Under the pieces are notes generated by a model. That model saw only the letters and a program-made list of their open reading frames with translations, was not told the origin of the DNA and searched no databases. Below are positions 1-36,476 of a stretch of 36,476 bases of DNA, piece by piece. The stretch's first letter is position 1; each line of letters starts with the position of its first letter. Position numbers and translations under genes: made by a program. Source of the DNA: Chlorobiota bacterium (GTDB lineage: Bacteria > Bacteroidota > Chlorobiia > Chlorobiales > Chlorobiaceae); contig VGGK01000021.1 in NCBI GenBank assembly GCA_016868665.1, positions 1-36,476 on the forward strand, given 5' to 3'.

Positions 1-115
1 TATCAGGTGTGCCGTGTTGCACGCAAAGACATGTTCAAAAGGGTAAAACGGTAACTCAGCAGGAGCTGGTCGGTAGTTTTTTATCGGCTGAGGTGGCCTG
101 CCGGATGGCTATCGC

Positions 116-790
116 TCAACTCAGGTTGAAGAAATGCTTTTTAGCCGCTTCTACCTGCTGCTTGAGGAGTTCGGGTTTCTGGGCGCGATACTGTTTGCCG
201 GTGAAGTTCGGGGTAACGCAGAAGGAGCAGTTGAAGGGACAGCCGCGTGTGACGTAGATCGGAATGGATTTCGTTCCGTCTACCTTTTCCCGTTTCGATA
301 CCTTCGCGATCCGTTCATAGTCGATCGGGGTGATTTCCTTGACAGGAGGGAAATCCTTTGAATTGTATGAAGGCTTGAGCCTGTTGCCGGCTACGTCGTC
401 AAGCACGGTCGTCCACAGGTTGTCGGCCTCTCCGACGACAATGCTGTCGGCATGTTTTGCTGCCTCTTCGGAGTTGAAGGAGATGTGCAAGCCTCCGAGG
501 ATGACCTTTTTTCCGTGAGCCCTGAAGGTGTCGGCGATTTCATATGCCCTTGTGGCTTCGAGCGTCCGGGCTGTGATGCCGACAAGATCGTATTTTCCGT
601 CATAGTTTATCGGATCGTGAAAGTGCTCGTCAATGAGCTCTATCTCATGCTGGGGCGGTGTCAGGCTTACCAGAACAGCCAGAGCCATATGGAACAGGGG
701 TTTCTGGTTGCTGTCGTCATCCATTTTGCCCTGGGGTGAAATAAGGAGGATTTTCAGGGGTCTTGTCTCTTCTGGTTTCAGCATGTACAT
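116..790 (-). pseudogene. bchQ: Truncated B12-dependent radical SAM methyltransferase, bchQ-like
   Basis: The reading frame shows a cobalamin-binding-type domain (about residues 10-125, with a GGLHISF stretch) and the start of a radical SAM domain carrying the CxxxCxxC motif (CPFNCSFC). It stops about 38 residues after that motif, at TGA 116-118. The family normally runs to roughly 450-550 residues, so most of the SAM barrel is missing. I read the other two minus-strand frames to position 1 and found no continuation, so a simple frameshift does not explain it. The bchQ assignment rests on adjacency to bchV, which is the arrangement I recall in Chlorobaculum tepidum (CT1777 next to CT1776). 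BchQ methylates C-8(2) of chlorosome bacteriochlorophyllides. The start may be ATG at 790 or 784; neither has a clear ribosome site. Radical SAM/B12 family is near certain; bchQ identity and loss of function are probable. Confidence 0.7.
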
Positions 791-1243
791 CCGGTGAAAC
801 AAACAAAAGTTGAATAAAACTCTGATGGAACCCGGTAATACAAATTGACGTAAGAAGGATTCCTGTTTCAGCTCAGCCTGTAAAGGGTACCTCTCAAAAC
901 TTATTACGCGACCCGATTGCTGCGTTGGGCGGTACTCGAAATCCTCATGTACTCTGTGTACATTCCGGTTTCTCCGTTCCGTCCGCCTTGCACACGGACC
1001 GCTCATCACACTTTTTAGAGGTGCCCTAAAGATAGGTCAATTTTCCGGAAAAAAAAGGCGCTCTCTGTACACATTTGGCCTCTGCCTCCGAAATACGTCG
1101 GGAATTCGAAGATTATTTACAGGAGAGACCCCGCTTTTTCTCTCTCTTTCATTTTAGTATATTCCATGCTTCAAGTTTTGATGCGTCCTGATTGATTTCG
1201 ATTACGGGCGCGGATTTTTTTCATCCGAAGAATAACTGTTTTT
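791..1243. other. Divergent intergenic region between bchQ remnant and bchV
   Basis: This 453-base stretch separates two divergent pigment genes and must hold their promoters. About a third of it is the palindromic element at 884-1027. The rest is A/T-rich near bchV (for example the A-run around 1050-1058). The frame upstream of 790 stays open on the minus strand to 1009, but that part is the palindromic element and has no protein character, so I do not extend bchQ into it. I could not assign a convincing promoter. Confidence 0.6.
884..1027. repeat. MITE-like 144-bp imperfect palindrome with terminal inverted repeats
   Basis: The left end (884-899) and right end (1012-1027) are inverted copies of AGGGNACCTCTNAAAA, matching at 14 of 16 positions. 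At the centre is a perfect 6-bp inverted repeat, ATGTAC (947-952) and GTACAT (958-963), with a 5-base loop. Between the ends and the centre the two arms still align by eye (shared CGG-AC, AAA-CC and similar blocks), so the whole unit folds as one long imperfect hairpin of 69 and 70 bases per arm. There is no open reading frame of its own and no obvious flanking target-site duplication. It resembles a miniature inverted-repeat transposable element or dispersed structured repeat. Copy number cannot be judged from this window; I saw no second copy here. Confidence 0.65.
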
Positions 1244-1717
1244 ATGCCTCGTTATACTCCCGAACAGCTCGCTAAACGAAACGCATCGATCTGGACTGAT
1301 ATACAGATCATTCTCGCTCCCATACAGTTTCTGATTTTCGTATCCGGTGTCGCAATTACCGCGTTGTACGCGAACGGACTCTTCATTACAGACTTTTACT
1401 GGATCAGTGTGGCCATTCTTTTTAAAACTCTGTTTTTTGCGCTGCTGTTCATTACCGGCATGTTTTTCGAAAAGGAGATTTTCGATAAATGGGTCTACTC
1501 GAAAGAGTTCCTCTGGGAGGATATCGGAAGTACGATAGCAGCGGGATTTCATCTGCTCTATTTTGTGCTGGCTTTTCTTGGCTATCCCGAGGAAGTCCTG
1601 ATCTGGGAGGCTTTTCTTGCGTATTTCACGTATGTGATCAATGCGCTTCAGTATCTGGTGCGCATTATACTTGAAAAATACAACGAGCGCAAGCTCAGAC
1701 TTGAAGGTACTATCTGA
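1244..1717 (+). CDS. bchV: 3-vinyl bacteriochlorophyllide hydratase BchV (BchF/BchV family)
   Basis: This 157-residue membrane protein matches the BchF/BchV hydratase family in length and pattern. It has an N-terminal [10 protein letters not shown] segment, an APIQFLIF first helix, a [10 protein letters not shown] motif after helix 2 and a WED motif before helix 3. Four membrane helices are visible, at about residues 22-44, 50-75, 97-115 and 120-145. The family adds water to the C-3 vinyl group of (bacterio)chlorophyllide to give the 1-hydroxyethyl group needed for chlorosome pigment self-assembly. Green sulfur bacteria carry both bchF and bchV; I choose bchV because of the bchQ-like neighbour. 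BchV is described as favouring highly alkylated C-8 substrates, which makes its retention beside a broken bchQ notable. No strong Shine-Dalgarno precedes the ATG. Family is confident; the V rather than F assignment is inferred from context. Confidence 0.85.
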
Positions 1718-1762
1718 GCTTTTCGGTTTCAACATAACCTGATTGATCAAGGCTGACGATCT

Positions 1763-1978
1763 ATGAAGTACACTTTTACTACCCTTTGGAACGTAACATT
1801 TCTTTTCGTAGGACCTCTCTGGTTCATGCTTGCATGGATGATCTGGTCATCCGGACAACTGCAGACCGTTGGCGACCAGATGACCTATCTCGCAGTAGTC
1901 GTTCCCGGATTTATAGTCATTTACCTGTCCGGTTTTTTCATTGAAGGGTGGCATAAAAAGAAAAAATCGAATATGTGA
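1763..1978 (+). CDS. Small two-helix membrane protein, unknown function
   Basis: The 71-residue product has two hydrophobic segments, at about residues 8-27 and 38-58, and ends in a basic tail (HKKKK). This suggests a helical hairpin with the C-terminus in the cytoplasm. An AAGG about 11 bases before the ATG could serve as the ribosome site. It starts 45 bases after bchV with no terminator between, so it is probably cotranscribed. I do not recognise a family. Its place between a membrane-bound pigment enzyme and the aldolase fusion could mean a pigment or membrane accessory role, but nothing in the sequence proves this. The frame is likely real because it fills the gap, is hydrophobic in a structured way and has a usable start. 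Confidence 0.6.
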   Translation: MKYTFTTLWNVTFLFVGPLWFMLAWMIWSSGQLQTVGDQMTYLAVVVPGFIVIYLSGFFIEGWHKKKKSNM

Positions 1979-2066
1979 TACAGCTGATCGGTCTGAAAGG
2001 AAACAAGAGGATCCCCATTCTAATTTAACCAGCCGGCAACCGGTAATAAAGAAGCAGTAGTTACTC

Positions 2067-4184
2067 ATGCAAAATCTCTGGAACAGCGCCGATTTTCAGC
2101 GCTCTGTAGATCGTCAGCTCAGCGATAACGAAATTCCTGCAGAACTTGCGGAACTGGTTTATGCATCCCGTCTGCTCGGGAGCGAAAGTTCTCTGGTGAT
2201 GCACGGCGGAGGCAATACCTCGGTAAAGAGCGAATTGCGCGACATAATCGGTAACAGTGTGAATGTCATTTTCATCAAGGGCAGCGGCGTTGATCTTGCC
2301 GCTCTCGATGCTCACGATTTTACGCCTGTCCGCATAGATCCGCTTCGCAAACTCCAGCATCTTTATGCCACTGGCAAGCGGCATAGCGACGACGATATAC
2401 AGCAGTTCTCGACAAGGGAGTTCAAAAACTTCCTCTATCTGAATCTTTTCTACCTGACCGATCACATGGTGAAAAATTCGCTTTCACCCTCGATCGAGAC
2501 CATGCTTCACGCTTTTCTTCCGCACAGATTTATTTTTCATACGCATGCAACGGCCCTTCTGACGCTCAGCAACCAGCCGGATGGGGAAGCGCTTTGCCGG
2601 GAAACCCTCGGGGATCTGTTCGGCACGGTTCCCTACATCAAGCCGGGTCTCGGACTTGCGCATTCGGCTGCCGAAGCTTACGGGCGCGATTCCGCGATCA
2701 GGGGTCTGGTGCTGCACAAGCACGGTCTGGTCACCTTTGCCGATTCCGCGGCCGAGGCCTACGGTTTCATGATAGAAAGCGTCACAAAGCTTGAGGAGCG
2801 TATAGCCCGCTCGGGGAGAAAGCGATATGCGGCAGTTCCGCTTCCCCCGGTTGTTGCTTCGCTTGAGGACGTCGCTCCGGTAATCAGGGGAGCGGTCGCC
2901 GAAGAGAGAAGTCCGGGCTCCAGGCAGTACGATCAGTTCGTGCTGGATTTTCGCTCATCTCCGGATATACTGGATTACGTGAACAGTCCGGATCTTTCGG
3001 AAGTGAGCGGAAGAGGCGCCATGACCCCCGATTTCATTATCCGCACAAAGAATCGTCCGCTTGTAGTTCCAGCACCCGACGCAGCAGACATCGAGGGGTT
3101 CAGGAACGTTGTCCGTGCCGCTGTTGAAAGGTATAAGGAGGAGTACACGGCTTATTTCGAGCGCCAGAAAGAGGCTTCCGGCATGCAGGTGACGATGCTC
3201 GATCCTCTGCCGAGGGTGGTGCTTGTACCGGGTCTCGGGCTTTTCGGTCTTGGCCGGACAGCGAGTGCTGCTGCGGTCAATGCAGATATTGCAGCAAGTA
3301 CCGCATCTGCCATTCTGGACGCCGAGTCGGCAGGACGGTTTGAGTCCATAAGCGAGCGCGATGCGTTCGATATCGAGTACTGGGAGATGGAGCAGGCCAA
3401 GATGAATAAGGTCCGTCACGATGTGTTTGCCGGAAAGGTCGCTCTGGTTACCGGTGCGGCAAGCGGCATCGGACTGGCCACGGCCAGGGCATTCCGGCAG
3501 CGGGGTGCCGAGCTGGTGATTCTCGACCTTAACCCCGATGCGCTGGAGCTTGCGGCCAGAGAGATTGGCGAAGACGTGCTTGCCGTAGCCTGCGACGTGA
3601 CCGACCGCAATGCTGTGCGCAGCGCGTTCGATTCGGTCTGTCGCCGTTTCGGCGGGGTGGATATCGTGGTATCGAATGTCGGCGTGGCTCTTCAGGGAAG
3701 GATCGGCGATGTGGCCGACGATCTGCTTCGCAGGAGCTTCGAGCTCAACTTTTTTTCGCACCAGTCCATTGCCCAGGAGGCGGTAAGAATCATGCGTCTG
3801 CAGGAAACGGGAGGGGTTCTGCTTTTCAATGTCTCGAAGCAGGCAGTAAATCCGGGACCTGATTTCGGCCCTTATGGCCTGCCGAAAGCCGCGACCATGT
3901 TTCTTGTCCGCCAGTACGCACTCGATCACGGACGCGACGGCATAAGGGCGAACGGTATCAATGCCGACCGCATTCGTACAGGTCTTCTGACCGAAGAAAT
4001 GATAAAAACCCGCTCCAAAGCCCGGGGGCTCAGTGAGCGGGAGTATATGGCCGGCAATCTTCTGCAGGTTGAGGTTACCGCCGAGGATGTTGCAGAGGCC
4101 TTTGTGCACCAGGCGCTCGAAACGAAGACGACCGGCTCGATCGTCACGGTCGACGGCGGCAATATCGCAGCCGCGCTTCGTTAA
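2067..4184 (+). CDS. Bifunctional class II aldolase / short-chain dehydrogenase fusion
   Basis: The 705-residue protein joins two enzymes. Residues about 1-260 form a class II (zinc) aldolase domain: HGGGNTS for phosphate binding, a probable catalytic glutamate near E144, zinc ligands in the HTH motif at 158-160 and a further histidine near H217. Residues about 455-705 form a Rossmann short-chain dehydrogenase with TGAASGIG near 460 and a YGLPK catalytic motif near 600. The middle is a linker or accessory region. Such fusions resemble the RhaD/alcohol-dehydrogenase family, where a ketose-1-phosphate is cleaved to dihydroxyacetone phosphate plus an aldehyde and the aldehyde is then oxidised or reduced. 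The real substrate is unknown. It lies upstream of the LsrF-like gene by 61 bases and belongs to the same colinear block as the RubisCO-like gene. Domain calls are secure; the reaction is inferred. Confidence 0.9.
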   Translation: MQNLWNSADFQRSVDRQLSDNEIPAELAELVYASRLLGSESSLVMHGGGNTSVKSELRDIIGNSVNVIFIKGSGVDLAALDAHDFTPVRIDPLRKLQHLYATGKRHSDDDIQQFSTREFKNFLYLNLFYLTDHMVKNSLSPSIETMLHAFLPHRFIFHTHATALLTLSNQPDGEALCRETLGDLFGTVPYIKPGLGLAHSAAEAYGRDSAIRGLVLHKHGLVTFADSAAEAYGFMIESVTKLEERIARSGRKRYAAVPLPPVVASLEDVAPVIRGAVAEERSPGSRQYDQFVLDFRSSPDILDYVNSPDLSEVSGRGAMTPDFIIRTKNRPLVVPAPDAADIEGFRNVVRAAVERYKEEYTAYFERQKEASGMQVTMLDPLPRVVLVPGLGLFGLGRTASAAAVNADIAASTASAILDAESAGRFESISERDAFDIEYWEMEQAKMNKVRHDVFAGKVALVTGAASGIGLATARAFRQRGAELVILDLNPDALELAAREIGEDVLAVACDVTDRNAVRSAFDSVCRRFGGVDIVVSNVGVALQGRIGDVADDLLRRSFELNFFSHQSIAQEAVRIMRLQETGGVLLFNVSKQAVNPGPDFGPYGLPKAATMFLVRQYALDHGRDGIRANGINADRIRTGLLTEEMIKTRSKARGLSEREYMAGNLLQVEVTAEDVAEAFVHQALETKTTGSIVTVDGGNIAAALR

Positions 4185-4245
4185 GCTGAATTGATCAAAT
4201 TACAAGACGTTAACCTGAATCAAAACCGAAACCGGAGACACCATC

Positions 4246-5127
4246 ATGGCTGAATATGACAAGGACAAACAGGCCAAAGAGTACTATACCGATATTCCTG
4301 TCGAGAAATATGGCTTCTTTCTGAAAGGAGCGCATTCGCTCGACTGGGGCATGAAAAACCGCCTTTCGCGCATTTTCAGGCCGGATACCGGCAGGACCGT
4401 CATGTTCGCTATCGATCATGGCTATTTTCAGGGTCCGACCACCGGTCTTGAGCGTCCCGATGTCAATATTGTCCCGCTCATGCCTTATGCCGATGCCATT
4501 ATGCTCACCAGGGGTATTCTGCGCACTACGGTGCCTCCTTCGCTTACAAAGGCGGTTGTCATGCGCTGCAGCGGCGGCCCGAGCATACTCAAGGAACTCT
4601 CCGACGAGCAGCTTGCCGTAGATATCGAGGATGCCATCAGAATGAACGTTGCGGCTATCACCCTCCAGGTTTTCATCGGCGGAGAGTTCGAAACCCGGTC
4701 TATCCGCAACATGACGAAGCTCGTCGATATGGGACTGCGTTACGGCATTCCCACCATGGCGGTTACCGCCGTCGGCAAGGACATGGTGCGTGATGCAAAA
4801 TATTTCAGGCTTGCCTGCCGTATATCGGCCGAACTCGGAGCCCAGATCGTTAAAACCTATTATGTGCCCGAGGATTTCGAAACGGTAGTGGCATCATGTC
4901 CGGTACCGATCGTGATGGCTGGAGGCAAGAAAATATCCGAACTTGATGCACTGACCATGTCGTATCGGGCGATACAGGAAGGTGCCGCCGGTGTTGACAT
5001 GGGCCGTAACATCTTCCAGAGCGACGCTCCTCTCGCCATGATGAAGACAGTGAACCGTGTGGTGCACGAGAATCTGGCACCTGCCGAGGCTTACGAGTAT
5101 TTTCAGGGCATCCGGTCCGAAGGCTGA
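4246..5127 (+). CDS. lsrF: LsrF-like thiolase/aldolase (DeoC/FbaB superfamily)
   Basis: This 293-residue protein closely resembles E. coli LsrF as I recall it: shared blocks include [27 protein letters not shown] (here AIDHGY), [24 protein letters not shown] and [12 protein letters not shown]. The Schiff-base lysine in the KTYYV motif falls at residue 203, the same number as in E. coli. LsrF transfers an acetyl group from 3-hydroxy-2,4-pentanedione 5-phosphate to CoA, giving dihydroxyacetone phosphate and acetyl-CoA, as the last step of autoinducer-2 breakdown. No lsr transporter, kinase or LsrG is present in this window, so the substrate here may differ. A GGAG 8 bases before the ATG is a good ribosome site. 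The gene sits between the aldolase fusion and the RubisCO-like gene. The family call is strong; use of AI-2 phosphate itself is uncertain. Confidence 0.88.
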
Positions 5128-5234
5128 GATCCGGACACAATCGGCTTTTCATCAATAATTGCATTTCCAAACAGGATCCCTGGCTGGTGGCTTGCATATA
5201 TCCGGGGTCGTGAGATTAACGTTTTGTTTATTTT

Positions 5235-6530
5235 ATGAATACTGAGGACATCAAGGGCTTTTTCGCTTCACCCGAACAGCTCGATATGGCAGACTATCTC
5301 ACGCTCGAATACTATCTGGAGTGTGTTGGCGATATCGAGATGGCGCTTGCCCATTTCTGCAGCGAGCAGTCCACGGCACAGTGGAGACGAGTCGGGTTCG
5401 ATGAGGATTTCAGGCCGCTCCATGGCGCTAAGGTTATCGGCCTTACTGTAGAGGGTGAATTGCCCGAACTCAGTTATCCGGTCAAACACGCCGAATCCGG
5501 TCCGGTTCACGCTTGCCGGGTTACGGTTGCGCATCCCTACCGTAATTTCGGCCCGAAGCTGCCCAATCTTATTTCAGCCATCTGCGGCGAGGGTACGTTT
5601 TTTACTCCCGGAGTTCCTGTGGTGAAGCTGCTCGATATCGGATTTCCCGAGCCCTATCTGGACGCTTTCGAGGGGCCGAGATTCGGTATCGAAGGGATAC
5701 GCGATCTTCTGCAGGCCTACGATCGTCCGATCTTTTTCGGGGTTGTGAAGCCCAATATCGGTCTGAAGCCCTCGTGTTTCTCCGATATCGCTTATGAGGG
5801 CTGGCTCGGAGGTCTCGATATCGCAAAGGATGACGAGATGCTTGCCGATGTCGAGTGGTCTACGCTCGAAGAGCGCTCGCGTCTGCTCGGAGCGGCCTGT
5901 ATGAAAGCCGAAAAGGAGACCGGGGTGCCGAAAATCTACCTCGCTAATGTAACGGACGAAGTGGACCGGCTTATTGAGCAGCATGATATGGCGGTGCGTA
6001 ACGGTGCCAATGCCCTGCTCATCAATGCCCTGCCCGTCGGTCTGAGTGGAGTGAGAATGCTGGCAAAACATACAAAGGTGCCTCTTATCGGCCATTTCCC
6101 CTTTATAGCAGCTTTCAGTCGTATGGAGAAGTATGGGGTGCATTCCCGTGTCATGACCAAGCTGCAGCGCCTTGCCGGTCTCGATTCCGTCATCATGCCG
6201 GGTTTCGGCAACAGAATGATGACGCCGGAAGAGGAGGTGATGCTGAATATTCGCGAGTGCCTTCAGGATTTCGGTCATATCCGCCGTTCGCTTCCGGTGC
6301 CGGGGGGAAGCGATTCCGCGTTGACGCTCGAAACGGTCTATCGGAAAGTCGGCAGCGTTGATTTCGGTTTCGTGCCGGGACGCGGGGTATTCGGTCATCC
6401 TGGTGGTCCGAAAGCCGGGGCGAGGAGCATTCGTCAGGCATGGGAGGCGATCGAACAGGGAGTATCGATTGAGACTTATGCTGAAGGTCGTCCCGAGCTG
6501 AAGCAGATGGTTGAGGGGGCCTGCAGATAG
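5235..6530 (+). CDS. RubisCO-like protein, form IV (photosynthetic type)
   Basis: This 431-residue protein spans the full RubisCO large-subunit fold. The metal/carbamate motif [10 protein letters not shown] is intact (K198, D200, E201). K172 of the KPNIGL motif and H287 are kept, as are G357-G358. Other catalytic positions differ by eye alignment: the second lysine of KPK is N174, the position equivalent to N123 is E119, the arginine after H287 is phenylalanine, and the loop-6 lysine motif is replaced by PGFGNR. It should therefore not fix CO2, but could still enolise or isomerise a sugar phosphate at a magnesium site. Form IV proteins in Chlorobaculum tepidum have been linked to sulfur oxidation, pigment content and oxidative stress, and in other bacteria to methionine salvage. 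The start is preceded by a T-rich leader without a Shine-Dalgarno. Neighbours suggest a shared pathway with LsrF and the aldolase fusion. Confidence 0.93.
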
Positions 6531-6565
6531 CTGGCCTGGACCGAACGCAAGTTACTGAACTGCCG

Positions 6566-7390
6566 ATGGAAAAACTTTCGGGCAAGGTGGCGGTCATTAC
6601 CGGATCGACAAGGGGCATCGGCAGGGCTATCGCCTGCAGGTTTCTCGATGAAGGGGCTTCGGTGGTCATAACCTCGTCTTCACAGTCGAATGTTGATGCG
6701 GCTCTTGCGGGACTCTGCCGGGAGCGCGTCTTCGGTCATGCCTGTGATGTGACTTCACTTTGCGAAATGGAGCAACTTGTCGAAGTATCGGTCGAAAGAT
6801 TCGGCAGGATCGACTGTTTTATTAACAATGCGGGCATATCGGAACCCTTCGGTCCTCTGTGCTCAGGCGATCCTGTTCTGTGGAGCAGGGTCATCGATAC
6901 GAACCTGAAAGGCACCTGTTACGGATGCCGTGCGGCTATCGCATATTTTCTCCGGGAGAATGTTCACGGAAAGATCATCAATATGGCCGGTTCCGGTACC
7001 GATCGGGACTCGAATACCCCGTTCATCAGCGCATACGGATCGACGAAAGCCGCAATCGCGCGATTTACCTACGCTGTCGCAGCGGAGTATCGACAGACCC
7101 CGATCTCGATAATGCTGCTGCACCCGGGTCTTGTGCGCACCGGTATGGTAAGTGCCGAAAATCCGACTCCCGAGTTATCCCGGCAGCTTGCAACCTTCAA
7201 CACCATTCTCGATATTTTCGCCCAGCCGCCTGATGTCGCGGCATCCCTTGCGGTAAAGATGGCTTCCGGCTGGAGTGACGGTAAAACGGGAGTATACCTT
7301 TCCGCGCTGGACGGGTGGGCAAAAAAGAGGTTGCTCGTTACCTATCCCTTCCGTAAACTGACCAACCGGATTGACCGGAGAACCTGTTAA
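6566..7390 (+). CDS. Short-chain dehydrogenase/reductase
   Basis: A classical SDR of 274 residues: nucleotide-binding TGSTRGIG at 12-19, NNAG at 87-90, and the catalytic set S143, Y157 and K161 (YGSTK). It should oxidise or reduce an alcohol/carbonyl pair with NAD(P)(H) in the cytoplasm. The C-terminus from about residue 250 is rich in basic residues. It follows the RubisCO-like gene by 35 bases and precedes lptE by 24, so cotranscription is likely. Together with the dehydrogenase half of the aldolase fusion, it gives the cluster two SDR activities. The start at 6566 lacks a clear Shine-Dalgarno but begins exactly where SDR homology begins. Substrate unknown. Confidence 0.92.
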   Translation: MEKLSGKVAVITGSTRGIGRAIACRFLDEGASVVITSSSQSNVDAALAGLCRERVFGHACDVTSLCEMEQLVEVSVERFGRIDCFINNAGISEPFGPLCSGDPVLWSRVIDTNLKGTCYGCRAAIAYFLRENVHGKIINMAGSGTDRDSNTPFISAYGSTKAAIARFTYAVAAEYRQTPISIMLLHPGLVRTGMVSAENPTPELSRQLATFNTILDIFAQPPDVAASLAVKMASGWSDGKTGVYLSALDGWAKKRLLVTYPFRKLTNRIDRRTC

Positions 7391-7414
7391 CCACTCTAGC
7401 AAACGGAGAGATCC

Positions 7415-7936
7415 ATGCGATACGGCCGGTTTAAACGTGTTTCGATCTGCCTCGTTCTGCTTATTCATGCATTTCTGTTTCAGGGATGTTACAGTTTCAG
7501 CGGAGGATCGGTTCCGTCACACATGAAAACTGTTGCGGTGCCGGTATTCCAGGATCAGTCGCGTGCCGGTATTGCCGGTTTTCGCGCAGAACTTACCAGG
7601 AAGCTGACGCAAAAGCTCGAATCTCAAAGCCCGCTTCGATTGACGCCCTCTCGCGTCACGGCCGATGCGCTTCTTGAAGGCACCATTCTTTCTTTCAGTG
7701 ACGAACCGAGCCAGCTCAGCAGCTCTACCGAACGCGCACTGACCAACCGCATTACCATTACTGTTCAGGCGGTTTTTCAGGATCGTGTTAATAAAAGCAT
7801 TCTTTTTGAGCGAACAATCGCGGGGTTTGCCGATTATACAGCCGGAAGTTTTTCTGCACAGCAGGACGCGATATCACAGTCGCTCGACATGATTGCCGAT
7901 GATATACTTGACGCAGTCGTCTCCGACTGGCGTTAA
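7415..7936 (+). CDS. lptE: LptE-family outer-membrane lipoprotein
   Basis: The 173-residue precursor has an N-terminal basic stretch, a hydrophobic signal and a lipobox-like LFQGC with the lipidated cysteine at C25. The mature start, CYSFSGG followed by a KTVAVPVF strand, is the pattern of the Bacteroidetes/Chlorobi LptE family. LptE plugs the LptD barrel and helps deliver lipopolysaccharide to the outer leaflet. A GGAG 6 bases before the ATG (7405-7408) is a good ribosome site. It is the last gene of the plus-strand block and is followed by a strong hairpin at 7972-8020. Its functional link to the enzymes upstream is not obvious; it may simply share the transcript. The lipobox residue at -3 is phenylalanine, slightly atypical. 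Confidence 0.82.
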
Positions 7937-7971
7937 TCTTATTCAGGGAAGGGCGATGAAGCGGCCGGGAA

Positions 7972-8020
7972 GGTACGAGAGAGAAAAAGACCGGTTGCGG
8001 CCCTTTTTCTCTCTCGTACC
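7972..8020. terminator. Perfect 18-bp hairpin, bidirectional terminator
   Basis: The arms 7972-7989 and 8003-8020 are perfect reverse complements, with a 13-base loop. The stem contains an A-run and a T-run, so transcripts from either direction have U-rich sequence in the stem. It lies between the convergent ends of lptE (7936) and carB (8025), so it probably serves both. Confidence 0.8.
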
Positions 8021-8024
8021 CTGT

Positions 8025-9881
8025 TTATCTTTTCCGGTAAGCGGAGTACTCCTGAAGGCTTTTTACGCCGAATTCCTGGCGGCGGATGCAGTCTATCGCC
8101 TCGACAGATGCGGCTGCTGCTTCGATAGTGGTAACGAACGGTACGTTGCTTTGCACCGATGCAGCTCCTATGGCTTCCTCGTCATGCAGCGCCTTTTCAC
8201 CTCGCGGCGTGTTGATCACGAAATCGATCTTGCCGTGTTTGATGATGTCGAAGATGTTCGGCCGTCCCTCTTCGCCAACCTTGTAGACCTTCTTGCAGTC
8301 GATTCCGTTCTTCGTCAGGAACTGGTAAGTGCCGGCGGTAGCGACAAGGTCGAAGTCCATGCGGTACAGTTCCCTGGCAATTGCAATGATGCGCTGATCC
8401 TTGTCCTGGTCGTTTACACTGATGAACACCGCACCCGATAGCGGCAGGTGCATGTTGGCAGCCTGGTAAGCCTTGGCAAATGCTTCGGGAAACTGCTCGG
8501 CAAGACTCATGGCTTCGCCGGTCGAGCGCATTTCGGGACCGAGGTAGACCCCTGATTTAACGAATTTCGAGAACGGGAAAACCGGTTCCTTGATGGCCAT
8601 GTGCTTCAGGCCGAGTTCATCACAGTCCTTCAGGTCATATTCGGCTCGCAGATCTGACAGCTTCTCTCCGATCATGATACGGGTTGCTATCTTTACGATA
8701 GGTACGGCCGTGGCCTTCCCGACGAAAGGCACCGTGCGGCTCGCTCTCGGGTTGACCTCGATAACGTAGACTTTTTCATTCTGAACTGCATACTGGACAT
8801 TCATAAGACCGATCACCCCGAGATGTTCGGCAAGAATCCTGGTATAGGCCTTCATGGTTGCGATCACTTCCGGGCTGATATTGCGATAGGGAAGGATCGA
8901 TGTTGAATCTCCGCTGTGGATACCCGCGGCTTCGACATGCTGCATGATGCCGCTGATGACGCAGTCTGAGGAATCAGCCAGAGCATCGATGTCGAACTCG
9001 ACGGCTGTTTCAAGGAACCTGTCGATAAGGAGCGGGTATTTTTCAGAGATGAAGAGTGCCTGATCGACGTATTCTTTCAGGGAGTCGTCGCTGTAGATGA
9101 TTCTCATCGCCCGGCCGCCAAGCACATAACTCGGACGAACAAGAACCGGATATCCTATTCGTGATGTGATTGCCTGTGCTTCCTCGAAGCTGATTGCGGT
9201 ACCGTAGTCCGGATGGGGAATGTCGAGTTGTTCGAGAAGAGATCCGAATTTTTTGCGGTCTTCGGCAAGGTCGATTCCTTTCGACGAAGTCCCGAGAATG
9301 GCTACGCCTGCCTCGTCGAGTTTCGTGGAAAGCTTGAGCGGAGTCTGTCCTCCGAAGCTGACGATGACGCCGAGAGGCTGCTCATGTTCGATAATGCGGA
9401 TGGTGTCCTCGAATGTCAGCGGTTCGAAATAGAGCTTGTCGGCGATATCGTAATCGGTCGAAACCGTTTCGGGGTTGCAGTTCACCATGATGGTTTCATA
9501 TCCCGCTTCGCGCAGGGCGAAAACTGCCTGTACGCAGCAGTAATCGAATTCGATACCCTGTCCTATTCGGTTCGGGCCGCCTCCGAGAATAAGAACCTTC
9601 CTGCGGTCGGAACGGACTGATTCATTTTCCTCGTCGTACGTGGAATAGTGATACGGAGTTTTTGCGTCAAACTCGGCGGCGCAGGTGTCGACGGTTTTGA
9701 ATACCGACACTATGCCATATTTTTTTCGCAGTTCTCTTACTGCGTTTTCCGATGTCCTGAAAATATTGGCAAGCTGACAATCGGAAAAACCATGTCCTTT
9801 TGCTTTTCTGAGCGTTTCTTTCGGGAGTTTGCCCTCGAGGATCCGAACCTCTTCAGGCAGGTCGGCAACGTGTATGGTCAT
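8025..9881 (-). CDS. carB: Carbamoyl-phosphate synthase large chain, C-terminal half (split CarB)
   Basis: At 618 residues this corresponds to roughly the second 60% of the usual 1070-residue CarB. It starts inside the oligomerisation domain (FSDCQLANIF segment), then has the VDTCAAEF motif, the GGGPNRIGQGIEFDY nucleotide-binding segment and the second ATP-grasp domain (RPSYVLGG, EVNPRASRTVPF). It ends with an MGS-like allosteric domain (about residues 480-618, including TAGTYQFLTKNGID). This half phosphorylates carbamate to carbamoyl phosphate for arginine and pyrimidine synthesis. The first ATP-grasp half, which makes carboxyphosphate and carbamate, is not adjacent: ribBA is upstream in divergent orientation. 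The ATG at 9881 gives a clean start, so this is a genuine split gene and not a fragment. The partner gene must lie outside the window. Confidence 0.93.
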   Translation of the reverse strand: MTIHVADLPEEVRILEGKLPKETLRKAKGHGFSDCQLANIFRTSENAVRELRKKYGIVSVFKTVDTCAAEFDAKTPYHYSTYDEENESVRSDRRKVLILGGGPNRIGQGIEFDYCCVQAVFALREAGYETIMVNCNPETVSTDYDIADKLYFEPLTFEDTIRIIEHEQPLGVIVSFGGQTPLKLSTKLDEAGVAILGTSSKGIDLAEDRKKFGSLLEQLDIPHPDYGTAISFEEAQAITSRIGYPVLVRPSYVLGGRAMRIIYSDDSLKEYVDQALFISEKYPLLIDRFLETAVEFDIDALADSSDCVISGIMQHVEAAGIHSGDSTSILPYRNISPEVIATMKAYTRILAEHLGVIGLMNVQYAVQNEKVYVIEVNPRASRTVPFVGKATAVPIVKIATRIMIGEKLSDLRAEYDLKDCDELGLKHMAIKEPVFPFSKFVKSGVYLGPEMRSTGEAMSLAEQFPEAFAKAYQAANMHLPLSGAVFISVNDQDKDQRIIAIARELYRMDFDLVATAGTYQFLTKNGIDCKKVYKVGEEGRPNIFDIIKHGKIDFVINTPRGEKALHDEEAIGAASVQSNVPFVTTIEAAAASVEAIDCIRRQEFGVKSLQEYSAYRKR

Positions 9882-10171
9882 GCGGTTTTATTGATTGTAT
9901 ATGCTATGGAATAATACTGTCAGACAAGGTAAGCAATTCACCGGTCGATAAAAAACCGTGGAAAAGATAAAAAAACCGTTCCTTTACAAAGTTTCGGGCA
10001 AATTTTTTTCAGGGGGCAGACCGAGTTCAGGCCAGGGCCGTTTTTCGGGCAGACAGTGGCTTTCCCTGTCATCGGTTCGGGATTTTTATTTACATTACAG
10101 TGTTTTTCTCCGCTGCAGTCTGTTCTGAAAGCGGGGTGTTTCGCGTTATAACCGATGTAAGAAAACCTTTT

Positions 10172-11446
10172 ATGAAATTCGATACGATTGAATCGGCTAT
10201 TGAGGATATCCGGCAGGGCCGGATGATCATCGTGATTGATGATGAAGATCGTGAAGATGAGGGCGATTTTATCGCTGCCGCCGACCATGTGACCACCGAA
10301 ATGGTGAATTTTATCACCAGAGAGGCCAGGGGATTGCTGTGCGTTGCCATTACCATGGATCGCGCAAAAGAGCTGCAGCTCGATGCAATGGTGCAGCGGA
10401 ACACCTCCCAGCACGAAACCAATTTTACGGTATCTGTCGATGCCATAGCCGAAGGGGTGACCACGGGTATTTCCGTCTACGACCGTACCATGACCATAAA
10501 AATGCTGGGGGATCCTTCCTGCAAGGCTGACGATTTTTCCCGACCGGGTCATATTTTTCCCCTCCGGGCAATGGATGGCGGGGTACTGCGTCGCGTGGGC
10601 CATACCGAAGCGGCCGTCGATCTTGCCCGTCTCGCAGGAAGCAGTCCCGCAGGGCTGCTTTGCGAAATCCTGCACGAGGACGGCAGCATGGCCAGGCTTC
10701 CCGAACTGATGAAGATCAAGGAGAAGTTCAACCTGAAGCTTATTACCATCAAGGATCTTGTTGCGTATCAGATGCAGCGCCGGAAGCTTGTGCAGCGGGC
10801 GGTCGAGTCTAAACTTCCTACCGTGCACGGCGAGTTTCGTCTCATTGCCTACGAGTCGTTTATCGACGGTCACAATCACATCGCTTTTGTAAAAGGCGAC
10901 GTTTCGACTGACGAGCCTGTGCTCGTAAGGGTACATTCCCAGTGTGCCACCGGCGATACCTTCGCTTCCCTTCGCTGCGATTGCGGAAACCAGCTCGCAT
11001 CCGCACTTTCCATGATCGAAAGAGAGGGGCGCGGTGTACTGGTTTATCTCATGCAGGAGGGGCGCGGTATCGGATTGATCAATAAACTCAAGGCATACAA
11101 TCTGCAGGATGAAGGATTTGATACCGTCGAGGCGAATGAACAGCTGGGATTTAAAGCAGATCTGCGCGATTACGGCATCGGCGCCCAGATTCTCCAGGAT
11201 CTCGGTGTCCACAAGATGAGGCTGCTTACAAATAATCCGAAAAAAGTTGTTGGCCTCGAGGGCTACGGGCTTGAGATAGTCGAGCGGGTACCGCTTGAAA
11301 TCGCTCCCAATGCTGTCAATCGGACTTATCTGGAGACCAAGCGCGACAAAATGGGACATATGATTGTCTGTTCCTGTGCCAATGAACAGCATATCTATGA
11401 TCAGATGGTTGCCGGACATGCGAAAAACGAAAAACACAAACCATAA
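10172..11446 (+). CDS. ribBA: RibBA: DHBP synthase / GTP cyclohydrolase II
   Basis: The 424-residue bifunctional riboflavin enzyme has an N-terminal 3,4-dihydroxy-2-butanone-4-phosphate synthase (about 1-205, with [11 protein letters not shown] and the GHIFPLRA motif) and a C-terminal GTP cyclohydrolase II (about 206-424). The latter has its zinc cysteines in the CATGDTF...CDCG region and the QEGRGIGL motif. Both halves keep their key residues, so both first committed steps of flavin synthesis should be active. I start the gene at the ATG at 10172; the frame is open back to 10100, but the homology begins with [10 protein letters not shown]. It diverges from carB and is followed after 30 bases by glyA. 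No FMN riboswitch could be recognised upstream. Confidence 0.96.
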
Positions 11447-11476
11447 CATTCAACAGCAGAAAAAGGAAGAGTTACC

Positions 11477-12802
11477 ATGATGGATACCGACATCCTGAGG
11501 ATGCATGATAAAGAAGTTTTCGAGGCGATAGCAGGCGAAACCCTGAGGCAGACCGAAACGCTTGAACTCATAGCATCGGAGAATTTTACCAGTCGCGCGG
11601 TCATGCAGGCCTGCGGTTCGGTCATGACCAACAAATATGCCGAGGGTTATCCCGGCAAACGCTATTATGGCGGCTGCGAATTTGTCGATGTCGCTGAAAA
11701 TCTGGCCCGCGATCGGGCTAAAAAACTCTTCGGCTGCCAGTATGTCAACGTACAGCCGCACTCCGGCTCGAGCGCGAACATGGCGGTGCTGTTCTCGGTG
11801 CTTAAACCTGGCGACCGCATCATGGGTCTCGACCTGTCTCACGGCGGCCATCTGACCCACGGCAGCGCCGTGAATTTTTCCGGTCAGCTTTTCGACGCGC
11901 ATTCCTATGGTGTCGATCGTCAGACCGGCTGCATCGACATGAATCGTGTCGGGGAGATGGCTCTTGAGGTTCGCCCGAAACTCATCATCTGCGGAGCCAG
12001 CGCTTACTCGCAGGGGTTCGACTTCAAGGCATTCAGGGAGATTGCCGACAAGGCAGGAGCACTGCTCATGGCCGATATTGCTCATCCTGCGGGCCTGATT
12101 GCCGCAGGACTGCTTAACGATCCTATGCCGCATTGCCATTTTGTGACCACAACCACGCACAAAACGCTTCGCGGTCCAAGGGGCGGTATGATCATGATGG
12201 GCAGCGATTTCGAGAATCCGCTCGGCATAACCATAAAAACCAAAACCGGTTCCCGGGTTAAAATGATGTCCGAAGTCATGGACGCCGAGGTGATGCCCGG
12301 AATCCAGGGCGGTCCGCTCATGCACATCATCGCCGGCAAGGCCGTTGCGTTCGGCGAGGCGCTGCAGCCGCAGTTCAGGGAGTACGCGGTTCAGGTGCGC
12401 AGGAATGCTGCCGCGATGGCAGAAACCTTCCTTGCTCTTGGTTACAATATCGTCAGCGGCGGCACGAAAAACCATCTTATGCTGCTCGACCTGCGCAACA
12501 AGGATGTAAACGGCAAAATTGCCGAAAACCTCCTGCACGAAGCCGGGATTACGGTCAACAAGAACATGGTGCCGTTCGACGACAAATCGCCGTTTGTGAC
12601 CAGCGGAATCCGGATCGGCACTCCTGCCATGACAACCCGGGGGATGAACGAAAGCGACAGCCGTGCGATAGCCGCCCTTATCGACAGGGTCATCGCTTCG
12701 GCCAACAGCGCCGGCATCGAGGATGTCTGCCGTTCGGTGCGCAGTGAGATCAGGGAACTCTGCCTTGCACGTCCGCTCGAAGGGTACGAAGTCATGCACT
12801 GA
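11477..12802 (+). CDS. glyA: Serine hydroxymethyltransferase
   Basis: The 441-residue PLP enzyme converts serine and tetrahydrofolate to glycine and methylene-tetrahydrofolate. Visible family motifs are LIASEN at 31-36, [10 protein letters not shown] at 51-60, PHSGSSAN at 94-101, and [14 protein letters not shown] with the PLP lysine K229. The C-terminal region has the [14 protein letters not shown] motif. A GGAAGAG ribosome site precedes the ATG. Length is slightly above the bacterial average of about 415-420. It is 30 bases downstream of ribBA and probably cotranscribed with it. A hairpin follows at 12826-12867. Confidence 0.98.
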
Positions 12803-12825
12803 AAACCAGTCGAAGTCCATGGAAT

Positions 12826-12867
12826 TAACTGCGTGAAGCCGTCCGACAGGATGGCTTCACGCAGTTA
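12826..12867. terminator. Perfect 15-bp hairpin between glyA and dnaG
   Basis: Arms 12826-12840 and 12853-12867 are perfect reverse complements with a 12-base loop. It lies between the convergent ends of glyA and dnaG. No T-run follows on either side, so it may act as a weak bidirectional terminator or as an RNA 3'-end protector. Confidence 0.65.
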
Positions 12868-12889
12868 TGAACCGATCAGCTGCGCCGTT

Positions 12890-14788
12890 TCAGCGTCCTT
12901 CAAGAATACCGGTGATCATGATGCCAAGATCTGAGGATGTTTTTCTGATCGTCGCATTGAGGTCGATGATCTCTTTCTGCAGTGCAAGCGCTTTTCCGGT
13001 ATCGTTTTCCCTTCGCAGCGTTTCCGTGACATGTATTTTTCTTCTCACAAGCGGTTCGAGTATTATGGTTCTGAACGCATCGAGGAATGCCATAAGGCAA
13101 CGTCGTGCGTGTTCCCGTTCCGCTTCGGGCTGTTCCTGCCACCTGTCGCTGACCGGCTGGTCGATCAGGAGGCCTGCGGCGAGGTTTCTTGCTTCAGCAG
13201 TTGCGAACATGCTGATTTCCGTCGCAGGGTCGATCAACGCATCAGGATTATTGCAGTCCTGCCTGTAACGACGGATCATATGGGCAAGGATTTCCCGAGC
13301 GGCAGGATGCTGCAGTTCGAGCATCTCTTCATGCGATGCCGCAAATTCAAGTACGGCGTTTCCATACATCGTGCTTTCAAGCAGGGCTTTCAGAAAGGTT
13401 TTTTCCGGTACCGTCAACCGTTCCGATCTTTGCGGTTTCTGTTCGATCTCCTCCGGAACGGATGCCTTCCGGTCCTGTCTGAAACGCTGCCGCGAGTCGG
13501 CATGTTCAATGAATTCGTGCAATGCCTGCATGCTGATCCGGAGTCTGGCCGACAGCTCCTGAAGGTAGATCTCCCTTCGTATCCGGTCGGGGATAATCGA
13601 GATTGTGCGGGCTATTGCCTGGATGGCTCCGGCCCTGGTATCCGGCTGATCGAGCGTGCCTGAATCACTGAAATAGCGGAGCTGGAAATCGATGAATGAA
13701 AGCCTGTTCGCATCGGCATACTGCAGGAATCCCTGCCTTTCTTCCCGCCGCACGAAGCTGTCCGGGTCATCACCCGGCGGAAGCATGACGACGTAGGGCG
13801 TTATGCCTTCTGCAAGCAGGATGTCGATACCTCCCATCATGGATTTTTTCCCCGCCGGATCGGCATCGTAGATGAATAGTACCGTTGAAGTGTATTTTCG
13901 CAGTGTCCTGGCCTGATGGCGTGTAAGGGCAGTGCCGCAGGAGGCTACGGCACTCGTGACGCCTGCCTGGTGAAGGGCAAGCACGTCCATATATCCTTCA
14001 ACAAGAATGGCGATTTCAGTCCGACGGATCTCCTGTTTCGCCGAATGCAATCCGTAGAGCAGCTTTGATTTTTCGAAGATCGGGCTTTCCGGAGAGTTCA
14101 GATATTTGGGCGTATCCGGATCGTTGCGGAGCGTTCTTCCGCCGAATCCGACAACCTGTCCTCCGACGGAAAGAATCGGAAAGATCACTCTGTTCCGGAA
14201 TGCATCGTAGCGACTGTTTTTCTGTCTGTTTACCGCGATCAGTCCGAGTTCGGCAAGCAGTATTTCGTTCATTCCGGCACGGTGTGATTCCTGCAGCAGG
14301 TAGTCCCACGATTCGGGGGCATAGCCCAGTCCGAAAGCTGTAATGGTTTCCGGCTTGAGGGCTCGCTCACCGGTAAGGTATGCGAGTCCCTTTTTTCCGG
14401 CATCGCCGAAGAGCGTGCGCCGGAATAGTCTGGCCGCCCATCGAAGCGCGGCGCTTCTGCTCTCTTCTGCTTTGCCTGCCGGGGTCTCTTTTTCGGTGAA
14501 CCTGCTGATATCGATGCCTGTGCGTTTGGCTACCAGTTCAACAGCTTCCGGAAAGCTTACTTTTTCCATTTCCATGACGAAAGTGAAGACATTGCCGCCT
14601 TTGCCGGTTGAGAAGCATTTGTAAATCTGCTTGTCCGGGGATACGATAAAAGAGGGGGTTTTCTCCTGTGTAAATGGCGACAGCGCCTTGAAATTGCGTC
14701 CGGAAGGATTCAGTTGTACATAATCCGAGATGATTTCAGCGATATCGGCTCGCTGGCGGATATCGTCAATAACGCTTTGCTGAATCAT
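12890..14788 (-). CDS. dnaG: DNA primase
   Basis: The 632-residue primase has the usual three parts: an N-terminal zinc-ribbon-like domain (about 1-100), a catalytic core with TOPRIM motif EGYMD (264-268) and the DADPAG acidic motif, and a C-terminal helicase-interaction region. The zinc site is degenerate: spacing of the E. coli C-x2-H-x17-C-x2-C motif is conserved exactly, but the ligand positions read S37, T40, C58 and T61. The fold motif EKTPSF and the following CFSTGKGG segment are kept. It makes RNA primers for replication with DnaB. It diverges from exbB. The ATG at 14788 begins at the conserved IDDIRQRADI start. Confidence 0.96.
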   Translation of the reverse strand: MIQQSVIDDIRQRADIAEIISDYVQLNPSGRNFKALSPFTQEKTPSFIVSPDKQIYKCFSTGKGGNVFTFVMEMEKVSFPEAVELVAKRTGIDISRFTEKETPAGKAEESRSAALRWAARLFRRTLFGDAGKKGLAYLTGERALKPETITAFGLGYAPESWDYLLQESHRAGMNEILLAELGLIAVNRQKNSRYDAFRNRVIFPILSVGGQVVGFGGRTLRNDPDTPKYLNSPESPIFEKSKLLYGLHSAKQEIRRTEIAILVEGYMDVLALHQAGVTSAVASCGTALTRHQARTLRKYTSTVLFIYDADPAGKKSMMGGIDILLAEGITPYVVMLPPGDDPDSFVRREERQGFLQYADANRLSFIDFQLRYFSDSGTLDQPDTRAGAIQAIARTISIIPDRIRREIYLQELSARLRISMQALHEFIEHADSRQRFRQDRKASVPEEIEQKPQRSERLTVPEKTFLKALLESTMYGNAVLEFAASHEEMLELQHPAAREILAHMIRRYRQDCNNPDALIDPATEISMFATAEARNLAAGLLIDQPVSDRWQEQPEAEREHARRCLMAFLDAFRTIILEPLVRRKIHVTETLRRENDTGKALALQKEIIDLNATIRKTSSDLGIMITGILEGR

Positions 14789-15017
14789 GGACGGTGCGGA
14801 TTGCGGTTTCTGGCTTTGGCGGTTATCGTTGCTGTTTCATCTCCTTATCAGTAATTAAGCTAAATCCGGTAATAATCAAGAAAGTCCCTGATGCCGGTTG
14901 TATGATTGCGTTTGTCAATAATTGTTATTCCGATCGTAAGAGGGGAATTTGTTGTATTTATTAAAAAAGATGTCAATTTTTTTTCAGATATTTAGCAAAA
15001 CAGAAGCCAGCAGGTCG

Positions 15018-15032
15018 TCACCATAATTATCA
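15018..15032 (-). promoter_or_regulatory. Possible Fur-type operator before exbB
   Basis: Read on the minus strand, this 15-base site begins with TGATAAT and continues TATGGTGA. Against the 7-1-7 Fur pattern TGATAATNATTATCA, the first half-site is perfect and the second matches about four of seven. It ends only 10 bases before the exbB start codon, where binding would block initiation, and TonB energising operons are commonly iron-regulated. Weak on sequence alone. Confidence 0.3.
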
Positions 15033-15042
15033 TAACTTTTCT

Positions 15043-15789
15043 ATGAAACAGGGTTTTTTTACGGGTATTCTGATCGTCGTGACCTACGCCGTTTCTCTCG
15101 CATTTTATGTGTGGATGGGGACTACCCCGCCAGGTTCGATGTTTCACGCCATATGGCAGGGCGGACCGGTTGTTTCGGTGCTGATGGCGCTGATCCTCAT
15201 GGTGATCGCCTATATAGTCGAACGGGTCATCGCGCTGAACAAAGCCGCCGGAAAAGGCAATATCCCCGAATTCGTCCAGAGCCTCAAGCAGGACATTGAC
15301 GCTGGCTCCATTGAAGACGCCATTGCCAAATGCGACGAGCACCAGAGTTCCCTTTCGGCGGTGCTGCGAGCCGTGCTCGACAGATACCGGAACATGCAGA
15401 GCCTCAATATCACTGATCGTGAGAAGAAAATCAGCGAGATGGAAAAGGCTGTCGAAGAGGCGACCGTGATGGAGATGCCGCTTCTTGAGAAAAATCTCGT
15501 GGCTATTTCCACGATTGCATCGATTTCCACCATGGTGGGACTGCTGGGCACCACGCTCGGCATGATCCGTGCCTTTGCCGCCATGGCTACAAGCGGCGCT
15601 CCCGATGCTGTTCAGCTTTCCCTCGGTATTTCAGAAGCACTGTTCAATACCGCGCTCGGTATCGTCGGAGGTATTATGGGTATTGTCACCTACAATGTCT
15701 TTACCAGCAGGGTGGACCGGTTCAGTTATATGATCGATGAGGCCGCCTTCTATATCATCCAGACTCTCGGAACCGGTAAAGCCCGGTAA
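15043..15789 (+). CDS. exbB: MotA/TolQ/ExbB proton-channel protein
   Basis: The 248-residue inner-membrane protein has helices at about residues 5-25, 40-62, 145-175 and 185-212. The long cytoplasmic loop between helices 2 and 3 and the ISTIASISTMVGLLGTTLGMI signature are typical of TolQ/ExbB. It would form the pentameric proton channel that, with ExbD, powers TonB. The first helix pair differs from E. coli ExbB topology but matches the longer Bacteroidetes/Chlorobi members. Two exbD genes and tonB follow within 100 bases, so this is the first gene of an operon. There is no clear Shine-Dalgarno before the ATG. Role as ExbB and not TolQ is inferred from the tonB partner. Confidence 0.9.
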   Translation: MKQGFFTGILIVVTYAVSLAFYVWMGTTPPGSMFHAIWQGGPVVSVLMALILMVIAYIVERVIALNKAAGKGNIPEFVQSLKQDIDAGSIEDAIAKCDEHQSSLSAVLRAVLDRYRNMQSLNITDREKKISEMEKAVEEATVMEMPLLEKNLVAISTIASISTMVGLLGTTLGMIRAFAAMATSGAPDAVQLSLGISEALFNTALGIVGGIMGIVTYNVFTSRVDRFSYMIDEAAFYIIQTLGTGKAR

Positions 15790-15794
15790 AGGCC

Positions 15795-16328
15795 ATGGCT
15801 CGAATAAAGGCAAAACGGGTAGGATTTCGTCTCGATATGACGCCGATGGTCGATGTGGCGTTTCTGCTTCTTACTTTCTTCATGCTTACGACCAAGTTTC
15901 GTCCGCCTGAAACCGTTCAGATCGACCTGCCGTCCTCGCATTCCGAGCAGAAACTTCCGGAATCCGACGTGCTGACGGTTACCGTCAGCGGCGACAATAC
16001 TTTTTTTATGGGCGTTTCTTCGCAGCAGTCCCGTGAAAAGCTGTTCAACTCGGTCGTCAGACCCAAGCTCAAAGCCGCCGGTCTCTCTCCGGCAGCGCAG
16101 GAGGATTCGCTCAGAACCTTCAGGCTGACGGAAAGTTTCAGCGTCGGACGCGAAGAGCTTGACAGGTTCGTCGTCATGTCGCGTTTCGCCGACCAGAAGC
16201 TTCGTCCGGTCATACGCGCCGATGCCGATGCTGATTATGAATCGGTCAGCCATGTCATCGATGTCTACAAGAAGGCAAATCTTCTGACATTCAACCTGGT
16301 AACCGTTCTTGAAAGGGAGGTACGCTGA
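15795..16328 (+). CDS. exbD: ExbD/TolR-family protein, copy 1
   Basis: A 177-residue biopolymer-transport protein with a short basic N-terminus and one membrane helix. The helix contains the proton-carrying aspartate D20 in the [18 protein letters not shown] motif, and a periplasmic domain follows. It starts 5 bases after exbB. The periplasmic domain is longer than in E. coli ExbD (141 residues), with an insert around residues 75-125. It should sit inside the ExbB pentamer and couple proton flow to TonB movement. Confidence 0.92.
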
Positions 16329-16330
16329 AT

Positions 16331-16855
16331 ATGGGTATGGTCGATTCTCCAAACGGCAATCATCAGGCCAAAAAAGGCCGGCGTCAGCGAAAACGGCTCG
16401 GTTTTCATCTCGACATGACGCCGATGGTAGACGTGGCGTTTCTGCTTCTTACTTTTTTCATGCTTACCACCACCTTCTCGAAATCCAACACCATGGAGAT
16501 CAATATGCCGCCCGAGACGGGGGAGGTGAGAATCGCCGAGCAGAATGTCATGACCGTACGTATTGCCGGTGACGGTATGGCTTACTGTTCGCTCGGCGAG
16601 GAAGTTCCTCGCAGAATAGCTCTTTACGAACCATCAGATTCCCGGAGGATGGTTCTCAGCGGTGACCTTCGATCACTTCTGCGTGAACAGACTGCAGCGA
16701 ACAGAAAGATGGTGATCGTCGTGAAAATCAGTGAAAAAGCCAAGTACAGGAATCTTGTCGATCTCATCGATGAACTGAACCTTATGAAGATCGACCGTTT
16801 CAGCCTGGATGATTATACCGATCAGGACGAGGCTGCAATCAAAGGTGCTGTTTAA
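16331..16855 (+). CDS. exbD: ExbD/TolR-family protein, copy 2
   Basis: The 174-residue protein is a second ExbD, with a longer basic N-terminus (rich in K and R to residue 22), the proton-relay aspartate D34 and a periplasmic domain. Its membrane segment from DMTPMVDV through FFMLTT is identical to that of copy 1, while the periplasmic parts differ strongly. This points to an old tandem duplication with a constrained channel helix. It begins 2 bases after copy 1, with a GGGAGG-like ribosome site about 10 bases upstream inside the end of copy 1. The two copies could form mixed ExbD dimers in one channel. Confidence 0.92.
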
Positions 16856-16887
16856 CAATCCGGAACCGGTAAAGGAGGAACTGGCAG

Positions 16888-17700
16888 GTGTCTTCGAATT
16901 TGGACAACATTCACAGGAAAGCAAGCGGAAAAATTACCGCATGGTCGTTCGTGGAAGAGTTTCTCGATACCGACCGGCTCAGAAGAATCGATTACGGCAA
17001 TCTTGCGTTGCGCAGGCAGGCGCATCTTTTTCTGACGCATGGGGTTATCACGTCAATCGTGCTGCTCGGCATTTTCTGGCTTGTTTCCGCTAATTGGAAT
17101 GCCTTACTCTCACTCGGCGGTTTTTCATCGAATGACGATGCCCCCATGGTCGAATGCTATGAAGTGGTAACGAATGTCACCCAGCTTCCCCCTCCACCTC
17201 CGATCGCGCCTCCCCCTCCCGCCACCGTTACGCCGGCGGCAGTCACACCTGCCCCGCCGAACGTCGGCAAGATAAAAACCGTCAAGGAGGCCGAGGCTCC
17301 TCTGCAGCAGACGCTTGCCACCCAGAAGGAGATCAAGCAGGCGATTCAGACCCAGACTTCCGGCGGAACCGGAAGCGTCGGCGGTGCATCGGCAAGCGAC
17401 GAGGTGCCCATGTTTGTGCCGTGTGAAAAGATGCCGGGCTTTCTTGACCAGAAAAAGCCGGCCTATCCTGAAATGGCAAGGACTGCCGGTATTGAGGGAA
17501 GGGTGTTCGTCAGCGTGCTGATAGGAGAGGATGGGCGTCCGATCAAGGCCAAAGTCATGAAGCGCGTTCCTGCGGATTGCGACGTGTTCGATGCGGTCGC
17601 AATCAAATCGGTCATGGAATCCAGATACTATCCTGGTATCCAGAACGGCAGTCCCATCAAGGTATGGTTTACCGTTCCGATACGGTTCCAGCTCGATTAA
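16888..17700 (+). CDS. tonB: TonB-family energy transducer
   Basis: The 270-residue protein has a cytoplasmic N-terminus of about 50 residues, one membrane helix (about 52-70) and a proline-rich spacer (about 95-120, with runs of PPPPP). It ends with a TonB C-terminal domain (about 190-270: [16 protein letters not shown] and a terminal VPIRFQ strand). It should span the periplasm and pull on outer-membrane receptors for iron or vitamin uptake. Translation starts at GTG, chosen because an AAAGGAGG ribosome site lies 9 bases upstream. The cytoplasmic N-terminus is longer than in E. coli. It is the last gene of the exb operon, and its stop codon overlaps that of the convergent gene. Confidence 0.92.
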
Positions 17701-17954
17701 CGGGGCGCCTGATTCTGCGCTTTCCTGCGGTACAGCAAGGCAAAGGCAATCCACGCGTATGAGCCGGCCAGCAGCCAGGGAGCTATATTGAGCGAAAAGA
17801 ATCCGTCCACCTCCCGTTCAAGGTACATGCCCAGGTAGCTCAGCACGATTATCGCCGATCCGCAGGCGATCATGACATAATTCGCTGCGCCGAGAGGCAT
17901 GGGCGCGGCCTCAGATTCCGGTTTTTTCTTTGTTTTCTTCGGTGAGGATTTCAT
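17697..17954 (-). CDS. Small membrane protein, DUF3098-like
   Basis: An 85-residue protein with a lysine-rich N-terminus, an [18 protein letters not shown] first helix (about 25-44) and a second helix (about 55-76) ending in RRK. This matches the DUF3098 pattern of Bacteroidetes/Chlorobi: a basic head, a short loop and two helices. Function unknown. If it begins at 17954, it overlaps the end of argD by 44 bases. A second ATG at 17900, with a GAGG 8 bases before it, would give 67 residues and no overlap. I prefer the longer form because the lysine-rich head is typical, but the choice is open. Its stop shares bases with the tonB stop on the other strand. Confidence 0.7.
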
Positions 17955-19125
17955 CGAGTACGATTATGCAGCGTTGAACTTCTTCCCGTCCGATCGTCAG
18001 CGGAGGAAGAAGCCTGATGACGTTCTGGCTCGTTGCGTTGACAAGCACATGTTTCTGAAGGGCTTTTTCAACATAGACTTTAGCTTCCTTGTCTACTGTT
18101 ATCCCGATCATCAGGCCGTACTGGCGGATGTCAAGAATCTGGGGATGACGCTCAGCCAGTTCCCGAAGCGCGTCCAGCATGGCCTTTCCGGTATTCGAGG
18201 CGTTATCCATCAGACCGTCCGCCTCTATAGCTTCGATCATGGCAAGTCCTGCCGCACATGCGACCGGGTTGCCGCCGAAGGTCGTACCGTGGTTTCCATA
18301 ACTGAAAACATCCGCCATTTTTTCGCTCCCGATTACCGCGGCAAGCGGGAGTCCGCCGCCAAGCGGTTTTGCGAGGCAGACAAGGTCCGGTTGAAGACCG
18401 AAGTGCATGTAGCTGAAAAACCTGCCCGTTCTTCCGCAACCGGCCTGAATTTCGTCGGCAACGATAAGAAAGTCGAAACGCTTGCGCAGTTCGACAAGTT
18501 TTTCGATGAATTCGCACGATAGTGCGTGAATACCGCCTTCGCCCTGAACAGGTTCGATGAAGACAGCTGCTGTTTTTTCCGAAACTTTCGCTTCCAGATC
18601 CGGGATATCGTTAAAGGTGATCATGCCCGTTTCAGGAAGAAGCGGGTCGAACCCGTCGGTATATTTCGCTTTTGCAGTCAGTGACATGGCACCATAGGTC
18701 CTGCCGTGAAAGCAGTTGCTCAGCGAAAGCACCTCCTTTTTATCGTCGTTGCCCGACATTGCGGCTCGCTTTCTCGACAGCTTGATTGCGGCTTCTATAG
18801 CCTCGGTACCGCTGTTGGCGAAAAATACTTTCGAAAGCCCGGAAACCTCTATCAGCTTTGCTGCCAGATCGAACTGCGGTTTCATGAGAAACAGGTTCGA
18901 TGCATGGATCAGTTTTCCTGCCTGATCGGTGATGGCCTGCAGGAGACGTTTATCGCCATAGCCGAGAGCATTGACGCCGATGCCCGAAATCATGTCGAGG
19001 TAGCGTGTTCCTTCTTCGCTGACAAGCCAGCACCCTTCGCCATGCGTGATCGTAAGCGGAAGTCGGGCATAGTTGTGAAAAAAAAGGGTTTTCTCTGTTT
19101 CCAATGTCACCGGCAGAGGTTTCAT
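17911..19125 (-). CDS. argD: Acetylornithine aminotransferase
   Basis: The 404-residue class III PLP aminotransferase catalyses the fourth step of arginine synthesis: N-acetylglutamate semialdehyde to N-acetylornithine. Key motifs are FFANSGTEA (101-109), CFHGRTYG (138-145), EPVQGEGG (191-198), [13 protein letters not shown] and the PLP lysine K253 in AKPLGGGLP. The length is normal. It overlaps the downstream DUF3098-like frame. No other arginine genes are adjacent, although the split carB elsewhere in the window serves the same pathway. Close relatives (ornithine or succinylornithine aminotransferases) cannot be fully excluded by eye. Confidence 0.92.
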
Positions 19126-19206
19126 GCTTGTGTTCTGTTTCCTTAAGAAAATGTTGAATGATATCGATTTCCGAAAACCTGAGTATAAGGATGAAAAAGC
19201 GGTGTA

Positions 19207-19416
19207 TCAAGCCTTTTCATGTGATTTTTGTTCGGCGATAATTGTTCTGACAAGGCGCCAGACTCCATATGCACCTGTGAGTGCGGCATAGAGCCGCAGA
19301 TCGCTCCCGACTTTTCCTGCCGCTTCCGCAAACAGGAAAATGTAGAGAGCAAGGCCGATGAACAGCATCGAAAGCAACAGGTTGAGGGTTGTCTTCAGCA
19401 GACAGCTTCCGTTCAT
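19207..19416 (-). CDS. Small membrane protein coupled to NDH-2
   Basis: Starting at the ATG at 19416, this is a 69-residue protein with two hydrophobic segments (about 10-30 and 38-54) and a charged tail (EQKSHEKA). The ATG shares its first base with the last base of the ndh stop codon (TGATG on the minus strand), the classic arrangement for translational coupling. The frame is open further upstream to 19449, but that would lie inside ndh. It is not a family I recognise. Its coupling to a peripheral membrane NADH dehydrogenase suggests a membrane anchor or accessory role, which is inference. Confidence 0.65.
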   Translation of the reverse strand: MNGSCLLKTTLNLLLSMLFIGLALYIFLFAEAAGKVGSDLRLYAALTGAYGVWRLVRTIIAEQKSHEKA

Positions 19417-20714
19417 CAGTTCGTTTTTTTGTCGCTTCCCGGATTGCATGGGGATGCTTCAGGGTAGAATCGCCACTCCCTGTTCACGATCAGCCGCGCG
19501 CCGTAGCCGAAGGTGAAATACGACCAGCCCCATTGCATCAGCACGAATATCCGGTGCTTGAAACTGGTCAGGTAGTAGATGTGGACGAGAAGCCAGGCAA
19601 ACCATGCCGGCGCTCCGTCGAACTTGATGTTACCGATCTGTACGATAGCCTTGTTCCTGCCGATCGTAGCCATCTGTCCCTTGTCTGTATACCGGAACGG
19701 CTTTCTCGGTTTTCCCCTGAGGTCGAGGAGAATGTTTCTGGCAATGGCGCGGCCCTGCTGCAGTGCGACGGGAGCCATCCCGGGAAGGGGATTCCGGAGG
19801 TCGTGCGAGAAATGAGCCTGGTCACCGCCCACGAAAATATCCGGATATCCGGGAATGCTGAGATCTTCCTCGACGACGATGCGTCCGATCCTGTCGGTCG
19901 GTGCGCCGGTTTCCGTTCCTGTAGTTATAGCCGTTACGCCGGCAGCCCAGAGTACAGTTGCCGCTTCGATACGCTCGTTGCCGATCTGAACTCCGTTCCT
20001 GTCCACGTTGCTTACCATGCTGCTTGTCCATACCTGGACGCCGAGCTTTTCAAGCGAACGGGTGGCCTTGCTGGCAAGTTCGGGATCAAAGGATCCGAGA
20101 ATGCGCGGAGCGGCCTCGACGATGAATATCCTTGTCAGCTTGGGATCTATCTGGCGGTATAGCTTCGAGAGGGTGTAGCGGCTCATCTCGCCGATGGAAC
20201 CCGCAAGTTCGACCCCTGTAGGTCCGCCTCCCACGATGACGAAAGTCAGCAGTTTTTTTCGCTCGACCGGATCGCTGGTTCGTTCCGCCGCCTCATAAGC
20301 TTCGAGCACCCTTCTGCGTATCTCTTTTGCCTGGGCAAGGGTTTTCAGACCAGGCGCATGTTCTTCCCAATGATTATTGCCGAAATAGTGGTGCCTGACG
20401 CCGCAGGCCAGGATCAGGTAGTCGTAGGGAATATCGCCGAAATCCGTTCTGACCACCTTGTTCTCTCCGTCGATATGCAGGGCTATTCCCTTGTATACCG
20501 TGATGTTCCTGTAATTGGCAAGCATGTTGCGAAGGGGCGCGGCAATATCGCCTTCGCCAAGCGCCGACATAGCTACCTGATACAGCAGAGGCTGGAACAG
20601 GTGGTAGTTCTTCCTCTCGATCAGGGTGACATCGATATCCGGTTTGTTGCCGAGTATTTTTGCGGCATTGATGCCTGCAAATCCGCCTCCGACAATGACA
20701 ATTCGCTTTTTCAT
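19416..20714 (-). CDS. ndh: Type II NADH:quinone oxidoreductase
   Basis: A 432-residue single-subunit NADH dehydrogenase (NDH-2). It has an FAD-binding GGGFAG at 9-14, a second dinucleotide motif GGGPTGVELAG from residue 162 and a C-terminal FAD motif VGGDQAHF. The segment around 375-405 (FAWLLVHIYYL) is hydrophobic and amphipathic, as expected for membrane attachment. It passes electrons from NADH to the quinone pool without pumping protons. In an anaerobic phototroph it may balance redox between NADH and menaquinone. The small membrane protein downstream is coupled to its stop codon. A sulfide:quinone reductase would need additional redox cysteines, which are not seen here. Confidence 0.93.
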   Translation of the reverse strand: MKKRIVIVGGGFAGINAAKILGNKPDIDVTLIERKNYHLFQPLLYQVAMSALGEGDIAAPLRNMLANYRNITVYKGIALHIDGENKVVRTDFGDIPYDYLILACGVRHHYFGNNHWEEHAPGLKTLAQAKEIRRRVLEAYEAAERTSDPVERKKLLTFVIVGGGPTGVELAGSIGEMSRYTLSKLYRQIDPKLTRIFIVEAAPRILGSFDPELASKATRSLEKLGVQVWTSSMVSNVDRNGVQIGNERIEAATVLWAAGVTAITTGTETGAPTDRIGRIVVEEDLSIPGYPDIFVGGDQAHFSHDLRNPLPGMAPVALQQGRAIARNILLDLRGKPRKPFRYTDKGQMATIGRNKAIVQIGNIKFDGAPAWFAWLLVHIYYLTSFKHRIFVLMQWGWSYFTFGYGARLIVNREWRFYPEASPCNPGSDKKTN

Positions 20715-20901
20715 CGCTCTATCCGGTTCCTCTTCTTTTCATCTCTCGTTGTAAGTGGCTGTTACCTGTATAAAACAACTGCCCTGTGCCGCCAGGTGCA
20801 GCTGCGGCTTGTTGTTGTGGGAAAGTACAAAAAAACAAAGAAATTACACGATCTGTTCCCTGTTCCGGAAGATCTTGCGTTTCTATGGGATCTTTTTCGT
20901 T

Positions 20902-21408
20902 TCAGGTCAGTCTGTCGATGAGACACGTATATTCCGGCCATCGTTCGAGGAGGAGTTCTCTCTTCGCAAAGGAAAAGTCCCTGAAGTCGAATCCGGGAGC
21001 GACAACGCAGCTGACGAGGCTGAACCCTTCAGGCTCCTGCCGATCATTCGGGTGGCAGGCGCCGAACCAGTATCCTGCCGGCACGCATCCTTGCAGTACC
21101 TCCCCTTTCTCCGGATCGCTTCCGAGCAGGAACGACGATGGCGATCCGGAAGGGGGGAACATATGCACCTCAAGAGGCAGGCCGGTATGATGGAACCAGA
21201 GCTCATCGGAGCCGATGCAGTGCAGCCTTGAACGCTCGCCGGTCCTCAGCAGGTAGTAGATTGCAGTTGCAAGGTTTCTTGGGCTTCCGTCATGAGCCTC
21301 ATGCCCGAAATCGAACGACTCCGGGCTTCTGTAGGTTTCGCGATAGAATCCGCCTTCTGGATGAGCAAGAAGCTGCAGGCGTTCGATCCAGAAATCAGCT
21401 TTTTGCAT
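20902..21408 (-). CDS. Cupin, DUF985 family
   Basis: A 168-residue protein starting with [18 protein letters not shown], the hallmark of the DUF985 (cupin_5) family. It also shows the [11 protein letters not shown] and [10 protein letters not shown] strands that would carry metal-binding histidines, and a C-terminal [12 protein letters not shown] motif. The family forms a small beta-barrel of unknown activity, often suggested to bind sugar nucleotides. Its start overlaps the end of purE by 14 bases, so the two are translationally linked. Family call confident, function unknown. Confidence 0.9.
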
Positions 21409-21910
21409 GCAGTTTTTCGCGGATCTTCGCTGTTTTCTGACGAGATGCCTCGCCGAGTTTCACCCTGAATGCTTCGAGAGCTTCCATAACAGAGCTGTCT
21501 GTGAGTGCGAGAATCTCTACTGCGAGCAACGCTGCGTTGCGGGCGTTGTCGATCCCTACCGTGGCTACGGGAATGCCGGCGGGCATCTGCACAATCGAGT
21601 AGAGAGAGTCCTGGCCGTTGAGCTTGCTGCTGAATACAGGGACGCCTATTACCGGAAGAACGGTCATGGCGGCCGTTACGCCGGGCAGGTGAGCTGCGCC
21701 TCCAGCTCCTGCGATGATGACTTTGAGTCCCCTGGTTTTTGCCGTCGTGGCGTACTTTTCCAGATCCTGCGGAGTCCTGTGCGCTGAAATAACCGAAATT
21801 TCGCAAGGAATGCCGAATTCGTCAAGGACGAGTACCGCCTCTTTCATAATATCGAAGTCAGAATCGGATCCCATGAGTATGCCGACCAGAGGAGTGTTGC
21901 CCTTGTTCAT
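21395..21910 (-). CDS. purE: N5-carboxyaminoimidazole ribonucleotide mutase
   Basis: This 171-residue protein is class I PurE: GSDSD at 14-18, SAHRTP at 42-47 and [10 protein letters not shown] in the middle. It moves the carboxyl group of N5-CAIR to C-4, a step of purine synthesis. PurK is not adjacent. A cupin gene overlaps its 3' end. It diverges from hemN, with about 130 bases between the starts holding both promoters. Length is typical. Confidence 0.97.
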
Positions 21911-22038
21911 AAAAAAAAATGGTTAAGGCGGAGCGTCTTGCGACCGCCGGGTTGATAGATGTTGTTTGCGGAAATTGCCGGGTTTTGTGTATTTTGCGGC
22001 ATCAAGTTTTAAAATAATACATGCAGAGGAAGATTACA

Positions 22039-23460
22039 ATGGCAACAAATCTCGCAGTTAAGTACAGCAATCCCGGTCCCCGTTATACAAGCTATCCCAC
22101 CATTCCGTCCTGGAGCACCGACGGCGTTACCCAGGAGCAGTGGAAAGAGGCCATGGTCAAGGGGTTCAACGACAGCAACGAGAATACCGGTATCAGCATG
22201 TACATTCATATTCCGTACTGCGAGAACTATTGTTATTTCTGCGGCTGCAATGCTCATCGTACCAAAGACCACTCTTTCGAGGAGCCATATGTCGACGCGC
22301 TTCTCAAGGAGTGGCAGATGTATCTCGACGTTTTTCCCGGCACGCTCAACGTCAAGGAGCTGCATATCGGCGGAGGTACGCCGACTTTTCTCAGCCCGGA
22401 AAATCTTATTCGCCTTGTTGACAATCTTTTCAGGAGAGTCAACCGGATGGATAACCATATCTTCAGTTTCGAAACAAATCCCCGTTCTACCACGAAAGAA
22501 CATCTTGAGGCACTCTACAGCGTAGGGTTCCGGAGGATGAGTTTCGGTATCCAGGACTTCGATCCGGTCGTACAGCAGGAGATCAATCGCCCCCAGTCGT
22601 ACGAACTGGTCAGGGAGAAGGTTGATCTTGCTCGTGAAATCGGTTTTACATCAGTGAACTTCGATCTTGTTTACGGTTTGCCGAAGCAGAACCTCGGAAC
22701 CATCACCGATACCATTCAGAAGGTCATGACCCTTCGCCCGGACCGTCTTGCGTTCTATGCATACGGGCACAATCCGCACATGTACGAAGGACAGCGCAAT
22801 TTCAGGGAAGAGGATCTGCCGGTCGGCGACGTCAAACAGGAACTGTATGATAAGGGACGAGCCATGCTCGAATCGATCGGTTACCATGAGATTGGCATGG
22901 ACCATTTCGCCATCGAGGGAGACGCCCTTTATGAAGCGGCAAAAAACGGGACACTGCACCGCAATTTTATGGGTTATACTGAAAATACAACGCAGATGAT
23001 GCTGGCTCTCGGATCGTCTTCAATCAGTGACACGTGGTATGCTTTCGCCCAGAACGAACGAACCGACGGCGCATATATGCAGGCGGTCAACGAGGGCCGT
23101 TTCCCCCTCCACAGGGGCCATCTGCTTACCGATGAGGATCTGGTGCTTCGCCGCCATATTCTTAATCTCATGTGCAAGCAGGAGACTTTCTGGGAAGATC
23201 CAAAGCTCTATACAGCAGAACTCGACATTGCCCGCTACCGTCTTGAGGATATGGAGAACGACGGCATGGTGGTGCTCCTTGAAAACGGTGTCAGGGTAAC
23301 CGAAATCGGCGTGCCTTTCCTGCGCAATATATGCATGGCTTTCGATGCGAGGCTCTGGCGTTCCGACAGTCTTTCCAAAGCGTACAATGTGTCACGGGAC
23401 ATCCAGAAAGAGTATATCGAGCGGGCGCGAAAGGCAAAAGAGGCCCGGCACGCCGGCTGA
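22039..23460 (+). CDS. hemN: Oxygen-independent coproporphyrinogen III oxidase
   Basis: The 473-residue radical SAM enzyme decarboxylates coproporphyrinogen III to protoporphyrinogen IX without oxygen, feeding heme and bacteriochlorophyll synthesis. The iron-sulfur motif is [10 protein letters not shown] (C61, C65, C68, with C70), followed by GGGTPTFL and the FETNPRS and GIQDFDP motifs typical of true HemN. I start at the ATG at 22039 because AGAGGAAG lies 8 bases upstream; the frame is open from an earlier ATG at 22021, which has no such site. The length and the extra cysteine favour genuine HemN over the HemW/YggW heme chaperones. It ends at a terminator hairpin. Confidence 0.96.
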
Positions 23461-23478
23461 AAACCACAACAATGAATG

Positions 23479-23509
23479 AAAAAAGGGTGATGTAAGTCAC
23501 CCTTTTTTT
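23479..23509 (+). terminator. Rho-independent terminator after hemN
   Basis: Arms 23479-23490 and 23497-23508 form a perfect 12-bp stem (AAAAAAGGGTGA and its complement) with a 6-base loop, and the right arm ends in seven T residues. It lies 19 bases after the hemN stop and 16 bases before the next start codon, so the downstream gene needs its own promoter or read-through. Confidence 0.85.
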
Positions 23510-23524
23510 ATCTCTCGATACGGT

Positions 23525-24658
23525 ATGAATAAAACAGTGAGAATAGGATTTCTCGGCAGCGGCTGGGCCCAGGTTGCCCAGGCTCCGGCATTCTCCCTGC
23601 TCGAGGATGTAGAACTTGCCGCAGTTGCGAGTCCCACCGAGGCCCGACGAAATAAGTTCATGGATCGTTTCGGTATTGCCGAGGGGTATGCCGAATGGAA
23701 GGATCTTTTGCAGGCGGATCTTGATCTGGTATGCGTTACCACGCCGCCATACCTGCATGCCGAAATGGTCAACGCCCTGCTCGAGAGCGGCAAGAGCGTC
23801 CTTTGCGAGAAGCCCTTCGCGCTTAACGTTCAGGAGGCCGCAGCCATGCATTTCACATCCCTTCGTACCCCCGGACTTGCGCTTATCGACCACCAGCTGC
23901 GTCTGCATCCGGCGGTCAGATGCATGAAACAGATGATCGACAGCGGCGAGATAGGCAAGGTCTACGAAGTTCGGGCAGTGGTGAACCTCGCAACCCGCAA
24001 CCGGAGCGAGCTTCGTTACTCCTGGTGGAGCGATGCGGCAAAAGGCGGGGGAGCGCTTGGCGCCATAGGATCGCATCTGATCGATCTGAACAGGTTCCTT
24101 GTAGGGGAGATTTCCGAAGTTTGCTGCAATCTGGCGACACCTGTTACGCATCGTCCTGACGAGTGGGGCAAATCCCGCCTGGTCACTTCCGATGACAGCT
24201 TCGCCATGTTCATGAAATTCGGTGCATCTTCGGTTGCGCTCGGTTCGTCTTCGCTCATGCACGTCACGACGGTGGGATCCTATACCTGGCTCTCTTTCGA
24301 GGTCGTGGGAAGTCTGAAGACCATTCGTCTTGATGGCGCGGGGAGGCTCTGGGAGATTGCCAACGGAGCGGCGAAAGGGGGAAGAAGCCTGATCGATGCT
24401 CCACGCTGGAAGCAGCTCGAACCCATGCTTTCCTGGGACGAGCTTGTGCTGCAGGAACGGATCCGGCTTTCATCGCTGGCGATGCATGGCATTTTTGCCG
24501 TAGGGTTTGCGTTTCTTGCCAACAGGATCGTCAAGGCGCTGCGAAACGGCGAACAGAAGCTCTATGATGCCGCCGGGTTTGCCGATGGACTCGTCATCCA
24601 GAAAGTGCTCAAGGCTGCTGCCGATTCGCATCGGTTACGGCAGTGGACCAAAGTATAA
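23525..24658 (+). CDS. Gfo/Idh/MocA-family oxidoreductase
   Basis: The 377-residue protein has an N-terminal Rossmann domain ([10 protein letters not shown], residues 7-16), a [12 protein letters not shown] strand and the CEKPFAL motif that carries the family's catalytic lysine. An alpha/beta substrate domain follows. Members oxidise or reduce sugar or polyol derivatives, or related carbonyls, with NAD(P). The substrate here is unknown. It starts only 16 bases after the hemN terminator, with no visible Shine-Dalgarno. [16 protein letters not shown] helix in the second domain is typical of the family. Confidence 0.92.
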
Positions 24659-24776
24659 TTGATAATGGGGAATGGGGGATTGGGAAGTGTTGGGGTTGAT
24701 GTGCCTGTAGCGGTGATGGCCAATCGGACCGATCTGTCCTGTAAAAGAGGGTAAAAATGTTTTAAAGGTCTGCGTT

Positions 24777-25094
24777 ATGGAGTGGTTGATGCTGTTTGTT
24801 GCCGGTATGTTCGAGTGCGCCTGGGCGGTGGGGTTGAAATATTCCGAAGGCTTTACCCGGCCCGTACCATCGGTGTTGACTATCGCGGCGATGCTTGTCA
24901 GTTTCTGGCTGCTCTCCGTTGCTATGAAGACTATTCCCGCCGGTACGGCTTATGCGGTATGGACCGGAATCGGAGCCGTCGGGGTGGCTGTTGTCGGCAT
25001 GCTGTTGTTCGATGAATCGCGCGATGTCGCAAGGATTCTCTGCATTATGCTTATCGTTGCCGGCGTCCTCGGCCTCAGGATCTTTTCCCACTGA
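24777..25094 (+). CDS. sugE: Small multidrug-resistance protein, SugE/Gdx type
   Basis: A 105-residue four-helix exporter. It carries E13, the essential substrate- and proton-binding glutamate, in [12 protein letters not shown], and the [14 protein letters not shown] segment, both close to E. coli SugE. That subtype (Gdx) exports guanidinium in exchange for protons and is a weak exporter of quaternary ammonium ions. Such proteins work as dual-topology dimers. It is preceded by 118 bases that include G-rich tracts (24665-24680) but no recognisable guanidine riboswitch. The Gdx rather than drug-exporter assignment follows from the sequence resemblance. Confidence 0.92.
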
Positions 25095-25410
25095 CATATG
25101 GTCTTTCGTTTGTTGATAACGTTTTGCCCGAACGCGTAATTTGACTACATTACAGCAATAGTATCGCGCACCCCAGATAACCCCGGATAGTACATCGTTT
25201 CGTGTTTTTTTTACATGCTATGCCGGTTCATCCGGTTATATGTCATTTCTATGGCATGTCTGCACCGCAATCCCTGTTGCGGGCAAGGAACAGACGGCCC
25301 TGTACATCCGCATTGCACATAAACAGGCGGGAAGTTGCTGGTTACCGCATGATGGGTTTCAGGATCTGCCGCGTTTGTGCCTCATGCGGCTTTCGAAAGG
25401 CATTCTTTTC
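25095..25410. other. Intergenic region upstream of the hybrid kinase
   Basis: This 316-base stretch follows sugE. The first 100 bases are A/T-richer and probably hold the kinase promoter (a TTGACT at 25141-25146 is seen, but no well-spaced -10 box). From 25240 the kinase frame is already open, but the translated part looks non-coding (mixed cysteines and tryptophans, no signal-peptide shape) and the good ribosome site lies just before 25411. Confidence 0.5.
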
Positions 25411-28400
25411 ATGGTAAAAAACATTACTGGTCGTCTGATGGCGGTCATGTTGCTGCTTGGCGCGATTCTGCTTGCCGGAACGGCTGTCCATATCGCCGAT
25501 CGTCAGATGCGCTCCGAACTGCTTGCCGATCTTGACGCAATGCGGGAAGGAATTCGTCGTATCGACATTTCATCCTTGAGCGGCAGCTATGGGGATCTTG
25601 GAACCAGTTCATATCGGGAACTCAACAAAGAGTTGACGGCTATCTGCAGAATGACCGCCAGATGCAGGTTTGCCTATCTGCTCGGTATGAACCCGCGGGG
25701 CGGCGTGTTTTTCTACGCCGATTCCGAACAGCCGACATCCGCGGATTTTTCGCCGCCGGGTCAGCTTTATCAGGAGGCTTCGCCCATGCTTCTCAATGTC
25801 TTCAGGACAGGCAAACCGGTTGTCGAGGGCCCGATTTCCGATCGTTGGGGGATCTGGGTCAGCGGTTTTGTGCCCGTTGGTTACATTGAAAAAAACATGC
25901 GTTACGCTGTGCTTGGCATCGATATCGATGCTTCGGAATGGTTCTGGGAAGTGGCATCCCGTTCGGCTTTGCCTGTAGGCGGCATCATTATTGCCGGCAT
26001 AATGGCACTGGTTTTCTCGCTTTCATCTGCAGGGCGCGACGACAACCTTTCCAATCCGCTTCTTGTTCGCCTTTTTCCCTTTCTTGCTTTACTGCTGCTC
26101 TTTCTTGTTTCTGCATTTGCTCTGCTTCTCTGGATGTTTCAGGACAGGCGCGTGCAGGAGCTTTCACGTCAGGCCGAAAACGAGGCGTTTATGGCGTATC
26201 GGCATGCCGTATCGGTTCAGACCGAGGGACTGGAGATAACGATGAACATCATGGAAAATGATGCTTCCACAATTGCGGCTTTACGCGAAAGGAATCGCGG
26301 CTATCTTTACGAAAAATATTTTTCGCTCTACCAGCACCTTGGCAGAGAGCATGGTGTATCCCATTTCTGTTTTACCGATTCGGCGCGCGTCTGCATCCTG
26401 AGCATGCACGATCTGCTGCGAACGCCCGTGCGCAACAATCGCTACAGCATAGTGGAGGCTGGTAATACCCGCAAAACGGTCAGCGGTGTAGAACTCGATC
26501 CGGATGGCATGCTTACCGTTCGTATTGTACAGCCTGTTGTACGCAGTGGCAGTATAGCCGGTTATATCGATATCGCAAAGGAGATCGGGGATGTGGCATC
26601 AAAGAGCAATTTCCGGCAGGGGACTGCCATGGCATTTTTCATCGATAAGCGGTTGCTCGACAGGAGTAAATGGGAAAAAGCTTCGGAACGTTTCAGCCGT
26701 TCGGCTGAATGGGATCGTTTCAGTGGCGAGGTGCTGGCGTATACTACCCTTGAGCGTTTGCCCGCAGAATTCGATGCCGCGATTGTTTCGTTAACAGAGA
26801 GACAGCAATTGCTTCATGCTGTTACGGAATGGAACGGAAGGAGCTGGAAAATAAGTATCCTGCCTTTCGATGATTTATCCGGTTCATCCATCGGGAAGAT
26901 AATCCTGATGCAGGATTTCTCGGATTTCAAAGTTGCCCAGTCGAGGCTGCATGTTTTGTCGGGTGTTTCCCTTCTCATAATAGGGGTGATCATTTCAGGT
27001 CTGCTCTACATTCTGCTTAAACGCATAGACAGGGGGATCCTTATAAGAGAGCAGGCTCTTCTCGATAGTCGCGAACAGTATAAACTTGCCGTAAACGGTA
27101 GCAACGATGGCATCTGGGACTGGAATCCCGTTACCGGTGCGCTTTTCCTTTCTCCGAAATTCATGGTGATGACAGGGTGGGAATCAGACGATTTCGACGG
27201 TACCTTTACATGGTTCGAACAGAAAATTCATCCGGGAGATCAGCAGAACTTCCGTGGGAAGCTTCAGCGATATCTTGATACCGACAAAACATCTTTCAGC
27301 ATTGAATTCCGGTATCTTCATGCAGACGGTTCGACCATCTGGATTCTCGGCAGGGGCGCGGCACTTAGGAATGCGGAGGGAAAGCCCTACAGGATGGCTG
27401 GATCGTTCAGCGATATTACCGGCAGGATAAAGGCGGCAGAAGAGCTTGCCCATCGGGCCGCTTTTCAGAAGGTATTGATGGAGCTTGCTATTGATTTCGT
27501 CAATTCGCCTCTTGGCGAACTCGATAATTCGGTCAATACCGCACTGGCAAAGGTCGGCACGTTCCTGAAAGTGGACAGGGTCTATCTTTTCCGATACGAT
27601 TTTGAAAACGGCACCATGAGCAATACCCATGAGTGGTGCGCCGAGGGGGTCTCTCCGGAAATCGAAAACCTTCAGAATATTTCAAACGCAGACCTGCCGG
27701 AATGGGTTGAAACACATCTTTCCGGTCGTATTGTCCATATTCCGGACGCTTCGGAGCTCGATGCAGAGAGTATGCTCAAGTCTGTACTCGAACAGCAGGG
27801 CATTCGTTCACTGATTACCATTCCTCTTGTATATGGTGAGCAATGTTTCGGGTTTGCCGGGTTTGATGCCGTTCAGGAATTAAAGATCTGGGGCGAAGAG
27901 GAGATTTCCCTTCTCAGAGTGCTTGCAGAACTTTTTACCAATGCAGAGCTCAGGTACCGTCACGAAACAGCCCTTGTGGATGCGCGCAATGCTGCCGAGG
28001 CGGCTAACCTTGCCAAGAGCGAGTTTCTTGCCAATATGAGCCATGAAATCCGTACTCCCATGAATGGTGTGATTGGCATGACCGGTCTTCTGCTGGGCAC
28101 CGAGCTTACCCGGGAACAGCGGATTTATGCCGAAACGGTTCTGGCAAGCGGCGAATCGTTGCTGACGGTCATCAACGATATACTCGATTTTTCGAAGATC
28201 GAGGCAGGCAAGCTTGAACTTGTGGAAGTGCCTTTTGATCTCAGGACGCTGCTTGACGATTTTGCCGCCATAATGGCCGTGAAGGCGGGCGATAAAGGAC
28301 TTGAATTCATATGTGCCGCGTTGCCGGGAGTGCCCTGTTCGTTCAGGGGCGATCCTGACAGAATTCGTCAGGTTCTTAACAACCTTGCCGGCAATGCCGT

Positions 28401-29616
28401 CAAATTCACCCACAAAGGGGAAGTGACTGTCTATGTTTCTGTTATGTCGAAAACGCAGGATGATGCCATTCTGCATTTTTGCGTCAGGGATACCGGCATC
28501 GGCATACCGACGGAAAAACTTGACAGGCTTTTCAAGAGTTTTTCCCAGGTTGATTCCTCAACAACCCGCAAATACGGAGGCACAGGCCTCGGCCTTGCCA
28601 TAAGCCGTCAACTTGTCGAGATGATGGGGGGGGCGATAGGTGCCCGCAGTGATCCCGGAACCGGTTCCGAGTTCTGGTTTACCCTTCCGCTCAGGATTCA
28701 CAGACCCGACGAAGTTCGGTGTTATTCTGATGACAGTCTCATCTCCGGGAAGCGTATCCTGGTTGTTGACGATAATACTGCAAGTCGAAACCTGCTCAGA
28801 ATGCTGCTCGAATCATGGGGGATGGATGTTTCCGAAGCCTCAGATGCCGGCGAAGCGCTCGAAGAGCTTCGGAGGGGAATCGGAATGCACAAGCCTTTCG
28901 TCATTGCGCTCATCGATATGCAGATGCCCGGTACCGATGGACTGGAGCTTGGCCGGATGATTCAGGAGGATGCCTCTTTAAGTGGAACAATGCGAATAAT
29001 TATGAGTTCCATTGTTATCCGTAACGATCTCCGGGTGCTTGAACAATACGGTTTTTCGGGTACAGTGCTCAAGCCGGTCAGACAGTCGGAGCTTTTCAAT
29101 GCGCTCGCCGAAACGTTGTTCAGTAGATCCGGGAAACCGTCATCCGGTGATACATCATTATTTTCCGTGGTTCCGCCGGCTCAGCAGCCTGCAGACTTTC
29201 GTTCATCTCCGGCTGAAGGCGTGGAGAGAATAAAAATTCTTCTTGTTGAGGACAGCCTGATAAACCAGCAGGTCGCAGTCGGCATTCTTTCCAAACATGG
29301 TTACGAGATCGAAGTTGCCGTCAACGGACAGGAGGCTCTCGATAAACTCCGCTTATTAATTTATGACATGGTCATCATGGACATCCAGATGCCGGAGATG
29401 GACGGTTTTGAAGCGACCCGGATCATACGCGATCCCGGTTCCGATATTGCAGATCATACGGTGCCGATTATCGCGCTTACCGCACATGCCATGGAGGGTG
29501 ATCGTGAAATCTGTCTGCAAGCCGGCATGAATGACTACCTGTCTAAACCTATCAATGCTGCTGAACTGATCGGGAAGGTTCAAAAATGGAGCAGAAAAGG
29601 CAATTGCGCATCATAG
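25411..29616 (+). CDS. Hybrid sensor histidine kinase with Cache-like, PAS, GAF and two receiver domains
   Basis: The 1401-residue kinase starts at the ATG at 25411, where AAAGG lies 10 bases upstream. In order: membrane helix (5-25), first extracytoplasmic domain, helices at about 188-206 and 218-243, a second extracytoplasmic Cache-like domain (245-510) and a helix at about 513-536. The cytoplasmic part has a PAS domain (555-675), a GAF domain (685-850), a HisKA with phospho-acceptor H878 in MSHEIRTP, and a HATPase (980-1100). Two receivers follow, with D1169 and D1324; the second has the full VEDSLINQQ and DIQMPEMDG pattern. There is no HPt or output domain and no response-regulator gene nearby, so its partner must be elsewhere. 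The signal is unknown. It converges on and overlaps the next gene by 6 bases. Confidence 0.92.
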
Positions 29617-31569
29617 CTGCGAAGCTGCCTGTTCCCACTCATCGAAGAGCCGTTCAAGGTCTCCGGATATCGAGTGATACTCGTCAAGTGTCCGCTTGTT
29701 TTCTTCCGGTGAACGTTTGTAGAAATCTTCTGCAGCCATCAGCGATTCAATATGCTCTTTTTTCTGTTCGAGCGTCTGGATGTTTTTTTCGATCGATTCG
29801 ATTTTCCTGTAGTTTTTTTTAGACGCAGGAGCCAGTTTTAAAACCGGAGTTGTCTTGCTTTTTGCCGCGGTTATCTCAGCTTTCTGACGGGCGCTTTCAT
29901 TCAGCCGTTCCTCTTCGAGCGTTTTTTCGGCTTTTTCGAGATACTCGGCGTAGCTTCCATGATAGAGCTGCAGAGAGCCGTTTCTGATCTCGATGACCTT
30001 GTTGACAAGGCTGTCGAGGAAGTAGCGGTCGTGGCTCACCACAAGCAATGTGCCGTCATAGTTTTCAAGCGCGTCGATGAGCATTTCCTTCGAGCGCAAG
30101 TCGAGGTGGTTGGTCGGTTCGTCCATGATCAGAAGATTCGATGCCTGCAGCAGTATGCGGGCCAGGGCAACTCTTGATTTTTCACCTCCTGAAAGTACGC
30201 CGATTTTTTTTTCGATTGCCTCTCCGCTGAACAGGAAGCACCCGAGGATGTCCCGGATTTTTCTCTGGGCTTCCGAAGTCGGTGCGGCATCGAGCATTTC
30301 CTTGTAGACGGTTTTATCCGGATCGAGATTTTCCGTCTGGTGCTGTGCGAAATAGTTCAGGCTGACGTTGTGACCGGTGATCAGCCGTCCTTCAAAATCA
30401 ATCTCTCCGGCAAGGATTTTGCAGAATGTTGTCTTGCCTGCGCCGTTCGATCCCACGATGGCGATACGGTCTCCACGCAATACTTCAAGGTCGATGCCGC
30501 GAAGCACCTGCCTCGCTGTTCCATCAGGCAGTGCATAGGTTTTGCCGATGCCGTCAAGCCGCATCACCTCACGACCTGACGGGTTGGCTTTCGGGAATCT
30601 GAAGGAAATTCGTGAAAGATCCTCTTCGGGAGCCTGCATCTCCTGCTCGAGTTTTTCAAGCTGACGCAGCCTGCTCTGAGCCTGTCGGGCCTTGGTTGCC
30701 TTGTAGCGGAACCGGTCTACGAACGCCTTCAGGTCGGCTTTTTTCTTGAGATCGTTTTCGTAGCGGCACATCAGCAGTTCATACCGGGTGGCTTTTTCTT
30801 TTTCGTAGAAGGAATAGTTACCCTTGTACTCTTCGATGTGCTGAAAGGAGATTTCAAGGGTCCTCGATGTGAGCTTATCGAGGAAAAACCGGTCGTGAGA
30901 GACAATAATACAGCTGTGCTCGTAGTTCATCAGGTAGTTTTCGAGCCATCGAAGCGAGTCGATATCGAGATGGTTGGTAGGCTCGTCGAGCAGCAGAAGG
31001 GTGGGGTTCTTCAGAAGCAGCCGGGCTATGAGCAGGCGCATCTGCCAGCCGCCGGAGAAAGATTTGACTTTTTTATGGTAGTCGGCTTCGCTGAACCCGA
31101 GCCCGGAAAGCATTTTTTCCGCCTGTGCCCGCATTGTGTATCCGCCCTCCCGTTCGAAATCGTGCATGGCATCAGTGAACCGTTCGATAATACGATGGTA
31201 GGCTTCACCTTCGTGATCGTGATCCGGCAAAGCCAGTTCATGTTCGAGCCGGGCAATGGTTTCCGACAGCTCGAACAGGCGAGTATTGGCATGCATGGCA
31301 TACTGCAGGGCGGTTTTATCGAGATCGTCCTCGAAAGAGATTTCCTGCGGCAGATAACCGATTGAGGTATCTGAAGATTTGAGAAACTGTCCGGCACTGA
31401 CGATGAGGTTTTCTGGCGATGCTCCGGCGATCAGTTTCAGGAGCGTCGATTTTCCCGTTCCGTTCATTCCGACAAGGGAAACGCGATCGCGGTCGCCGAT
31501 ACGGAACGAGGAGTCCCTGAGCAGTTCTTTGGTGCCGACGCTGAGAGAGAGATTTCTTGCTTCAAACAT
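29611..31569 (-). CDS. ABC-F family ATPase (Uup/EttA-like)
   Basis: The 652-residue cytoplasmic protein has two ABC domains and no membrane helices. The first Walker A is GMNGTGKST (34-42), with FSGGWQMRL as its signature; the second is GSNGAGKTT (near 371-379), with LSGGEKSRV. Both Walker B motifs end in DEPTNHLD. A long charged linker ([15 protein letters not shown]) separates them, and the C-terminus is a coiled coil (about 560-650). ABC-F proteins bind the ribosomal E site and regulate translation or rescue stalled ribosomes. The subtype cannot be fixed by eye. I start at the ATG at 31569; the frame is open to 31740, but homology begins with MFEARNLSL. Confidence 0.95.
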
Positions 31570-31831
31570 GATAAACGTATCAGTTGGTAACAGTGGACGG
31601 CAAGCTGTTTCGTTAAATGTTCGTGATCGATGGCTCAGAAGATACAAGTATTCTGTAAATTTCCGTCGGGTTGATACAGGTCGTTCACCGTTGTTTAAGA
31701 AGCTGGAATCCGTTTTTGTTAATAAATTACGGAACAGCAAGATTTTTTATGAATTCACGTCATATTTCCGGGTACATGCAGTTACATCCTGTTTGTTGCG
31801 CCGCAGCCTTGAGACTAAGAATCTGTCATCC

Positions 31832-33100
31832 ATGAAAACCCTCGTCCTTTCGTTGTTCGCACTGTCCCTGTTCTGCTTCATGCCTTCGCTTCATGCTTAT
31901 GAGACGCTTACCTGGCAGCAGTGTGTCGATGAAGCGAAAACAGCCCATCCCGACCTCTATTCGGCACAGGCCGCCCTGCAGCAGACTGAAGCCGACAAAC
32001 GCATTACAAGCAGCCAGAAGCTTCCGCAGCTCAGTGCCGGCCTCAGCGGCGGACAGCGGGGCAGCACCGAAAGAAGTGTCGGTTCGTCATCTTCGTTTGC
32101 CTATTCTCTGAATGCGAAGCAATTGCTCTATGACGGCAAAAAAACCTCCAAAGAGGTCGCTTCCGACAACGAAGCCGTCAATGCCGCCAGGCACCGGTAT
32201 CGCGAAGTTTCCGCATCGGTGCGTTTCGCGCTTCGTTCCGCATTTGCCGAACTTCTCAAGGCCCAGGAGCTTGCAGGGCTCACCACGGAGATTGCCGAGC
32301 GTCGCAAAAAGAATGTAAGGATGATCAATCTCCGTTACCAGGCGGGCAGGGAGCATATCGGTTCGCTTCGCAAGGCTGAGGCCGATCTTGCCCGGTCGGA
32401 GTTTGAGGTCTCTCAGGCTCAGAGGGGGCTTGATCTTGCCCGGTCAAAACTCGCATCGGCACTCGGTCGGGATGATCGCCGGCAATTCAGGGTGAAGGGT
32501 GCATTTTCCCCTTCGGAAGATGAGAGCATCAAACCCGATTTTGTCCGTCTTGCAAGAAATACGCCCCGGTTTCTTCAGCTCGAGAGCAGCAGAAAAGCCG
32601 GTCGGCATGATCTCGATGCTGCCAGAAGCGCCTTTTCTCCGGAGCTCTATCTTACCGCTGCTATCGGAAGAAGCAGTATCGACCGCTGGCCGCCCGACGA
32701 AATCGACTGGAATACCGGAGTGGATATTTCGGTGCCGATTTATGGAGGCGGTTCAGGTCGTGCGAAAGTCTCAAGGGCGATGGCCGTGCTGAGTCAGCGG
32801 AACGCCGACGAAAAAAGCGGTTACCTTCAGGTGATCGATGCGCTTGAAGAGAGCTGGAAGCAATTTGCCGATGCCCGTCACTATGTGGATGTACAGAAAA
32901 AATATCTCGATGCTTCGATCGAACGATCGCTTATAGCCGACGTTCAGTATTCTAACGGTCTCATATCGTTCGACGACTGGGTGATCATCGAAGACAACCT
33001 TGTCAATGCAAAAAAGGCTTTTCTTGCTGCCGGAGCCGATCTTCTGATCGCCGAGGCCGCATGGATAATGGCAACAGGAGGAGGCTTGGATGTTCAGTAA
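31832..33100 (+). CDS. TolC-family outer-membrane efflux protein
   Basis: A 422-residue protein beginning with a signal peptide (MKTLVLSLFALSLFCF, cleavage probably after SLHA). It continues with the paired helical/strand repeats of the OEP family: LTWQQCVDEAKTAHPDL, an LNAKQLLYDGKKT strand and a second repeat with VDISVPIYGGGSGR. It would trimerise as an outer-membrane channel with a periplasmic helical tunnel. It overlaps the adaptor gene by 11 bases and leads a three-gene efflux operon. The frame is open upstream to 31379, but that lies in the divergent promoter and in abc-f. The start at 31832 is fixed by the signal peptide. Confidence 0.92.
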   Translation: MKTLVLSLFALSLFCFMPSLHAYETLTWQQCVDEAKTAHPDLYSAQAALQQTEADKRITSSQKLPQLSAGLSGGQRGSTERSVGSSSSFAYSLNAKQLLYDGKKTSKEVASDNEAVNAARHRYREVSASVRFALRSAFAELLKAQELAGLTTEIAERRKKNVRMINLRYQAGREHIGSLRKAEADLARSEFEVSQAQRGLDLARSKLASALGRDDRRQFRVKGAFSPSEDESIKPDFVRLARNTPRFLQLESSRKAGRHDLDAARSAFSPELYLTAAIGRSSIDRWPPDEIDWNTGVDISVPIYGGGSGRAKVSRAMAVLSQRNADEKSGYLQVIDALEESWKQFADARHYVDVQKKYLDASIERSLIADVQYSNGLISFDDWVIIEDNLVNAKKAFLAAGADLLIAEAAWIMATGGGLDVQ

Positions 33101-34064
33101 AAAAAATAAAAAAATCACTATCAGTCTCGGGGTTCTGCTTCTCGCTGCCGGTGCCGTCGCATTGTTCTTTTTCAGGGGCGGGAATCATTCGAAAGAACAG
33201 TATACGGAAATTCGTGTCGAACGCGGAACAATCGTCTCTTCAGTATCGACCACGGGCGTTGTCGAACCGGGAAATCGACTTAAAATCAAACCGTCAATTG
33301 CGGGAAGAATCGAAGAGATCCGGGTCGAAGAGGGGCAGATGGTCCAGAAAGGCCAGGTGCTGGCCCTGCTCAGTTCGATGGAGCGGGCTGCACTGCTCGA
33401 TGTCGCGAAGCTGCAGGGAGACAGGGAGCACTCTTACTGGCAGAATGTTTATCGGGCATCGACGGTCATCGCGCCTATCGACGGGCAGGTAATTGTGCGC
33501 AGCATTGAACCAGGCCAGACCGTCGCTACAGGCGACTCGCTCTTCGTCCTTTCCGATCGTCTGATCGTAAAGGCCTATGTGGACGAAACCGATATCGGCA
33601 ATGTCAGGATCGGTCAGAAAACGGTTATCGGGCTGGATGCCTATCCGGAAATCAGGGTGAACGGCGTGATTGAGCATATACATTACGAATCGCATCTTCA
33701 GAACAATGTCAATATCTATTACGTCGATGTGATCCCCGAAACCATTCCTGAGGTTTTCCGTTCCGGCATGAGCGCAAATATCGATATTATCGTCAGCGAA
33801 AAAAAAGATGCGCTCTTGCTGCCGTCCGGTGCCGTCAGTACGAATAACGGCAGAAGCATGGTCTGGTTGAAAAATGGGGAATCGAAGCGGGGAATGATCT
33901 CCAGAACCGTCCGTACCGGCATCCGGGACGACAGCAATATCGAAATTCTTGATGGACTTGAGGAAGGGTCTGTCGTTCTGTTACGGGAGGCTGCTTTTTC
34001 TCTTCCTGAAAAAAGAGGCGGATCAAATCCATTCATGCCCCAGCGGAACAGAATATCAAGATGA
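33090..34064 (+). CDS. macA: Periplasmic adaptor (MacA/HlyD family) with very short hairpin
   Basis: The 324-residue protein has a basic N-terminus, one membrane helix (about 9-28) and a split lipoyl domain ([23 protein letters not shown] and [22 protein letters not shown]). A beta-barrel domain and a membrane-proximal domain complete it. The alpha-helical hairpin that normally separates the lipoyl halves, often 60-100 residues, is reduced to about 25 ([20 protein letters not shown]). It links MacB to the outer-membrane channel. It overlaps the TolC-like gene by 11 bases and macB by 4. The macA name is by context; the substrate is unknown. Confidence 0.88.
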
Positions 34065-36034
34065 ACCCTGTCATCGAACTTCAGGATGTCTGCCGTACCT
34101 ATCGCATCGGAGATAATACGGTTCAAGCGCTCAGAGGCGTTTCGCTCAGTGTCGAACAGGGAGAGTTCATCGCCATCATGGGCGCTTCAGGCTCGGGAAA
34201 GTCATCCATGCTGCATATTCTCGGTCTGCTTGACAGCCCCGACAGCGGCCAGTACCGTATTCTCGGAAAGAACGTCGATACACTTTCCGAGGATGAACGG
34301 GCCGGTGTTCGCAACAGCCTTGCAGGATTCGTTTTTCAGCAGTTCCACCTGCTTCGCAGGATGAATGTTCTGGACAACGTAAGACTGCCGCATATATACA
34401 GCGGTATGAAAGGCGATTTCCGCAGGGATGCCGAAGAGCGTCTCAGGCTTGTCGGGCTCGAACACCGCATCAGCCATACTCCCGGTCAGCTTTCAGGCGG
34501 CGAACAGCAGCGGGTGGCCATAGCAAGGGCGCTTGTGCGCAATCCCCTCGTCATTTTCGCCGACGAACCGACAGGCAATCTCGATACGAAAAATTCGTAC
34601 GAGATCATGATGCTGCTCAGAGGGCTTAACGAGCAGGGCAAAACCATCATCATGGTGACCCATGAACCGGATATCGCCGCCTACGCCGGCAGGGTGATTA
34701 CCATGCGCGACGGGCTCATCGTCAGCGATGAACGAAAAGAGGGCCCTCGCTATGCTGAAGCCCTGCGGGAGGAACTGCCATCGGTACTGCGTTCTGCCGA
34801 TAAGGATATCATCTGGGGAACCGGGCGCATTTCGGGTTTCATTTTCCAGGCCGTGCAGTCCATTCTTGCCAACAAGGTTCGCTCCCTGCTTTCGGTTCTT
34901 GGCATTCTTGTTGGCGTCGCTTCGGTGATTGCCATGATATCGCTCGGAGAGGGTGCCAAAGCTGCCATGCAGGAGCAACTCAAGTCGATGGGATCGAATC
35001 TGCTTTCCGTCAGAGGAGGATCGGCAAAAATCAGGGGTTCAGCACTGGGGGCCGGAGCGGTTACCCGCTTTACGATGAAGGATGTCGAGGCAATAGCTGA
35101 ACTTCGTTCACTGGTCAAAAGGACGTCCGGCGTTATAAACGGCAGCGGGCAGGCGGTATATGCGAACAGGAACTGGAGTACGAATATCGAAGGCGTCGGT
35201 TATGAGTACGGCTTCATTCGCTCGGCTATTCCTTCGGCAGGGCGGTGGTTTACTCCTGAAGAGGTCAGACGGCGCGAAAAGGTTGCTATTATCGGGGTTA
35301 CTCTTGTCAAAGAGCTGTTCGGTTCATCGAATCCGATCGGAAAAACCATCAAGATCAACCGTATCAATTTTACCGTCATCGGCATTGCTCCGGCAAAAGG
35401 CTTTTCAGGCCCGCGCGACGAAGACGACCTTGTCATGATTCCTGTGACAACCGCGATGTACCGGGTACTCGGCAAGGATTACCTGAGCGGAATTTTTGTG
35501 GAAGCAGCCAGGCCTGAGCAGATGGAGGAGGTGAAAAGCGTCATCAGCGAGTTGATCCGAAAAAGGCACCGGTTGCATGGAGAAGACGATTCATTCAATA
35601 TACGGGATATGACTGAAATGCAGAAGATGCTCAGCAGCACAACCGAAACCATGAGCATGCTTCTCGGCTCCATAGCGGCAATTTCCCTTCTGGTCGGAGG
35701 TATCGGCATCATGAATATCATGCTGGTTTCGGTTACCGAGCGAACCAGGGAGATCGGTCTCAGGAAAGCCATCGGTGCCAGGAATGACGATATCATGCTT
35801 CAGTTTCTTGTCGAATCGGTAGGGATGACGCTCATTGGCGGTCTTTTCGGGATAGCGACCGGTATCGGTGTCTCGCTGATGCTTTCCTTCGTTGCCGGAT
35901 GGGCCGTGAAAACATCGTTGTTTTCCGTAGTGCTTGCAACCCTGTTTTCCGTAGTGACCGGTTTGTTCTTCGGTCTCTGGCCGGCCAGAAAAGCAGCAAA
36001 TCTCAAGCCGGTGGATGCTTTGCGCTACGAGTAA
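34061..36034 (+). CDS. macB: MacB-type ABC transporter (ATPase plus FtsX-like permease)
   Basis: The 657-residue protein has an N-terminal ABC domain with Walker [10 protein letters not shown] (41-49), signature LSGGEQQ (144-150) and Walker B VIFADEP (164-170). The first membrane helix lies near residue 280, then comes a large periplasmic MacB_PCD domain, and then three helices near 530, 585 and 620. The C-terminal [16 protein letters not shown] motif is the FtsX/MacB signature. MacB exports substrates from the periplasm by mechanotransmission through MacA and TolC; family cargo includes macrolides, lipopeptides and heme precursors. Its ATG overlaps the macA stop (ATGA). Length is normal for MacB. 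Confidence 0.95.
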
Positions 36035-36265
36035 AGCTTTCTCCGAAAGAAAAAAACTTTTTTGTGCAAGGTTCTGCAAAGAATGCCGTCATACTCTATG
36101 AAAGCGCGATGAGTGGTTTTCGTGTTTTCACCCTTAGGTTAGTTGTGTGTGTGTGGCAAAGACAGTTGGTGGCCGGTCGTTTTTTAGTTATGTGTTGTTG
36201 TGACTATGAAGACGAACCGAAAAAAGAGAGGTGAGGCAAAAGTCGAACGGGCGGTCGCCGATTAG
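36035..36265. other. Non-coding 3' region after macB
   Basis: Between macB and the paired terminators there is no credible gene. It holds A- and T-runs near 36050-36063, a short TG dinucleotide run (about 36144-36155) and a weak 5-bp hairpin directly after the macB stop. I see nothing else in it. Confidence 0.5.
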
Positions 36266-36305
36266 ACAGCGAAGAGCGTGAGTAGGGCTCTTCGCTGTTT
36301 TTTTT
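36266..36305 (+). terminator. Rho-independent terminator, plus strand (macB operon)
   Basis: Arms 36266-36277 and 36287-36298 form a perfect 12-bp GC-rich stem with a 9-base loop, followed by a run of eight T residues (36298-36305). It is over 230 bases after the macB stop, so the operon mRNA would have a long 3' tail unless processed earlier. Confidence 0.85.
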
Positions 36306-36322
36306 ACTTTTTCCGAGACTGA

Positions 36323-36356
36323 AAAACCCCTGCATGTTTTTTCATGCAGGGGTTTT
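36323..36356 (-). terminator. Terminator hairpin for the minus-strand sucC
   Basis: Arms 36323-36336 and 36343-36356 form a perfect 14-bp stem (AAAACCCCTGCATG and its complement) with a six-base loop. Read leftward from sucC, the stem is followed by a short T-run. It lies about 30 bases past the sucC stop codon and is separate from the plus-strand terminator beside it. Confidence 0.8.
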
Positions 36357-36387
36357 AAGGGAAACGGTACTGTTTCGTATGGAGCTC

Positions 36388-36476
36388 CTATGACGCGAGC
36401 GCCTGGTTCACTTTTGCTGCTGCATCGTGCAGGCCGGTTGCGGCAATCAGGTTCAGGCCCGATTCGTCGAGCATCT
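36388..36476 (-). CDS. sucC: Succinyl-CoA synthetase beta subunit, C-terminal end (partial)
   Basis: Only the last 28 residues are inside the window, reading leftward to TAG at 36388-36390. The sequence contains ESGLNLIAATGLHDAAAKV, the typical SucC C-terminus. The enzyme interconverts succinyl-CoA and succinate with nucleotide; in green sulfur bacteria it works in the reductive TCA cycle for CO2 fixation. The rest lies beyond 36476. The identification rests on this short stretch only. Confidence 0.75.
   Translation of the reverse strand, partial: MLDESGLNLIAATGLHDAAAKVNQALAS

Follow-up and report, generated by a model that had tools for sequence, protein, structure and literature searches.

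A putative IS1380-family insertion interrupts the resident bchQ gene of a green sulfur bacterium that probably keeps a second, divergent copy

The truncated bchQ gene and its neighbors

The window, which is the whole stretch of DNA analyzed here (36,476 nucleotides), corresponds to the full length of contig C21 in an assembly of 100 contigs and 2.38 Mb, with an estimated contamination of 2.34%. The features at its left end are the following.

1..125, no strand: insertion sequence end, which a relative places in the IS1380 family and on the transposase-distal side; bears the inverted repeat CCTGAGTTGA at 125-116 and matches the start of contig C1 exactly
116..125, minus strand: element-made tail of the frame, supplying the remainder of residue 222, then L, S and the stop, from comparison of the frame with the junction
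126..130, no strand: 5-bp target-site duplication, TTCAA in the bchQ sense, repeated at C14:127-131
126..790, minus strand: resident bchQ (type A) up to its break, the N-terminal 221 whole codons and 2 further bases, with the B12-binding domain and CPFNCSFC
1244..1717, plus strand: BchF-family C-3 vinyl hydratase (TIGR02020, 202 bits), BchV by its position beside bchQ, in an order that matches type A loci
1763..1978, plus strand: small protein of 71 amino acids, conserved at the bchQ-bchV locus (locus comparison)
2067..4184, plus strand: bifunctional aldolase/short-chain dehydrogenase, conserved at the bchQ-bchV locus (profile and locus comparison)

The minus-strand frame at 790-116 encodes 224 amino acids, in which a B12-binding domain is followed by the start of a radical SAM domain bearing the CPFNCSFC motif (matches to PF02310 and PF04055, both slightly under the Pfam cut-off). 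This is the domain order of BchQ, a B12-binding domain and then a radical SAM domain with CxxxCxxC, and the gene is a bchQ by sequence, predicted to encode the C-8(2) methyltransferase of BChl c/d/e synthesis. Intact orthologues in relatives have about 450-520 codons, and their alignment with the window frame ends at residue 222; the final residues N, L and S and the stop at 118-116 are supplied by the adjoining element. An earlier note on this DNA had described a BchQ-type gene broken after its Fe-S motif and shorter than the full-length protein, and the description holds, as none of the minus-strand frames past 116 carries the protein on in an ORF check of the window. Since position 1 is the assembled end of the contig, the sequence upstream cannot be read within the window. 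The gene does not form a full-length frame in one piece, being split by the element.

The order of bchQ, BchF-family hydratase, 71-amino-acid protein and aldolase-dehydrogenase is kept in 18 loci, including those of Chlorobaculum thiosulfatiphilum and Chlorobium sp. N1, where bchQ likewise diverges from the BchF-family gene, and the window locus is the bchQ-bchV locus. In Chlorobaculum tepidum, bchQ and bchV are likewise adjacent. The window gene is 76-94% identical to the type A BchQ orthologues (described below), and it differs from known BchQ genes in being broken after codon 221 by an insertion sequence.

The interrupting element

Both the missing C-terminal part of the gene and a mobile element, for which the earlier note had proposed a search, were found. 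The C-terminal half of bchQ occupies the very start of contig C14 (C14:127-873; 85% identical to the intact Chlorobium sp. N1 protein), behind the opposite end of the element whose near end fills the beginning of the window. The inverted repeat CCTGAGTTGA closes both element ends, and in the bchQ sense the junction reads ...CATTTCTTCAA, element, TTCAAGGAAAAC..., which constitutes a 5-bp duplication. When the two flanks are joined after removal of the element and one TTCAA, a single open frame for a BchQ of 468 residues is restored.

C21 and contig C1 begin with the same 127 bases. The other element end, which makes up the first 126 bases of C14, recurs exactly at the end of contig C11, as a 94% variant where C20 begins and as a remnant in C25. 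An exact overlap of 127 bases is presumably the mark of a de Bruijn assembly with k=127 in which contigs enter a common repeat; the assembler thus halted within the repeated element and left the bchQ halves on C21 and C14. Contigs C1 and C11 record a second insertion of the element, in which an SDR gene is split between the start of C1 and the end of C11 with duplication of AAAAA, and joining these flanks restores a 261-residue SDR gene. With two independent insertions that each carry a perfect duplication, neither a deletion nor an assembly error is tenable. The earlier suggestion that positions 1-115 form the far side of a deletion or insertion junction therefore stands for an insertion, given the element end and TTCAA, and falls for a deletion, because the other half of the gene is found at the edge of a different contig, following the element's opposite end. 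The same matching half, together with the inverted repeats and the target duplication, excludes a sequencing or assembly error at 100-120.

Relatives of the element were obtained with the C14-side end and not with the window-side end. They occur in 36 other genomes among the 394 searched, nearly all of the same genus or family. In one of these (G052), the related end (82% identity) is part of a 1751-bp element flanked by a TAAAA duplication, and in another (G053) the related end (84% identity) is part of a shorter form of 1254 bp flanked by TACAA. The 1751-bp element encodes a transposase in two frames that matches NF033539 (IS1380 family) and PF13701. Members of the IS1380 family duplicate 4-5 bp of target, and the element in bchQ resembles them in its terminal inverted repeats starting with CCTG and in its 5-bp duplications (TTCAA and AAAAA). 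Comparison with these relatives thus places the element in the IS1380 family and predicts that the transposase of the bchQ-inserted copy would run opposite to bchQ. This assignment draws on relatives of one end, since the element body is missing from the assembly and a search of the genome's own contigs returned no IS1380 transposase; the copy in bchQ is known from its two ends, as distinct from the complete family members. The window-side end retrieved no element body from 65 genomes of the genus, and neither end retrieved one from viral contigs or plasmids. Multi-copy elements are probably often missing from bins.

A second bchQ beside a BChl e-type cluster

Contig C64 carries the C-terminal half of another bchQ, 220 codons with a frame open to the contig edge, which shares only 69% identity with the C-terminal half of the window gene but 77-86% with bchQ from most other Chlorobium. 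In a tree of 78 sequences, the window gene belongs to a 20-member clade shared with Chlorobaculum and N1 (type A; support 100/98), apart from 41 type B sequences that form a weakly supported group. The C64 sequence lies inside type B, beside that of the brown Chlorobium luteolum CIII MAG, and type B supplies the sole strong match to bchQ in most of the Chlorobium genomes examined.

In the CIII MAG, a single stretch aligns with the end of contig C4 (97% identity over 5.6 kb) and, after about 1.13 kb that corresponds to a gap in our assembly, with C64 (about 99.5% over 3.4 kb). The start of the type B bchQ, comprising its N-terminal half, falls inside this C4-C64 gap. With 127-base overlaps the missing contig would measure about 1.38 kb, shorter than C100, which at 1503 bases is the last contig and apparently the smallest, so the second bchQ is most likely present; it is likely intact, with its N-terminal half lying in the assembly gap. 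In the CIII counterpart the frame is broken within a homopolymer run; the break may be genuine or an error.

A split B12-binding radical SAM gene at the ends of C34 and C76 was rejected as the second bchQ, since it is a different paralogue (identity of 41-44% over the N-terminal part, falling to 27% over the C-terminal part). These two ends share about 126 bases and then differ, and may represent a second repeat or a strain variant. Elsewhere in the genus, a single contig of one Chlorobium genome carries two bchQ copies separated by about 3 kb (G008:C41, 6790-8199 and 9982-11391), and in another Chlorobium MAG the bchQ frame is broken near the N-terminus (G022:C77, about 2390-2540), which may reflect decay or a MAG error. 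Searches of two nearly complete genomes of the genus (G001 and G017) gave nothing more than about 42% identical to bchQ, so BchQ may be naturally absent from some Chlorobium species.

This genome carries three genes of the BchF family, one each on C1, C4 and C21; a third such gene is reported in brown, BChl e-making species (PMC7242693). The C4 copy is located at the contig end, beyond a 401-amino-acid radical SAM protein, a second copy of the aldolase/dehydrogenase (83% identical to the gene at 2067-4184) and a 513-amino-acid flavoprotein. In brown green sulfur bacteria, the BChl e cluster comprises bciD, bchF3 and cruB (PMC6639628), and the C4 end likewise groups a third BchF-family gene with a radical SAM protein and a flavoprotein, in the region nearly identical to CIII. 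The third hydratase is certain, and the radical SAM protein and flavoprotein are candidates for BciD and CruB by place and size; taken together, the genes look like a BChl e gene cluster. The arrangement differs from the described cluster in that, on C4/C64 and on the CIII contig, it continues into the second bchQ, which is not listed as a cluster member in the papers examined.

It is unlikely that C4 and C64 are foreign contigs introduced by binning contamination, in which case the insertion would leave the genome without any bchQ. Such an origin would account for the near-identity of both contigs to the CIII MAG and is compatible with the contamination estimate; moreover, C64 could be contamination because part of it is duplicated on C68 at 73% identity, and a tree of the NDP-sugar gene singled out neither C64 nor C68 as the native copy. 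However, C4 is 100 kb long, and the tetranucleotide use of C4 and C64 compares with that of the other contigs at 0.92-0.97, whereas CIII's own DNA gives 0.75-0.89. Furthermore, the identity of C64 to CIII (positions 1-3400 against 6694-10100 of the MAG locus) falls sharply to about 65-70% within a nucleotidyltransferase gene, and this departure after 3.4 kb indicates that C64 is not a CIII contig; the drop likely marks the recombination border of a recently exchanged block. We hold it quite probable that the second bchQ copy is native to this genome.

Consequences for C-8 methylation

The earlier note had predicted from a natural loss of BchQ that the organism would make only 8-ethyl pigments. 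The evidence does not support this prediction, given the second bchQ on C64 beside the BChl e-type cluster; the intact bchQ elsewhere that the note named as evidence to the contrary is thus found in part, its first half being unassembled. That BchQ activity is wholly lost, and that the chlorosome pigments are only 8-ethyl, appears improbable to us. The resident gene is broken, the first half of the second copy lies in a gap and the frame of its CIII counterpart is broken; in addition, a bchQ null mutant of C. tepidum, which like this genome loses a functional bchQ beside bchV, makes almost only the 8-ethyl,12-ethyl homologue (PMC11873974). Nevertheless, the second gene belongs to the usual Chlorobium clade and retains an open C-terminal half of 220 codons, and while [8-ethyl,12-ethyl] BChl c is the sole main homologue of the mutant (PMC11873974), the organism described here seems to hold another bchQ.

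An assembly artefact, in which most cells would have an intact gene that a contig end merely cut, is very hard to credit even though the break falls at such an end, given that opposite element ends, inverted repeats and a perfect 5-bp duplication flank the break and recur independently at the SDR gene, and that a sizeable intact allele should, from assembler behavior, make contigs branch at the gene/element border, where instead they enter the element without a branch, which suggests that the interrupted allele is dominant in the assembled material.

The reading that we consider probable is that an IS1380-family insertion split the resident bchQ and that the second, type B bchQ keeps C-8 methylation going. 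The insertion sequence transposed into the type A gene beside bchV just past codon 221, duplicating TTCAA and separating the B12-binding domain and the Fe-S motif from the remaining radical SAM barrel. With most of the barrel cut off, the resident BchQ copy is almost surely dead, and we infer that it is inactive. C-8 methylation would then continue through the type B bchQ beside the BChl e-type cluster, in which case the pigments should still bear propyl or isobutyl groups at C-8. Knock-out of the resident bchQ in a genome with a back-up copy is therefore the most probable reading of the locus.

A natural enzyme swap can be proposed in extension, toward which we lean slightly: a Chlorobium lineage that holds a mobile BChl e cluster with its own bchQ would have lost the resident bchQ to an insertion sequence, leaving C-8 methylation to be set by the cluster-linked BchQ alone. 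Literature searches, with a few of the papers examined by term, turned up no account of a natural insertion in bchQ. The locus illustrates that an insertion event can be read from a gene cut short at a contig end, and that predicting a phenotype from such a gene requires the rest of the genome. The mechanism of the insertion is ordinary; its context, with two divergent bchQ genes, the resident one knocked out and a BChl e-type cluster alongside the other, makes it a useful natural experiment, in which pigment analysis could reveal the role of the BChl e-linked copy.
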